A stretch of DNA of 64,000 nt, from NCBI RefSeq assembly GCF_003952485.1, contig NZ_CP034447.1, positions 434,001 through 498,000 of the forward strand, in the 5' to 3' direction. Below, one piece after another: positions 1 through 64,000 of this stretch. A program made the position numbers and the translations under genes. The notes beneath the pieces were generated by a model. It searched no databases and was not told where the DNA came from. It saw only the letters and a program-made list of their open reading frames with translations. The DNA comes from Mesorhizobium sp. M1E.F.Ca.ET.045.02.1.1 (lineage in GTDB: Bacteria > Pseudomonadota > Alphaproteobacteria > Rhizobiales > Rhizobiaceae). Position 1 is the stretch's first letter; each line of letters starts with the position of its first letter.

Positions 1-18
1 CGGAGGAGGAGAGCTGCG

Positions 19-2088
19 ATGACGAGCGGTAATCTGATTCCGACTGCCGTCCTCAAGCGCAAGGCCGTCGTCTATGTGCGTCAATCCACTCAGGCGCAGG
101 TCCAGCTCAACCTTGAGAGCCAGCGTCGGCAGTATGAGCTTGTCGACGTCGCGCGGCGTTGGGGATTCCGCAAAGTAGAGGTGATCGACGAGGATCTGGG
201 ACGAACCGCAAGCGGGGCTGTGGAGCGTCCCGGTTTCGAGCGCCTGGTCGACGATCTGTGCACCGGCCATGTGGGCGCCGTGCTTTGCCTGGAGGCGTCC
301 CGCCTGTCGCGCAACGGGCCGGACTGGCATCGGCTGCTCGAGTTGTGCGGCGAAGTCGATGCACGCGTGATCGATCTGGACGGAGTCTACGATCCGGGAT
401 TGCCGAACGACCGCCTGCTGCTGGGTATGAAGGGCAGCATCAGCGAATTCGAGCTCGGCGTGCTGCGTGCCCGCATGTACGAGGCCGCCCGCGCCAAGGC
501 ACAGCGCGGAGAACTGCGCATCTCCGTGCCCTTCGGCTATGTCTGGCACCGCGATTACGGTCTCGGGTTCGATCCCGACATGCGCCTGCAGGAGACCATT
601 CACCTGATATTCGCGCGCTTCCGCGAACTCGGCAGCGCGCGCCAGGTCCTGATCTCGATGATCGACGATGGCGTGCATTTCCCCAGACCCTCCGACGGCA
701 AGAAGATGGTGTCCTTCGACTGGGTTCCGATCCGTTACCGCAACGTGATCTCGATCCTGAAGAACCCATTCTACGCCGGCGCCTATGTCTATGGTAAAAG
801 CGAGAAGCGCACTGAGATCGTCGATGGCCGCGTTCGCAAGAGCTATGGCCATTACAAGCCGGCTAGCGAGTGGGCGGTGGTGCTCAAGGACCATCACGAA
901 GGCTACATCGGATGGAGCGAGTACGAACGGAACCAGGAACTGCTCGCAGCCAACGCTTACGGCAAAGCCGGCGGCGTCAAGTCGGGCCGCGGCGGTCGCG
1001 CGCTGCTCCCGGGTCTTATCTCCTGTGGTCGATGCGGGCGAAGACTGGTTGTCATGTATGCCGGACGCGGCCAAGGTTATCCGGTATATCGCTGCGAGCG
1101 CGGCAACCTCATGATGGCACAGGCGCGATGCATGTCGTTCAACGGCTTTCGCACCGACGCGGCGGTGACCCGCGAAGCGCTGGAGGCGGTTGCGCCGATG
1201 GCGATCGAAGCGGCGTTGGAGGCTGAACGGATGCAGCTGGAGAGCGAAGCCAAGCGGCGGCAGATGATCGAGATGGACCTGCAGCAGGCGCGCTATGAGG
1301 CATCGCTCGCCGAGCGCCGCTATGCCGCTTGCGACCCGGAGAACCGGCTTATTGCGGCCCAGCTCGAGAGGAGTTGGGAAGCCACACTCAGGCGCGTGGA
1401 GACCTGCGAGGCCCAGCTGAGCGAAGTCCAGCGTGTGGAGCCTGTCGACGCGGTTCCGGACTTCACGGGCCTCGCCCAGGATCTCGAGGCCTCCTGGAAT
1501 GCGCCGGGTGTCGACATGCGCTGTCGTCAGCAACTGCTGCGCGCGCTCATCAAGGATATCGTGGCGGATGTCGATGACGATGCGCGCGACGTGATCTTGA
1601 CCATCCACTGGCACGGAGGCCAGCACTCGCAGGTACGGGTTCGCAAGCCCAAATCCGGAGAGCATGGCCAGCGTACGCCTGAGGAGGCTCTGGCGATCAT
1701 GCGATCCATGGCAACCCGGTGGTCGGATGCCGAAATCGCTGCCACACTCAACCGCATGGGCATGCAGACCGGTCAGGGAAAGACCTGGACCGCGCGTCGC
1801 GTCCAATCGCTGCGCACGGTGCACAAGATCAGCGGCTATCGCTCTTCCGACAAGAATGGCGAGTGGCTCACCATGTCGGATGCGGCCGCGAAGCTCGGCG
1901 TGTCGCACGTCAAAATCCGCCGGTTCATCAGGGATGGCCTCTTGCCGGCCGAGCAAGTCATGCGCGGCGCGCCCTACCAGATCCGCGCCAGCGACCTCGA
2001 AGACGAACGGATCAAGGCCGATTTGGCGCGCAATACTCCGCGTCGCATCCACGACGACAACCAGGAATCGCTGTTTTCCGCCATTTGA
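19..2088 (+). CDS. Large serine recombinase (resolvase/invertase superfamily)
   Basis: A 689-residue site-specific DNA recombinase of the large serine family. The N-terminal resolvase domain carries the catalytic motif YVRQS with Ser23 as the expected nucleophile, and an arginine-rich region (SRLSR near residue 97). A recombinase domain follows (about residues 170-300), then a zinc ribbon with a CGRC pair near residues 336-339 and a second Cys near 357, then a coiled-coil-like stretch. The C-terminus (about 615-680) adds a MerR/excisionase-like helix-turn-helix, beyond the core domains. The start is set by a GGAGGAGGAG purine run directly upstream of the ATG. Such enzymes move integrative elements; here it lies at the edge of a symbiosis-type region, so a role in island or transposon mobility is an inference. 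No attachment site was recognised. Confidence 0.9.
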   Translation: MTSGNLIPTAVLKRKAVVYVRQSTQAQVQLNLESQRRQYELVDVARRWGFRKVEVIDEDLGRTASGAVERPGFERLVDDLCTGHVGAVLCLEASRLSRNGPDWHRLLELCGEVDARVIDLDGVYDPGLPNDRLLLGMKGSISEFELGVLRARMYEAARAKAQRGELRISVPFGYVWHRDYGLGFDPDMRLQETIHLIFARFRELGSARQVLISMIDDGVHFPRPSDGKKMVSFDWVPIRYRNVISILKNPFYAGAYVYGKSEKRTEIVDGRVRKSYGHYKPASEWAVVLKDHHEGYIGWSEYERNQELLAANAYGKAGGVKSGRGGRALLPGLISCGRCGRRLVVMYAGRGQGYPVYRCERGNLMMAQARCMSFNGFRTDAAVTREALEAVAPMAIEAALEAERMQLESEAKRRQMIEMDLQQARYEASLAERRYAACDPENRLIAAQLERSWEATLRRVETCEAQLSEVQRVEPVDAVPDFTGLAQDLEASWNAPGVDMRCRQQLLRALIKDIVADVDDDARDVILTIHWHGGQHSQVRVRKPKSGEHGQRTPEEALAIMRSMATRWSDAEIAATLNRMGMQTGQGKTWTARRVQSLRTVHKISGYRSSDKNGEWLTMSDAAAKLGVSHVKIRRFIRDGLLPAEQVMRGAPYQIRASDLEDERIKADLARNTPRRIHDDNQESLFSAI

Positions 2089-2102
2089 AGATGAGGTGCA
2101 TA

Positions 2103-2336
2103 ATGAATCAGTCTTCGCTCTCGGAAGAAAAGTCCTGGCTGTTCTGCGGTTCCGATCGCGGCGGACAGCGCGCGGCCATTCTGATCGTCAGCGCCAAGAT
2201 GAACGATATCGACCCGCAGGCCTGGCTCGCCGACGTCCTCGCCCGACTGCCCGCCTATCCGGCCCATCGGATCGATGATTTGCTGCCGTGGAATTGGAGA
2301 TCCGCAAAATTGCGGACCCAACCAGCGGCGGCCTGA
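2103..2336 (+). pseudogene. IS66-family transposase, C-terminal scrap
   Basis: The translated frame reads through WLFCGSDRGG, then AKMNDIDPQAWLADVLAR, then a DELLPWNW-like ending, which is the C-terminal signature of IS66 TnpC transposases. Only about 75 of the roughly 500 residues remain, and residues are missing after RGGQRAA, so it is a dead fragment. It begins 15 bp after the recombinase stop, showing an old IS66 insertion or deletion at this junction. Confidence 0.75.
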
Positions 2337-2338
2337 TC

Positions 2339-2572
2339 ATGCAGCGCAATAAGGTGCATCACGTCTACACCGTCGAACGTGTCGCCAGGGACCTCGGCGT
2401 CAGCGAAGCGCTCATCCACGAACTGACCCTCGGTCTGGAGCCCGAGGACGGCGTCATCTGGGTGTACGGCGCCAACGATGACGACGGGATCTTGGCCTTC
2501 ACCGATGAAGGCATCGAGGAGGTCAAACTCCTCCTCGAAGAATATCATCGCGTCTCCCCATCGAAAGCTTGA
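2339..2572 (+). CDS. Small hypothetical protein
   Basis: A possible 77-residue acidic protein (MQRNKVHHVYTVER...) with a weak helix-turn-helix look around ARDLGVSEALIHELT. It may be a MerR-like or phage Cox-like accessory factor for the neighbouring recombinase, but I do not recognise the family. The reading frame can be extended upstream to 2288, and no convincing ribosome site marks either start. It overlaps the end of the IS66 scrap in a different frame, so it could also be an accidental ORF. Confidence 0.4.
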   Translation: MQRNKVHHVYTVERVARDLGVSEALIHELTLGLEPEDGVIWVYGANDDDGILAFTDEGIEEVKLLLEEYHRVSPSKA

Positions 2573-2850
2573 CCCCAGCACTCCGGTGCTCAGGTTCTCA
2601 TGGCCACCAGATACGCACGTCTGCGGTCTTCACCGGATGCGTACGTCGATGTTGTCGCCGGGCCGATTGTAGTTCCGTCGAGTTTTTTATTGACAAACCC
2701 AAAAAGGGCAACCCCCGTCACTGCAAATGACCGGAGCGTGTCGTGGCTCGTCCAATGGGGGAATGCCTAGGCTGCAGCCGCTGCGCCGCTCCAGCCGCGG
2801 ACTGATCTGCCGATTATTATAAGATTAAGCGCTGTCCATATGTCGCTCGT
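2573..2850. other. Intergenic region, no gene seen
   Basis: About 280 bases between the small ORF and the stop codon of the minus-strand biosynthetic operon. It contains a T/A-rich patch near 2685-2710 but no clear stem followed by a T run, so I do not call a terminator. Confidence 0.5.
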
Positions 2851-5550
2851 TCAAGTTGCCTGATGATCATCAATAAGCTCATTCACCCTCTGTTTGCGGT
2901 GTATCTCAGCGTGCGCCCAACGCTCCCGTATTTCCGCGCATTTCAGCTGCATTTCGCCATACATCTTCTTTGCTACAGAAAGCTGATCATCGGTTGATCG
3001 TTGTCCGGGTCCTCCTCCGAACTGCAGAGCATCCCTGCATTCTTCAAGACTCTCCGGCAACACGCCAGTGAGGTGGCTTGCCAACTCGCTTCGGCGCTCC
3101 GCAACCGAGCTATCCAGAGACAGGCGTTGGGCGATCTCACCAATTAGTGTGTGGGCCTTCCTGAAAGGAACGCCTCGCGACGCCATCCGTTCTGCGGCGA
3201 CTGCCGTCATGGGTGAGCCATCTTCCAGATTTTCACGCATTGACCGCACGTTGAAAGACATGAATTTCACAATGAGTGATGTGAGGGTGATGGCCCTCTT
3301 AAGGGCATCTTCTGCAAGGGCTAATGGAGAGCAACCGTAGTTGCTCGTTTCGATCGAGTTGCTGAAAGGCGATTTGCAGGTGGCTGTTGCCGCAGAAACG
3401 TAGGCCCCAATCGCTGTGCTTGCCGACCCCTTGACGTGTTCAAGCAAAAATGGGTTCTTCTTTTGGGGAAGCATGGAAGAGCCACCAGCAAGATAATGAG
3501 GAAGGTCAATGAGCGCGAACTCCCTGGTCGTCCAAAGCTGCAGGTCCTGGGCCACACGGCTGAGCAAAATTGCAACGCTAGCGAAGAGTGAAAGCCCTTG
3601 TAGGTGATGGTCACGGCTTGCAACCGCATCAAGCGAGTTGAATGACGGCAATTCAAATCCCAGAAGATTTGCTGTCTTCAAAGGGTCGATAGGCAGGCTG
3701 GTGCCTCCGCCGGCACCAGCTCCCATAGGGCAGTTCTTGATGTCTTCCAGGAGGCAATGGAGCCGCTGGCGCTCGCGCCGCAGAGCGAAGAAAACGCTGA
3801 GCAGGTAGTGCCCTGGCGATCCGGGGATTGCAATCTGGTACTGACTGTACAAAGGAGCAACAAATCTCGATGCTTCCTCCACGCGCTGAAGCAGGGCATC
3901 TTGTGCAATGCCTATTTCTTGGGAGATAGCACACCCAGCTTCCCGAAGGACCAGCAGAGAGATGGTCGCGTTCAAGTCGTTGCGGGATCTTGCAAGGTGC
4001 AGCCAGCCGGCCTTTTCCGGGCCAGCTCTGGCGGCAAGTTCTGCCTCATAGGCAAGGTAGAGGCCGCGCGGAGCATCGCGTCCCTCCAAAGACTGAAAGC
4101 CCTCGTCCTGGAGGTGAAAGATGTGCTTCAAGAGATCGGCAGCGACTTCCCGGTTGATCAAGCCCTGATCCGCGAGCATCACCAGATGTGCTTCATCTAT
4201 GGTCGCCTGGTGCCGCAGAAGGCGACCGTCACGCGAGATTTCGATAGGCGGAGCGAGCAACTTCATCGCTTCGGGATGTAGGTTCCACCTGCCCTCGCTT
4301 GCCCCAGCGACTTGCTTGTTGTCCGATTCGCCAGCAGCCTCTTCCATATCCATCACCGTGGAATCGATCATCTGTTGAGCTGCTATAACGGCGGCGTCGA
4401 GTTCATCAGCGACGCCTACGGCGTAGGCTACTCGGTCTCTGAAATCGCCATTTATTTGAACATCCTCCCCCCCATATTTCAGAAGCCCCGCTTCGGGCAC
4501 TGTCGGCCCTGGAGTTCGAGAAAAGCTCAGGCGTTTGAGCTTCCCGGATTCGTGAGCAAGGCGGAAACGGATAGCTCCCGCTCTTCCGCCCGCCCGCGGA
4601 GGCGTAAACCCTTGTCCCGCGTAAAGATTAATGACCATATCAAGGATTGAGGTGCGCAAAGCGTGCGACAGCATGACTGGAATCATTCCTCCAGCCAGTC
4701 TGGGATTGACCTCAATGATGACCGGGCCTGGCTCCGCTATTACGAACTCTACATGAGCCGGTCCGAACTCCAGGCCGAGCGCTGATACCGCACTCACGGC
4801 AAAACAGGCCAGTTCCTGGAGGGAGCGCTCCGGGAGCGGTGCCGGGAAGTCGTGCCCTACCTCGACGAAGCAGGGAGGCGGGCCCTTGTGCTTTGCAAGT
4901 ATTCCAAGGCAATGCAGGGTTCCATCGTTCGCAATTATCTCTGCGGAGTATTCCTTACCCCTTATATATTTCTGGATGAGGACATCAGGGCTGCACAGAC
5001 CTACCTGATCGAGTAACGCGCCCCTTGCACTCTCAAACGCCTTGATTGCGGCTGCCGCTGTATCGCACAACCGCACGCCACTACTACCACTACCGGAGAC
5101 CGGCTTCACCACCACCGGCAGAGTGGCTTGGGCAAGTATCTTCTCCACGTCTCGGACGGAAGTGGCCAGTCGAGTCTCAGGGATCGTGATTGATTGTCGC
5201 TGCAACTCGGCCGCTTGCTTCCATTTGTTCCGGCAGGTAGCTATAGCCTTCGGATTGGCTGCTGGTAGCCCGATGGCCGTCGCAGCACTTGACGCTGCTT
5301 CCACAAAATAATCCGACGACGAGTATATTCCTGCCAGCCTTCCCAACTTGGCGGCGACCCCGATGAGTTCGTCCGGACTACGCGTTTCAGCTTCGACAAC
5401 GTGAGCGACCGAGTCCTTCAGAAACGGATAACGCGCAGGATTACGCGTAACGAGATATGGTTCGAAGCCAAGAGCTCGGGCCCGTTTCATTAATAGTTCG
5501 CCGGTGCCCGTCGTGTTGCTTTCCACGAAAAGGAAGCTACCTCGGTTCAT
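2851..5550 (-). CDS. ATP-grasp ligase / argininosuccinate-lyase-like fusion
   Basis: An 899-residue two-domain enzyme. The N-terminal half is an ATP-grasp carboxylate-amine ligase: a phosphate-clamp stretch ([14 protein letters not shown]), a metal-binding end motif [10 protein letters not shown], and a PreATP-grasp start ([10 protein letters not shown]). The C-terminal half is a fumarase/argininosuccinate-lyase fold: [11 protein letters not shown] matches the HTGRSRNDQ region and [11 protein letters not shown] matches the family signature. The start is ATG 5550, overlapping the upstream stop as TGATG with GGAGG upstream; a longer frame to 5619 is less likely. Family knowledge suggests the lyase half cleaves a C-N bond releasing fumarate while the ligase half forms an amide. 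Joined in one chain and last in the operon, they may deamidate an aspartyl-amino acid adduct and couple the product. The substrate is not shown by the sequence. Confidence 0.85.
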
Positions 5551-6608
5551 CAAGAATCGTCCTCCAGCAGGCTTAAGACAGCTTCCCGGCTTTTCCGATT
5601 CCAACGATATCGGTTCCATGGCGGAAGAGCGGTCGAGGGATGCTCTTCACTGGACGGAGCGTCCAGAAGAGCACCTTCATGCAGACATCCATTCTGCTTG
5701 AGCCACTCGTGGTCATAAACAGCTTCGGCATAGCGGTGGCCTTCATCTGCACATATGACGACCACGGTTTCTCCTGGATACTGCCGAGCGTGCCAACGCC
5801 CAACGATGTAGCTCGCCCCGGAGGTCGGACCGGCGAAAACGGCGTGCCGCTCATGGAGGGTATGCGTTGCAGCAAATGCGAGCGGAGCCGAAATGAGATG
5901 CACGTCGTCATACAGTTCATGCTTCACATTCTTGGGGACAAGACTGTTCCCCAGGCCCCGCAGTTTCCGGTCGCCATCCGGTTGGCCAAAAATGACGCTA
6001 TTGAAGGTATCTACTCCGATCAGGCGCGCCTCCGGGGCTTTTTGGCGAAGGCGCTCTATCGTTCCGCAAGTAGAGCCACCAGACCCCACAGAACCGACCA
6101 AAGTTATGTCGGCGTCCAGCATCCCCGATAGTTGATCAGCAAAAAGCTTGTAGGCTGCGGGGTTGTCCGGTGTTTCGTACTGACGGGGCCAGAAACAGGA
6201 ATGGCCCAACTGTCTCATCTTAGCGTGTAACGCGTCCAGCCGGCTTCGTTGGTAACCACCATCCTGGGCCTTTTCAGTTACTATGACGACTTCGGCTCCT
6301 AGAGAGCTCAACCTGTTTTCGAGACCTTTGTCCATCACCGGGTCCGTGAAGATCTCAAGCTGGAATCCACGTTCTCGGCAAATGACGGCCAGCCCCAGTG
6401 CGAAGGTTCCGCTTGAGGTCTCGAGAACTTTCATGCCGTGCGTCAACGTCCCTCGAGTCACCGCTTTCTCGATAATGTACTTCGCAGGGAGAAGCTTCAT
6501 GAAAGCGAACTGCGCGAGATAAAGGTTTGTCCCGCACCTAATAATTCTAGGAAGAGCATACGCATCAGAATATCCGGAGAATAGAAGGTGTTTGCGAGCA
6601 GCGTCCAT
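5550..6608 (-). CDS. Cysteine-synthase-fold PLP-dependent enzyme
   Basis: A 352-residue fold-type II PLP protein. The substrate loop [12 protein letters not shown] corresponds to TSGNTGIALA of cysteine synthases, and [13 protein letters not shown] is the phosphate-binding glycine loop; the Schiff-base lysine is probably in LPAKYIIE. It is divergent from housekeeping CysK/CysM and has about 40 extra C-terminal residues. Family members in natural-product pathways (for example SbnA) do beta-replacement on phosphorylated or acylated hydroxy-amino acids. The start ATG has GAGG eight bases upstream and lies 10 bases after the kinase stop. Next to a threonine-kinase-like protein and a lyase, replacing the phosphate of O-phosphothreonine by an amino nucleophile is the natural inference. 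Confidence 0.8.
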
Positions 6609-6618
6609 ATTTCTTACC

Positions 6619-7668
6619 TCATCGGCAGCCAGTCATGGTCCGGTAAATTCTTGGCGAGTTGTCGAATCGCGACACATGTGCGAGCACGGACTGAATCTTT
6701 CGTGTAAAGTCATCCGCGGTTCGATCAAGCAGGATTCCAATCATGGTGCCGCTGTGCGCGACTATCACCCCGAGAGCGTCGGTGGCCTGCGATGCTTTCA
6801 ACATCGAGTTCAGATGCTTCTTTGGAGTCCGCTCCTGATGCAGGAGAGCGCTGGCAGTGGCTATTTTGCCTATCGTCGCCGCGTCACCCCGCGGAATTGC
6901 TATCCGTGCGCGGTCCAGGAGTCCTTGATATTCTGCTCTTCGACTGGCGGAGATTTCACCTCGCCGTTGATCATAATCGACGGTTTTGATCGTCCCTCCT
7001 TCATCGATACCAACGATCGCAAGCGGCGGCATTTGGCCAAGGAACGAGAGAAGGTTACATGCTCGCTGTTGGTATGCAACCACACCCGGGTACATCACCC
7101 CGTCGGATGGCTCGATGTCCGCCATTAGCTTTTCGATCAACAGTGTCCGGATTCTACGCTTAAAGCAGCAGGCGATTGACCGTGCAGTCGCAACAAGATC
7201 GGCCGACGAACTCGCGAGTCCTTTGCCTTCAGGGAGCTCAGATTCCAAAAGGAGGATTCCTCCTGAGGCGCCGAGCGCAATCACGAGATTCTCAGCCAGC
7301 CGTTTCGCTTTGATTTTATGTGACGGATAAACGCTTACGGATTGTGTGCCTGCCATCGGCATGAAGTGAGCTCGCGCAAAGAGCGCGATAGGCATTGTGA
7401 TCAAGAAGTGAGGGTCCCCGGGAACGGAACCGACCGGCAACTGTCCTTGGAGCAACTCGCCGAATGTGCCGCAACAAAGCGCGTCGCTAGAATAAACCCG
7501 TGGCTGTTGTCCGTCGTCGGCGATATTCTGGGCCGCATCTACGCCATCAAAGGTCTGATGATACAGGTACGGCCTCCAAACTTCATCGGCGGCCGCCTCG
7601 AGAAGTTCTCTAGTCGACATGCTCGCCCCGCCGGAGCCGATAGGATGGGTAGAATTTTGGATCGCCAT
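6619..7668 (-). CDS. GHMP kinase, L-threonine kinase (PduX)-like
   Basis: A 349-residue GHMP-superfamily kinase. Motifs: CCGTFGELLQG at residues 65-75 (PduX-type GTCGELVQG), the ATP loop PEGKGLASSSADL, and EPSDGVMYPGVVAYQQR, which resembles the PduX segment EPTDG...PG. PduX phosphorylates L-threonine in cobalamin side-chain assembly, but no cobalamin genes occur here, so this copy probably serves the local cluster by activating threonine or a relative. ATG 7668 is used (GGAAG just upstream); a second in-frame ATG at 7620 is possible. It is separated by 280 bases from the oxygenase gene upstream and by only 10 bases from the PLP enzyme gene downstream. Confidence 0.8.
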   Translation of the reverse strand: MAIQNSTHPIGSGGASMSTRELLEAAADEVWRPYLYHQTFDGVDAAQNIADDGQQPRVYSSDALCCGTFGELLQGQLPVGSVPGDPHFLITMPIALFARAHFMPMAGTQSVSVYPSHKIKAKRLAENLVIALGASGGILLLESELPEGKGLASSSADLVATARSIACCFKRRIRTLLIEKLMADIEPSDGVMYPGVVAYQQRACNLLSFLGQMPPLAIVGIDEGGTIKTVDYDQRRGEISASRRAEYQGLLDRARIAIPRGDAATIGKIATASALLHQERTPKKHLNSMLKASQATDALGVIVAHSGTMIGILLDRTADDFTRKIQSVLAHVSRFDNSPRIYRTMTGCR

Positions 7669-7832
7669 ATCACTTCCGCGTCAGGTACATTGAGTTGATC
7701 AGCCACTACGAGAACCTGAGGGCGCTGGCTGCCTGAGCAGGCGCCACAGTCCGCCGCTCCGGCAAACACGGGGCTGGGCGGACGCAAAAGTCACTGCCAA
7801 GCCATTTTACTGAACTCAACAAGTCAGGTTCG

Positions 7833-7867
7833 CCCCCTCCGGAAGAATGGAAAAACGTCCGGAGGGG
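7833..7867. repeat. Perfect inverted repeat inside the biosynthetic operon
   Basis: CCCCTCCGGA (7834-7843) and TCCGGAGGGG (7858-7867) form a 10-base GC-rich stem with a 14-base A-rich loop. It sits in the only long gap (7669-7948) of the operon. On the minus strand no T run follows, so it is not a standard intrinsic terminator; it could be an mRNA processing or stabilising hairpin, an operator, or part of a promoter for the kinase-PLP-ligase half. Confidence 0.6.
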
Positions 7868-7948
7868 TCTGTCATTGAAGGTTCCCCGCTATGACGGAGG
7901 TGACGCCTTCACTATCGGCACAAAACAGTCGCCGCTATCCACGGCCTA

Positions 7949-8788
7949 TCAGGTCCACCAGAGAACAAGATCCGGCCGCGCAAACCCGAAAAAGCAATTC
8001 AGCACCAGGCGACGCTTTCCGTCGCCTGATTGACCGGTAACCCCGTGAACGAAGCCGCCATCGATTAGGGCGATATCCCCGGCCTTGAGCTGGAACTCGC
8101 GGCACGGGACGGCCTCAAGATAGGCTGCCGAATAGGGATATCCAGTGGTCTCCACACCCTGCGACTTTCGGTCCGCAACTGTCGGCTTATGGCTCCAGAG
8201 CCTCAGATTGCCCCCGTGCTCGGACATGCTGGGATAGAGGTTGAGCGCTGCGACCGTATTGTGCGCCACCGCAGAAAGCTCGTAATCATCGCCAGCACGT
8301 AAGACTTGAGCGACGTCGTCGTGGGGATCCAAGGAAAACGTGCCACTGCCTGACCAACTGAGAGCGCGACAGACGTTGGCCTGACCGCGTTCCGAACGGG
8401 CGAGCCGCAATTCAATACCCTGGTTGTGAAGCTCTCGCTTCAACGCGCCGAATATTGCTCGGACCGGGTCAACCAAATTCTTAAAAAGGGCCTCGACGTA
8501 AGGTCGCGCAGCTTCCGCATCTGCGAAATAGGTGGCTGCATCCTTCCTGTAGTGAGATGCGCCGACATATTGTCCGGGCACACCATCTCTACGCTCTCTG
8601 AGACCGGAGCTTCCAATAAAGTTCGTGGTGATCTCCTCGGCTACTTCGGTGCTGAAAGCTTGCTTGACGTGCAGAGCGGTGAGCTCACCTTTCAGGACCG
8701 AGATGATCTCCCCCGTGTTGATCGACCCGGTCCGTTCTTTGATCGAAACCGGGGAGATGGCTGGCACTTGAGTTATCTGCTTAGGCAT
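7949..8788 (-). CDS. 2-oxoglutarate/Fe(II)-dependent oxygenase
   Basis: A 279-residue non-heme iron enzyme with a double-stranded beta-helix. The facial triad is readable: DPHDDV supplies His-x-Asp, and FVHGVTG supplies the distal His, followed by KRRLVLN with the expected 2OG-binding Arg. Asp is present, so it is a hydroxylase-type rather than a halogenase-type site (which has Gly or Ala). The start is ATG 8788, which overlaps the aminotransferase stop by 8 bases and has AGGAG seven bases upstream; a longer frame to 8845 lacks this. It probably hydroxylates an amino acid or peptide intermediate of the cluster. The exact substrate cannot be inferred from sequence alone. Confidence 0.82.
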   Translation of the reverse strand: MPKQITQVPAISPVSIKERTGSINTGEIISVLKGELTALHVKQAFSTEVAEEITTNFIGSSGLRERRDGVPGQYVGASHYRKDAATYFADAEAARPYVEALFKNLVDPVRAIFGALKRELHNQGIELRLARSERGQANVCRALSWSGSGTFSLDPHDDVAQVLRAGDDYELSAVAHNTVAALNLYPSMSEHGGNLRLWSHKPTVADRKSQGVETTGYPYSAAYLEAVPCREFQLKAGDIALIDGGFVHGVTGQSGDGKRRLVLNCFFGFARPDLVLWWT

Positions 8789-10037
8789 TGTCTTGCTCCT
8801 GTAGTGCGTGATCAAGGATGGTGATGCCACGATCGAGTTCGGCATCGGTGATGGTTATCGGCGGGAGGACTTTGATAACGTCGCGATTTGGCCCCGAGGA
8901 TTCGATAAGAAGGCCATTTTCGAATGCGACATCGTGCACGCGGCCGACAAGTGCCGGTGAACGGCATTTCAGGCCGGCCATCAGGCCGCGCCCGCGCTTT
9001 TGTTGGATGTATCTGGGAAATTTCGCAACCAGGCGATCGAGGTGCGTTTGCAGCCTGACGGCTGTCCGCTCGACACCTGCAGTAAATTTCCTATCCGACC
9101 ACATCTTGCACATGGCTCCTGCCGTCACGAAGGCGAAATTGTTGCCTCTGAAAGTCCCGCTATGTTCTCCGGGCTTCCATATGTCCAAGTCGGGTCGAAT
9201 CAGAACGATGGAAAGCGGGCTACCTGAACCGCTTAGGGACTTGGAAAGACACACAATGTCCGGTTCGATTTTTGCGGACTCGAATGAAAAGAAATCGCCA
9301 GTTCGGCCCGCACCCGCCTGAATATCGTCGACGATAAAAACAATGCCGTGAGTACGGCAAATGCGCTGAATTTCCGTGAGCCAAGCTGCGGATGCGGCGT
9401 TCATGCCGCCTTCTGCCTGGATGGTCTCCAGAATGATTGCGGCCGGCTTTTCTATTCCGCTCCCCGGGTCGCTCAAAACGCAGTCGATGTAACTGGCGGA
9501 ATCGAAAGCTTGGCTCGGATAGCCGTCATAGGGAACACGGATCACATCGTGGCGAGCAACGCCTCCCAGTTCCCTGGTTGAGGCCGAGCCCGACACCGCT
9601 AGAGAGCCGAGCGACATGCCGTGGAACGCATTCGTAAAGGCCATGACGCTCGAGCGGCCGGTGTATTTTCGCGCCAGCGCCAGAGCCGCTTCGTTGGCGT
9701 TCGTGCCGGTCGGCCCAGGAAACTGAATCTTGTACGAAAGGCCTCTGGGTTTCAGGATCCAATCGACGAACCCTTCAATGAAGTCACGCTTTGCCGCCGT
9801 ATGCATATCAAGTGACAGAAGAATGTTCTCACCGACGAGATATTCAATCGCCGGCGCCATGATATCCGGATTGTTGTGCCCGTAATTGAGCGCCCCGGAC
9901 CCAACTAGGAAGTCGATATATGCGTTACCGGACTCGTCCCAGATGGTGGCCCCAAGTGCCCTCGCAAAGACCGCGGGAAACGACCGGCCATAGCGACGAA
10001 CGTTGGACTCATGGGCCGTGAAAGGGTCGGTGTTCAT
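8781..10037 (-). CDS. Class III aminotransferase, diaminobutyrate (EctB)-like
   Basis: A 418-residue fold-type I PLP enzyme related to diaminobutyrate-2-oxoglutarate aminotransferases (EctB). The opening has the pattern of EctB proteins (YGRSFPAVFARALGATIWD), FPGPTGTNANEAALALARK is the substrate/cofactor region, and the PLP lysine is in CLSKSLSGSGSPLS. EctB makes L-2,4-diaminobutyrate from aspartate semialdehyde, but no ectA or ectC is present, so it is not an ectoine pathway. Start at 10037 is favoured by AGAGGA six bases upstream over ATG 10055. It is the first gene of the operon that runs to 2851. Confidence 0.85.
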   Translation of the reverse strand: MNTDPFTAHESNVRRYGRSFPAVFARALGATIWDESGNAYIDFLVGSGALNYGHNNPDIMAPAIEYLVGENILLSLDMHTAAKRDFIEGFVDWILKPRGLSYKIQFPGPTGTNANEAALALARKYTGRSSVMAFTNAFHGMSLGSLAVSGSASTRELGGVARHDVIRVPYDGYPSQAFDSASYIDCVLSDPGSGIEKPAAIILETIQAEGGMNAASAAWLTEIQRICRTHGIVFIVDDIQAGAGRTGDFFSFESAKIEPDIVCLSKSLSGSGSPLSIVLIRPDLDIWKPGEHSGTFRGNNFAFVTAGAMCKMWSDRKFTAGVERTAVRLQTHLDRLVAKFPRYIQQKRGRGLMAGLKCRSPALVGRVHDVAFENGLLIESSGPNRDVIKVLPPITITDAELDRGITILDHALQEQDNA

Positions 10038-10386
10038 ATTGAGTCCTCTGCACATAGGTCGTCAAAGAAGAGAGCTGTTTAATGGCTAGTGGTTTGCGGT
10101 AGATGTTCGTCATCTAACATTGAGAGCAGAATGCCGGAGGAAGCTTTGGTTGGTCTGGTGATGCCGGGATCCTCATCGAATATTGTTGGGTTGCGTTGCC
10201 CTCCATTCGGATGCCTTCGGAGAATGTGCTGCAACAGGATGGTTTCTAAAGCTTCCGCGAAAGCACCGCTACTATGGCATCAGGTAGTTGACGTACCCAC
10301 CCATCGCTACCCATAGCGCCTCCGGACAATGAATGGGTCCAAGGACGATTAGCAGGGTCGCGTCGCCAGAGGTTGTGTAGCTCGGC
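10038..10386. other. Region upstream of the biosynthetic operon
   Basis: About 350 bases that should hold the operon promoter. A TGT-N10-ACA match occurs at 10104-10119, but no GG-N10-GC sigma-54 core lies between it and the start codon, so I regard it as chance. No clear -35/-10 pair was recognised. Confidence 0.4.
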
Positions 10387-10455
10387 GCTAGCGAAGCCGC
10401 TCGCGAGCGCGCTCCTCAATAGCGCCGTAGCGAGCGAGCGGCTTTGCGGCGGCCA
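10387..10455. repeat. Palindromic GC-rich intergenic repeat, copy 1
   Basis: GCGAAGCCGCTCGC and GCGAGCGAGCGGCTTTGC pair across a short centre containing CTCAATAGCGC, giving a long imperfect hairpin. A related element with the same arms and centre (CTCGATAGCGC) is found at 25489-25551. Both lie in non-coding debris. This resembles the short palindromic repeats scattered in rhizobial genomes. Confidence 0.6.
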
Positions 10456-10703
10456 TCAATATTCGCCGTTCAACCTCGGGCTGCGGACACCAACCTGATT
10501 CAAGAAACTATTTGATGACCGATGACAGAGCGAAAGCCGCGCTCTCTTGGAGAAGACTGCGGATTCCGATCTCTTGCGCGAGATGATTGGCCCGAGCCGC
10601 CGGGTCAAGAGGGCGGGCCGCCGTGGGCGCCCTTGACGGAAAGCCCGTTTGTAGGCCAGGCGGAAGCAACCGAGAGACGCGCTGGCGAAGGGCCGAATCG
10701 GTT

Positions 10704-10800
10704 TCGAGAACGTCCACTACCGCGACGGCAACCATCCCCGGCCGCAGCTGGGGCTGCTGCCTTCAGGCGAGTCGAAAAGGAGATAGTCTGGGAGGGTAAA
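10704..10800 (+). pseudogene. Possible ABC-transporter gene scrap
   Basis: About 40 bases starting ATCGGTTTCGAGAACGTCCA closely match the start of the nucleotide-binding domain of the ABC exporter at 14021-15823 (ATCGATTTCGAGAACGTCCA near 15078), including the FENVH and DHP/NHP coding pattern. The similarity fades after about 45 bases and a stop appears, so only a fragment could remain. Confidence 0.35.
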
Positions 10801-10843
10801 GGCGTTGACGAGGTGGGCCGTGAGTAAGCAATCAAGCGCTGAT

Positions 10844-11010
10844 CGGGATCGACAACGCTGTTTCCGTCCGACCGAGGTTGACCTGTGATCGGCGTTACCT
10901 CAAGGCAGGCAGGCCGACAAGCTCGGTTGGAAGCCGAAGACCACTTTCGATGAGCTCGTCTGGGAATGGTCGAGGCCCACTGCCGCGCCTACGGGATCAT
11001 GCTCGCGTAA
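10844..11010 (+). pseudogene. GDP-mannose 4,6-dehydratase, C-terminal remnant
   Basis: Frames here read FRPTEVDL, then, after a shift, LGWKPKTTFDELV, then MVEA-CRAYG. FRPTEVD...GD...LGWKPKTTFDELV is the typical C-terminus of GDP-mannose 4,6-dehydratase (NoeL/Gmd), which feeds fucosylation of Nod factors or polysaccharide. It is broken by a stop and frameshift and lacks everything upstream. Confidence 0.6.
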
Positions 11011-11096
11011 CGTGAAAACACGATCGCGTCGCCGGCAGGTGCATGTGCCGTGGGGCCATCCGGATTGCCAGGTACGCCCTCTCGGCCGGCATCCAC

Positions 11097-11939
11097 TCAG
11101 GTCCGGTCGTTTGGGTCGGCGAATTCACACATTCTGCAAAGCAGAAAACCATCCGCTCCATTCATGCGGTCGACGATTTCGCGAAAAACTGGCTTTTCAA
11201 ACAGAGCGGAGTAACCCTCATATAGAAGGTTGCCCAATACGTGACGCCGTTCAAAATCCATGGAGCACAGGGTAACGTCGCTGTTTGGAAGAAGAACATT
11301 CCGATACTGTCGTTCGTCCACGCAGGTTAGGGCTCCGACCACTGGCTGGCGTGGTGCAACGATCTTAGGGTCGACGCTTCCACCCCTACTGCTCATGGGC
11401 CGCGCTCTTATCAGTGCTTCGGTAGGAATAATGTCGGCTATATCTGGGTGGGGCTCGCCCAAAGCCACGAACCGGATCAAGGGGATATCCGCGTCGACGA
11501 GTTGACGAACCAGATCGCGATACTTGTCTCCGACCAGGCGGCTGTTCATGTAGGTGCCATCATCGAAAACATGAACCACGAATACGCCCAAGCGCAAGGC
11601 TTGCAATCGTTGCAGGTCCTCCCCGTTCATTCCCACCAGCGTCGTAAAAATCCTGATGCCATGGCCTTTGGCGAAGGCGTGCTCCACCATTTCGGTGCAG
11701 TCCGGATTGAGCCAAGGTTCGGAGTATCCCGCAAAACCAATGTCGACGGAAGCCGGTACGCGGGCTAGACACCGCTTGAAATCTTCAAGACCCAGATGAC
11801 TCGCATGAGACACTTTTCTTTGCCGGACCGCGAACTTGTCCTGGGGACAATATGAACATCCTACGACACATCCCGTGGTCGTCGTTATCTCCAAAACCCT
11901 GCCGGCTGTGTTTGCTAAGCGAAGTTCCGGCAAAATCAC
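11097..11939 (-). CDS. Radical SAM protein with C-terminal cysteine motif
   Basis: A 280-residue radical SAM enzyme. The cluster motif is C24-VVG-C28-SY-C31, and GYSEPWLNP is the glycine-rich SAM contact seen in this superfamily. The C-terminus has SPASM-like spaced cysteines (C-SMDF, then CRMCEFAD), suggesting a second iron-sulfur site. Substrate unknown. It is the nearest intact minus-strand gene upstream of the biosynthetic operon, but 1 kb of debris separates them, so membership in that pathway is a guess. Confidence 0.75.
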   Translation of the reverse strand: MILPELRLANTAGRVLEITTTTGCVVGCSYCPQDKFAVRQRKVSHASHLGLEDFKRCLARVPASVDIGFAGYSEPWLNPDCTEMVEHAFAKGHGIRIFTTLVGMNGEDLQRLQALRLGVFVVHVFDDGTYMNSRLVGDKYRDLVRQLVDADIPLIRFVALGEPHPDIADIIPTEALIRARPMSSRGGSVDPKIVAPRQPVVGALTCVDERQYRNVLLPNSDVTLCSMDFERRHVLGNLLYEGYSALFEKPVFREIVDRMNGADGFLLCRMCEFADPNDRT

Positions 11940-12170
11940 TGGTGACGACTCCCATCTACTTACGTCGAAGCGCCACGATGGTGTGCCTTTGGCTTTCTGG
12001 CACCGCCTGCTGATCTACTGAGGCAACGCGGCCATCTACCCTTTTGGCAGCCTAAGCCGCCCGGTTCGCCGATTTGCCGGGCCGACTCCTCACAAACTTC
12101 GAGCGCGTCGGACCAGAGACAGCATTGCATCTTTCGAGGCATCACTCGCTCCGGAGATGTAGCCTCAACC
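11940..12170. other. Intergenic debris
   Basis: No intact gene seen between the radical SAM gene and the acdS fragment. Open frames here have no recognisable protein features. Confidence 0.4.
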
Positions 12171-12275
12171 GGTGATCGCTGGCCCATCGCCGAGATGCGC
12201 GCACAGCACCCTCGAACCCGCCGGAAAGAAGCTTTCTGGATGAGGTCGATCACCCCTTTCATCGAGCGAGTTCCG
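12171..12275 (-). pseudogene. acdS (ACC deaminase) 3-prime fragment
   Basis: The plus-strand text around 12225-12265 (GGAAAGAAGCTTTCTGGATG, then AGGTCGATCACCC) matches the intact acdS at 16640-16670 (GGAAAGAAGCCCCTCTGGAC, then GAGGTCGATCATCC) over roughly 100 bases. It encodes the C-terminal region FFP-GSRVL-AHLG of ACC deaminase. Only this part is left, pointing to a second, decayed acdS copy 4 kb from the functional one. Confidence 0.65.
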
Positions 12276-12573
12276 TGTTCTCATGCGGGTCAACCCTCAC
12301 CCTATATTGCCGCACCTCGACCAGCAAAGGCCGTGCCAGTGCGCCTGGCGCGCAGTTACTGCGTGATGGGCTTCGAAAAGCCCGACAGGCCCAAGACGCT
12401 CCGCTGTTTTGAACCCGACATGTTTTCTGACGGCTGTCAGATTTGGACACACATCACTCATGCGTCAGTCGCTTAAGACGGAATGGCGTGCTGAGTTCTG
12501 CAAATTCGCTGAGAGTGGGCGGTCATGACAGGGTGGTGTTCAACGTCACCGATTCCCTGGAAGGAACGCCGCC

Positions 12574-12768
12574 ATGATCAAGACAGAAAGTAAGACCGCC
12601 AGCGCTGCCGTCAAAGACATTCTGCTTTGGAACCCGGATAGATTGAACGAGGTGATCCGCGCGGTCATGCAGGAGGTGCTCGAGGCCGAGATGGACGATG
12701 CGCTGGATGCTTCGAAGAGCGAGCGCACGCCGGAGCGTCTCGGCTATCACTCGCGCTACTACGGGCGG
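12574..12768 (+). pseudogene. IS256-family transposase, N-terminal fragment
   Basis: About 65 residues match the N-terminus of IS256-type transposases: NEVIRAVMQEVLEAEMDDAL, then ERTPERLGYHSRYYGR. The match ends abruptly and the frame runs into unrelated sequence next to the luxR-type gene stop, so the element is truncated and lacks its catalytic DDE region. Confidence 0.8.
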
Positions 12769-12785
12769 AGAACTAGCTGCGCAAC

Positions 12786-13583
12786 CTACTGCCGTTCGAT
12801 AATCCCAAGTTCCAAAGCTTTTACAACAGCTACCGTTCTGCTGGTCGCATCCAACTTCCGCATTACATTTTTTAAATGGAAATCTATCGTATTTCGTGAT
12901 CTGCCTAAAATAGTTCCTATTTCCCATGACGATTTTCCTTGTGACACCAAATCAATGCACTCTATTTCTCTCGCAGACAGGCTATGAACTTGTTCTGACG
13001 CAGTCGTAGTGTCGAACTTCGTAACCATCAGATGAAACCGTAGCGCGGCCATTTGCAGGTAGGTGATCGTTCTATTTAGCAATTCGCAGTCCGAGGATTG
13101 AGCAAAACTCATAAACCTAAAGCTGTCAGCAGGGCCATGTAAAGGGACGGTAACGCCTGACCTCAAGCCGAATGTTGCTGCTTCGTCCAAGACGCGGCGT
13201 CCATCTTCAGTTATGCTTTTATCGGTATACACCTCGCTCCATCGAAAGGCCCCTGCCTCCTTTCGACCTTTCTTGATGAGCGGGTCTATTTTGGCATAGC
13301 CCATTCTCGAGTAGCGCTCCTGCCATTCAGCAGGATAATTCCACATCACCACAGAATCCTGTCGGTTCGGCTTGAAAACCCTCTGTTTTGATGCGAGCGG
13401 GCCATAGGCAATCCAAGGGCAATCGAACTTCAGCGCAAACGCGGACAACAGTTCGAACAACCGTTCGGATTGAGCGATACCATCAGTCATGTTGAGGAAT
13501 AGACCTAACTCGAGTTCAATCCGCGGGAGTTTCACGATCTCTCCTTCAGTTGCGTCCTCAGGTGCACAGCTCCAGCCCAGCAT
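12786..13583 (-). CDS. LuxR-family quorum-sensing-type regulator (solo)
   Basis: A protein of up to 265 residues with an autoinducer-binding domain (aromatic/acidic positions in PWIAYGP, the W-Y-D pattern of RMGYAKIDPLI, and FRWSEV) and a C-terminal LuxR helix-turn-helix (LSAREIECIDLVSQGKSSWE to LDATSRTVAVVKALELG). Such proteins bind acyl-homoserine lactones and activate or repress target promoters. No luxI-type synthase is in the window, so it is a solo here. The start is uncertain: ATG 13583 lacks a ribosome site and an internal ATG at 13490 is possible. Its C-terminus abuts the IS256 scrap. Confidence 0.8.
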   Translation of the reverse strand: MLGWSCAPEDATEGEIVKLPRIELELGLFLNMTDGIAQSERLFELLSAFALKFDCPWIAYGPLASKQRVFKPNRQDSVVMWNYPAEWQERYSRMGYAKIDPLIKKGRKEAGAFRWSEVYTDKSITEDGRRVLDEAATFGLRSGVTVPLHGPADSFRFMSFAQSSDCELLNRTITYLQMAALRFHLMVTKFDTTTASEQVHSLSAREIECIDLVSQGKSSWEIGTILGRSRNTIDFHLKNVMRKLDATSRTVAVVKALELGIIERQ

Positions 13584-13735
13584 CGCAACATGCGTAGTGA
13601 ACGGATCGACAGCCGGAGTTCTCTTCCGCCACCTAAAGACGTGGCATCAAGAGTCGTGCCACCTTGCGAGCGGAGCTTTTTCAGGTTGTAAACCGACTGG
13701 AGCGAGGTACCCAGGAGGCGAACCGAACAGCACTG

Positions 13736-13894
13736 TGTCGGGGAGCGCACAATCCGACAGTCGAGCATTCGATTGACCGGATGTGGGCAGGAAAGTATTC
13801 GCGGCGCGTTGGATCGCGGCTGACTTTCTCCAGGCTCGGCAACCTGCTGAATTTGTCCTTCGGCTGTTCCCGCTCAATTGGCACGACCTTTGAA
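13736..13894 (+). promoter_or_regulatory. NifA site plus damaged sigma-54 promoter before the ABC exporter
   Basis: TGT-CGGGGAGCGC-ACA at 13736-13751 fits the NifA upstream activator consensus. At 13878-13894 stands TTGGCACGACCTTTGAA, identical to the -24/-12 consensus except that the -12 GC has become GA (13892-13893). The 130-base spacing suits a NifA-dependent promoter. The changed -12 base predicts weak or lost activity. Confidence 0.5.
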
Positions 13895-14020
13895 GCTCAC
13901 ATTGTGAGGCGCCAGGAGCTGCCCGCCAAAATTGATGCTGTTGTGGGGGAGGTCGAAAATTCCAGCTTTGTCATTTAACTTCTTTGGGAGCGAGCGTGTT
14001 GATGCGCCCGCTTGGAAACT

Positions 14021-15823
14021 ATGAAACGTTTCCCCGTCCATGGGCGCGGCGCCACTTGTCGCGACGTTTTCGCCTTCACTGTTCGCCTCTGGAACAGGCA
14101 GCCGGCCCGGCTCGCGATCATCATGACCGCGATGCTCGCCTCCACGCTGGCTGACGTGTTGATGCCGCTCTATTCTGGCCGACTCATCGACGCTGTTTCT
14201 CGTGCTGCTAATGCGGCAGCACCAGCTTGGGATTCAGCTGTTGCAGCATTCTCTGTACCGATTGGATTGGCACTCGGTGGCATTGCGATGCGCCACGTCG
14301 CCTTCATTGGCCTGAGCGACCTGGTGTTGAAAATGATTTCCGATGTCGCGACCGAAGCGTTCCATCATGTGCAGCGCTTTTCGACAGACTGGCATGCAAA
14401 CAGCTTCGCCGGCTCGACAGTGCGCAAGATAACGCGCGGCATGTGGGCGCTCGACCTCCTCAACAGCACGATACTCGTCACGCTGCTCCCGTCGTTTGTC
14501 ATCTTGATCGGCTCGACGGTGCTGCTCGGCTGGCACTGGCCGGTCATGGGCGTGATCTTTGCTTGCGGCTCTCTCGTCTACCTTGCGTTTTCGATTTCGC
14601 TGTCGCTCGGCTATGTCGCGCCAGCGGCGAGCCTTGCCAACCGATGGGACACAAGGCTCGGCGGCGCGCTTGCGGACGCGGTCAGTTGCAACGCTGTGGT
14701 CAAGGGCTTCGGCGCAGAGGTTCGCGAAGACGAGCGGCTTGCAAATATCATGACGAAATGGCGGCACCGCGCGCGCCGGAATTGGGTGCGGGTAACGATC
14801 ATCGGCTCAACCCAAGGCGTCACTTTGGTTGCGCTCAGGGTGGCGGTGATCGGATATGCCCTGCTTCTATGGTCTCGCGGACAGGCAACGCCAGGCGAGA
14901 TAGCATATGTTCTCACGTCCTTCATCGTCCTACAGGGCTATCTACGTGATGCCGGCATACATGTCCGCAACGTGCAACGCTCGGTTAATGATATGGAAGA
15001 ACTGGTGGCCATCCACAATCAGCCGCTGGATGTTGCGGATCGTCCAGAGGCCAAGCCGATCCGGATCACGAAGGGCCGTATCGATTTCGAGAACGTCCAC
15101 TTCCGCTACGCCGACCATCCCCTGCCGCTCTATAGCGAATGTTCGCTGTCGATTGAAGCTGGCCAAAGGGTTGGGTTGGTTGGACCCTCCGGTTCCGGCA
15201 AGACAACATTCGTGAAGCTCATCCAGAGACTCTATGACCTGAGCGGCGGCAGGATCCTGATAGACGGCCAGGACGTCTCCGAAGTAACCCAAGAGTCGCT
15301 CCGTTCGCAGATCGCGATAGTGCAGCAGGAGCCTATCCTGTTTCACAGGTCGCTTGCCGAGAACATCGCCTATGGCCGGCCTGGCGCGAGCCAGGCCGAG
15401 ATCGAGCAAGCGGCACGGCTGGCCAGTGCGCACGACTTCATCGCGCCCCTGCCGAAGGGCTATGGGACATTGGTCGGCGAAAGGGGTTTGAAGCTCTCCG
15501 GCGGCGAGCGCCAGCGCGTGGCGATCGCGCGCGCCTTCCTCGCGAACGCGCCGATCCTTATTCTGGACGAGGCCACATCGAGCCTCGATTCGGAATCCGA
15601 GGTGCTCATTCAACAAGCGGTGGATCGGTTGATGGTGGGTCGAACCACACTCGTCATCGCACACCGGCTGTCGACGGTCCGCTCGCTCGATCGGCTGCTC
15701 GTCTTCGACCGTGGCCGCATCATGGAGGACGGCGATCATGCCGCGCTGATCGATCTCGATGGTGGCATTTACCGCCGCCTCTTCGAACGGCAGGCGTTGG
15801 AACTAGCGAAGGGCCTGGCCTGA
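14021..15823 (+). CDS. ABC exporter, fused permease and ATPase
   Basis: A 600-residue half-transporter. The N-terminal 320 residues hold a six-helix membrane domain (segments such as LAIIMTAMLASTLADVLM and LVTLLPSFVILIGSTVLL), followed by the nucleotide-binding domain with Walker A GPSGSGKTT, signature LSGGERQR, Walker B ILILDEATSS and switch His in IAHRLS. It would act as a homodimer in the inner membrane and export a lipid, peptide or small molecule. I use ATG 14021 rather than the TTG at 14012. The upstream NifA-like site suggests nitrogen-fixation-linked expression, and its position makes it a candidate exporter for the cluster at 2.85-10 kb, which is inference. Confidence 0.85.
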   Translation: MKRFPVHGRGATCRDVFAFTVRLWNRQPARLAIIMTAMLASTLADVLMPLYSGRLIDAVSRAANAAAPAWDSAVAAFSVPIGLALGGIAMRHVAFIGLSDLVLKMISDVATEAFHHVQRFSTDWHANSFAGSTVRKITRGMWALDLLNSTILVTLLPSFVILIGSTVLLGWHWPVMGVIFACGSLVYLAFSISLSLGYVAPAASLANRWDTRLGGALADAVSCNAVVKGFGAEVREDERLANIMTKWRHRARRNWVRVTIIGSTQGVTLVALRVAVIGYALLLWSRGQATPGEIAYVLTSFIVLQGYLRDAGIHVRNVQRSVNDMEELVAIHNQPLDVADRPEAKPIRITKGRIDFENVHFRYADHPLPLYSECSLSIEAGQRVGLVGPSGSGKTTFVKLIQRLYDLSGGRILIDGQDVSEVTQESLRSQIAIVQQEPILFHRSLAENIAYGRPGASQAEIEQAARLASAHDFIAPLPKGYGTLVGERGLKLSGGERQRVAIARAFLANAPILILDEATSSLDSESEVLIQQAVDRLMVGRTTLVIAHRLSTVRSLDRLLVFDRGRIMEDGDHAALIDLDGGIYRRLFERQALELAKGLA

Positions 15824-16280
15824 GCGCCAACCGGGTTGCGCGATGCGCCGAGCCGTTGCCGGAGAGGCGTGTGGCAGTGAGGCCTTACCGACGAGCCGGG
15901 GGCGTTACGGCCGGCAAAACCAGCACGGCCGGACTGTCCGCCGAGCGGGCGGGCGGGAATGCACCACGTCTAAGCTTCGGCGAATGCCCGCAGTTACACG
16001 CGGGCACCGAATTGTCGCGCCTCACGGCGAACGCACCAAAAGGGCGGGAATGTCGACGGTCATTTGGGTCCGGGAAGTGTGCGGCCCTCGCCGTTACCCA
16101 CATTTCGCCAAAGAAAGCGAAGTCAACGCACATTGAAGAGGGCGGTGCTTCCCGGCCGGCCGGGAGCCCTGTCGCTGGCCCAACCTGCCGCACGCCGGCA
16201 CGTCAACGCATCAAACTCCCTTCGGTTCGCAAAGGCGTCCCTCGGAGACCCGGAAGCGCAGGAGCTCCGACCGCAGTCTT
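15824..16280. other. Intergenic region, no gene seen
   Basis: About 460 GC-rich bases with only short arginine-, alanine- and proline-rich frames on both strands, typical of non-coding DNA at this composition. Confidence 0.4.
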
Positions 16281-16510
16281 CGCTCAACTCTCGCCATCTG
16301 TTCCGGGGGATTGGATTCCGTTCCCTTGCTAACAGAGTGACAGCTGAGCACGAACTCGCCGGCCTCGTGTCTTTCGATTACGGCCAACGGCCTTAGGAAG
16401 AGATTGGATTCGCCGGCCCTCTGCGGAGCGAATGAACAGTTCTACAGATCATCGACGTCCGCGAAATTGACCTCGGCCTTTCCGGCCCAGCGCTGAAACG
16501 ATGTTATGCA
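16281..16510 (+). pseudogene. queC remnant
   Basis: The sequence reads TLAICSGGLDSV, then after a one-base deletion TAEHELAGLVSFDYGQR, a stop, IGFAG, then QIIDVREIDLGLSGPAL. This follows the N-terminal part of the intact QueC (41736-41035: TLAVCSGGLDSV, AAEHELTGLLSFDYGQR, IIDLREIGRGLSGSAL). At least two frame breaks and a stop make it non-functional. It lies convergently to acdS. Confidence 0.8.
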
Positions 16511-16552
16511 CGTCCGGTACGGCAGGACGGCGGAATCGCAGTCTGCCGAATG

Positions 16553-17566
16553 TCAGCCGTTGCGAAAGGTGTAGCCGTACCCGTTGATCGCCGGCGCGCC
16601 GCCTAGATGTGCGTAGAGGACCCTCGATCCCTCTGGAAAGAAGCCCCTCTGGACGAGGTCGATCATCCCTTGCATCGATTTGCCCTCGTAAACGGGATCG
16701 GTAATCATGCCCTCGAGCCGCGCGCACAGACGGATTGCCTCTTTGGTTTCCTCCGATGGAACGCCATAACGCGGGTACGCGTAGTTCTCGAGCAATACCA
16801 CGTCTTCCTCGACAATTTCCGCTCCGAGGTGGACGAGCTTCGCTGTATTTCGGGCGATGCCAAGCACCTGCGCCTTGGTCTTGGCGGGCATGGCGGAGGC
16901 ATCGATACCGATCACGTTGCGCTGTCGACCGTCCTTGTCGAACCCGACGAGCATGCCGCCGTGGGTTGAACCAGTCACCGTACAGACGACGATGTAGTCG
17001 AAGGCAAACCCAAGCTGCTTTTCCTGGGCGCGTACCTCCTCAGCGAACCCCACATAGCCCAGGCCGCCGTATTTGTGGACAGAGGCGCCGGCCGGTATCG
17101 CATAGGGCCGTCCTCCCCTTGCCTTGACCTCATAAAGTGCCTTTTCCCAGCTGCGGCGGATGCCGATGTCAAAGCCCTCGTCAACCAGGCGCACCTCTGC
17201 CCCCATGATGCGGCTCAAGAGAATATTGCCGACCCGGTCGTAGACGGCATCATCATGTGGGACCCAGCTCTCCTGGACCAGGAAGCATTTCATGCCGATC
17301 TTGGCGGCGACCGCAGCGACCATGCGCGTATGGTTGGACTGCACGCCACCGATTGTGACGAGCGTATCGGCATCTGACGCGATCGCGTCGGGCACAATGT
17401 ACTCGAGCTTGCGCAGCTTGTTTCCGCCGAGCGCGAGACCAGAGTTGCAGTCCTCGCGTTTGGCGTAGATTTCCACCTTGTCGCCCAGATGCTTGCCGAG
17501 GCGGTCGAGCCTCTCGATCGGCGTGGGCCCAAAGGTGAGCGGATAACGTTCGAATTTTTCCAGCAT
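16553..17566 (-). CDS. acdS: 1-aminocyclopropane-1-carboxylate deaminase
   Basis: A 337-residue PLP enzyme, the usual length for AcdS, that converts the ethylene precursor ACC to ammonia and 2-oxobutyrate. The opening [19 protein letters not shown] and the catalytic-lysine region [16 protein letters not shown] are characteristic, as is [17 protein letters not shown]. The start ATG 17566 fits the family N-terminus and has GGAGAG upstream; the longer frame to 17605 adds unrelated residues. In Mesorhizobium loti acdS is a NifA-dependent symbiotic gene that lowers plant ethylene in nodules (established knowledge). A decayed second copy lies at 12.2 kb. Confidence 0.93.
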
Positions 17567-17599
17567 GCTCTCTCCAGCAAAAAAGTACCTGAACCGGCT

Positions 17600-17617
17600 A
17601 CGCACCGGTCAGCCCAA
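17600..17617 (-). promoter_or_regulatory. Possible sigma-54 promoter of acdS
   Basis: On the minus strand TTGGGCTGACCGGTGCG has GG and GC with the required 10-base spacing about 35 bases before the acdS start, but matches the rest of the consensus poorly. No TGT-N10-ACA site was found upstream. A palindrome TTGTC-N5-GACAA occurs at 17693-17707. Confidence 0.3.
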
Positions 17618-17977
17618 GGGTGTGTGTGATCAAAGCCACCCGTCTTTCGAAGCGGGTGCAGAAGACGTTCATCGTTATTGCAGCACCGAGTTTGTCATTG
17701 CGACAAGCAGACCGCATCCGGCGTGCTGCGATGACTCTTATGTGCCTAATCGACCCAACACCCGCATCTCCTTGGCCTAAGGACAAACCGAATGTGGTCG
17801 CGTCCCACTGCCAAATACAGATCCCCTATATCGATCAGCTCAGTGATCAGAGGGTTACCAAAAGTGGTGTGGGCCTGAGCACTGATCATGTCATTCGCGC
17901 GTCAAAGCAGCAGCACATGCTGGGTAATTGACTTAGCTCGGACACAGCTGAAATTTCATTCCGCAGCTGATCAGAGT
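17618..17977. other. Intergenic region between acdS and the fdxB operon end
   Basis: About 360 bases. It contains the palindrome TTGTC-ATTGC-GACAA (17693-17707) that could be an operator, but no gene and no clear terminator. Confidence 0.4.
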
Positions 17978-18253
17978 TCAGACGACTGATACCCGAGCTT
18001 TCCTGGAACCATTGACATGCTGGCCCCTGTGGCGAGTTCCACGAGCGCGGCTAGACTGCCGGATCAGAAAGAGTAGGCGGCCGAAATAGCAGGCCTGAAG
18101 CAGCAGCGAACAGGCCAGCGTCGTGACGACTGCCACACGGGGCGAATGCGAAGCGAAGTAAACCATCGACGCATTGCTGCACAGGATCAGCCCCACAAGC
18201 CGACAAAAGATATGAAGTGTAACGCCGTTCTCCTGGTTTTTTCGCCAGATCAT
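17978..18253 (-). CDS. SyrA/ExoX-like exopolysaccharide repressor, small membrane protein
   Basis: A 91-residue protein with two hydrophobic segments (CRLVGLILCSNASMVYFA and VVTTLACSLLLQACYFGRLL) and a basic C-terminal tail. The second segment, of the form TL-CS-LLLQ--YF--LLFL, resembles SyrA/ExoX-type small inner-membrane regulators of exopolysaccharide synthesis in rhizobia. Its ATG overlaps the ferredoxin stop in ATGA, indicating translational coupling, so it should be made with the nif ferredoxin. Function is by family resemblance only. Confidence 0.6.
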   Translation of the reverse strand: MIWRKNQENGVTLHIFCRLVGLILCSNASMVYFASHSPRVAVVTTLACSLLLQACYFGRLLFLIRQSSRARGTRHRGQHVNGSRKARVSVV

Positions 18254-18567
18254 GTTGCGAGCTCGTCGGCCGCAACATGCGTCTGGCAGTTCTTGGGGCA
18301 GACGCGGCCGCAGGCTCCGCAGCCGATGCAGCGGCCGGCATCATCGACAACCATGATCATGCGATTGAGCTCGCCGTCGAAATCGTCGTCTTCGTCATCG
18401 CAGGGGCCGAGGATTTCACCCGCGTCATTGACACCGTGAAGATGCATGACATCGCGCGAGCAGACCTTGAAACAACGGCCGCAGCCGATGCAGGTCTTGC
18501 TATCGATGAAGGTCAGGTACGACGGCATCCAAATGGAGCCGTCACGGGTGGTGAATGTGCGCGTCAT
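18250..18567 (-). CDS. fdxB: Nif-specific 4Fe-4S ferredoxin (FdxB type)
   Basis: A 105-residue ferredoxin with two cluster motifs: CIGCGRCFKVC and CIGCGACGRVCPKNC, separated by a long acidic insert (DDEDDDFDGEL), which is the pattern of ferredoxin III in nif clusters. It likely supplies electrons for nitrogenase or cofactor assembly. The start ATG 18567 overlaps the upstream stop as ATGA; the longer frame adds non-conserved residues. It sits with CCE_0567-like and NifX-associated genes, a common nif neighbourhood. Confidence 0.9.
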   Translation of the reverse strand: MTRTFTTRDGSIWMPSYLTFIDSKTCIGCGRCFKVCSRDVMHLHGVNDAGEILGPCDDEDDDFDGELNRMIMVVDDAGRCIGCGACGRVCPKNCQTHVAADELAT

Positions 18568-18767
18568 CCTAAATTCTTCATTGAAGCGAGTTCTCTCTTG
18601 GCAACATCCAACTCGGCATAAACGGCGTGGGTTTTCTCGGCGACTTCCTGTATGTCGGCCCACTTGCCCGGCAGACCCTCGACAAGGTCCTGCAATGCCA
18701 TCTTGGCAATAGCTGCACGCAACTGGAGCTTTCGGACTTTATTCCTCATCTTATCTAGGTCTGACAT
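18564..18767 (-). CDS. CCE_0567-like small nif-cluster protein
   Basis: A 67-residue all-helical protein (MSDLDKMRNKVRKLQLRAAI ...) with a heptad-like pattern, matching the small Rop-like proteins (formerly DUF683) that accompany nifX and ferredoxin genes. AGGA stands upstream of ATG 18767. It overlaps fdxB by four bases. Its biochemical role is unknown to me. Confidence 0.8.
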   Translation of the reverse strand: MSDLDKMRNKVRKLQLRAAIAKMALQDLVEGLPGKWADIQEVAEKTHAVYAELDVAKRELASMKNLG

Positions 18768-18813
18768 AGATCCTTCCTGGAACAATGGTTTTCTTGATGC
18801 GCGCCATCTCGGG

Positions 18814-19242
18814 CTAGGCTTCAATGGCTGCAGTCGCATCGTCGACCAGTTTCGTACCGGCCTCAGCCAGTTTGCGGAAAGTCTCGAAGCCGAACCGGTG
18901 GACGTCTCGATAGAACGACCAACCGCCGGAAGCCCCCAGGGGTTTCATTCCGATTATTGGCGACGTCGACACGCCGGAGCGCTCCTCAATCGCAAGCGCC
19001 ACGGCGGTGTAAAACATGTCGAGCCTCCACAGCGCGTCCGAATCAGGATCGCCGATGAGAGGGGTCGCACATTGCTGTTCCTTGGTGATGATGAATTCGG
19101 CCAGCAGCTCGGCGTCCGAATTGCCTTCCCATAAGCCGAAGGAATCCTGAGTACGGATCAGCCGCAGAAGGCATTTGACGAACGGGCGAGCAAGGGCTTC
19201 TTCGTCCTTGTTGACATCAGGGCCAACCGGTGCATGAGGCAT
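18814..19242 (-). CDS. NifX-associated protein, first copy (DUF269)
   Basis: A 142-residue member of the NifX-associated family: FVKCLLRLIRTQDSFG, FIITKEQQ, GDPDSDALWRLD and [15 protein letters not shown] are all shared with the second copy at 29777-30256. Relative to that copy it lacks about ten residues before RDVHRFGFE (the [11 protein letters not shown] segment) and has diverged in between. Starts at 19242 or 19257 are both possible. It precedes the CCE_0567-like gene by 47 bases in the NifA-controlled unit that begins at the thioredoxin gene. It probably helps nitrogenase cofactor handling. Confidence 0.85.
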   Translation of the reverse strand: MPHAPVGPDVNKDEEALARPFVKCLLRLIRTQDSFGLWEGNSDAELLAEFIITKEQQCATPLIGDPDSDALWRLDMFYTAVALAIEERSGVSTSPIIGMKPLGASGGWSFYRDVHRFGFETFRKLAEAGTKLVDDATAAIEA

Positions 19243-19256
19243 TTCGTTGTTTCTCA

Positions 19257-19587
19257 TTTCAGTCTTCGTCTTCGAGAGACGATTTCCTTTTTCTGCGATG
19301 CCCACTCCGGGCCCACTTGCGTGGCCGACGAATGGCTTGGGCGGGCCAACCCCACGCAAGAGTGCCCCGTGGCCGACCTCGACATGTCCACGAGTGCGAG
19401 ACCTACGGCGCGAATTCGCGGCGCACATCGTCTGCGCCGCGATCCGACCGGTGGTCAACGCAATTGAAATCCAACCTGCCGCAAGCCGCCCGCCCTTGCT
19501 GCATCGACATACTTGCTGCGAAGCGAGCCTCGATGGGCGGATTGGCCAGTGTTCAATTCCAATTGTCATCCCCTTCGCGATCTTTGC
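19257..19587 (-). pseudogene. Possible nifX remnant
   Basis: Between the thioredoxin gene and the NifX-associated gene is 330 bases without an intact gene. One frame ends L-EDED-stop immediately before the NifX-associated start, exactly as the intact NifX ends (SFEDED-stop, 30271) before its own NifX-associated neighbour. The rest is not clearly recognisable, so the call rests on the tail and on gene order. Confidence 0.4.
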
Positions 19588-20745
19588 TCAGGAAGTGACT
19601 GCGTTTTGAGTTTCGAAAGCCTTATTTTGCGGAGCCACACAGATATCTGCGTGACAGGCGGGCTCACCCGTGTAGTTGGCCAGGGCTTGGAGCAACGGGG
19701 TGAGGTAGTGCTGTTTGGTGTGGTCCGGCATTGGCTCCGGGTGGTCCAGCGATTTGATTGCCACCTCGATCAGCTCGATCGCGCGATCCTTGTTGCCGCT
19801 CTCGTAATAATACTGAGCGACCGGGATGTACCAACGGAATTTAAGGGGCCCGTCGCCTTGCGGAGGATTAAGTTCCAGGATCTGTTCTGAGAGCTCGTTG
19901 CCCATCGCAAAGCGATCATCATGCGGAAGATGGGAGTTGTCGATCGTGGGATCGAAGAGTTGGTTCAGCGCCATGACCATCCAAGACATCGCTTCGAACT
20001 TTTTGTCGATCGCGTCCTCGACCAATTGGCGCATAAGCGGCAAGCCGGTTTTGATGTCGCGCAGCTTGTGAAGCACAAGATCCGCATGAATCTGCCGAAA
20101 ATGATAAGATTCTGGCATCACGGCGAGGCCTTCTTCGATGGCCAATAGTGCCGCTGTCCAATCCTCGTCCTGCATCGCCGGCCTAAGTTTGGCGTATATC
20201 GGCCGGGTCAGCGACCTTTCGCGCGCTATACTTTGGTTACGCGCGATTCGCTTTGCATCGGCGGCTTTCGCTTCATAGCTGCTGCGCCAGCTGCCGTTAA
20301 GGACTTTCGGCAAAACGTCATCGAGTTCCGCCGGGTGGCCGATAAAAGCGATGTGGCCGTCGCGGTCGACCACGAACGAGGTGGGAATCCCGATCGAAGA
20401 GCTGGGATCCATCCAGAGCTTGTTCATTTCGCCAGTGTAATCGAACGCGATACGATAATTCAGATTCAAGAACTTCTCGGTCAGCCAGGCATCCACCTTA
20501 GTACGTGCCTCGTCCGCGGTTGCAGCCCGTTCGCCAGCTGCGACTCCGATAATCTCAAATCCGCTGTCTGCATGTTTCTCCTGCAGTTCAACCAAATGCG
20601 GCATGGCCGTCACACATGGTCCGCACCAAGTCGCCCAAAATTCAACGAGGTAGACCTTGCCGGGCTTAAAGTTTTTGACGGGCTCGCCACGCAGCCAGTT
20701 CTCCACTTTGATCGGAGGAGCCGGGGACCCCATACGCAGTTCCAT
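19588..20745 (-). CDS. Thioredoxin-fold protein with TPR-like C-terminus
   Basis: A 385-residue cytosolic protein. Residues 1-150 form a TlpA/ResA-like redoxin domain with the active site FWATWCGPC and the cis-Pro region SSIGIPTSFVVD. No signal peptide is present, unlike TlpA. The C-terminal 230 residues are helical with TPR-like repeats (AALLAIEEGLAVMPES; YYESGNKDRAIELIEVAI). It likely acts as a thiol-disulfide reductase or chaperone for a partner. It is first in a unit leading to NifX-associated, CCE_0567-like and fdxB genes behind a strong NifA/sigma-54 promoter, so a role in protecting or maturing nitrogenase parts is inferred. A GTG at 20772 is an alternative start. Confidence 0.8.
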   Translation of the reverse strand: MELRMGSPAPPIKVENWLRGEPVKNFKPGKVYLVEFWATWCGPCVTAMPHLVELQEKHADSGFEIIGVAAGERAATADEARTKVDAWLTEKFLNLNYRIAFDYTGEMNKLWMDPSSSIGIPTSFVVDRDGHIAFIGHPAELDDVLPKVLNGSWRSSYEAKAADAKRIARNQSIARERSLTRPIYAKLRPAMQDEDWTAALLAIEEGLAVMPESYHFRQIHADLVLHKLRDIKTGLPLMRQLVEDAIDKKFEAMSWMVMALNQLFDPTIDNSHLPHDDRFAMGNELSEQILELNPPQGDGPLKFRWYIPVAQYYYESGNKDRAIELIEVAIKSLDHPEPMPDHTKQHYLTPLLQALANYTGEPACHADICVAPQNKAFETQNAVTS

Positions 20746-20896
20746 GATGTTCTTATCCAAAGCTACCCACACCTTTCGTGGCTTTTATGCGTAGTTGGTT
20801 CTCTGTCAGAATCGCAACACACGGATCAGGAGGCCATCGCTCGTCTTGCGCGTTTGCATGCGATTCAGCCCTCTCACAGTGTTGCCGCCCATCAAG

Positions 20897-20998
20897 CAGC
20901 AATGGGCGTGCCAACCCCTCTCAGCTCCGGTAAGCGGCGGGGAATGCTTTGAAAATTCTCCACGAGCCCAAACACGGCCGATTGTCGTGAACCTGACA
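20897..20998 (-). promoter_or_regulatory. NifA/sigma-54 promoter of the thioredoxin-fdxB operon
   Basis: On the minus strand TTGGCACGCCCATTGCT (20898-20914) matches the -24/-12 consensus with GG and GC 10 bases apart. About 80 bases upstream, TGT-CGTGAACCTG-ACA at 20983-20998 is a perfect NifA upstream activator site. Confidence 0.88.
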
Positions 20999-21919
20999 TG
21001 TCTTCTGCCGCTGTCGGGTTTCGCCCTCTTGAGCCAGCCGCTTTAGGACAGGTGAGAGCTTGGATGGCTCGCCTGTCATTAGACTGGCCGGCGTCCTCGA
21101 GCAGTGGCACTTTGGCGCCGGGTCGAAAGTGCGGGGCGGCTTGGTCCTCGTGCCGCCACCGCCGCGTGTGGATCCTTGCCTCGTGGACATAAATCACCAC
21201 GCGGCTGGCAAGTCGGCGGCATTGGGCTCAATCAGCGCGGCGTTGAGCCCCGACAGAACATAATGCTGCACCAATGTATCGGATGCCCTTCGCTGCCTCC
21301 ACTTCTGCAGCCAGGCGTCGAGCGACGCTACCTGCCCACGTTCGAGCGCGACTGCAGTAATCTGCGCCGCCGGATAGCCAGCCGCCATTAGAAGGTACGA
21401 TTGGGTCGGATAGGCATTCTGCCAGCAAATGAGGTCCGCTGTATTTCCTCGCGATGGATCACAGGCGTTGTCGGGTGATCGGGCACTATGCAAGGCGCGT
21501 CACGCTGACTAGCGCCTCGAACCACACCGGTAAAGACGGCGAGGCTAACACGACGGATATCGCAAGATCCCTTGAAATGTCTCGTTCCCCCGGCGGAGCG
21601 CGTCCAGCTCACCTTGCGGGCGTACCAGCGCCGAATGGGTACGCACGACGTCAACCTGCCTTTGGGCCCAGAGCCTCCTTGCCCTAGCCGCATGTGCCCC
21701 GGCTGGTCGAGAATTTCTGGTCGTCGAGCAGTAGAACTCTTTCACATGATGGCGAATGCGCGGCGTCCAGTGGGAGAACACCTCGGCATAAAGAGCGTTA
21801 CTTCCCGGGCCGACGGTGGTGAAGCATAGCGCCCCGGTCGGAGCTATTTGCCTGAGGGGCGGAGGTCCTCTTGCGCAAAAGACACGTCCTCCCAATCCGC
21901 AAGCGGTCCTGTTCGGCGC
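20999..21919. other. Gap with a possible gene remnant
   Basis: No intact gene recognised. A minus-strand frame near 21194-21440 has protein-like composition (for example YLLMAAGYPAAQ and WLQKWRQRRASDTLVQHYVL) and ends in a stop at 21194, which may be the tail of a lost gene of unknown family. Confidence 0.35.
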
Positions 21920-22011
21920 TATCCGATGTCCGACAACGTCGGAGGCGTAACGTAGCTGAGCAAGATCTATCGCTTTGCCTCGAACGATTCTCATTTGGCA
22001 TGGCGCGTGCG
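21920..22011 (+). promoter_or_regulatory. Sigma-54 promoter with a half-mutated NifA site, upstream of acetoacetate decarboxylase
   Basis: TTGGCATGGCGCGTGCG at 21995-22011 has the GG-N10-GC spacing and good -24 match. Upstream, TAT-CCGATGTCCG-ACA (21920-21935) is one base from TGT-N10-ACA. The block 21905-22015 is homologous, in inverted orientation, to the promoter region of the asnB remnant at 46210-46310. Confidence 0.6.
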
Positions 22012-22336
22012 CGTTGATCCGCAAACCCCGCCATGAGGCGAAATCGGAGCTGGCCGCCACTCCACTTCCTCCTACCACGAGAGCAGACGGGAAGCAGCGC
22101 CTTCAAATGAGGAACAAAATCACTTTACCTCGAATCTTGCCTCTCGACTACAACCGGACCCATGGAACCGCGTCCGCGACCATACAATGAGTGCGCCCCG
22201 AGGCAATTGCCCAGCGCAAAATGGCTACGCGCGATCACGCCATGCATCCAGGCTAACGAAGGCACCTCGGAGAGCCTCGCCGCCATCATCGAGACCTATC
22301 TAAGCCCACTTGAGCCAGCACAAAGGAATTTCAAAC

Positions 22337-23122
22337 ATGCACCAAGATACCGTCCGTGGGAGAGCTTTCGCCATGCCCCTGACCAGCCCAGCCTACCCAC
22401 CCGGCCCATATCGCTTCAGCAACCGGGAGTATCTGATCATCACATATCGCACCGATCCGCAAAAACTGCGCGACCTTGTGCCGGAGCCGCTTCAGGTGTG
22501 CGAGCCTCTGGTCAAATTCGAGTTCATTCGCATGCCGGACTCGACGGGCTTCGGCGACTACACGGAAAGCGGACAGGTCATCCCTGTCTCCTTCTGGGGC
22601 CGCATGGGGAGCTACACCCACTGCATGTTTCTCGACGACCATCCGCCGACAGCGGGCGGACGCGAGTTGTGGGGCTTTCCCAAGAAGCTCGCCAGCCCAA
22701 CGCTCCGAACAGAGACGGACACGCTTGTTGGCACGCTGGACTACGGCCCGGTCCGCGTCGCGACGGGTACGATGGGCTACAAGCACCGGGCCGCGGACCT
22801 TGCGAGCGTTAAGGCCTCGCTCGCCGACCCGAACTTCCTCCTCAAAATCATCCCGCATGTCGACGGCACGCCGCGCATCTGCGAACTCGTGGAATACCAC
22901 CTGGAGGACATCGATCTGAGAGGCGCCTGGACCGGCCCGGCAGCCCTGAACCTCTGGTCGCATGCGCTTGCCCCCGTCGCCGAACTGCCGGTGCTGGAAG
23001 TAGTCTCGGCCGTACACCTCGTCGCCGATCTCACGCTCGCGCTCGGGAAGGTCGTCCACGACTATCTCGCGGAAGCCGAGCCTCGCCATCGGAAAGGAAG
23101 AAACCATGAACTTTCACAATGA
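22337..23122 (+). CDS. Acetoacetate decarboxylase-family protein
   Basis: A 261-residue protein of the acetoacetate decarboxylase fold. [12 protein letters not shown] matches the family region with the Schiff-base lysine pair (GFPKK), and the opening [16 protein letters not shown] is typical. Classical members split acetoacetate to acetone and CO2; homologues act on other beta-keto acids. ATG 22337 is chosen for the AAGGA nine bases upstream. It lies 325 bases after a sigma-54-type promoter and directly before a broken 3-hydroxybutyrate-dehydrogenase-like gene, suggesting a former ketone-body or poly-hydroxybutyrate-linked operon. Confidence 0.85.
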
Positions 23123-23149
23123 TATTTTGTTGAACCAGCGCGACGGGGA

Positions 23150-23460
23150 GCCGGTGGCCGGCTTATCGACAAGGTGGCGGTGATCGCCGAAGCCGCGAGC
23201 GGGGTCGGCAAGGAAAGCGCGGTTCGCCCGCGAGGGAGCAAGAGTGGTCCGCGGATCTTGATCACAGCGAAGTCCAACGACGGCGTCCGGGATCGATCGA
23301 TTGACGAAAAATGGTTGCCAGGGTGAGAGGCAGGTGGAACGCGGCTGATGCAGGCAATCGAAACCTTCGGGCGCCTCGATGTCCTGTCAGCAACGCCGGC
23401 GTCCAGAACGTAGCGCCGCTTGTCGAGTTCTGCCACAAGGCGCTTCCCGCCCGTGATAGG
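23150..23460 (+). pseudogene. Short-chain dehydrogenase (3-hydroxybutyrate dehydrogenase-like) remnant
   Basis: Fragments in different frames spell DKVAVI-EAASGVGKE (NAD-binding start TGAASGIGKE), REGARVV, ETFGRLDVL and SNAGVQNVAPLVEF, in the order found in 3-hydroxybutyrate dehydrogenases. Frameshifts and stops separate them and the C-terminal half is missing. It follows the acetoacetate decarboxylase gene by 28 bases. Confidence 0.75.
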
Positions 23461-24148
23461 CTCCATCTCAGGGGTGTCGGCGAACTCAATGTCACCAAAA
23501 TCAGTGTAAGGCTCGGCCTGCTGTTCGGCGTCTGCCTCAGAGGCAGACGCTCGCCCCTGTCGCCGATATCGCCGTAAAGACTCGGCCGGCAGGGAGGTGG
23601 ACTACGACCTACCTTGAACTTTGCTTTCTACCGTCGTCAGATGAAGCGAGCCGAAATGTTGCGCCGCGGTGCTGATGACAAAAATTCTCGGCGGCTCGAA
23701 CTTTACCTCTCGCGCCTCGACGAGGAGGTTGCACGAAAAGCGCGGCCTTGCCCACTCGTCATCACAAGAGCGACACGGGCCGACATGGCGGCCGAAACGC
23801 TCACCTCATGCGCAACCTGGTTAAGAAGCTGGCGCAAACGGGGCCGAGCGAGGCGGAACTCGAGGGGACGAGGATGAAACGCCCAAATCCTCAAAGAGAC
23901 GGCCCGCATCGAGAAAAGCCGTGCCTGCCGAGATCGGGCAAGGGCGGGTGGCCAACGCTACCCAGCCGTAGGGAAACCCGTGATCACGCTTTAGGCACCC
24001 AATAACGATAATGGAAAAATCTGCGCGAAACGGTCGCACCGGTATTGACATTAATTGACACACCCCGCGAACACTTGCATAAGCCACATAGCGGTAGTGA
24101 CTAGGTGCATGCCGCACCCAATTTTTTCCCTAGGGCGAGGTCTGATCT
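23461..24148. other. Intergenic region with a likely promoter for the next gene
   Basis: No gene recognised. Near 24045-24090 stands the direct repeat TTGACA-TTAA-TTGACA; the second copy followed 17 bases later by CATAAG could serve as a -35/-10 pair for the phosphoribosyltransferase gene. Confidence 0.4.
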
Positions 24149-24745
24149 ATGGCGGCACTGGCAAAATTCAGACCAGTTGATTCCAGCCAACACGACAAGG
24201 ACGAACTCCGCGAAATCGTCCGTGAGCGCTCTTTTCGATCCGGACGCTACACGCTCTCGTCGGGCATAGAGAGCGACATCTATTTCAATATGAAGCCTAC
24301 CATGATGATGGCGCGAGGCGCGCAACTTGCCGCTCTTGAGTTCCTAAAAATCGCTGAGCAAGTGAAAGCAGAGTACGTCGGCGGCCTTGAAATGGGAGCG
24401 GTCCCCGTAATCGGATCGATGGCAGCTGTCAGCTCGGCGATGAACAAACCCATAAACACGATCTTCGTTCGCAAGACTCCAAAGCCTCATGGCACAAGGG
24501 ACGTGATTGAAGGTCTTGGGCCCAAAGAAGATCTCGAGGGAAAAGTCGTCCTGATCGTTGACGACGTTGCCACAAGCGGCAAGTCGATATTGAAGGCGAT
24601 TGAAGAGGTTCGCCGCGTCGGGGGCATTGTAGGTGACGCTGCTTGCCTCGTGGACCGCGACGAGGGAGCTACGGCGCTGCTAGCCCAACATGGGGTCACG
24701 CTGCATTCCGTTCTGCATGCGAGCGAATTTGTGGAACGCCACTGA
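24149..24745 (+). CDS. pyrE: Orotate phosphoribosyltransferase-like protein
   Basis: A 198-residue phosphoribosyltransferase. The PRPP-binding motif [15 protein letters not shown] and the early [17 protein letters not shown] (LxSGxxSxxYxxxK) are those of orotate phosphoribosyltransferase, which makes orotidine monophosphate from orotate and PRPP. Because an essential housekeeping pyrE is expected elsewhere in the chromosome, this is probably an accessory copy; the surroundings give no pathway. The downstream small ORF overlaps its 3-prime end, suggesting co-translation. Confidence 0.82.
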
Positions 24746-25067
24746 CAATCTCATACAACGGCTTTCCGGCGACCTAGCCTTAGAGGACATTCCGCGGCTT
24801 TGCAGCGAGTGCAGGCGCCTCGCGAGTAAGGGCGACTGCCCTTGCCCATCCTCACTGCTTTTGGTGCAACATATGCTGGCTGCCGTTCACCAGCGGCTTG
24901 ACGCCATTGACCACCTTTCTGAGCAAGGCGCCATCAGACTGAAGGCCTTTACCGATTATCTGGCGACGGTCGTTCGAATAGCTTCAGAGCGCGGAGACGC
25001 GGCACCCTGGATCGATCTAGCCAGCCGGTTTAGCGCCCTTTTCGGTCCCGACGAGGTTGCCCATTAA
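24717..25067 (+). CDS. Hypothetical protein downstream of pyrE
   Basis: A 116-residue frame starting inside the end of the phosphoribosyltransferase gene (overlap 29 bases). Composition and helix pattern ([38 protein letters not shown]) look like real protein, with clustered cysteines near residues 25-41. I do not recognise the family. The overlap suggests translational coupling. Confidence 0.5.
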
Positions 25068-25854
25068 TCTAGTGCTTATCGCTTTCCATGAACGAGCAGC
25101 CTCGGCGGCATCGCGTCATGGATCGCCAGCGGCATGCCGGCCCATGATGCGAGCGTAAAAGCGCCGAGCAGCCGGTGCTGAATCTCGGACGTGACGACGC
25201 CGATTGGCGCGATGCGCGTTGGCACGGGCCCTCGTGCCTAACCATGGTGCGTTCCCATTCCGCGGCATCATGCTCGCGATCCCGTCTGTGCCGTGCTCAA
25301 GCAAGCGAGCCCGAGCGAACCGCCCTGGGGTGCGGATTTAGACAATCGTTGGTGGAGTTGGCTGGCGAATTGGCGAGTTCGGCCTTTGGTTGGAAGACCG
25401 GCTTGCGGCGGGCCAACGAAACGGAATTGGCGACACTGGAGTATGCCTTCACTGGGGTCGCGTCCTTACGCTGTAACGCGACGGTCAGCGAAGCCGCGCG
25501 AGCGCCCCCTCGATAGCGCTGAGCGGGCGAGCGGCTTCGGGGCGGGCGCAGGGGCTGGGTAGACCGGGCCGGACTCACCTAACTCACCGGGTCCAGCCAC
25601 GACATGCATCGCCAAAGGCAAGGACCCTCCCCGCTGAGCGCGGGCTCAGCCATGGCCGCTGAGGCTACCGCACTCTTTCGAGTGAACGTAAGGACTTAAC
25701 GAGCGTAGGGGAAACGTCCGCAGAATATACGATGTGCCTCAGGGCCCGAGTGCTTATTCGGTCAAGATGATCTGGGCTAAGGCTCCCGCGTTCGCCGCAA
25801 CGAAGGCGTACATCATTCCCTGGATGCCACCGCCAATGAACAATAGTAGACCAG
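25068..25854. other. Gap between hypothetical gene and N-hydroxylase gene
   Basis: No intact gene recognised. It holds the second palindromic repeat and, at 25744-25860 on the minus strand, a short hydrophobic frame (LLLFIGGGIQGMMYAFVAAN) that could be the tail of a lost membrane protein. Confidence 0.4.
25489..25551. repeat. Palindromic GC-rich intergenic repeat, copy 2
   Basis: GCGAAGCCGCGCGAGCGCCC and GGGCGAGCGGCTTCGGGGC flank a centre with CTCGATAGCGC. It shares arms and centre with the element at 10387-10455. Confidence 0.55.
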
Positions 25855-27153
25855 TTATATCCCGCTGCCCATTTCTTCGGCTACGAGGTCGGGCCGGCGC
25901 TCGATCAACGTACGGCTGATGAGGCCGAGATGCTCGGGATTGGTGCATGGCGCGCGCCCCAGAAGGCTGTCCAGGATGCGGCGCGCTCGCCAGGCCAGCA
26001 GGCCAAAGTTCGGATCAGCCAGCCCGCGCTGTCCAAGGCAGGCGTTCTGAACGAAAAGGCGTCTGTCTCGCGGTCCGTCCCAGTACACCGAAAAATCCTC
26101 GCCGGTGGCGAGCTCATTGCCGATCTGCTCGAGGCGATCTGCGATCGGTTCCAGGAAGTCCGGCAGCGCGTTCTCGTACCCCGTGGCCAGGATGACGATG
26201 TCGGCGGTTACTTCTCCGATGTTATCCATGCCGCGCTGCAGCGTGAGCCTGTGCCCCGCCCCTGCGTTGATGCAGCGCGACACGTTGCAACTTGGCCGCA
26301 GTTTGATGTCGCATTGGTGTGGCTCGAGAAAGGCGTGGTGATAGAGCGCCTGATAGACCGCGCGCAACGTGCTTTCTGAAATCCCATCGGAGGCAAGCGC
26401 GAAACGACGCAGGAACAGCTGGCGATGCACCTCGCTCATGGCCGCAAAACGATCCGAAAAGCAAGGCGTGAACAGCTCGTTTGTGAACGGGTGGTCGTCG
26501 AAAGGCATCTCGCGCGTCAAGACCCAAGTGATCGCCGCGGGCCGCCGTTCTTTCGGCCGGCCGACAAGGTGCAGCAGCAGCTCGGCTCCCGACTGTCCGC
26601 CGCCAACCACGCAGACATGCTTTTTGTGTACCTCAGGATGGATATGCGCTAGGTCTGATGAGTGGAACAGGTTGGGTCCAGTCCAGCCATGAAACTGAGG
26701 CGGAATTTGCGCCTGCTTGCCTATGTCGATGACGAGGTTTCTCGCATCAAGGACCGCGTTGTCCGTCCGCACGCGAAACTCGCCGTCAAAGCGGATTTCG
26801 CGAACGGCCTCGCCGCCACGGACAAGCGGATTCTTCTGGAACGCCCAGTTGAGATATTGAGCGAACTCGGCTCTGAGCACCCCGTGAAATTGCGCATTGA
26901 GGAAATTGTAAAGACGCCCGTTCTCGTGGAGGTAGTTTACGAATGTGTAGGCTGATCGCGGATTGACCAGAGTAACCAGATCCTGGAAGTGGCCGACCTG
27001 GAGCTCCGCGCAATCGAAAGCGCTGCCTGGATGTCCTCGGAAATCAACCTGCCGATCCAGGAACAGTGCCCCTTGCGCAATCTCTTCCTGTATCTGACAC
27101 GCAAGGCTCAAATTAGACGGCCCAGCACCGATACCAATGCAAAAGAGGTCCAC
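25855..27153 (-). CDS. Flavin N-hydroxylase (L-lysine/L-ornithine N-monooxygenase family)
   Basis: A 432-residue FAD/NADPH enzyme. The FAD-binding start CIGIGAGPSNLSLA, the NADPH motif VVGGGQSGAELLLHL and the closing ATGYENALP fit the IucD/PvdA/SidA family, which hydroxylates the side-chain amine of lysine or ornithine for hydroxamate siderophores and related products. The start codon is GTG with GAGGAG ten bases upstream. No siderophore synthetase gene lies nearby, so it is an orphan in this window; it might serve the diamino-acid cluster at 2.85-10 kb, but that is speculation. Confidence 0.85.
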   Translation of the reverse strand: MDLFCIGIGAGPSNLSLACQIQEEIAQGALFLDRQVDFRGHPGSAFDCAELQVGHFQDLVTLVNPRSAYTFVNYLHENGRLYNFLNAQFHGVLRAEFAQYLNWAFQKNPLVRGGEAVREIRFDGEFRVRTDNAVLDARNLVIDIGKQAQIPPQFHGWTGPNLFHSSDLAHIHPEVHKKHVCVVGGGQSGAELLLHLVGRPKERRPAAITWVLTREMPFDDHPFTNELFTPCFSDRFAAMSEVHRQLFLRRFALASDGISESTLRAVYQALYHHAFLEPHQCDIKLRPSCNVSRCINAGAGHRLTLQRGMDNIGEVTADIVILATGYENALPDFLEPIADRLEQIGNELATGEDFSVYWDGPRDRRLFVQNACLGQRGLADPNFGLLAWRARRILDSLLGRAPCTNPEHLGLISRTLIERRPDLVAEEMGSGI

Positions 27154-28000
27154 TTATCCTTGCTCCTCTAGGAGTGTTTTCCAACTCAGCGGCATGTGCG
27201 CGGCGACCGCCAGGCATTGAGCATTGCGAACCTCACAGGCATCGTTGAGCCGCGGTCCCGACTGAGAGGAAGGCAAAAGCCTGCGCGGCCTTCCAGATCT
27301 TGGGCTCAATGGGCGACATCGACAGCGGGCACCGCATCATCCGAACCCAAGAGCGAGAAGGACCGCGTGTGATGCTGTCGCGCAGCTCTCCGGATTTTAC
27401 GGCGGCTCCTAGCGGCTGCCTCCACCCCAGGATTGGCTGTTTCCCGGTTACGACGGAAGCGGCTCTTTCTTCGAGGGGCGTAACCATGGATAACGGCTCG
27501 TAATGCGTTCGTAGACTCCCATGCATGCAGCGTGCCGGATAAAGAAAACTGTCAAACCAACGAGTTCTCGTAATTCCAGCTCGTCTGGAACCCGACATTG
27601 TCGCACGCCCGACGATCGGGCAGAGGAAGCTCCGCGGCAGCGGCCCTTGCACACCGCAGGCCTGACAGGGGGCAGCCGCCGATTTGACCCGCGTCCGGGT
27701 ACTGATCAGGGGCCTTCCAACAGGGTTCGCGCCCCGAGGCGGGGGTCCCCTGGTACACCCGCCCTGTGGCTTGGCTGCGGTCTGCTGCAGCCGTTCGTCT
27801 TTACTGCCCGTTACAGACGATCTCGCACGAGTTGGATGCACGAGAGCGTCCTGAAGCAGTCGAGGCGTCCGGTTTGGCTCTGACAAGCATCGCACGATGT
27901 TCGCGGATCCAGCCATGTCTCCGCAATCCGACCGGTAACCGACGACGACTTCGGACTGGTTGGCGGTCCTACGACCTGATCGGTGTTCCTACGGAACTGA
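27154..28000. other. Gap, no gene recognised
   Basis: About 850 bases. The longest open frame (minus strand, 27233-27916) has the low-complexity, arginine-rich look of a non-coding frame and no detectable motif. Confidence 0.4.
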
Positions 28001-28873
28001 TCAGCGAGCCAAAAACAGCGGCAATGTGGTCTTCTCAAAGCTCCAGCTCGGCGGACCGCCGAAAATCCGCTCACGCAGCCGACGGCTGCCATAAGCACCC
28101 ATGACTATCATGTCGGCGCAGGTGTCGGCCGCGTGCTGCGTCAGCACTGTGGCCGCCGATTTACCGGCGCTCTTAAGCAGGTCAACCGAGACCCGAGCAC
28201 CGTGCCGAGTAAGATAGGCAGCGATGTCTGCTCCAGACTGCGCACCTTTCCCGTTGTTTTGCGCCTTCGGATCGACCATAGCGACACAAACTTCCTCAGC
28301 AGCGGATAGGAGACTAAGAGCTTCCCGAACCGCACGCGAGGCCTCTACGCGCGAATCCCAGCCGACCAGCACGCGTCGAGGCGACAGGGTCGCCTTAGCG
28401 CCCTTCGGCACGATGAGCACCGGCTTTCCGCTATCGAACAAGCAGCCGTTGACAACAGGAGGTCCGAGAGTCTCATCGTTGAGGAGGTCTCCTCCAACGA
28501 TCGTCAGGTCAGCGCAGAGCGCCCGCTGTCGTGCCACTTCACCGAGGCTAGCCGGATCGCAATAGTCGGTGTCAACGTCACAGGAAAGCGACATAGCTTT
28601 CAGCCGTTTGAGGATATCCGCGGACCGTCTTTCCATTCTGGTCACGTCCTGTGAAAATTTCTCGATTTGCTGAAATCGATAATTCGGTACTGCAATTGCC
28701 TGTGCACGTCCCGTACCCCACTCGGGGGGCGGAGACGACATCAAGAGCAATGGAGGCGGTATAATCAGTACAGATAGGTGCGCGCCGACCTCGGCACACA
28801 GTCCGGCAGCTGTTGAGAGGTCCTCATCAGAATGATCAGCACCCGTTACACTGAATATGCTTTTAAATTCCAT
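28001..28873 (-). CDS. Tandem universal stress protein
   Basis: A 290-residue UspA-type protein with two repeats. The second repeat ends with VMGAYGSRRLRERIFGG, which carries the ATP-binding G-x2-G-x9-G pattern; the first repeat is more degenerate (IVGGDLLND). It is a soluble stress or low-oxygen response protein. It lies 94 bases downstream of a response-regulator gene in the same direction and after the nif operon, so it may be co-expressed in bacteroids. Confidence 0.85.
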   Translation of the reverse strand: MEFKSIFSVTGADHSDEDLSTAAGLCAEVGAHLSVLIIPPPLLLMSSPPPEWGTGRAQAIAVPNYRFQQIEKFSQDVTRMERRSADILKRLKAMSLSCDVDTDYCDPASLGEVARQRALCADLTIVGGDLLNDETLGPPVVNGCLFDSGKPVLIVPKGAKATLSPRRVLVGWDSRVEASRAVREALSLLSAAEEVCVAMVDPKAQNNGKGAQSGADIAAYLTRHGARVSVDLLKSAGKSAATVLTQHAADTCADMIVMGAYGSRRLRERIFGGPPSWSFEKTTLPLFLAR

Positions 28874-28967
28874 TTGCCTGCTTCTCCTGGTCTTCGTTAG
28901 GAGCGTCTCAAAGCGGCAACACCGCTCTCAGCAGAGGAAGAGAGAGCGGCACCACATTCGACCGATT

Positions 28968-29672
28968 TCAGTCGTCCGGCTTCTCGAGCGAGTAGCCGGC
29001 CGACCTGACGGTGCGAATGACACTGCCGGGCAAGGCCGTTTTCAGCGCCCTCCTGATTCGGCTGATATGGACATCGACGGTGCGTTCACCGACATGAATG
29101 TTGGCCCGCCAGGCCGCCCCGATAAGCTCGTTCCGGCTGAAGACCTTGCCGGGGGCCTCAATCATAAGCCGCAGCACGTTGAACGCGATCGGTCCGAGAT
29201 GGATGTCGTGGCCATTACCGCGAACCCGATGGGCATCGAGCTTCATCTCCAGGCCTCCACAACAAATCCAACTGTCGTTTTCAACCCCGTTGGAACCACG
29301 CTTGGTCAGCCCGAGCCTCGCCCGCAGGCAGTCGAGCAGCTTGGCCGGAGCCACTGGCCGCACAAAGCTCTCAACGCCTGCCTTCAAGAGATCGAGGTGC
29401 TGGTGCTCGGCGCCAGGTGCGATCAGGGCGATAATGGGCAGGTCGGTGGTGCGCGGTTCCCGCTTGAGGTGGGCGCAAATTGCGGGCCCGTTTATGCTGG
29501 CTGGGTCGCAATCCAGCACCACGGCCTGAAGCTCCCGTTGGTCGGCCAAGGCCAGCGCAGCCTTCGCGCCGTCTGCCGTCTCACTGCTGAAACCGTCCAC
29601 CTCCAGTATGTGACTGTAGAGCAGATAGAACTCGGCATCTTGCGAGCAGATCAGGACCAGCGGCTTCTTCAT
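28968..29672 (-). CDS. OmpR/PhoB-type response regulator with degenerate receiver
   Basis: A 234-residue protein. The receiver domain keeps a likely phosphoacceptor Asp (VVLDCDP), but the conserved lysine is replaced (FVRPVAPA instead of a K-P pair), the Thr/Ser switch is Ala (IALIAPG) and the acidic pair is reduced to CSQDAE. The C-terminal winged helix is complete (VLRLMIEAPGKVFSRNELIG, then ERTVDVHISRIRRALK). Such a receiver may work without phosphorylation. Start ATG 29672 is chosen because the frame upstream overlaps the nifX-associated stop and lacks homology. No sensor kinase is nearby. It follows the nif genes in the same direction. Confidence 0.8.
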   Translation of the reverse strand: MKKPLVLICSQDAEFYLLYSHILEVDGFSSETADGAKAALALADQRELQAVVLDCDPASINGPAICAHLKREPRTTDLPIIALIAPGAEHQHLDLLKAGVESFVRPVAPAKLLDCLRARLGLTKRGSNGVENDSWICCGGLEMKLDAHRVRGNGHDIHLGPIAFNVLRLMIEAPGKVFSRNELIGAAWRANIHVGERTVDVHISRIRRALKTALPGSVIRTVRSAGYSLEKPDD

Positions 29673-29776
29673 CAGCGATACCCCAGCAACCTGGTCGGCC
29701 TCGAGCCCCTGGATCGAGGGGGCTGGCCAACAATTCTCGGTTCCGTCATGATGGCCTTTCTCGAAAATCGCGCCCA

Positions 29777-30256
29777 TCATGCCAGCGCCACGTGGGGAAA
29801 GGCTTCGATGACTGCAATCCCATCGTCGACCAGCTTCGTACCGGCCGTGGCGAGCTTCAGGAGCGTCTCGAAGCCAAACCGGTGGACATCGCGCAGCGTT
29901 TTGGACAAAACGACCAACCGTCCGGTCGTGAAAAGCACCCGACCAAAACCCTCATGGCTCACCTGGATCATCGGCGATGCCATAAGGCCGCAGCGCTCCT
30001 CGATCGCAAGCCCGATGGCGGCGTAGTACTTGTCGAGCCTCCACAGCACGTCCGGATCGGGATCTCCGATGATCGGGATCGCCCGGCGCTGTTCCTTGGT
30101 AATGATGAAGTCGCCCAGCAGCTCGGCGTCCGCTTTGCGTTCCCACGAGCCATAGGAATCCTGAGCACGGATCAGCCGCACGAGGCATTTGACGAACGGG
30201 GTGCAAAGAGCCGCCTCGTCTTCGGTGACAGCTGGGGGGATTGCGGGGTCAGACAT
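29777..30256 (-). CDS. NifX-associated protein, second copy (DUF269)
   Basis: A 159-residue family member: [43 protein letters not shown] and [18 protein letters not shown]. It is full length, unlike the copy at 18814-19242. ATG 30256 has AGGAGG upstream and follows the nifX stop by 14 bases, so it belongs to the nifENX unit. Assigned to nitrogenase cofactor assembly by association. Confidence 0.9.
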
Positions 30257-30270
30257 TTGGCGTCCTCCTA

Positions 30271-30768
30271 TCAGTCCTCGTCCTCGAAGGACGGTTTCGT
30301 TTCGGCAACGCCCGCTTGCGCCAGCACCTTGCGCAGCCAGGGCGGAGGACACGTCCTGAGCATCATCTGCGTGCGCAACAGCACCTCTCGGATGGATTGG
30401 GGCTCCGCCACTTTGATCGGGTGGATTTTTGCCGCGACAACCTTGGCTGCCGAAGGTCCGCCAATCGCCAGACAAAACAGCAGATGACAGCCTTTCAGCG
30501 CATCCACCTTGGGCGTGATGCGGTCATCGCCCTCGGCCCGATGCTCCCCGCTTTCATCCGAAACGTCATCGAAGGCCACGGCTTCGACGAGATTCCATTC
30601 CTCGCGCGTCACGTCGTAGACAGCAAAGCGCCTGGCCGATCCGAAATGGGCATTGAGGTTCTGCATGTCCTGAGTGGCGATCGCAACGCGCAATGCGCCC
30701 GCACGTCGTTCAGGCATCGGGGCGAAAACCTCATTACTGACCAGCGAGAGGCGGCGAACAGCGTTCAT
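30271..30768 (-). CDS. nifX: NifX, FeMo-cofactor carrier
   Basis: A 165-residue NifX with the dinitrogenase iron-molybdenum cofactor domain: [43 protein letters not shown]. NifX binds the NifB cofactor and passes it to NifEN. The C-terminus ends in an acidic EDED. It overlaps the nifN end by 35 bases if ATG 30768 is used; a longer frame from 30798 is possible. Confidence 0.92.
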
Positions 30769-32116
30769 GTGATATTTCTCGATTACGGAGTGGATCAAGC
30801 GCCTCAGGAGTGGGCGCGTGTTGGTTGGCCTGGAAGATGTTGGCGACCTCGAAGATCAGGTCGCGGGTGCCCTGATAGAGAATTGCGAGCTTGTGCTGGC
30901 TGCCTAGTCGATCGAAGACCGGGAACCCGATGCGCATGAGCGGAATTCGGAGCCGCTCCGATGCTTGGCGCCCGTGCGAATGCGTGACAAGCAGGTCAGC
31001 ACCGACGGCAAGACTTTCCAGATCGCCGAGATCGCCGATCTGAACCGAAACCGCCGGGACTTTCTCGAGAATTTTAGACCTGTCGGTCGTTGTGACGGCC
31101 GCGGCTATCTCGGAGCCGAGGCCAGCAAAGAAGGTTGCAAGTTGGAACAGCTGGTCTGGTTCGGCAGCGATGGCAATTTTCTTGCCGCCGAAATGGAAAT
31201 GTCCGTCGAGCATCGCGTCCTGCAATTGGGCCCGGCGCCGGCGCACGCGGGCCGGTACCGCCGCGCCCGAAATCGAAGACAGCAGCGACACGAAGCGGTC
31301 CGTGTCCTGCAGCCCAGTCAGTGACTGGAACAACACGTAAGGCACGCCGGTCAACCCGAGCAGCGCTTTCGCCGGGCGGCGCATGTGCTCACCGATGGCG
31401 ATGCATTGCATGGCCGTGCCCAACTCGCGAATGTCCTCGACGCTGGTGCCGCCGTATGTGGTCGCTACCCAGCGGTCAGGAACCGTACCGTCGAGCGAGC
31501 CTGAGATGTCGGGCAGAATAACCGGCTTGAGCCCAAAGCTTTCAACCATGTCCCGCATATGCTCGACGTCGGCGACAGTGAGGTTGCATCCGGGCAGGAT
31601 TGCGATCTTCTTCGGGTGCCGCGCCCGTTCGCCCGAGCGTGTAATCCCTTCGATCATTGCGGTGACTGCCCTGGCCCAGCCCTCTTCGATCGCGCCGTCA
31701 AAATCCGGCGTGTTGGCCAGCACGACCTCCGTACCCGCAAGCTCTTGCGTGTGCTTCAGCTTGACGTTGGCAATATCACCCGCGCAATCTTCGCCACGCG
31801 TCTCCACCAGCGCGGTCGTGCACACCCCGATCAGCGTTGGCTTCGTGCGGTTCTTGAGGTTGAGGATCGCCTCTTCCAGATGGTCGGCTGCGCCGAGGAT
31901 GGTCGCCACCTCATCCATCGCCGTAGTCTGCAAGGGAATCGCTTCTTTGAAGTGCCGCACGAAGAGAACGAGCGCAAAGCTTGTGCATCCTTGGCTGCCG
32001 TGGAACAGCGGCATCGCACCGTCGACGCCAAGAAAGGCAAAGGCGGCACCCAGCGGCTGCGACGACTTCAGCGGGTTGACTGCCGCCGATTTGCTCTGGG
32101 GAAGGATGCGGGCCAT
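30734..32116 (-). CDS. nifN: NifN, FeMo-cofactor scaffold beta subunit
   Basis: A 460-residue homologue of NifK used with NifE as scaffold for FeMo-cofactor. Motifs SQPLGAAFAFLGV, LFHGSQGCTSFAL and CTTALVETRGED carry the cluster-related positions. Start ATG 32116 has GAGGC six bases upstream and lies 8 bases after the nifE stop; the frame could extend to 32131 but would overlap nifE. Confidence 0.95.
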   Translation of the reverse strand: MARILPQSKSAAVNPLKSSQPLGAAFAFLGVDGAMPLFHGSQGCTSFALVLFVRHFKEAIPLQTTAMDEVATILGAADHLEEAILNLKNRTKPTLIGVCTTALVETRGEDCAGDIANVKLKHTQELAGTEVVLANTPDFDGAIEEGWARAVTAMIEGITRSGERARHPKKIAILPGCNLTVADVEHMRDMVESFGLKPVILPDISGSLDGTVPDRWVATTYGGTSVEDIRELGTAMQCIAIGEHMRRPAKALLGLTGVPYVLFQSLTGLQDTDRFVSLLSSISGAAVPARVRRRRAQLQDAMLDGHFHFGGKKIAIAAEPDQLFQLATFFAGLGSEIAAAVTTTDRSKILEKVPAVSVQIGDLGDLESLAVGADLLVTHSHGRQASERLRIPLMRIGFPVFDRLGSQHKLAILYQGTRDLIFEVANIFQANQHAPTPEALDPLRNREISHERCSPPLAGQ

Positions 32117-32124
32117 CGGTCGCC

Positions 32125-33600
32125 TCAACACTCGTGTGCCGTCGCGCAGGCGAATTCATCAAACAGGTACGCGGTCTCGTTCCTCGTGCACGGCAATTCG
32201 CCTATCAGCTCAGGCTGGCAATCCCACGGGGCCGGCTGGCGCACCTGAGACCAGATCGGATTGTGAATGGCGAGGTCGATCTGGCGTACGAGTTCCACCA
32301 TGCCGTCATAGCCGGCATAAGGATGCTGGCGCTCCTGGTTGATATCGAGCCAGGGCGTCTTGGCCTTGAGCGCAATGAATTGCGTGCGACCGCCCGACAG
32401 CATGATATCGGCCCTGTGTTCAGAGAGCATGGCGTACAGCTCGCGCGCAGCCATGGATTCGAACATATGCTTGTCGTGCTTGAGAACTTGTTTGATGCGC
32501 TCCTTGTCCTGCACGGTAGATTTCTTGACCGAGGTGCCGACGATCTCGATTCCGATCTCCATCAGCGCATGGACAACCGACCAGGACTTCACACCGCCTG
32601 TGTTGAGCAGCACGCGCTTGCCTTGGAGCCTTTGCCGGTAGGATTCGAGTTTCTTCCACGCGATCGCCTCCTGCTGCGCGATCAGCGTCTCCGTGCGCTC
32701 GAGGATCTCCGGATCGGCGCCCTTCCTCACCAGCAGCCTGACAAGGTTGCGAAGAGCTTCCGATGTGTCGGAGATGCCGTAGAAGGAGCCCTCGAAGAAC
32801 GGGATGTCCCAGCGCTCCTCCATCTTGCGGGCAAGACTGATCAGCGCGGTCGAGCACACGATCATTGCCGCCCGGGCGCGGTGCGCGGAAGCAATGTCGC
32901 GGTAACGCGCATCGCCGGGAATGCAGGCGCGCACCCGGATGCCGAGCCGATCGAGGAGCGGCTTTACAAGCCAGAATTCGCCCGAGAGGTTGAATTCGCC
33001 AAGGATGTTGATGTCGTAGGGCCCGGGGTCGTCGGGTTCGACCGTGCCGATGACATGATCGAGCAACGCCTCGGCGGCGAGCTTGTTGCCGAGGTTCTTG
33101 GAGCCTGCCAGGCCAGGCGCATTGATCGGCACCACGGCCAAACCGAACTTTTCCGTGGCGCGTTTGCACACGGCCTCGATGTCGTCACCGATCAGCGCCG
33201 TTACGCAAGTTGAGTAGACGAAGATCGCCGGCGGCGCGTATGTGTGCTTGATCTCGCGGATCGCCTTGAAGAGTTTCCGCTCGCCCTGCCCCATCACCAG
33301 GTCGAGTTCGGTGAGGTCGGTCGTGAAGCTTGTCCGCCACAAGGTCGGCCCTGACGAAACCGCACCACGGTTGTCCCAAGAATTGCCCTCGCAGGCGAGC
33401 GGCGCATGGACCAGATGCGCAACGTCGGTGATCGGCTGCAGGACGATCTTGGCTCCGTCAAAGGCGCAGCCGCCGGCTGCCGCCCCTGGTGTCAGCGACT
33501 TCGAGCAGCCCTCCTTGCGCGCCTTGGCATCTTTGCCACGGTTCTTATCGCAGGCGGGCTCATCGAAGGCGTCCTTGATTTTGGCGCTGAGGGAGGACAT
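32125..33600 (-). CDS. nifE: NifE, FeMo-cofactor scaffold alpha subunit
   Basis: A 491-residue NifD homologue. Cysteines in APLACEGNSWDNRG and YSTCVTALIGDD, plus WLDINQERQHPYAGYDG near the C-terminus, match NifE. With NifN it forms the tetramer on which the NifB product becomes FeMo-cofactor. It follows nifK by 61 bases. Confidence 0.96.
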   Translation of the reverse strand: MSSLSAKIKDAFDEPACDKNRGKDAKARKEGCSKSLTPGAAAGGCAFDGAKIVLQPITDVAHLVHAPLACEGNSWDNRGAVSSGPTLWRTSFTTDLTELDLVMGQGERKLFKAIREIKHTYAPPAIFVYSTCVTALIGDDIEAVCKRATEKFGLAVVPINAPGLAGSKNLGNKLAAEALLDHVIGTVEPDDPGPYDINILGEFNLSGEFWLVKPLLDRLGIRVRACIPGDARYRDIASAHRARAAMIVCSTALISLARKMEERWDIPFFEGSFYGISDTSEALRNLVRLLVRKGADPEILERTETLIAQQEAIAWKKLESYRQRLQGKRVLLNTGGVKSWSVVHALMEIGIEIVGTSVKKSTVQDKERIKQVLKHDKHMFESMAARELYAMLSEHRADIMLSGGRTQFIALKAKTPWLDINQERQHPYAGYDGMVELVRQIDLAIHNPIWSQVRQPAPWDCQPELIGELPCTRNETAYLFDEFACATAHEC

Positions 33601-33661
33601 CGCTCAGCCTCCCCAGTCCATTGGGCAAGGAATGGCCTCGGCGAAAAGCCGGCCACGGCTC

Positions 33662-35203
33662 TTAGCGCGTGAGGTCATAGGAATAATCCGTCACACCCGT
33701 CTCGCTCGTCTCGCGATCGAGTTTGTCGAAGATCTTGTCGAGGATCGTCGTCAGCACGCGCAACGCGCCCTGGTAGCCAAAGAGCGCAAAGCGGTGATGA
33801 TGGTGCCGATCGAAGATCGGAAACATCAGCCGGATCAGCGGCGTTCCGGTGTCGCGCTCCAGGTACTTGCCGTAGGAATTGCCGATCAAAAGGTCCACCG
33901 GCTCGGTAAAGAGCAGCGAGCGCAGCGCCCACAGGTCCTTGCCCGCCCAAACCTGGGCAGCCTTGCCGAAAGGCGAGGATGCTAGCAGCTTCTTCAAATC
34001 GGCTTCCCATGCCGAGGTGCCATTGGTGGCGAGGCAATGGGTTGGCTCGCCGCCGGTCTCCATGACAAAGCGGGCCATCGCGTGAACGAAGTCGGGATCG
34101 CCGTAGATGGCGTATTTCTTACCATGCAACCAGGATTGGCTGTCCGCCATGGCGTCTACCAGTCGGCCGCGCTCGAGGCGAATTGCCTCGGGGATCTCCT
34201 TGCCGGAAATCGCCGCGACCTCCATCAGGAATTCGTCGGTCGCCTGAACGCCGAGCGGATAGTGGAACGAGGCCGTCGCCTGCCCGACCTCCTCGCAATA
34301 GCCCAACGTCTTTCGGGTGTTGTGATGCTGCAGCGAAAGCGTTGCCTCGGCGTTGAGGGCCTTCTTCACCTCGTTGATCTTCGTGCCCCCGTCATACATG
34401 CGGTATTCACCGTCCGAAGGCGTGTCGAACTGGTCAGAGGCATCCTGGATCAATGTGTAGGACACGCCCATTACATCGAGGAGGCGCTTGAGCTCCCGGT
34501 TGTTGCCGACGCAGAAGCCGTCGAAGCCCGGAATGATGTTGATGGTTCCCTCGACTTGCGTACGCTCCTGGCCTTTCCAGAAGTGCTCCAAAATGCCTTT
34601 GACCATGTTGTCATAGCCGTCGACATGACTGCCAACGAAGGCCGGCGTGTGGGCAAAGGGTACGTCGAAGTCGCGCGGGACTGAATCTTCGTCCTTGGCG
34701 TTCTGGATGAAGCTGTGCAGGTCGTCGCCAATGACCTCTGCCATACAGGTCGTCGACACGGCAATCATCTTCGGGTCGTAGAGCTGGTAGGTGTTGGCGA
34801 GCCCGTCGACCATGTTCTTCAGGCCGCCAAACACCGCCGCATCCTCGGTCATTGAGGAGGAGACCGCCGCGGCAGGCTCCTTGAAATGGCGCGACAGGTG
34901 CGAGCGGTAATAGGCGACGCAACCTTGGCTGCCGTGGACGAAGGACATGGTTCGCTCGAAGCCGGCGGCAGCGAATACCGCACCCAGCGGCTGGCAGGCC
35001 TTGGCCGGGTTCACGACAAGCGCTTTGCGGGCGAGGTTCTTTTCGCGGTATTCCCACGTCTGGGTGAAATCGCGCTGATCGGAAACGATCTCATCGGGGT
35101 GCGGACATTCGAAGTTTAGCTTCTTCTCAGCGAGCATCTTTCTGTATTCCGGCTCGCGGAACAGGGGAGCGTGATCGAGAATTTTTTCAGCCGACTGCGG
35201 CAT
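33662..35203 (-). CDS. nifK: Nitrogenase MoFe protein beta chain
   Basis: A 513-residue subunit. P-cluster cysteines are in [31 protein letters not shown] and [12 protein letters not shown]. Ends in [10 protein letters not shown], typical of NifK. It lies 129 bases after nifD; that gap has no gene and no clear terminator. Confidence 0.98.
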
Positions 35204-35332
35204 GATGATTACCTCTTTTGCATCTGGCTGCGCGGTACGGCAGCTCAGGACGTCGAGACGTTCCAGGCTCCGGCGGATCAGAGGCCGCGGGAGTTCACCG
35301 TCCCAGTGGGAGACTGGGGCTAAAGCAGATGT

Positions 35333-36835
35333 TTATTCGGCAGCCATCGCCCGCTCATCGCCCCGGCTTCTTTTCCAAGGCGCGTGGAATAGGTCCCAGA
35401 CCGGGTTGTTGATGGCGAGATCCACATCACGTGCGAAAATGGCAAAGCCATCGTAGCCGTGATACGGGCCTGAATAATCCCAGGAATGCATCTGGCGGAA
35501 CGGTATGCCCATCTTCTGCACCGGGTATTTTTCTTTGATTCCCGAGCCGACCAGATTTGGGCGAATCCCTTCGATGAATTTCTCCAACTCATAGCCGGTC
35601 ACGTCATCATAGATCAGCGTGCCGTTCTTCACGTAGTGGCCGGTGCGCTGATAGTCGTCGCTGTGGGCGAATTCATAGCCGGTGCCCACGATGACCATGC
35701 CGAGGTCCTCGTAGGCCGTGACGACGTGGCGGGGGCGCAGGCCGCCGACATAGAGCATCACGGTATTTCCTTCCAGGCGCGACAGGTACTTGGCGATGAC
35801 CGCATCAACAAGCGGCCTGTACTTGGCAATGACCTTTTCGGTCTTCTCCTCGATTTCCGGCCCAAAATGCTTGGCTATGTTGCGCAGAGAGGCTTCGATC
35901 TGGGAGGGACCGAAGAAATTGTACTCCATCCAAGCGACGCCATACTTTTCCTCCATATGCCGACAGATGTAGTTCATCGACCGGTAGCAGTGGATAAGAT
36001 TGAGCTTAGCCTTCGGGGCGCGCTCGATCTCTGCGAGTGTGGCGTCACCCGACCAGTTGCCGACCACGCGCAGCCCTATCTCCTCAAGCAGTATGCGCGA
36101 GGCCCAGGCATCGCCGCCGATATTGTAGTCGCCGATGACGTTGACGTCGTAGGGGCCGGCCTCGAACTTGACATCCTTTTTGTCGAAGACCCAATCCCGG
36201 ATCGCATCATTGGCGATGTGGTGGCCAAGCGACTGCGAGACGCCGCGGAAACCCTCGCAGCGTACCGGCACGATCGTCTTGTCATACTCCTTGGTCTTTT
36301 TGCGAGAAACCGCCTCGGTGTCATCGCCAATCAGGCCGATAGGGCATTCGGATTGCACGGTGATGCCGTTGTTGAGCGGAAACAAGACTTCAATCTCGTC
36401 AATGATCTGTTCCAGCTTCTTGTCGCCGCCGAAGACGATGTCCTTCTCCTGGAAATCGGAGGTGAACTGCATTGTCCCGAACGTGTCGACGCCCGTCGTA
36501 CCGACGTAGTAGTTGCGGCGCTGCGACCAAGAATATTGGCCGCAGCCGACCGGGCCGTGCGATATATGGACCATATCCTTGACTGGCCCCCACACCACGC
36601 CTTTCGAACCCGCATATGCACAGCCGCGAATCGTCATCACCCCGGGAATGGACTTGATGTTCGATTTGACGTCGCATTCGGAAAGGACCTCGCTTTCCCC
36701 GCCAGCCTCGTTGCCGCTCTTTGCGACGTTGAGGTGCTTCTTGCGGCGCTTCGCCGCCTTGTCGGGATAATGCGACAGCACCTCTTCGATAAGCTTCGCA
36801 TGAAGAGCACCGTCATTCTCGTATTCCCGGCTCAT
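35333..36835 (-). CDS. nifD: Nitrogenase MoFe protein alpha chain
   Basis: A 500-residue subunit. P-cluster cysteines in [24 protein letters not shown] and [11 protein letters not shown]; the FeMo-cofactor Cys in [10 protein letters not shown] and His in [15 protein letters not shown] are present, so the protein should be active. It is 86 bases downstream of nifH and co-transcribed. Confidence 0.98.
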
Positions 36836-36921
36836 GAGTCCCCTTTCAAGGTTGGGTGACGCCTCAACGAATAGGCGCCGTTCTCTGCAAGGCGCGCCGA
36901 TTCATGGCAGCGCTAATGTCA

Positions 36922-37836
<915 letters not shown>

Positions 37837-37854
37837 CTAATCATCGCGACTGCC

Positions 37855-38024
37855 CGCGACACAAGTGCCGATAGGCAGCTCGTGCCACCTCACACCAAGC
37901 ATCGCAAAAAGCGTACCAGCGTGATCGGCCGATCCGAGAAGAAACTTTGTTATTAAATTCCAGCCACTTAGACGGCGGCAAAACGCGCGAGCGGGCCTTT
38001 CAGGCGTCTGTCACGGACACGACA
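37855..38024 (-). promoter_or_regulatory. NifA/sigma-54 promoter region of nifH
   Basis: TGT-CGTGTCCGTG-ACA (minus strand) at 38009-38024 is a perfect NifA site. The best -24/-12 candidate with correct spacing is TCGGCACTTGTGTCGCG at 37855-37871, about 40 bases before the ATG. A better-looking TGGCACGAGCTGCC just upstream has only 8 bases between GG and GC and was not chosen. The activator site is firmer than the core. Confidence 0.6.
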
Positions 38025-38358
38025 AAGCCGACACAGATTGTCGTGCGCCATCGAAACCGCCCTGTGTCGAGCTCGAAGCGGGATAATGGGGAGCTAGCCC
38101 AAAGCTGATGGCGAGACCATCGGAAGACGTCGGCTATTGTCTTTTCCAGCCTGCGGTCGCTGGATGAGCAGGAGCCTGGGGCTTGACCGCCGCGCGGAAT
38201 AGTTCAGGCAGGCTTGCGGAGCGGGAACGCCGGCGGCCGATAGACATCCGCGCTTAACCTTTCATAGCCCGTCTACGAGTTGGTTCCGCCGACGCGCTAT
38301 ATCGAAGGCAAGTAATTCAGTACCTTAGCACGAGATCATTGATATTTTCAAAAAGATA
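38025..38358. other. Gap between nifH regulatory region and toxin-antitoxin locus
   Basis: About 330 bases with no gene seen. Confidence 0.4.
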
Positions 38359-38369
38359 CGTATTATACG
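38359..38369. promoter_or_regulatory. Palindromic operator candidate of the toxin-antitoxin locus
   Basis: CGTAT-T-ATACG is a perfect 11-base palindrome in an AT-rich promoter stretch, ending 4 bases before the ATG of the Phd-MNT gene. Phd/YefM antitoxins bind similar GTAT/ATAC palindromes to autoregulate. Confidence 0.55.
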
Positions 38370-38372
38370 GAT

Positions 38373-38960
38373 ATGACGGATTATCGGGACAATTCTATGT
38401 CGGTCATTAGCTCGGTTGAATTTCAGCGCAACTTTGGGGTGTATCAGGACAAGGCGCTAGCGGAACCCGTGATCATCAGCAAGAATGGCCGCGAACGGCT
38501 TGTGCTGCTTTCGGTCGATGAATACCAGCGCCTAAAGGCGCATCGTGACGGCACTAGCGCGGGGCCTGAGAACGCAGCCCCCCCTGCTTTGCAGAGCACG
38601 GCGCACTTTTCACTTAAGAACCAAATACCAACCGAGCCACTAAGGGAATTGCTGTCGCACTTTCATTCGATCAAATCTGCCTTCGTGTACGGTTCAGTCG
38701 CCAAAGGCACGGACACAGAACGCAGCGATATCGATTTGATGGTGGTCGGCGATAACCTGAACCTCTCTGAACTTTATTCAGCCGCACAAAACGCGGAACT
38801 GAGACTAGGCCGAAAGGTCAGTCCGACATTTCTGTCGCCGGAGGAATGGCAACGAAAGGCGTCTCAGAAAGGGTCGTTTGTCCGCAAGGTAAGTACCCTT
38901 CCAAAGATTTTCCTCATCGGCTCGGAGAAAGATTTACAAGCGTGGGCAAGCAAGAACTAG
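38373..38960 (+). CDS. Phd/YefM antitoxin domain fused to MNT nucleotidyltransferase
   Basis: A 195-residue two-domain protein. Residues about 9-55 match Phd/YefM antitoxins (SSVEFQRNFGVYQDKAL, then PVIISKNGRERLVLLSVDEY). Residues about 85-190 form a minimal nucleotidyltransferase: FVYGSVAKGTDTERSDIDLM contains the GS...DID catalytic motif. MNT proteins neutralise HEPN toxins by AMPylation in HepT/MntA systems (established). Here the DNA-binding antitoxin domain is in the same chain. The next gene overlaps and encodes the HEPN partner. Start 38373; an internal ATG at 38397 is also possible. Confidence 0.85.
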   Translation: MTDYRDNSMSVISSVEFQRNFGVYQDKALAEPVIISKNGRERLVLLSVDEYQRLKAHRDGTSAGPENAAPPALQSTAHFSLKNQIPTEPLRELLSHFHSIKSAFVYGSVAKGTDTERSDIDLMVVGDNLNLSELYSAAQNAELRLGRKVSPTFLSPEEWQRKASQKGSFVRKVSTLPKIFLIGSEKDLQAWASKN

Positions 38961-39370
38961 ACAACCTCGTAAAGATTGGGCTGATGAAAAGTGAGCCCCC
39001 ATCGCTGTCCGAATATGACGGCATGCTGGGTGGCGCGCGCAAGAATTTAACTGACGCACAGAAAGGTCTCGACCCCGACAGCCAATTCACTCTCTTATAT
39101 GGAGCTGCGCATCGGCTTGCCCTGGCAGCCCTACGCCGCGAAGGCTATCGCTCGGACAATCGCACTTCGGTGTTTCAAGCGCTCGTTCATACCGTCGGAA
39201 CCGACAAGGCTGACATTCAGATTTTTCTAAAGGCGCACAACGAGCGAAACCTCTCCGAGTACGAGGGGCACACAGACATTGATGCCAAATTGCTAGCTAA
39301 CCTTATTGAGTGCACCACGAGGCTAGAGGTTTCGGTTGGCAAACTAGAACCGCCAGAAGATGACGAGTGA
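38942..39370 (+). CDS. HEPN-domain protein, probable toxin partner
   Basis: A 142-residue helical protein from GTG 38942, overlapping the previous gene by 19 bases. It reads ELDNLVKIGLMKSEPPSLSE, AAHRLALAALRREGYRSDNR and ERNLSEYEGH, which is the pattern of HEPN proteins paired with MNT domains. The conserved R-N dyad near the C-terminus (RNLSEYEGH) corresponds to the RNase motif area, though the Arg-to-His spacing is longer than in classic RX4-6H sites. ATG 38984 is an alternative start. Together with the fused antitoxin this is a toxin-antitoxin module. Confidence 0.8.
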   Translation: MGKQELDNLVKIGLMKSEPPSLSEYDGMLGGARKNLTDAQKGLDPDSQFTLLYGAAHRLALAALRREGYRSDNRTSVFQALVHTVGTDKADIQIFLKAHNERNLSEYEGHTDIDAKLLANLIECTTRLEVSVGKLEPPEDDE

Positions 39371-39947
39371 GCGGCAATCGAACACGCGCGGGCAAAGGGT
39401 CCGACGGTGCGGGTAGCGTATGCCCCGACCGGAACGAAGCCGAGCCGAGTTGCGCCGTAATCTCGGACGGCTTCACCTGTTGCGTGAACAAATCCATGAG
39501 ATCGTTGGGCCAGTGAGGAAATCGATCTTCTTTATGGAAGGCATTTAAGCAACGGATGCATTCCCATGCACATCGCCGTTCTGTTTAGCAGCTGCCGTTG
39601 ACCGGCGGGCCAGCCCCTTTGGCGTTCTGGTGTCTGACAGTCGAGCGTCAGGCCGGACCATGAGATACATCGATAAGGGCTGGACAAGGATGGGAGGGAT
39701 GACGTGCTTGCGACGGAGGAAACAGTCAAGCAGCTGGGGCGAGAAGGCCAGTTCTTGCGGATTTCAACTTTGCGTGACGACCGCTCATCGGAGTCAAGGT
39801 AACACACGCCGGCAGCGGGTGTCCGGGCGGTTTCCAGCCGCACAATGCGAGACCGCTGGCGCGAACAAAGCTCGGCTGTACTCGGCACGCTAAGAGAGCC
39901 TGCCAAGCCGTCGGAGCCCGGCCTTCCGGTGCGACGCAAGCCGCAGA
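39371..39947. other. Gap, no gene recognised
   Basis: About 580 bases between the HEPN gene and queE. Frames on both strands lack recognisable motifs. Confidence 0.4.
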
Positions 39948-40673
39948 CTAGACCGCCCTCTTGTTACCCCAAAGCAGAACGTGCAGCTGCGGCAACACGC
40001 GGGCTTCGAACCACCTGTCGCTGGTCACCCTTTCGACAAGCCATTCCATTCGCATCATTATTCCGTCCAAGTCGACAGAGGTGTCTTCACTGCCAGGGCG
40101 CGGCGGCGTGTGATTGCCGGGTTGCAGATAGATCGGAAGGTGCGGATATCGCGCCGCGACTTCTTTGGCGTAGGCATAGTCACTCTCGTCGAAAACGACG
40201 AGCTTGAGCACGATTTGCGGCTTCTCTTGCGCCGCTTCGAGGCACGCCTCAAACGCAGCCCAACTGGTCGTCATTTCGCTGGACGGCGGCTTTGGGCTAA
40301 GGATCAGCACGTCAAGATCCGCAAACCACTCCCTCACCACGGAACCCTGCGTTTCCAGTGCAAAACGATAGCCCTCGCGATGGCCTCGTTCTATGAGGGG
40401 ACCGAACGGCTGAATGGCCGGGTTGCCGCCTGACAAGGAGACCATAACCGGCCTGCCGCCGGAAAGCGCATGGACGGTTTGCCACACGGCATCGATCGGC
40501 ATCGGTAGCCATTCATTGCGATACTGATTGTCCACCGCGTGAAGGCTGTCGCACCATGAACAGCGATAATCACATCCGCCGGTTCTGATGAACACCGTCG
40601 GCAAGCCGATGAGCACGCCCTCGCCCTGGATCGTCGGCCCAAATATCTCGCTCACACGGATTGCGGGATGCAT
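39948..40673 (-). CDS. queE: 7-carboxy-7-deazaguanine synthase (radical SAM)
   Basis: A 241-residue radical SAM enzyme: [12 protein letters not shown] opening, cluster motif [19 protein letters not shown] and LSPKPPSS are those of QueE. It makes 7-carboxy-7-deazaguanine from carboxytetrahydropterin. Start ATG 40673 is 5 bases after the queD stop. Third gene of a queC-queD-queE operon; GTP cyclohydrolase and queF are not in the window. Confidence 0.92.
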
Positions 40674-40678
40674 GTCGG

Positions 40679-41035
40679 TCACGGACGGTATTCCGCCCAA
40701 GTTTTCGGTGTTTCGCTAACGCGCACGGCCGTGGTCTGCGGCAGACGTGCCTTGCACCATTCATAGAAATGTCTGGCCAGGCATTCCGCCGTGACTTTCT
40801 CATGTCCCAGCACGTCGTTGAGGTGCCGATGGTCGAAGCTCTCGTCAATATAGCGTTTGAGCGGCGCCAGATCGTGATAGTCGCGCACGAAGCCGCGGGC
40901 GTCCAGTTCCTTGGCCGATAGCTCCACTACGACGATATAGTTATGCCCGTGCAGGCGCGCACATTGATGGTTGGGGGGCAAGGAGGTGAGCTGATGCGAG
41001 GCCGAGAAGTGGAATTCCTTGCTGATGTGGAACAT
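40679..41035 (-). CDS. queD: 6-carboxy-tetrahydropterin synthase
   Basis: A 118-residue QueD/PTPS-family protein. Zinc-binding His residues are in [11 protein letters not shown] and [11 protein letters not shown], and the catalytic region includes FDHRHLND and ETPKTWAEY. Its ATG overlaps the queC stop as TAATG with GGAGG upstream, so it is translationally coupled. It converts dihydroneopterin triphosphate to carboxytetrahydropterin. Confidence 0.93.
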
Positions 41036-41736
41036 TACGCGCGCCTCCTGCGGAGTGCCTCGAGCCAGAAATCGGCGTCCTCGTAGTCGGTGGGATCAGC
41101 GTGCCCGGCGAGATGGAACGCTTCGCGCCGCTCGACGCAGGTCCCGCATCGCCCGCAGTGACGCACGCCGCCCTTGTAACAGGACCAGGTCTCGGCAAAC
41201 GGGGTGCCGTATCTTGCGCCATCCGCCACAATGTCAGCTTTTCCGAGGTTCACGTACGGTGCATAGAGGCGTATCTGCGCATAGCCGTCGAGCGCGCGGT
41301 CTTGCATTGTCTGGAAAGCTTCGATGAAGGCCGGACGGCAATCTGGATAGATGAAATGATCCCCACCATGCACGGCCGCCGCCACCGCTTCTGCCTTATG
41401 CGTGGCGGCCAGCCCGAAGGCGATTGCAAACATGATGGCATTGCGGTTCGGCACCACCGTAATCTTCATAGTATCTTCGGCGTAATGGCCGTCCGGCACG
41501 TCGACACTGTCGGTGAGCGCTGAGCCGGAAAGGCCACGGCCAATTTCGCGGAGGTCGATGATCTGGTGCGGGACCTTCAGTCGCTCCGCGCAAAGAGCGG
41601 CGAAGCCCAATTCCTTCCTGTGCCGTTGGCCATAGTCGAAAGATAGAAGGCCGGTGAGTTCATGCTCCGCTGCCACCATGTGAGCAAGGGAAACGGAGTC
41701 CAATCCGCCAGAGCAGACGGCGAGAGTCTTCATCAT
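41035..41736 (-). CDS. queC: 7-cyano-7-deazaguanine (preQ0) synthase
   Basis: A 233-residue ATP-dependent enzyme. PP-loop CSGGLDSVSLAH at the start and the zinc cysteines in WSCYKGG-RHCGRCGTCVER are typical. ATG 41736 has AAGGA upstream; the frame extends to 41982 but that part has no homology. It produces preQ0. A frame-shifted fragment of the same gene is at 16281-16510. No preQ1 riboswitch was recognised upstream. Confidence 0.93.
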   Translation of the reverse strand: MMKTLAVCSGGLDSVSLAHMVAAEHELTGLLSFDYGQRHRKELGFAALCAERLKVPHQIIDLREIGRGLSGSALTDSVDVPDGHYAEDTMKITVVPNRNAIMFAIAFGLAATHKAEAVAAAVHGGDHFIYPDCRPAFIEAFQTMQDRALDGYAQIRLYAPYVNLGKADIVADGARYGTPFAETWSCYKGGVRHCGRCGTCVERREAFHLAGHADPTDYEDADFWLEALRRRRA

Positions 41737-42257
41737 TGGTATCCTTGTTTTGACCGGGTAAGGCTGCGACCGGAGATTTCTCTGCGCCCCCACTACTCCA
41801 GCAACGCAATTTTGTGAACCGGGAGAATTTGCGCTCAGCCCGATTGGAACGAGAATGGTTCGCGTCCAACACGCGTGATCAATAAGAGTTGAGCGCTTCA
41901 GCAGTTTGTTCGCGTCGCGCGCACTTTCGCAACCTGCTGTCGGATTCGTCGACTTCGAGACAAGGTGATGTTCGGCCGACATCGGCTGCCTCTCAATTAA
42001 GCCGTAGAAACACAGGTTGGCTTTCTGGCCTTCGCTTGCGCGGTTGGCACGACAATTGATGTTCTATTTGTGGGGCGGCACACCCCGCCGACCGAAAGTG
42101 GCAGTGAGCTCCTTGAGGCGCAGGTTGATGCGCTGGTTCCATTCGGCGATTTTTCGATCTGGAACCAGAAAGCGATGGCGGCATGGATGCCAGCAAATTT
42201 GACATTGGCGACATCCGCCTGGAGAACCCTGCGCGGCGAGCGCTGCCAGGCCGGCGT
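41737..42257. other. Upstream region of queC and IS debris
   Basis: No gene recognised. On the minus strand TGT-CTCGAAGTCG-ACG (near 41955-41970) is one base from a NifA site, without a matching -24/-12 core. Confidence 0.35.
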
Positions 42258-42607
42258 GCCACATGCCACTGGAAGACCAAGGCCTTCACCGACATTGTCG
42301 CGGGGCGACGTAGTCGTCATGGGCGACCTGCCCGCCCACAAGGCCGCCGGCGTGCGCGACGCGATTGAGGCCGCGGGCGCGAGCCTGCTCTACCTGCCGC
42401 CCTACAGTCCCGACTTCAATCCGATTGAGAACGCCTTCGCCAAACTTAAGGCGCTGCTGCGAGCAAAGCCGAGAGAACCATCAAGGCTCTATGAGACGCG
42501 TCGGCGCGGTCGTCGACCTCTTCACCCCAGCCGAATGTGCCAACTACTTCAAAGCCGCAGGATATGAACTGGATCAAACAGGACGTGCTCTAGTGGTTTA
42601 CGCCTGA
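42258..42607 (+). pseudogene. IS630-family transposase, C-terminal remnant
   Basis: [40 protein letters not shown] and, in a shifted frame, [20 protein letters not shown] are the DDE C-terminal half of IS630 transposases. The frameshift lies near 42480 and the N-terminal half is missing, so it is inactive. Confidence 0.88.
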
Positions 42608-42685
42608 CACAAGAGGTTCGGCCCCCACAACCGTTTCGGAATGAGGAGCAGCGCTGCCGCTGCTCCTCCAATCACGCAACGGATT

Positions 42686-43720
42686 TCACGATGCGCCAAC
42701 TCGAGCCATGATTTCGGATCGAATGGTCGATGCGGTGTATAGGGACGCATCCAGCGGCAAATCCCCAAATGCCAGTTGACACAGAAGATAATTAGCACCT
42801 GCCTCTTCCAACTGATCAAGGAGAGCTTTTCGGACAGAAGCTGCCGTTCCCACGACGCACAATTCACTTTCAATTGCTGCATCGAAGTTCAGAGGCAAGT
42901 TTGGTGGAGTGGGAATGGCATTTAGTTCGTATAGAAATTTGAAGCTCTTGAGCCATCGTTCATAGGCAGGTGCTGCGAGCAAATACGCATCTGTTTCAGA
43001 ACGCTCTATCACCACCATTCGGAGCAATCCAAGAAATGGCGCTTGGTGGCCAATGTCAGCATCGTGAATTCGGGCGGCGCGGAACGCGTCGGTAACGCTG
43101 CGAACAGAAGTGGAAGGTCCGACGCAGGCGATGTTTGCCCCATTCGCGGCGGCCCAGCTAGCCGGCTCGGGTCGATTGGTGGCGATCCATGTCGGCGGAT
43201 GGGGATATTGGTGAGGTCTCAACGTCAGCGGAACGTCTTTCAACTCAAAGTGGCGGCCCTGATAAGAAAGCGTCCCGCCTTTCATCGCATTGATGAGAAT
43301 CTCGCTGGCCTCCGCATACTGTTCTGGTGCTGCTTCTACAGCAACCCCGAAGTATCCCAATTCAGTCGGAGCAGAGCCGCGCCCTATGCCGAGTTCAAGC
43401 CTGCCGCCGCTCAACTGATCAAGCATGCAGATCTCCTCGAAGGCACGCAGCGGATGATAGAGCGCAAGTAGCATTACCATGGGACCAACACGAAGACTGC
43501 GGGTTCGCTGGGCGACGCTCGCTAAGAACAAATTCGGTGATGGACCTCTGCCATGCGGCGTACAGTGGTGCTCTGCGAGATGATACGCATAAAAGCCATA
43601 GCCATCGCACGCTTCTGCTAGGCTCAGCCGATCTGCATATTGTTGGGCGATGTCATCGCCGTTTTCGTCCAGATGATCGAAGATGCCGAAGGTCAGGCCC
43701 GAAGCGAAAATTTTCTTCAA
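42686..43720 (-). CDS. Luciferase-like flavin monooxygenase (y4wF-like)
   Basis: A 344-residue bacterial-luciferase-fold protein: FGIFDHLDENGDDIAQQYAD, YHLAEHHCTPHG, LELGIGRGSAP and WIATNRPEPASWAA. These are reduced-flavin-dependent oxygenases or oxidoreductases. It lies 27 bases downstream of a HisC-like aminotransferase. This pair resembles y4wE-y4wF of strain NGR234, where the y4wEFG locus is linked to indole-3-acetic acid synthesis (established for NGR234; equivalence here is inference). Confidence 0.82.
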   Translation of the reverse strand: MKKIFASGLTFGIFDHLDENGDDIAQQYADRLSLAEACDGYGFYAYHLAEHHCTPHGRGPSPNLFLASVAQRTRSLRVGPMVMLLALYHPLRAFEEICMLDQLSGGRLELGIGRGSAPTELGYFGVAVEAAPEQYAEASEILINAMKGGTLSYQGRHFELKDVPLTLRPHQYPHPPTWIATNRPEPASWAAANGANIACVGPSTSVRSVTDAFRAARIHDADIGHQAPFLGLLRMVVIERSETDAYLLAAPAYERWLKSFKFLYELNAIPTPPNLPLNFDAAIESELCVVGTAASVRKALLDQLEEAGANYLLCQLAFGDLPLDASLYTASTIRSEIMARVGAS

Positions 43721-43747
43721 TTAATTATTCTCCAAATTACCTATGAT

Positions 43748-44944
43748 TTATCCACTATTGGAAACATCATAACTCACAACACATCGACACTTATTACTTG
43801 ATACATTTCCAAAGCAATGTGAATTGACTTCATGCTTGTGCATACCGCGATTCCTCTTAACGTTCATACAAACGTTTTTGGCGGCAGCAAGGAATTTGTC
43901 CATCTGCTCTGTGGTGCCAATGCTGACGCGAATGCAGTTCTTCAAATCTATGTCAGGAAAGCTGGCGATGAGGATCTTCTGCTCTTTCAACGCGGCTTGC
44001 CAGCATGAGCCCTCCTGTCCCGCCGGCACACGGGCCAGCAAAAAGTTTGCGTGGGAGGGTGTTACTGAAAAGCCAAGTTGCAACAGCGCCAGGGTCACTC
44101 GCTGTCGTTCATGCTTGATGTGCCTGTGGTTCTCTTCGTAGGCGTGGCGATGCGCAAGAATGCTTTTCCCGACCGCCTGCCCGATCACGTTCATGTTGAA
44201 GACATTCTGGATGTTGCGCAGCCTGCCAATGATTTCTGGGTGACCGAAACCGAAGCCGACTCGCACGCCAGCGGCAGCATAGCTCTTTGAAAAAGTCCTC
44301 AAGATCAAAAGATTCGGATGCCTATTGACGAGGCGCAGGGCATGGTCGGGTGCGAAGTCAACGTAGGCCTCATCCAAGACGATCAAGCGATCTGCTTGCT
44401 CCACAAGGCGTTCGATTTCGGCCACCGGCACGAATGTTCCGGTCGGATTGTTCGGATTAGCCAACAGAATGAACTTCGCGTCTTTTGCGGGGCCGGACAG
44501 CAGTTTTTCTATCGGCAGGGGATGAGCTTCGCTCGATGCGATTTCGAGAAACTCAGCACCCTGCAACATGGCAAGTTTACGGTTGAACGAAAATCCGGGC
44601 GACAGCATCGCCACTCTATCTCCTGGGGCGAGGAAAGCTCTGTAGATGAGTCCGAGCAGTTCCGACGAACCGTTGCCGGCAATCACCTGATCTTTGGAAA
44701 ATCCGTAAGTGTCGGAGGCAGCTGCCCTTAAGCTGAGATTGTCGTCTTCCGGATAAAGATACTGGTGTTCGATCGCAGCAATTGCACTTTGCATTACGCT
44801 CTTCGGCAACGGAAACGGGTTCTCGTTCGTATTTAGCTTAACGCAATTTGCATCCGTCGCTGGTCCGTTGGACGAGAGAGCATCTAATTTGCTGGCCACC
44901 GGCGAAAAAAGCGAAAGCACGGTCTTCAGTTTTGCATCGCACAT
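43748..44944 (-). CDS. HisC-like aminotransferase (y4wE-like)
   Basis: A 398-residue fold-type I PLP enzyme related to histidinol-phosphate aminotransferase. ANPNNPTGTFV and the lysine region RTFSKSYAAAGVRVGF are clear. GGAGAAG precedes ATG 44944. About 40 C-terminal residues (after KNVCMNVKR) look non-conserved and cysteine-rich, so the true family end may be earlier. No his genes are nearby; HisC relatives also act on aromatic amino acids, which fits an auxin-related role. No nod box was recognised upstream. Confidence 0.85.
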   Translation of the reverse strand: MCDAKLKTVLSLFSPVASKLDALSSNGPATDANCVKLNTNENPFPLPKSVMQSAIAAIEHQYLYPEDDNLSLRAAASDTYGFSKDQVIAGNGSSELLGLIYRAFLAPGDRVAMLSPGFSFNRKLAMLQGAEFLEIASSEAHPLPIEKLLSGPAKDAKFILLANPNNPTGTFVPVAEIERLVEQADRLIVLDEAYVDFAPDHALRLVNRHPNLLILRTFSKSYAAAGVRVGFGFGHPEIIGRLRNIQNVFNMNVIGQAVGKSILAHRHAYEENHRHIKHERQRVTLALLQLGFSVTPSHANFLLARVPAGQEGSCWQAALKEQKILIASFPDIDLKNCIRVSIGTTEQMDKFLAAAKNVCMNVKRNRGMHKHEVNSHCFGNVSSNKCRCVVSYDVSNSG

Positions 44945-45516
44945 GTTCTTCTCCGTTTTTCAGTCCCGCAGGGCATGTGACATGAGGCAATCGTTGATCG
45001 TGACTTGATCGACGTTCGGCTGTGTCAGCGCTGCCTTCCCACCTTGGTGGGGATCGCCGACCACGGTTTGGATTTGACACCGGGAAGCTGTCGAGAACCT
45101 GATGACGACCCAACGTGTGGCCGACGGCCGATTCGGCGCAACAGACGGTGTTTCAACATCGCATCGTCGTCAAAGCCGCATGCAGGGCCAGCACGACAGC
45201 CCGCCTCCAGCGCCCGCAGAAATAGGTGGAAACCGAGGTCTTGCCGAACCTCAGTTGCTCTGCCACCTCGCCCACCGGACTGCCCTGTTTATGGGTCAGG
45301 CGCAGGGTATCTGACGCTCGTTCGTCTTGCTTGCTTCCGTCTTGGCATGGGCTCTCTCGGTTCGCTGATGAGAGAGCCAAATACCGGCTCATCTGAGCAT
45401 GAGACGCGGGCCTGACGATATGGAGCGTCTCTGGTGGCGCGCGTAGCCAAGAGGGTTCGCCTCGCTGGCGGGGCATGCAAGACGGCGCACCTCCTTGGCC
45501 ATCCTGTCCCATCGTC
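44945..45516. other. Gap, no gene recognised
   Basis: About 570 bases. A minus-strand stretch near 45200-45320 reads like part of a helix-turn-helix protein (GSPVGEVAEQLRFGKTSVST) but has no intact gene around it; it may be transposase debris. Confidence 0.35.
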
Positions 45517-46166
45517 TCAGATCGTGAGGCGCACCTTATAGTCGGCGAGGAGATCTTGCAGGGTCAGGATACGCCCTAGCCCCTTAAGGTTGTTGGTCGC
45601 ACCGAGCAAAGCGCGGGACCTGTCGACGGACAACAGCGGTGCCACTGCCGCACTAGGGTCGTCCAGCACCGCAGTGAACCGCGTACGTAGCATTTTGTCG
45701 TAGGCGGCATCCTGGATAGCCGGATACGGGCTCTTCACCCGCTGCACCACCGATTGCGGGATGATGTCGCGAGAAACATTCACGGATTTCGTGAAAAAAG
45801 TGTACCCGCCGAAGAGCCCCACCCGCGGGCGCGGTGCAGCGCCACCTCGGTGTCACTGCTCGTGTTCATGCGATGGCCTAGGCCGGCCAGCTGTTGACGC
45901 AGCTCGCGGTAGTTGTAAGTCTCACCCGTGTAGACGAGCACCAAGTCAGGTCGGCCATCCTCCTGGAGCATCATCGGGCTGACGGCCGCCATGGATATCG
46001 ATGATTGCCAGGCGGTGGTGTCCCAGCGCCGCAGGCCCGCCGATCCAAGTCCCCTCGTCGTCCGGACCGCGGTTCGCCATGGTGGCCGTCATATCGGCAA
46101 GCTTCTTCGCGCGTCGGGACCTCCGAGGTCGCGATTGAAGTCGATCCATTCACAGATGCCGCACAG
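45517..46166 (-). pseudogene. Asparagine synthetase (glutamine-hydrolysing) wreck
   Basis: Pieces in different frames follow AsnB: CGICEWIDFNRDL at the start, LADMTATMANRGPDDEGTW, GHHRLAIIDI, YNYRELRQQLAGLGH, then directly the C-terminal SVNVSRDIIPQSVVQRVKSP. About 1.2 kb of the middle (synthetase domain) is deleted and there are at least two frameshifts. The start codon before CGI has become CTG (46166-46164) although a strong AGGAGGGAG ribosome site remains. A NifA/sigma-54 promoter lies upstream. Confidence 0.85.
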
Positions 46167-46209
46167 GTTTGGCTCCCTCCTGAGATAACTGTCGCCGCAT
46201 TTGGGGCGA

Positions 46210-46301
46210 AGCAGATATTAGGCCAGTGGGAAACCATTCGAGGCAAAGTGACGGATCTAGCCCAGCTACGATCCGCATCCGACATTGTCGGACATCGGAC
46301 A
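46210..46301 (-). promoter_or_regulatory. NifA/sigma-54 promoter of the asnB remnant
   Basis: On the minus strand CTGGCCTAATATCTGCT (46210-46226) has GG-N10-GC spacing, and TGT-CGGACATCGG-ACA at 46286-46301 is a perfect NifA site 60 bases upstream. The block is homologous in inverted orientation to 21905-22015. Confidence 0.65.
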
Positions 46302-46866
46302 GCACCGCGATTCGCTGCATAGGAAGGCTGGAGTCGCGATTTCCCTAGGGGAATCAGCGCATGAAAGGAGAGCTGGGTCGTGTCGGCCGAAATGAGAAAT
46401 TGCTCCCCTTATTGCCTCACCGAGGAATGTTACCCAGCGCGATAGACCGGCATGCCCTATCTCCCCCCGTTGCAGCTGAGGGAGATAGGGGCCAGCTCTT
46501 CATCCAACCGCCATGGAGGATGATCAGCCCAGCCATTTCCATGCGCCAGGCCTTCACAAGCCGTGCACCATTCAGGTTCTTTTCCTTGAAGCGCGACGAT
46601 CCTTGTCAGACGTCGCAACACTTGCTGCCGAGAGCACGAGCTCTTCCTCGAGCATGCCTTGATCTGCGGCTCGAACGGCTCGCACATGCTGGGTCTCAAC
46701 GACTTCGCAGAGGTTGATATTCTGCAGTGACTTTCGTCTCGCTGCTGCACGGCATTGACGCTGGGAGCCATGCTCGCGTGGCGCAATTGTGCTGAAGAAC
46801 GGTGCCCACGGCAACGTTTCTTAAACCCGCCCCAGGTCCTGGCGTTTGGCTAATTTCCGACATTCG
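46302..46866. other. Gap, no gene recognised
   Basis: About 560 bases between two divergent NifA-site regions. Frames lack recognisable motifs. Confidence 0.4.
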
Positions 46867-47027
46867 TGTCCGGCTTCGGACAAAGGCCGGGTTTGCCGAA
46901 CGGAGTCCCACCCAATTTCCAGTGCTGCTTGAGCAATAATATCGACCGGCATTACTGCACAACACAAAAGTTGCTGCAAAAACCGAAGTGAACCCAAGGC
47001 ATGGGGTCAATTGGCATGGCGCTTGCG
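46867..47027 (+). promoter_or_regulatory. NifA/sigma-54 promoter of peroxiredoxin-rpoN2
   Basis: TGT-CCGGCTTCGG-ACA at 46867-46882 is a perfect NifA site. TTGGCATGGCGCTTGCG at 47011-47027 matches the -24/-12 consensus with correct spacing, 130 bases downstream. A 250-base leader precedes the peroxiredoxin ATG. This mirrors the prxS-rpoN2 operon of Rhizobium etli. Confidence 0.9.
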
Positions 47028-47297
47028 ACCCGGTCGCTAGAACGCAGTCAAAACCACGGTTGGAGACCATGCCTACCTCTCAAAGCTCGATAAAGCACGC
47101 GAGCAAACATTCCCCGTCCCCGCGGAAAACTGGAAGCTCGTCGCCGTTAAACGTCCCTGCTCGGGGGCGGTCTTGCACAAGACTGGTCCGAGGCAACCAC
47201 GCCAGGGCGAAAGGCTGCCGGAACTGTCCACCGAAGTCGATGCCGCTTCAGTTTAACCGAAAAATGCACCGTACCACTTTGGCCTGGGAGCAAATCA

Positions 47298-47831
47298 ATG
47301 ACCGATAGAAAGAACGTTCCTCTCGTGACCTTTCGCACGCGTGTTCGCGATGAGTCGATCGGGGGGCCAAATCCTTATCGGTGGGAGAACAAGACCTCCG
47401 ACGATTATTTCGGGGGCAAGCGCGTTATCCTGTTCTCGCTGCCTGGCGCCTTCACCCCGACCTGCTCGACCTTCCAACTGCCCGATTTCGAAAAACTCTA
47501 TGATCAATTTCTGGAACTGCGAATTGACGCGATCTACTGCGTCTCAGTCAACGATGCTTTCGTCATGAATGCGTGGGGAAAGTCCTTGGGGCTGCAGAAG
47601 ATCGAGCTGATCCCAGACGGGTCGGGCGAGTTCACGCGCAAGATGGGCATGCTGGTCGCGAAGGACAATCTGGGCTTTGGCATGCGCTCCTGGCGATACG
47701 CCGCTCTGATCGACGATGGCGTGGTGGAGCAGTGGTTCGAGGAGGAAGGCTTCTGTGACAACTGCGAGACGGACCCCTATGGCGTTTCATCCCCGCAAAA
47801 CGTTCTCGACAAACTGAAGGCGGCGGCATGA
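47298..47831 (+). CDS. prxS: Peroxiredoxin of the Prx5/PrxS type
   Basis: A 177-residue thiol peroxidase with the active-site motif SLPGAFTPTCST; a further C-terminal pair CDNC could resolve the disulfide. GGGAG precedes ATG 47298. It lies 69 bases upstream of rpoN2. In R. etli the equivalent gene is induced in nodules and protects fixing cells from peroxides; y4vD of NGR234 appears to be the same type. Confidence 0.9.
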   Translation: MTDRKNVPLVTFRTRVRDESIGGPNPYRWENKTSDDYFGGKRVILFSLPGAFTPTCSTFQLPDFEKLYDQFLELRIDAIYCVSVNDAFVMNAWGKSLGLQKIELIPDGSGEFTRKMGMLVAKDNLGFGMRSWRYAALIDDGVVEQWFEEEGFCDNCETDPYGVSSPQNVLDKLKAAA

Positions 47832-47900
47832 CCCAGAAGTGGCAAGTCTCACACAACCCCAGCACACACTAGAGCCTCCTCGGCAGATTACCGGTTCAAC

Positions 47901-49334
47901 ATGCATCTCTCAGCAAGCCTGCTTCAACGCCAGAAGCAACGTATGGTCTTATCGCCTCAAGCCATTGAAGCTATTCGCTTGCTGCGATTGACGCATACTG
48001 AACTCCATCAGCTCGTGCAGCAGGCACTCGAGAAGAACCCCGTTTTGAAGCCTGACCCGTTTGACGACGATTCGCCGCTGTCAGGGGTGGATCAGCGGAG
48101 CAGTCAAAGCAGAAGCGAAATCGGCGAATCGCCCATTGGCGGGCCGTCTGGCGGGCGCGGGCAATGGAAGTCGCAACGCAGTAGCGGCAACGATCGACCT
48201 GCCGTCGAGGAGTTTACCGCCCACACCGAAACATTGCACGACCATGTCGCCCGCCAGGTCGCCCTCACCCCGTTCACCCCCCAGGAGCGGCTGATTGCCG
48301 GACAGCTCGCCGCCCATCTGGAGGACACTGGCTATCTTCAGGTAAACCTTTTCGATCTGGCCAGGAGGTTAAACGTTCGGCAAGCTGATGTGGAACGGGT
48401 CATCGGAATCTTGCAGCAATTTGATCCGCCGGGCATTTTTGCGCGAACTCTCAGCGAATGCCTGGAGATTCAGCTGCGCCAGCAAGACCGGTTCGACCCG
48501 GCTATGGCAGCTTTGGTCGCCAATCTCGAGATGCTTGCACGGGGGGATTTTCAGGGATTGAAGCAGCGTTGCGGAGTCGACGAGGAGGATCTCCTCGACA
48601 TGAGGAACGAAATCCGCGCGCTCGATCCCAAGCCTGGAGACCGGTTCCAGTCCGGGACGCCGGAAACCATCGTACCGGACGTCTGGGTAATGCCCAAGTC
48701 CGAAGGTGGATGGCGGGTGGAGCTTGATCCGGCCACGCTGCCCAAAGTGTTGATCAACCACACCTATGTCGCCGAAATCTCGCAGCAGACCAAGCAAAAT
48801 CCGGAAGGCAAAGCGTTTCTCGACCATTGCCAGGAAAAAGGGAACTGGCTGATCAGCAGTCTCAAGCAGCGCGCTAAGACGATCCTTAAGGTTGCGACCG
48901 AAATCGTGCGCCAGCAGGATGCCTTTTTTACACACGGCGCCGCCCATCTGCGGCCTCTCTGTCTCAAAAATGTCGCTGACGAGATCGGCATGCACGAGTC
49001 GACGGTAAGCCGGGTGACTTCGAACAGGTACATGTTGACTCCGCGCGGGGTGTTCGAGCTGAAGTATTTTTTCGCTGCGCCAATCGCATCCTGCGAGGGC
49101 GGCGACGCGCACTCCGCCAAAGCTGTCCGCCATCGGATCAAGGCAATCATAGCCGAAGAATCGCTCGACAAGGTACATTCCGACGAAGACATCGTTGCTC
49201 AACTCAAGGAGACCGGCATCGATGTCGCTCGCCGTACCGTCACCAAATATCGCGAGGCGATGAACATCCCTTCCTCCATACGACGGCGCCGCGATAAGCG
49301 TTTGTCCGCAGCTGCGATCAAGCGAAGTGACTAA
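47901..49334 (+). CDS. rpoN2: RNA polymerase sigma-54 factor, symbiotic copy
   Basis: A 477-residue RpoN. Region I begins LSASLLQRQKQRMVLSPQAI and is glutamine/leucine rich; region III contains the core-binding part and the helix-turn-helix (ESTVSRVTSNRYMLTPRGVF); the RpoN box ARRTVTKYREAMNIPSS near the end recognises -24 promoters. Downstream of a NifA/sigma-54 promoter with the peroxiredoxin gene, so it is likely autoactivated during nitrogen fixation. Confidence 0.95.
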   Translation: MHLSASLLQRQKQRMVLSPQAIEAIRLLRLTHTELHQLVQQALEKNPVLKPDPFDDDSPLSGVDQRSSQSRSEIGESPIGGPSGGRGQWKSQRSSGNDRPAVEEFTAHTETLHDHVARQVALTPFTPQERLIAGQLAAHLEDTGYLQVNLFDLARRLNVRQADVERVIGILQQFDPPGIFARTLSECLEIQLRQQDRFDPAMAALVANLEMLARGDFQGLKQRCGVDEEDLLDMRNEIRALDPKPGDRFQSGTPETIVPDVWVMPKSEGGWRVELDPATLPKVLINHTYVAEISQQTKQNPEGKAFLDHCQEKGNWLISSLKQRAKTILKVATEIVRQQDAFFTHGAAHLRPLCLKNVADEIGMHESTVSRVTSNRYMLTPRGVFELKYFFAAPIASCEGGDAHSAKAVRHRIKAIIAEESLDKVHSDEDIVAQLKETGIDVARRTVTKYREAMNIPSSIRRRRDKRLSAAAIKRSD

Positions 49335-49957
49335 CCGGCATTCCTGGTCGGCGAGAGGCGACTCTCAACTTCCTCCGGGCCGAAGCAGCTTTCGAAGTCC
49401 TGGCATTCCCGACAACTGGGTGCAGTGCATGACGAAAAGCCTTCGGCCTCACACAGCTTGCGGTAAAAGTACTTTTTCCATTTCATGTTTTCTGTGTTGC
49501 CTGCCGCCAGCGCGGGAAAATGTCTGGCAAGCAGGCGGCTGAGCTCAGCGCGATTTGAGAGGCCAAGATCCCGCCAAAGATGGTCCGTGCGCATCGCACG
49601 CCGGGCGATGATCTTGGCCAAGCGGCCGCTCGCCGGGTCGGCCGGCGCAGCATGCGCTAGCAGCAGCCGGCGTAGCAGCTCCTCTTCCAGTTCCGGCTCG
49701 GGCTCGCTCAACTCCTCCAAAGCGAATACGCTGCTGGAGGTAGACGGGAAAGTTGCGGCCAAGACATCACGCAATTCGACAGACGAAAGGCCTGTCCCCT
49801 CCGTCGCCAACACCTCGCCCGCCTGGACCTCCTCAAGCGAACGTGAATGTACGCAGGGCAGCACATGCTGATCGAAGCTCCTCCCTAGCTCGGACCCACG
49901 CCATTGCGCGCTGGATAGGCAGCCATCATCGTAACGGCCGGCTTCAGCTTCCGGCAT
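49331..49957 (-). CDS. nifQ: NifQ, molybdenum donor for FeMo-cofactor
   Basis: A 208-residue protein whose C-terminus carries the NifQ cysteine cluster C-EAEGFSSC-TAPSC-REC-QDFESCFGPEE, and the upstream LLLAHAAPADPASGRLAKII and DHLWRDLGL segments of the family. NifQ binds an iron-sulfur/molybdenum cluster and delivers Mo to NifEN. It overlaps the preceding monooxygenase gene by 14 bases and its end overlaps the convergent rpoN2 end by 4 bases. It is last in the operon that starts at the P450 gene. Confidence 0.9.
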   Translation of the reverse strand: MPEAEAGRYDDGCLSSAQWRGSELGRSFDQHVLPCVHSRSLEEVQAGEVLATEGTGLSSVELRDVLAATFPSTSSSVFALEELSEPEPELEEELLRRLLLAHAAPADPASGRLAKIIARRAMRTDHLWRDLGLSNRAELSRLLARHFPALAAGNTENMKWKKYFYRKLCEAEGFSSCTAPSCRECQDFESCFGPEEVESRLSPTRNAG

Positions 49958-50996
49958 GACAAAGCGCCTTGTTGACCGCAGGGATGATCTTGTCGCCCCA
50001 GAGCTCGATCTGGCGCAGCATCGTCTTTTGGTCGAAGTCGCCCAATTGAGTCTGAACTGCGATCTGGTCCGGTTTCAAGATATCGATCTCTTCCAGCAGG
50101 CGATCAATCACGCGATTTACGCTGCCAATCGGCAAATTTTTGCGCATGGTCTCGAAGGACAGATCCTGCTGGGTCGGTGTCTCCTGCAGCAGGTAGCCAT
50201 CGTGGCTCTGTTGGCGGCGCTGATGCAGGGCTTCAGAAAGCCGGCGCTGGAAGCGGGCGTTGTCGAGATAGCTGTTGATCTCCAACTCGTCGTGGCTGGC
50301 ATAGCAGCAGCGCAGCAGCGATATCTTGACGTCGGTGACGTTCTTTTCCTCGGATGCCGCCGCCCTCTCGACTGATTCACGCAGTGTGGTCAAAGTCTCT
50401 AAGCCGTCGTGGAAGGCTGTGACAAAAAAATTGTGCCCGTCGCGGTAGGCCCGAGCCATCCGTGCGGCTCCGCCAGCGATCCAGATAGGCGGCGTCGGCT
50501 GCTGGACTGTGCGGACCGAAATCGCTGTTGGGGGGATCTTCTCATACTGGCCGTCGTGTTCGAAGACGTTTTGGTTGAGGCCCTTGAGAATGATGTCCAG
50601 GTATTCCGAAAAGACGGCCGGCGCCTCATTGATGTCCACGCCGAACCGTTCGAACTCGAACTGCTGGTATCCCAAGCCTACGCCGAGCTCGAGACGGCCG
50701 TTCGCAACGATGTCGGCGAAGCCGATCTCGGACAGCAGGCGCTGCGGTTGGTAAAGCGGCAGCACGCAGACGGCAGTGCCCAGGCGAATCGTGCTTGTCA
50801 AGCCGGCGCAGTGCGCCACCATCATCAGCGGGGATGGTATGAGGCTGTAATTGTTGAAGTGGTGCTCAGCAAACCACGCGGTGTTGAACCCAGCCTGCTC
50901 CGAAGCGACGGCCTGTTCGATGGAGTTGCGGATGACGCTTTCTGAGGATTGGTGATAGCCACGCTGGGCGGCCAGAATGAACGTGGCAAATTCCAT
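49944..50996 (-). CDS. Luciferase-like flavin monooxygenase (y4vJ-like)
   Basis: A 350-residue bacterial-luciferase-fold protein: TAWFAEHHFNNYSLIPSPL, LPLYQPQRLLSEIGFAD, LELGVGLGYQQFEFERFG, PIWIAGGAARMARAY. It should use reduced flavin and oxygen on an unknown substrate. It follows the double SDR gene and overlaps nifQ, inside a NifA/sigma-54 operon. The arrangement resembles y4vJ near the nif genes of NGR234. Confidence 0.87.
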   Translation of the reverse strand: MEFATFILAAQRGYHQSSESVIRNSIEQAVASEQAGFNTAWFAEHHFNNYSLIPSPLMMVAHCAGLTSTIRLGTAVCVLPLYQPQRLLSEIGFADIVANGRLELGVGLGYQQFEFERFGVDINEAPAVFSEYLDIILKGLNQNVFEHDGQYEKIPPTAISVRTVQQPTPPIWIAGGAARMARAYRDGHNFFVTAFHDGLETLTTLRESVERAAASEEKNVTDVKISLLRCCYASHDELEINSYLDNARFQRRLSEALHQRRQQSHDGYLLQETPTQQDLSFETMRKNLPIGSVNRVIDRLLEEIDILKPDQIAVQTQLGDFDQKTMLRQIELWGDKIIPAVNKALCHAGS

Positions 50997-51133
50997 GATT
51001 TCTCCTCGTTATAGACACGTCAGCCGACCGGGAATGTGCTCGGCATGCACATGCTTGGATCTCAAGCACCTCGGGTGCGTCGTGGAGCCGAGGCTTCATA
51101 ATGCTCGGCCGGTCGCCTGCGAAGGCCTGGCAA

Positions 51134-52735
51134 TTAACCTGCGGCCTCCGCAAAACATTCGTCATAGAGTTCGCTGGCGTTTCCCGCATCACCGAACGAG
51201 GTCCAGCCGCCGTCCACGTAGAGGATCGAGCCGTTGATGTATGAGGCGTCAGACGAAGCAAGGAAGAACGATGCATCTGCGACGTCTTCTGGCCGTCCCA
51301 TCCTGCCCATGGGGATGCGTCGTCCGATTGCTGCCAGGTCGATGCGGCCGGCTTTGGCCAACTGAGCAAGTGCGGGCGTGCGGATGTGGCCAGGAGCGAC
51401 GGTGGCTGTCCGAATTCCGACCGGCCCGAGTTCGGCCGCCATGCAACGGGTCAGCATATCCATCCCCGCCTTGGAGGCGCCGTAGGCATGGCGCGGCGCG
51501 AACGGCAGAAAGCTGTCGATCGACCCGAGATTGAGGATCACGCCGCCCGGGCGCATAGCCTTGATCGCTTCGCGCGCGCAGGTGAAGGCGCCGGTAAGGT
51601 TGACATCCAGGACGTGTTCGAGCTGTTTCGACAGTTGCTCGATCGCAGGCACAATCCTGTCGGCGGTATCAGCACTATTGACCAGAACATCGATATACCC
51701 GAAGCGTCCCCTCAGTTCTTCGAACATCGACACCACATCGCTCTCGACGGCCACGTCCAGCGATTTCGCCAGATGCTTGCCGGGGAGCGATGTAGCCAGC
51801 TCTGCCGCTGCAGTGCCATCTTTATCAGCAATCACGACGGTGTCGCCGTTCGCGGCAAAGCGGCGAGCGACGGCCGCGCCAATGCTTTTTGCGCCACCGG
51901 TGACGAGCACGATTCGCGCATCTGTGCATTCGGCCGGACAGGAGAGCTCGGCTTGGAGCGCACCATCCACCGGCGGGTGAGCATCCCCCGGCTGGTTGAA
52001 TGACATCCAGCCTCCGTCGACTGCCAGCACCGAGCCGGTGATGTAGCGCGCCTGCGTGCTGCTCAGAAAACGCACGACCCTGGCGATCTCGTCGGGGCGA
52101 GCCAAGCGCCCCATCGGCACGCGGCGGCGTATCGCCGCGAGGTCCATTTTGCCAGCGCGTGCCAGTTCTGTGACCATTGGGGTGCGGACGGAGCCCGGCG
52201 CCACCGCCGTGACGCGGATTCCTCGCATAGCCCACTCGCATGCAAGGGACTTTGTCAACGAGATCACGCCAGCTTTCGAGGCTGCGTAGGCGTTGCGCCT
52301 GGGATTGCCGACCACGCCCGCCATCGAAGCCACATTGACGATCGCACCGCCCGGCTTCATGCGCCGCGCCGCTTCCCGGGCCATAACGAATGGCCCAATA
52401 AGGTTCACTGTCACGCCGCGTCGGAAGGTATCGACAGCGGTGTCGATGATCCTATCCATCGTGGGTCCAACCGCCGCATTGTTGATGAGGACATCGATTT
52501 GCGCGAACCGTGCTTCGACCTGGCCGAAAAGTGAGAGCATGTCCTTCTCTCGCGACACATCGCACTCCAGACCGACGTGCGGCGACCCGAGATCCCGAGC
52601 CAGTTCAACCACACCACTGCCCGGAAGGTCCACCGCAACTACAGTGTCTCCGTCCGCGGCAAGGATATCGACCAGGGCACGGCCGATCCCGCCCGCAGCG
52701 CCTGTGATGATTACGGTGCGTGCTGCCAGTTTCAC
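51134..52735 (-). CDS. Tandem short-chain dehydrogenase (two SDR domains, y4vI-like)
   Basis: A 533-residue protein made of two complete SDR units. Unit 1 (about 1-250): TGAAGGIGR cofactor loop, NNAA, catalytic YAASKAG. Unit 2 (about 270-520): TGGAKSIGAAV, NSADT, YGASKAG. Both Tyr-x3-Lys sites are kept, so both halves may be active. Each unit ends with the GS-L-VDGGW pattern. Probably oxidises or reduces the product of the neighbouring P450 or monooxygenase. Single-chain double SDRs of this length are known from NGR234 y4vI. Confidence 0.9.
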   Translation of the reverse strand: MKLAARTVIITGAAGGIGRALVDILAADGDTVVAVDLPGSGVVELARDLGSPHVGLECDVSREKDMLSLFGQVEARFAQIDVLINNAAVGPTMDRIIDTAVDTFRRGVTVNLIGPFVMAREAARRMKPGGAIVNVASMAGVVGNPRRNAYAASKAGVISLTKSLACEWAMRGIRVTAVAPGSVRTPMVTELARAGKMDLAAIRRRVPMGRLARPDEIARVVRFLSSTQARYITGSVLAVDGGWMSFNQPGDAHPPVDGALQAELSCPAECTDARIVLVTGGAKSIGAAVARRFAANGDTVVIADKDGTAAAELATSLPGKHLAKSLDVAVESDVVSMFEELRGRFGYIDVLVNSADTADRIVPAIEQLSKQLEHVLDVNLTGAFTCAREAIKAMRPGGVILNLGSIDSFLPFAPRHAYGASKAGMDMLTRCMAAELGPVGIRTATVAPGHIRTPALAQLAKAGRIDLAAIGRRIPMGRMGRPEDVADASFFLASSDASYINGSILYVDGGWTSFGDAGNASELYDECFAEAAG

Positions 52736-52883
52736 GAGAGCTTCTCCACGATGACCGCTTGTGATCTCAGCCCATCAACCTTGGGCGGAATGAAGGGCCG
52801 AGCCAAATCGTTGCAGTGACCGCCAGTTGCGGCCCCACACAGATGTCGTTCCCGTAGGGCGCTCATCCTCCATTTCTACCCAC

Positions 52884-53732
52884 TTATGCAGCTCCCAGTT
52901 GGGGACCCTCGACGCCATCTTGGTCGGTGGGGATGTGACCCTTGAGCAACTGGTAGATGGGATCGTCTGGATGTGGTGCTCCAATCGGCTGTCGCCGGCC
53001 GAACCTATCTGCCTCAAGAATCGCTGGCGGGATTTGCTCCTCAACCCAATCGTAGACGACTGTCCGTTCCGCAATTCGCCACTCGTCCTGCCTCTTCTGA
53101 AACAGATCGCAGTAACGGCCGCAAAGCAGCGTCTGACGTATTTCTTGGTCTGTATCCGGTCCGCGTTGCAGCGCGGTGAAATAGCTCTCGACCGCGGCCT
53201 CTGCTGAACTGATGAAGTCGATCAGGCTGTTCGTGATTTGATGGATATTACGGTGCCCCGGCAGACCGAGAGCAAATTGGATGAAGTCCTCTGCCGGTCC
53301 GCAATAGGGACCGTGCCTGTCATACGCTTCGGGCCAGTATGCGCTACGCAGCGCCGCCTCATCGGCGCGGTCTATCCCGCGGCAGTACCGATACAGGCAG
53401 TTGCGGATCGCCTCTCGGTCACGCAGTTCGGTAATTTTCGCGTGGTCGACAGGGTCTGTCGCGAATTGTATGATTGTTTTATCCTTCCCGATGCCAGTCT
53501 GCACTTTGCGTGTGTCTCTCTCTACAACTGAGTTAGCGGGGGGCTCGTCAACTTCCAGAGCTTGTTCGGGGCAGGCTCGTACCCCTTTTGAGGCAAGCAG
53601 TTGCTCCCCATCGGCAACATCAATATCACCGGGCAAGATGTAGCCGGCGTCATCAAGCTTGAAGACTCTCGGCGCCCGCGCCCAGCAGCGCGCATGACCC
53701 TGGCATCTGGCTTTATGTACGACGACACGCAT
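52884..53732 (-). CDS. Ferredoxin fused to SnoaL/NTF2-like domain
   Basis: A 282-residue chimera. Residues 1-65 form a P450-type small ferredoxin ([17 protein letters not shown] ... ACPEQAL) with three cluster cysteines. After a linker, residues about 95-240 match the SnoaL-like/ring-hydroxylase-beta fold ([38 protein letters not shown]). ATG 53732 has GGAG seven bases upstream. The ferredoxin half probably reduces the adjacent P450, while the NTF2-like half may bind the substrate or act as an isomerase or hydratase. It is 29 bases after the P450 stop. Confidence 0.85.
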
Positions 53733-53761
53733 AGCGAACTCCAATGTCGTTGGCTGAAACT

Positions 53762-55027
53762 TCAGGACCAGTCCAGGATCAGATTCTCGATCCCGAACAC
53801 ATGGCCGCCGAAGGTGATAGGTTCAGTCCCTGTCTTGATCCGAAAGGCTGGGATGCGCGCCAGCCACTCCTCCAGGCCAATGACAATCTCCCGCCGGGCA
53901 AGGTGTGAGCCAAGACAACGATGGGGACCATAGCCAAAGGCAGCGTGCCGGTTGTCCTCGCGCGCCAGATCGATCTCATTCGGGCATTCGAATTCCGCCG
54001 GGTCACGATTGGCAATCATCGTGGCACAGGAAACATAGTCTCCCTTGCGGATCGGCGCGCCTTTGAAGTCGACATCCTTCGTTGCCACTCGGATCATCTG
54101 AATGGTCGAATAGGCGCGCAGCAATTCTTCCGCAGCGACGGCAGTCCGGTCCGGTTCGCTTCGTAGCAATTCCTGATCTTTGGGGTTGCGCGCGAGATGG
54201 GCCAAGTCGAAGCATATGGCTGCTGAGACCGTGTCGAGCCCCGCGACAAACACAAGCACGCCGATGCCACGGACTTCTTCGTCACTGAGCAGACGGCCCT
54301 CGACCTTTGCCTTCACGATGAAGGTCATGAAATCATCGACCGGCTCCTTGCGGCGCTCGGTGGCAAGTTCGTCGATGAAGGCCACGATCGTCCGGGCTGC
54401 GGGTGGTCGTTGCTCCTTATCGCCGTGGAGCAGATCTCTAGCCCAGCCGACAAATGTTTCTAGTCCGTCGTCCGAAAGCCCAATAAAGCGAAGGAAGATA
54501 TTGACCGCGAACGGAACTGCAAAATCCTTCATGATGTCGCAGCTCGTGCCTGATGCGGCGATCCTGTCGATCAGCTTGATCGCTCGTTCCCGGACAGCCG
54601 GCTCCAATGCCATTACCCGCTTTGGCGAAAGCAGCGGATTGAGCAGTGAGCGAAAAACACCGTGGAATGGCGGATCGAGCTCAAGCGGGATCATCGGCCA
54701 GCTCTCGCCGAGCACAGAGGCGAAGATGCTGCGATGGCTGGAAAACGTTTCGGTGTCCTGCAGCACCCGGCGCTGGTCGCTCGCGCGAGTGATGACCCAG
54801 GTACCCCGACCGTCGCGCGTGTTGCTGGTTGAATAAAAGATCGGAGGCCCGGCATGAATGCAAGCAACCGCTGCATGCGGATCCCCGTTAGCGGTCGGCA
54901 ACATGCCGGGCGACGTAAACAGGTTGAAGTCCCTCACCATTTCGGGCGGGACATGATCTGGAACCGGCCGCGATTTAACCGCGCCAGAATCGAGAGACCG
55001 TTCATGAGATGCTGTCGGCATTTGCAT
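53762..55027 (-). CDS. Cytochrome P450 (CYP127A-like)
   Basis: A 421-residue soluble bacterial P450. I-helix [14 protein letters not shown] with the AGxDT oxygen-activation motif, EELLRAYS (ExxR), and the heme-ligand loop [16 protein letters not shown] are intact. First gene of a NifA/sigma-54 operon with its own ferredoxin, double SDR, luciferase-like monooxygenase and nifQ, as with CYP127A (y4vG) of NGR234. The predicted transcription start (about 55028) lies next to the first ATG, so the transcript may be nearly leaderless; ATG 55021 is an alternative. Substrate unknown. Confidence 0.9.
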
Positions 55028-55038
55028 GCAATCGTTGG

Positions 55039-55153
55039 TGCAAGCTCCGTGCCGAATTCGTCTTTCGATAATCCTTGCTGTTTGCTGGGCAGCAGGTGGC
55101 GCCTGCGCTGACTTGCTGGTCGGGATTGCAACATTCTTGTCCAGCGTCGGACA
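55039..55153 (-). promoter_or_regulatory. NifA/sigma-54 promoter of the P450-nifQ operon
   Basis: On the minus strand TCGGCACGGAGCTTGCA (55039-55055) fits the -24/-12 consensus almost perfectly, and TGT-CCGACGCTGG-ACA at 55138-55153 is a NifA site about 85 bases upstream. Confidence 0.88.
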
Positions 55154-56424
55154 CAGAATGTAGAAAGCTAGACACCGACTTGGAGCAACTCAACTGGTGG
55201 GATCGCTAGCCGATCATGTGCCCGGGGAGCATCCAGTTCGAAAGCTTGCGCTAAGCGGCTTGGTGACTTGGCCGAGGTCACCCAGGTGGAAATGACCAAC
55301 ACTTGGGGTGAGCCTAGTGGCGCTCCCCTCGATGATGTCTGGCGGGGTGGTTAGCCGCCTCCGTGGGACAAGATCAGTCTACACGAATGGACTATAGCCT
55401 CTCCTCGCCTGCCTCATTGGCCGTCCTTCAGAGCCGGCCACACGAGCTTTTGTCTTTCAGCAGGGCGTTTTTCTCGCCAGCTACAGAGCCACACCGACGC
55501 CATGAGCGTCCAGTCGACGGGTTGGATGGCCCTGTCCATCTTGCCCAGCACCTTGGCTTCGCATTTGCCGGTGCGGCGGAAGCCTTCAAGACGCAGTTCT
55601 TGACCTTCTCCAGATCAGCCTCGGACGGATATCGGCAAGGGTTCAGCTCGTCCTTTTGAACTTGCGCATCTTCGTGTTGGCCAACCCCAGGCCGCCCGAC
55701 ATATTTGCGGTCTATCCGGCACCTCAACTTCGAACAACCTTGCGGCAAGCTCTTGGGATAGCCCACGCTCGTGCCTCCACCACCCGCTCAGCAGAGCCAG
55801 ATTTGTCGTTGATGGCACGGAACTTGCGCAGTCATTCGCAGATGCGTCACGGACCGAGAGTGTCGTCCCATGAATTCGATCACCAAAAAGGCCGCCCGAC
55901 GTTGCTGGGACCGCCTGCAATCACCTTATCCCAAAATTGGGAGCAACGGCTTCAAAAGGGATAACTCATCACCTCAATTTTGTCGATCGCGCGGCCATCG
56001 AACCGCAGCCATCGATCAGACTTCCGCCTCGTTGCACTCATTGCGACCGCCTTGGTGCTTGCGACAACCGCTCAATTCTGGCTGCCAGGATAACCACATA
56101 TGGCGACGGAACTTCCTGCTTCAAAGCAATATAGAGATCGTCGATCATCCCCCAATCAAGGCCTCGATCGAGGACACCGCGTTCGGCTTGCTTGGTTCGC
56201 AGTGAACAGGCCGCACTTCGACGAATGCGATCGATGCGACCGCGCCGAGAACTCTCCCGCATTGTCGACGGTTGGGTCCGTCGGCCCTCCGATGAGGCCT
56301 CGGATGCGTCGGGCGCCGAGGCCTCGACTGATGCCGACTGGCCGCCGCCGGAAGGTCTCGCGGCTTTGATCCCCGGCGATGTAGCCACCCCTGCTGCAAC
56401 AGCTCCTAGCCGGAGAACTCATTC
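55154..56424. other. Long gap, no intact gene recognised
   Basis: About 1.27 kb between the P450 promoter and the MFS gene. Several frames of about 100 codons exist on both strands but none shows a family motif; some may be old transposase remains. Confidence 0.4.
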
Positions 56425-57657
56425 ATGACCGAATCGGCGACAGATTTAGTGGACGCGGCTTTGTTCGACCGAGATCGGCTTGACCCAGAAAGTCCCTATC
56501 AACGTTCTGGCCCTGCATGGGGTGCCATCATTTCGCTTTCCTTCGGCACCTTCGGGCTTGTGACGGCAGAGTTTCTGCCCGCCAGCGTTCTGACACCGCT
56601 CGCGCATGATCTCCGTATCACCACGGGCACGGCTGGACAGGCGCTAACAGCGACCGCAATCGTCGCGGCGATCTCGGCACCGATAATCGCCATCGTGACA
56701 AAGCGTCTGGACCGCAGGGTCGTCATCTGGGCGATGACGCTGCTGCTGATCCTGTCGAACGTTCTGGCGGAGGTTGCGGGGTCGCTGCCGGTTTTGCTGG
56801 CGGCACGCGTCGTCCTTGGCATATCGCTTGGTGGTTTTTGGTCAATTTCGGCAGCGTTGGCGATGCGGCTGGTTCCAAGTCACCTCATGCCGCGCGCCAT
56901 GTCGATCATCCTCACCGGCGTTTCTGTCGCCTCCGTCTGCGCGGCTCCAATCGGCGCTTATGTCGGTGACATTTGGGGATGGCGAGCCTCGTTCAAGGTC
57001 GCCGCAATCGTGAGTGCCGTTGCGCTGCTCGTGCAACTCGTAACCATTCCGCCACTGCCTCCGATCGAAGTGCGCAGATTCCGCAGTCCGCTGGATGTCG
57101 CGAAGAATCCGGCGATGAAGGTTGCGGTGCTAGTCGTGCTATTGGTCGCTTCCGGCCATTTTGCCAGCTTCGCCTACATCCGCGCCTTTCTTGAGAGCGT
57201 TCCTGCGCTCGACAAGAAGTCGATCCCGCTCGTGTTCCTTGCTTTTGGCACGGCCGGCGTCTTCGGCAATTTAGCCGGCGCATTCCTCACCAAACACAGT
57301 CTCAAGGCGGTCGCGGCCCTGCCGCCCCTGCTCATTGCCGTAGCCGCTGTCTCGCTCCTGACGATGGGAGCATCGGCCTTGATCTCGGCAATTGCAGTTA
57401 CCGTATGGGGCTTTGCTTTTGGCGCAGTCCCGGTCGGATTGCAGACCTGGATGGTGCTGCGCGTCGCTCCGGAACAGGCCGAGAGCGCTGGTGTACTGAT
57501 GGTCATAGCCTTCCAAGTGCCCATCGCAGCCGGCACAGCTTTCGGTGGCCTATTGGTGGATCACACGGGTATTGCCAGTGTCTTTGTCTACAGCGCGGTT
57601 GCTACGTTCCTCGCTGTCTTGACAGTATTTTTGCTCGGCCCGAACCGCAAAACCTGA
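56425..57657 (+). CDS. Major facilitator superfamily efflux transporter
   Basis: A 410-residue inner-membrane protein with about 12 hydrophobic segments, for example IISLSFGTFGLVTAEFLP and VAVLVVLLVASGHFASFAYI. It belongs to the DHA1 drug-efflux type related to AraJ/NepI (GFWSISAALAMRLVP is the conserved loop-helix). Likely exports a small metabolite. No partner gene in the same direction is adjacent. It lies head to tail against the convergent heme-protein gene. Confidence 0.85.
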   Translation: MTESATDLVDAALFDRDRLDPESPYQRSGPAWGAIISLSFGTFGLVTAEFLPASVLTPLAHDLRITTGTAGQALTATAIVAAISAPIIAIVTKRLDRRVVIWAMTLLLILSNVLAEVAGSLPVLLAARVVLGISLGGFWSISAALAMRLVPSHLMPRAMSIILTGVSVASVCAAPIGAYVGDIWGWRASFKVAAIVSAVALLVQLVTIPPLPPIEVRRFRSPLDVAKNPAMKVAVLVVLLVASGHFASFAYIRAFLESVPALDKKSIPLVFLAFGTAGVFGNLAGAFLTKHSLKAVAALPPLLIAVAAVSLLTMGASALISAIAVTVWGFAFGAVPVGLQTWMVLRVAPEQAESAGVLMVIAFQVPIAAGTAFGGLLVDHTGIASVFVYSAVATFLAVLTVFLLGPNRKT

Positions 57658-57816
57658 CCGCCTGGTGGGGAGTGACGACGGTCGGCGGCGTTCACGCTAT
57701 TGTCACCTCTGAGCTCGGCCCAAAGGCCGCGGCTTCGTCGTAACCATGCGGTCGATGGGGCAGCGCCAAATTGCTTCCTGCTCATCGCGTTGCGATAATA
57801 CAGCGCGCTTATTGCG
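57658..57816. other. Short convergent intergenic region
   Basis: About 160 bases between the convergent MFS and heme-protein genes; no clear terminator hairpin with T run. Confidence 0.4.
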
Positions 57817-58953
57817 TCATCGTGTCCCCGATCTCGGCTTCAATGCCCGGCTACTGGCTGCGGAGGCAGATGGGCGCCGGCGTCCCACCGACGACGATCG
57901 GTCTTTTCTCATGTAGCTGTCGGGGAAACGAGGCAGGTTTTCCGCCAGAACCCGCCAGTCGTCGCGCTCGCGTTCGCCTTCCTTGCGCGCACCGAACAAC
58001 TGGATGATAATCTTGCCGTCGGACCCATATGCTTCGAGCGAGGTGACGTGACTGTCATTGGTCGGCTTGCGCACGGCCCAAACCTCACGGATTTGGTGGG
58101 TCCTGAGATGCAGCCGGAACGTTTCGTCCAGCACATAGATGCACGGCCCGATCTGCTTGACCGACTTGATTAAGCCGGAATGGGTCTGGATAGAACCTCG
58201 GTTGCCGACGAAGCACATGATCGGCAATTCGTCTTCGGCCGCACGCTGGAGCACGGCGCCAACTGCGGCATTGTCGAGCAGCCAAGCGTAATCCTGGCCG
58301 ACCATGCGCAAAGCCTGGCAGCGGCTGAGCTTGAGCGTCTTTAGAAGGTTGACGTCAGTCAGCCGGCTCCAGTGCTCGCGTAGGTCGTCCACCGTGCCGG
58401 CCCAGTCCGCAGTCCTCGCGCCCAGGTCGGCTACTCTCGCCTTAAGCGACATGGTCGGCTCCTGGTTGGCGGATACGAGCTCGGCCACCAGCTTTCGATA
58501 GGCATGAAGGTTGGAGACCGGCCTGAGATGCACCTTATGCACTGCTGCGCCGGTGGCGTCGAAGAATTGCAAACTGCGCTGGATTCCGCCGCGATGGCGC
58601 CTTTCAACAGCGAAACCATACCTCCAAGCCTGCGGGAAGACGCGAAGGTCGAATTCGTCACCAAGGACCATGGCGTGATTGTTGCCGGTTATCACTCTGT
58701 TGAAGACGCCAATCTTTTCGTGCACGGCACCTTGATTGCGGGTCAGCGCCGTCACTTCGCCCACGAATTCGAGGCCCGTCAGAAGGTGATTGACGCGCGG
58801 GTCGATGCGTGCCGCGCCGAAACCGCAATGGGCCGCGACCAGTTCCGCTTCCGAAATGGCCAATTGGGCGGCGAAATCACGCGCGGGAATGTTCGGACAG
58901 ACTTCCCACGCACGCCGGATTTCGTTGGGCGACCGCTTCTTGCGCTGATCCAT
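57817..58953 (-). CDS. hmuS: HmuS/HemS-like heme-handling protein
   Basis: A 378-residue protein with the duplicated HemS/ChuS fold: VTALTRNQGAVHEKIGVFN and the matching second-half IMCFVGNRGSIQTHSG, plus FDATGAAVHKVHLRP and VLDETFRLHLRTHQI. The family binds heme and takes part in heme iron use or degradation. The C-terminal 35 residues are Ser/Arg rich and look non-conserved. No heme receptor or ABC genes are nearby, so it is an isolated member in a nif/fix neighbourhood. Confidence 0.85.
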   Translation of the reverse strand: MDQRKKRSPNEIRRAWEVCPNIPARDFAAQLAISEAELVAAHCGFGAARIDPRVNHLLTGLEFVGEVTALTRNQGAVHEKIGVFNRVITGNNHAMVLGDEFDLRVFPQAWRYGFAVERRHRGGIQRSLQFFDATGAAVHKVHLRPVSNLHAYRKLVAELVSANQEPTMSLKARVADLGARTADWAGTVDDLREHWSRLTDVNLLKTLKLSRCQALRMVGQDYAWLLDNAAVGAVLQRAAEDELPIMCFVGNRGSIQTHSGLIKSVKQIGPCIYVLDETFRLHLRTHQIREVWAVRKPTNDSHVTSLEAYGSDGKIIIQLFGARKEGERERDDWRVLAENLPRFPDSYMRKDRSSSVGRRRPSASAASSRALKPRSGTR

Positions 58954-58957
58954 GTTT

Positions 58958-59189
58958 TTACCCCCGCCCCGTTCTTCTTTTGACGATCGATCGAAAAACG
59001 GGCCTCAGGGGTGTGCACGGCGGACGCGATCGATCGTCAGGCACATGCCAGTCGAATCCTGTCTCCGGGCGGTCAGCGGCCAATCGCCGGTAGAGAGCGA
59101 TTGTTGGGTGGTCGGCGCCAATCGGCCGATCGAGCATTCGGGTACCACCGGCGGTGCTGCTTTCCCACTCAAGGCGGGTCTGATGGATC
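58958..59189 (-). CDS. Possible small protein upstream of hmuS
   Basis: A frame of about 76 codons from ATG 59189 (AAGGAAAG just upstream), ending 5 bases before the hmuS start. It reads MIHQTRLEWESSTAGGTRML and so on. I do not recognise it, and the inverted repeat 58982-59038 lies within it, which argues for caution. Confidence 0.3.
58982..59038. repeat. Perfect 12-base inverted repeat upstream of hmuS
   Basis: GACGATCGATCG (58982-58993) and CGATCGATCGTC (59027-59038) are exact inverted copies 33 bases apart, within 90 bases of the hmuS start codon. It could be an operator or mRNA hairpin. Confidence 0.55.
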
Positions 59190-59370
59190 ATATTGCTTTC
59201 CTTCGTTCTTCGATTGCGAGGGCAACCCAAAGGTGAATCGGCCGGCAATTTTGCCGCCGCAACGAAGGCTTCACAAAAATCGTGCCAGTTGCTCCGCGGC
59301 AAGCTCTGAACATCTTTGGCTCTGTTCATTGCTTTACGCGTGAGTGCATCGCGAACTCAGGCGCCCTTCC

Positions 59371-59498
59371 TGTGACGCGGACGCGACAAACCCGACAGTA
59401 AGTGTCGGTTGTCGGACGTCTCCCCAGCAATCGAGCATAAGAGACGTCGGGATGTCCTACGGTTTTTGACACGTCTTCCCTTTGGCACGGTCCATGCG
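59371..59498 (+). promoter_or_regulatory. Sigma-54 promoter of hesB-nifS-nifW
   Basis: TTGGCACGGTCCATGCG at 59482-59498 matches the -24/-12 consensus with the right spacing, 40 bases before the hesB ATG. The best upstream half-sites, TGT and ACA at 59371-59388, are 12 rather than 10 bases apart, so the activator site is uncertain. CCGACA-N5-TGTCGG just after is a further palindrome. Confidence 0.75.
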
Positions 59499-59539
59499 AG
59501 ATGATCCGCGAAAACGTCGGACCGAGGAGAAATCGAGCC

Positions 59540-59860
59540 ATGATTACGCTCACCGACAACGCTGTTGCCGCCATCAAGGCCGCTCTTTACCGCGCCAGCG
59601 AGCCGGCGGAAGGATTTCGCATCATGGTCCATGCCGGCGGCTGCGCCGGCTTCCAATACTCAATGGGCCTGGAGAGCGTCTCACGTGAGGGCGATGCGAT
59701 CATCGAGCGAGATGGGCTCAAGGTGTTCATGGATAGAGGCTCCCAACCCCATGCCGCCGGCATGACCGTGGACTTCGTCACTGGGCTCGAAACATCCGGC
59801 TTTGTTTTCGATAACCCCAATGCGCGTGAGACGTGCGGCTGCGGCAAGTCCTGCAAATGA
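59540..59860 (+). CDS. HesB/IscA-type iron-sulfur assembly protein
   Basis: A 106-residue A-type carrier. The conserved cysteines are present in HAGGCAGFQY and ETCGCGKSC. ATG 59540 is chosen over 59501 because of the GAGGAG upstream and the family N-terminus MITLTDNAV. It likely passes Fe-S clusters made by NifS to nitrogenase components. It is the first gene after the sigma-54 promoter. Confidence 0.93.
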   Translation: MITLTDNAVAAIKAALYRASEPAEGFRIMVHAGGCAGFQYSMGLESVSREGDAIIERDGLKVFMDRGSQPHAAGMTVDFVTGLETSGFVFDNPNARETCGCGKSCK

Positions 59861-59877
59861 TTGCGAGGGAACAGGCT

Positions 59878-60000
59878 ATGTTCGACTATAGCGACGCCAA
59901 GGAATACTGCGTCGAACCGGTAACCGCCGGCGCTCTGGAACCGGCCGACACGCACTGTCGGCCCGGAACAATTGCGTTCGGTGATGCGCGAAATCGCGAT
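59878..60000 (+). pseudogene. nifU N-terminal remnant
   Basis: The frame begins MFDYSDAKEYCVEPVTAGAL and continues to GTIAFGDA, following the start of NifU (DYS-KVKE-...-NAGA-E-A...GDA). After about 40 residues the similarity ends and the rest up to nifS has no NifU features (no second or third cysteine ligand). So only the first part of the scaffold gene remains between hesB and nifS. Confidence 0.6.
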
Positions 60001-60208
60001 CATCGATCGTTGCCGTGGGCAAGCAAACAAAATTGCCCGAAACAGCTGAATTCCCGGCGGATGCCGCCACCAAAGGGCAATGTCGACAGCGACCGGTCAG
60101 CCAAGCCATCGCTCGCCCGGCCGCCCACCTTACCAGATACGATATGCGCCAGAGGTTCAATGGCCCGCCTACCCTTGAATCATTTCAGCAGTTGAAGGAT
60201 CACTCCCA

Positions 60209-61420
60209 ATGAGCCCTGTCTATCTCGACAACAACGCAACGACGCGGGTTGATCCTGCAGTCGTTGGAGCGATGTTGCCTTTCTTTACGGAGCAATTTGG
60301 CAATCATTCGTCCATGCACGCCTATGGCGCATCGGTTGCTGAAGCCGTGAGAAAGGCGAGGCAACAGTTGCAAGCCCTCATCGGCGCGGGATTCGAGGAC
60401 GAGATCATCTTCACCTCGGGCGGGACTGAAAGCGACAGTACAGCCATCCTTTCGGCGCTGGAGGTGATGCCCGACCGAACGGAAATAGTGACTTCCGCGG
60501 TTGAACATCCGGCCGTTCTGAAGTTGTGCGCGCACCTTGAAAAGACGCGCGGCGTCAAGGTGCACATTATCCCAGTCGATCACCACGGCCGGCTCGACCT
60601 GGACGCCTACAGAACCGCCCTCACCCCACAAGTGGCAATCGTCTCGATAATGTGGGCGAACAATGAGACCGGTACGATCTTTCCCGTGGTTAAGCTTGCC
60701 GATCTAGCCAGGGAAGTCGGCGCGCTTTTCCACACTGATGCAGTGCAGGCGGTCGGAAGGCTTCCGATTGAGCTGAAATCGACCGCGATCGACATGCTGT
60801 CGCTCTCCGCCCACAAGCTGCATGGTCCAAAGGGGATAGGCGCGCTTTATGTAAGACGTGGCGTGCGCTTCTCCTCCATGATCAAGGGTGGGCACCAAGA
60901 GCGCGACCGGCGTGCAGGCACTGAAAACACACCCGGCATAGTCGGACTGGGCATGGCGGCCGAACTCGCCTTGAAATTCATGGACGAGACAAAACGAATA
61001 AAATGGTTGCGCGACCGCCTTGAGAACGGGATCATCCAGCGCATCCCAAACACATCCATCAACGGCGATCCGCAAGAGCGATTGCCAAACACTGCAAACA
61101 TTGGATTCGAAGGTATCGAAGGCGATGCAATCCCAATTGTCTTGAGCCGGCTGGGAATCGCCTGTTCCGCCGGGTCCGCCTGTGCCTCTGGCTCACTGGA
61201 ACCGAGCCATGTTCTGATCGCTATGAACGCGGCATGTGGGGCAGTCCGCTTCTCCTTGTCGCGTGACAACGGCGAAGATGACGTAGACCGCGTGCTTGAG
61301 GTCCTGCCTGCGATCACCGAGAAGCTACGGGCCGTTCCCAGTGCTGGACTGTGCGGGCGAGGTGCAGAACAGCTTCATTCCGGCCCGGGTCCGAGCGGCA
61401 CAATAGCCGACGAGCCGTGA
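60209..61420 (+). CDS. nifS: Cysteine desulfurase NifS
   Basis: A 403-residue PLP enzyme: YLDNNATTRVDP opening, PLP lysine in SAHKLHGPKG, and the catalytic cysteine loop in CSAGSACASGSLEPSH. It releases sulfur from cysteine for Fe-S cluster and nitrogenase cofactor assembly. A C-terminal extension of about 20 residues (GAEQLHSGPGPSG) is not conserved. It follows hesB and the nifU scrap. Confidence 0.95.
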   Translation: MSPVYLDNNATTRVDPAVVGAMLPFFTEQFGNHSSMHAYGASVAEAVRKARQQLQALIGAGFEDEIIFTSGGTESDSTAILSALEVMPDRTEIVTSAVEHPAVLKLCAHLEKTRGVKVHIIPVDHHGRLDLDAYRTALTPQVAIVSIMWANNETGTIFPVVKLADLAREVGALFHTDAVQAVGRLPIELKSTAIDMLSLSAHKLHGPKGIGALYVRRGVRFSSMIKGGHQERDRRAGTENTPGIVGLGMAAELALKFMDETKRIKWLRDRLENGIIQRIPNTSINGDPQERLPNTANIGFEGIEGDAIPIVLSRLGIACSAGSACASGSLEPSHVLIAMNAACGAVRFSLSRDNGEDDVDRVLEVLPAITEKLRAVPSAGLCGRGAEQLHSGPGPSGTIADEP

Positions 61421-61600
61421 GGTCTTCCTCAACGTGACGACCCTGCGCAATGGAGAGCGGTCAAACCCGGGGTCGCCTTCACCACTTCAGAAAAGCTTGA
61501 GATCGCCAAGTCTCTTGCCCAGCCGCCGTGCCAGAGGTCGGCACGCCGTCAGCAATGTCACCAACGCATCGACACCACAATTTCGTGCCGGGAGAATACA

Positions 61601-61978
61601 ATGAACTGCTCCGCTGACAGCCGCCCGATCGATCCCACCGATATCCTGGCGCGACTGAAGGGGCTGTCGGCTGCGGAGGACTTCTTCGCCTGCCTTGGCG
61701 TCTCCTACGACCCGAAAGTGATGAATGTCTCGCGGCTCCATATCATGAAGCGCGTGGGCCAATACCTTGCCGAAGAAGATTTCTCCGGTCTGCCTGACCA
61801 GGTAATCGCCGCGCGGGTACGCGCCAAGCTGGAACGCGCCTACGAAGATTTCGCGACTTCCTCGCCGCTCACGCAACGTGTGTTCAAGGTGCTAAGGGAC
61901 CACGATCCAAACATATGTGCCGCACCTGGCCGCGCCTTCGTCCCTCTCGACTCTGCACTGAAGCGGTTCGGAAAGTAA
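61601..61978 (+). CDS. nifW: Nitrogenase-stabilising protein NifW
   Basis: A 125-residue NifW: ILARLKGLSAAEDFFACLGV, NVSRLHIMKRVGQYL and FKVLRDHDPNICAAPGRAFV fit the family. It is thought to protect or help mature the MoFe protein. It is 180 bases after nifS, a gap with no gene. Confidence 0.92.
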   Translation: MNCSADSRPIDPTDILARLKGLSAAEDFFACLGVSYDPKVMNVSRLHIMKRVGQYLAEEDFSGLPDQVIAARVRAKLERAYEDFATSSPLTQRVFKVLRDHDPNICAAPGRAFVPLDSALKRFGK

Positions 61979-62006
61979 TGAGCCCGACACGGCTGCGGCG
62001 CGACAA

Positions 62007-62109
62007 TGTCGAGAAGTCGACAAATCCAGTCCTCATGACGCCTCCTCGGAAGCAAACGAAGCCACCTTCTGGAATAGAGGCAGGAAGAAGACTTGGCATG
62101 AACGATGCA
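62007..62109 (+). promoter_or_regulatory. NifA/sigma-54 promoter of fixABCX
   Basis: TGT-CGAGAAGTCG-ACA at 62007-62022 is a perfect NifA site and TTGGCATGAACGATGCA at 62093-62109 is a -24/-12 element with correct spacing, placing transcription about 45 bases before the fixA ATG at 62166. Confidence 0.9.
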
Positions 62110-62165
62110 GGCATGAGGTGAACCGCCAAGCACGCATCCGGACTGGGAGCTTAGAGAAATCGCCA

Positions 62166-63017
62166 ATGCACATCGTAATCTGCATCAAGCAGGTGCCGGA
62201 TTCGGCACAGATCCGCGTCCACCCGGTGACGAACACGATCATGCGTCAGGGTGTGCCGACCATCATCAATCCCTACGACCTGTTCGCCCTCGAAGAAGCG
62301 CTCAAACTGCGCGACGTTCATGGTGGCGAGGTTACTGTGCTCACAATGGGTCCGCCCATGGCGGAGGACTCGCTGCGAAAGGCGCTCGGTTACGGTGCTG
62401 ACCGAGCAGTTCTCTTGACGGACCGCTATTTTGCCGGATCCGATACGCTGGCGACCTCCTTTGCTCTTTCGCAAGCAATCGCAAAAATTGGGGAGACTTT
62501 CGGCAGGCCGGACATCGTCTTCACCGGCAAGCAGACGATTGACGGCGATACCGCCCAGGTCGGACCCGGCATAGCCAAGCGCCTGGATCTATCGCAACTT
62601 ACCTATGTCGCGAAGATTGCCTCCATCGATCTCAAAACGCGCGAGATCGAAGTCGCGCGTCGCGCCGAAGGCGGCACCCAGTTGCTGAAGAGCAGACTCC
62701 CTTGCCTCATTACCATGCTGGAAGACACCAACGAAATCCGCCGGGGCTCGCTCCAGCAGGCTCTTTGCGCGGCGCGCAGCCAAGTCGTGAAGTGGACTGC
62801 AGCCGACGCCGGCATTGATGATCTCACCCGGTGCGGTCTGCGTGGCTCGCCGACAGTCGTCAAGCGTGTTTTCGCCCCCACCGCACGGGCAGAAAGCGCG
62901 GCGCAGATCGACACCGCGGAAAAGTGCTTGCAGGACATCGCCGATGAACTCATCGCCAATATCTTAACCCGCCGGCCGGCGCTGGAACATGAGTTGGCCT
63001 TCAACAGCGGCACGTGA
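62166..63017 (+). CDS. fixA: FixA, electron-transfer flavoprotein beta subunit
   Basis: A 283-residue protein: [20 protein letters not shown] opening and the adenosine-binding signature region in [20 protein letters not shown]. With FixB, FixC and FixX it forms an electron-bifurcating complex feeding electrons to nitrogenase. ATG 62166 is preferred over a GTG at 62118, which lies at the predicted transcription start. Confidence 0.95.
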
Positions 63018-63033
63018 CGGCCAGGAGCAGAAA

Positions 63034-64000
63034 ATGTCGACCGCAAGCCAAGCTACCCCTCGCCTCGCCCCCGGCCGTTCCGGTGTAAAGAAAGAACTTC
63101 CCGACCGTTTCAAAGACTACCGGCACGTGTGGGTCTTCCTCGAGCTCGAACGCGGCAATGTGCATCCTGTATCATTCGAACTGCTGGGTGAAGGCCGCAA
63201 ATTAGCCGACAAGCTTGAAGTCCAGCTCGCGGGCGTCGTGCTGGGACCGCCGGGCGAGATGGTCGAGGACGCTGTTGCCGAGGCCTTCGCTTACGGGGCG
63301 GATCTTGTCTACATCGTCGATGCGCCGCCGCTCGCCGACTACCGGAACGAGCCGTTCGCCAAGGCGCTCACGGATCTGGTCAATACCCATAAACCCGAAA
63401 TCCTCCTTCTCGGCGCGACCACACTGGGCAGGGATCTTGCGGGCTCGGTAGCGACGACCCTGCAGACGGGGCTCACGGCCGACTGCACAGAACTTGATGT
63501 AGATTCCGACGGTTCACTCGCCGCGACCCGTCCGACTTTTGGTGGCTCGTTGTTGTGTACGATCTATACACTAAACTACCGGCCGCAAATGGCGACGGTG
63601 CGACCAAGGGTCATGCCTATGCCGCAGCGGGTGGATAAGCCGGTCGGGCGTGTCATGCGGCACAAGCTGTCGCTCGTTGAGGACGATATCGTCACCAAAG
63701 TCCTCGGCTTCCTGCCGGATAACCAGTCGGCAATGGCAAATCTTGCCTATGCGGATGTCGTGGTTGCGGGAGGCCTCGGTCTCGGCGCGGCGGAGAACCT
63801 TCAGCTTGTGAAGAAACTTGCCCGAGCGATCGGCGCCGAGCATGGCTGTTCGCGCCCCTTGGTCCAGAAGGGCTGGATGCCGGCTGATCGGCAGATTGGC
63901 CAAACTGGCAAGACCATTCGACCGAAGCTTTACATCGCGGCCGGAATTTCCGGCGCCATCCAGCACCGAGTTGGGGTCGAGGGGGCCGATCTCATCGTCG
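63034..64000 (+). CDS. fixB: FixB, electron-transfer flavoprotein alpha subunit (cut by window end)
   Basis: The first 322 residues of FixB. AGGAG lies upstream of ATG 63034, 16 bases after fixA. The FAD-binding C-terminal region is visible: [54 protein letters not shown]. The stop codon lies beyond the window; fixC and fixX are expected next. Confidence 0.95.

Follow-up and report, generated by a model that had tools for sequence, protein, structure and literature searches.

For the uridyl-peptide antibiotics pacidamycin and mureidomycin, the formation of 2,3-diaminobutyrate was proposed to involve a kinase, a PLP-dependent beta-replacement enzyme and a lyase resembling argininosuccinate lyase (ASL). 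A passage of PMC4572928 assigns one mureidomycin cluster gene a role in forming 2,3-diaminobutyrate. The EDDS lyase joins fumarate with diamines including 2,3-diaminopropionic acid, as described in an excerpt of PMC10792612.

In Rhizobium leguminosarum, diaminobutyrate is produced in pea bacteroids by the transaminase Dat, which also promotes growth on homoserine (excerpt of PMC10228743). The ectB gene of Paraburkholderia phymatum (Bphy_7266) is NifA-dependent. In nodules of a nifA mutant, strongly reduced levels (log2 values of −7.58, −8.24 and −6.85) were given for ectB, a GHMP kinase gene (Bphy_7478) and a PLP enzyme gene (Bphy_7479), respectively, and diaminobutyrate was found to fall (excerpt of PMC8305402). 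These analogous genes lie on the symbiotic plasmid and are 29-47% identical to the genes studied here. The queries for the 2OG enzyme, the ATP-grasp domain and the lyase gave no match in the two P. phymatum stretches searched. In Mesorhizobium loti R7A, a putative diaminobutyrate transaminase gene, msi260, is numbered beside iscN/iscU (msi262-263). It is strongly expressed in nodules in a nifA2-dependent manner, and the mutant was fully effective in fixation (excerpt of PMC3538637). Within the literature searched, in part as excerpts, no description of an EctB/2OG enzyme pair or of a kinase/PLP enzyme/lyase triad in rhizobia was found, and the searched text of PMC4070662 and PMC3750425 holds no mention of the transaminase.

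The locus compared with these systems lies in the window, i.e., the whole stretch of 64,000 nucleotides of Mesorhizobium sp. M1E.F.Ca.ET.045.02.1.1 that was analyzed (bases 434001-498000 of a source genome of 7.35 Mb, single contig). The cluster is composed of two modules placed end to end and is not one conserved pathway. In the best explanation, given roughly even confidence, both are independent amino acid modules, module A giving a hydroxylated diaminobutyrate and module B following a route to a 2,3-diamino acid.

Organization of the Gene Cluster

All five minus-strand genes of the first-pass annotation were present and gave clear family matches. Module A consists of an EctB-type diaminobutyrate--2-oxoglutarate transaminase (8781..10037, 418 aa) and a 2OG-Fe(II) enzyme of the WelO5/HilA family (7949..8788, 279 aa), the genes of which overlap by 8 nt. 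The module boundary (7669..7948) comprises 280 bp without an assigned gene, from the 2OG stop to the kinase start. Module B encodes a GHMP-fold kinase (6619..7668, 349 aa), an SbnA-like PLP enzyme (5550..6608, 352 aa) and an ATP-grasp/ASL-like fusion protein (2851..5550, 899 aa). The spacing between the kinase and PLP genes is 10 bp, and the PLP and fusion genes overlap by 1 nt.

The starts at 10037 (EctB), 8788 (2OG enzyme) and 5550 (fusion) were set from homologue lengths and sequence. The previously proposed EctB start was thereby retained, the open frame extending from 10055. For the fusion, with an open frame from 5619, the start is based on homologue length and on the TGATG overlap with the PLP gene.

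The source strain is a root-nodule bacterium, and the cluster belongs to its symbiosis island. Upstream of EctB, the minus strand carries a small radical SAM/SPASM-like gene (11097..11939; PF04055/PF13186 weak, below the cut-offs) and a gene for a LuxR-type regulator with an autoinducer-binding domain (12786..13583; PF03472, PF00196). By neighborhood counts, a radical SAM/SPASM-like gene is near 24 of the 53 EctB/2OG pair loci analyzed below, and a member of the LuxR-type family lies inside the stretch at 35.

Enzymes of Module A

EctB passed the equivalog cut-off of TIGR02407 (625.5 bits; cut-off 552.2), and its closest solved chains were the EctB-type transaminases 6rl5 and 9s1q. It belongs to the same transaminase family as described EctB proteins and R. 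leguminosarum Dat, with diaminobutyrate formed in nodules as a common theme, but has no ectoine synthase near and a constant 2OG partner gene. Ectoine synthesis was rejected, since the only EctC match of the genome is located at 2.29 Mb and none beside ectB.

The 2OG enzyme exceeded the cut-off of the WelO5 domain PF22814 (42.8 bits; cut-off 27). In the structure comparison, its model matched the WelO5 fold first and an N-substituted L-amino acid dioxygenase second, so that domain match and fold both place it in the WelO5/PF22814 fold family. The best NCBIfam model was the HilA L-isoleucine dioxygenase with 85.9 bits, far below the cut-off of 500.

The metal site of WelO5-type halogenases is H-x-G/A, which leaves room for the halide. 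In the 2OG enzyme, which shares fold and family with the WelO5 halogenase and with the HilA and SadA-type amino acid dioxygenases, it is H156-x-D158, found in 13 of 13 aligned sequences (further site residues H248 and R260). A halogenase function was rejected on account of this hydroxylase site. The lysine halogenase BesD was absent among the matches listed for the model, and solved structures gave no match to the single sequences of the 2OG enzyme and the kinase. The module A product is likely a hydroxylated 2,4-diaminobutyrate.

Enzymes of Module B

The kinase matched PF00288 (33.8 bits; cut-off 22.3) as well as PF08544, and its model showed the GHMP fold, resembling mevalonate and homoserine kinases. 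Its relatives carry the database names L-threonine kinase or PduX-related; the description as putatively PduX-like is based on the fold and these names.

For the PLP enzyme, the best NCBIfam model was TIGR03945 (SbnA) with 212 bits, below the curated cut-off of 349.95. Its best solved relatives were SbnA of the staphyloferrin B pathway (5d87/5d84) and CmnB of the capreomycin pathway (8if7) and not ordinary CysM, a relationship that would have spoken against the first-pass annotation. In contrast to SbnA, it is adjoined by a lyase and not by an SbnB-type dehydrogenase.

The fusion protein matched NF002563 over its full length (1178.6 bits; cut-off 625), whereas its lyase domain remained below the ArgH cut-off of TIGR00838 (219.9 bits; cut-off 279.5). 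In this domain, S-Q replaces the T-H of the ASL motif T-H-x-Q. The glutamine at the position of the ASL histidine was found in all seven fused proteins aligned, with the signature intact, while the three unfused lyases aligned keep T-H. The EDDS lyase (6g3d, 6rx8), of the same ASL superfamily, also has a glutamine for the ASL histidine, as T-Q instead of S-Q. It differs in being a single-domain enzyme, and the lyase domain of the window is about equally similar to true ASLs. The glutamine thus fits a release of fumarate from an N-alkyl-aspartate; on the other hand, with the ASL histidine missing, the domain may not release fumarate from the assumed substrate. A ligation step is predicted from the ATP-grasp domain.

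At the level of enzyme types, the kinase/PLP/lyase logic is shared with the uridyl-peptide clusters. The rhizobial triad differs in carrying ligase and lyase as one fused protein, and no NRPS was observed next to it. A GntG-type aldolase is encoded near 3 of the 27 triad loci described below and also in the triad locus of Streptomyces NBC_01707.

Conservation of the Pair and the Triad

Among the GTDB species genomes, the EctB gene directly preceded the 2OG gene in all 53 loci found (50 Mesorhizobium, 1 Aminobacter, 2 Bradyrhizobium). Five plasmid records of rhizobia likewise carried the pair; one of these is included in the 53. Nine plasmid records had a 2OG match, of which seven were examined (H7 and H8 left out); the two without the pair were a Streptomyces record without an EctB match and an S. 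americanum record with a fragment only. In R. jaguaris, EctB and the 2OG enzyme form one 696-aa frame, which is either a natural fusion or a frameshift. In the stretches around the pair (10 kb at most), an ATP-grasp ligase family was identified at 16 of the 53 loci (the tested member has an L-amino-acid-ligase C-terminus), a GMC oxidoreductase at 15 and a second 2OG enzyme at 19.

The kinase, the SbnA-type PLP enzyme and the ASL-like lyase were found together at all 27 loci that have a member of the close kinase family. One strain is represented twice in this number (L034, L118), and at L025 a 2OG fragment lies approximately 3 kb beyond the triad. An intact EctB/2OG pair was missing at 24 of these 27 loci. 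Conversely, the triad followed the pair at only 1 of the 53 pair loci, which was counted as the same strain as G474. Four pair loci (L036, L060, L065, L083) stop within 1 kb of the pair, so that a following triad is not visible there, and two (L060, L085) contain broken genes.

DNA similarity to the window was analyzed on both sides of the boundary. On the 2OG side, 51 of the 52 other pair loci matched, and in 47 of these 51 the similarity stopped at or before the 2OG stop, extending beyond it in L042, L070, L072 and L082. On the kinase side, 17 of the 24 triad loci matched and 16 of the 17 matches began 9-45 bp before the kinase ATG; the other 7 showed no similarity. Since the similarity ends at the 2OG stop in most loci and begins just before the kinase, the cluster represents a junction.

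For the genus, 146 genomes were analyzed. A strong nifH match (E < 1e-100) was present in 100, and the pair in 77, of which 76 were nif-positive (Fisher p = 8e-19, kinship ignored). A 2OG match was seen in 80 genomes, and the 77 in which it had E < 1e-100 were counted as pair-positive; G455, G457 and G523 (remnant) were dropped and G439 was kept despite internal stops. In wider samples, the 2OG query found matches in 9 of 397 genomes at the order level and in 7 of 398 at the phylum level. The pair of the window is located approximately 29 kb from nifH; distances between the 2OG gene and nifH were covered for 54 of the 77 genomes, in which both genes were listed on the same contig. Kinase matches were present in 51 genomes; with an identity threshold of 70% or more, the triad was found in 21 of the 146 genomes, 20 of them nif-positive. 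Among the nif-positive genomes, the pair occurred in 11 of the 20 that have the triad and in 65 of the 80 that lack it (Fisher p = 0.02, kinship ignored).

These data bear on an alternative in which all five genes form one merged pathway. Here, EctB and the 2OG enzyme would supply a C3-hydroxylated 2,4-diaminobutyrate, which the triad would convert to 2,3,4-triaminobutyrate and the ATP-grasp domain would join to an amino acid. Pair and triad are directly adjacent on the same strand in three genomes (G000, G467, G474), and the triad chemistry requires a β-hydroxy amino acid, for which the GntG-type aldolase near 3 of the 27 triads is a possible source. However, the kinases of the three genomes are identical, so that the adjacency represents one event, and kinases 85-86% identical occur in genomes without a 2OG match (G524, G422, G528, G448). 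The intact pair is missing from most triad loci and is rarer among nif-positive genomes with the triad, which argues against one pathway, as does the sharp boundary where the modules meet. The merged pathway is therefore considered unlikely.

The proposal of the first-pass annotation that the five genes form one conserved unit is not supported, because pair and triad are apart in nearly all genomes. The annotation had named an occurrence of the genes singly in unrelated contexts as evidence against it; this was observed for the modules as wholes but not for single genes. The aminotransferase and the hydroxylase, viewed there as extras of the triad, are instead the more widespread, nif-linked part. 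The naming of the genes was right, and the kinase, PLP enzyme and lyase do stay together as a set. The suggested chemistry (phosphorylation, replacement with aspartate, fumarate release) is plausible for module B, given the constant triad, the SbnA-like PLP enzyme and the EDDS-like glutamine.

Promoter Sites and Expression in Nodules

A NifA-type promoter was identified on the EctB strand (12323..12420, minus), approximately 2.3 kb upstream of EctB, with a UAS at 12405-12420 and a −24/−12 element at 12323-12338 that is an exact match. Its sequence, CTGGCACGGCCTTTGCT, is listed among the R7A NifA promoters where no gene is annotated. Three paired sites were found in the window, compared to 0.01 on average when two-base blocks were shuffled 100 times. 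Exact UAS matches were mildly above chance (13; 7.4 expected), whereas RpoN-like sites with two mismatches allowed were at chance level (35; 33.6 expected). A paired UAS and −24/−12 element within 4 kb upstream of EctB was present at 12 of the 53 loci.

A NifA promoter directly at EctB was rejected: a pattern search of the 420 bp upstream of EctB at 59 loci and in the window revealed no RpoN-type site in any of the 60 stretches. UAS-like TGT-N10-ACA sequences occurred in 16 of the 60, 14 of them from one related group, and an alignment of 24 upstream regions revealed no clear common element beyond the start region. Between the NifA-type promoter and EctB, no terminator-like site was found. We infer that the cluster may be transcribed from this promoter by read-through to EctB. 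A weak terminator-like site directly after the 2OG stop (7931-7945) makes read-through from module A to module B uncertain; terminator-like sites in the window were at chance level (10; 8.3 expected).

The gene order queE-iscU-iscN-ectB-2OG was found in strain 131-3-5 and in G415, which supports orthology to msi260. By gene order and position, msi260 is likely the orthologue of the module A EctB. The excerpted data of PMC3538637 give 1339 units for the msi260 lacZ fusion in nodules, compared to 855 for nifH, and 686 and 5.1 units in the nifA1 and nifA2 backgrounds (columns assigned by the text), with broth values in that study below 20 Miller units. According to the text of this source no NifA promoter lies upstream of msi260, whereas its table lists the gene under such promoters.

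Alternatively, module A could supply 2,4-diaminobutyrate, hydroxylated or not, for nodule nitrogen or β-alanine/pantothenate metabolism in analogy to Dat, and not for a specialized metabolite. The diaminobutyrate made by Dat in pea bacteroids and the NifA-dependent ectB of P. phymatum, with lower diaminobutyrate in nifA nodules, are consistent with this function. It appears improbable, given that the hydroxylase partner, constant in all 53 loci, is left unexplained, that the msi260 mutant was fully effective and that ligases and diverse modifying enzymes abound in the pair neighborhoods.

Proposed Functions of the Two Modules

Under the preferred reading of two independent modules, EctB would convert aspartate semialdehyde to 2,4-diaminobutyrate, and the 2OG enzyme would hydroxylate this product, with C3 as the probable position, to yield a precursor of a small metabolite of the nodule. 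Module B would have been inserted just downstream of module A. Its kinase would phosphorylate a β-hydroxy amino acid, threonine being the simplest choice; the PLP enzyme would exchange the phosphate for the amino group of aspartate, and the lyase domain would release fumarate, leaving a 2,3-diamino acid that the ATP-grasp domain could couple to another amino acid.

The EctB score above the equivalog cut-off, the constant overlapping pair and the H-x-D site count for the module A part. The nif linkage of the pair (76 of 77) and the nodule expression and nifA2 dependence of msi260 argue for a nodule metabolite. For module B, the occurrence of the triad without an intact pair at 24 of 27 loci, the EDDS-like S-Q and the SbnA-nearest PLP enzyme are in favor. 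Against the two-module explanation count the HilA score far below its cut-off, the PLP enzyme below the SbnA cut-off, the missing ASL histidine, the gene-order basis of the msi260 orthology and the three genomes with both modules intact, which a merged pathway would predict too.

A supply of diaminobutyrate and 2,3-diamino acid units for a carboxylate siderophore or metallophore is very unlikely. In its favor, SbnA, to which the PLP enzyme is most closely related among named proteins, acts in siderophore synthesis, and at 6 of 53 loci the pair is directly followed by genes for an IucA/IucC synthetase, a GNAT enzyme and a second EctB. These six loci (L046-L050, L054), however, are much alike, the remaining 47 stretches, of which some are short, showed no member of the IucA/IucC family, and on inspection no SbnB-type partner stood out next to the triad.

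A more far-reaching reading concerns a whole family of metabolites. The pair may make a 3-hydroxy-2,4-diaminobutyrate core of nodule-only, rhizopine-like metabolites with exchangeable, lineage-specific downstream modules, the triad leading here to 2,3,4-triaminobutyrate joined to an amino acid; we consider this reading speculative and distinctly unlikely. Of the rhizopine traits, nif-controlled synthesis in bacteroids and dispensability have been published for msi260; the other defining trait is catabolism by free-living kin.

The pair is nearly confined to nif strains of the genus and its likely R7A counterpart is expressed above nifH in nodules. Nodules thus likely hold an undescribed hydroxylated diamino acid or a conjugate of it. 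With its varying downstream modules, the pair would exemplify combinatorial metabolism arising naturally on symbiosis islands. The triad is predicted to be a compact route to 2,3-diamino acids outside the actinomycetes.

Genes related to the two modules in other genomes

In Rhizobium jaguaris, a single open frame of 696 aa (10744-12834 of locus L012) spans the EctB-type transaminase and the 2OG-Fe(II) enzyme, which reflects either a frameshift or a natural fusion. A distantly related EctB/2OG pair is present in locus L145 of genome G044; its flanking genes encode a MetRS-like protein, a cupin, a Lys/Orn N-oxygenase, a methyltransferase, a LysE exporter and a PF10014 dioxygenase.

SbnA-like PLP proteins encoded in Mesorhizobium 131-3-5 (L009:18923-20524) and P. 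phymatum (L154:6854-8479) carry an additional C-terminal region and are 533-541 aa long. The two proteins are 65% alike, and the P. phymatum gene immediately follows a GHMP kinase gene.

Potential NifA- and RpoN-dependent sites

In the window, the LuxR gene and the divergently oriented ABC transporter gene are each closely preceded by an RpoN-like site with one mismatch, at 13646-13661 and 13879-13894, respectively. A UAS-like site (NifA-type, TGT-N10-ACA) lies between these two sites at 13736-13751. Two further RpoN-type sites, at 20898-20913 and 47012, each have a UAS-like match at most 220 bp upstream. The window also carries a Lys/Orn N-monooxygenase gene (25855-27153); msi280 of Mesorhizobium loti R7A, which belongs to this family, is listed among the NifA-regulated genes.

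In the triad loci L125 and L126, an RpoN-type site was identified 199 and 450 bp upstream of the kinase gene. Judging from this promoter-type sequence, the triad may be nif-regulated on its own in these two loci.
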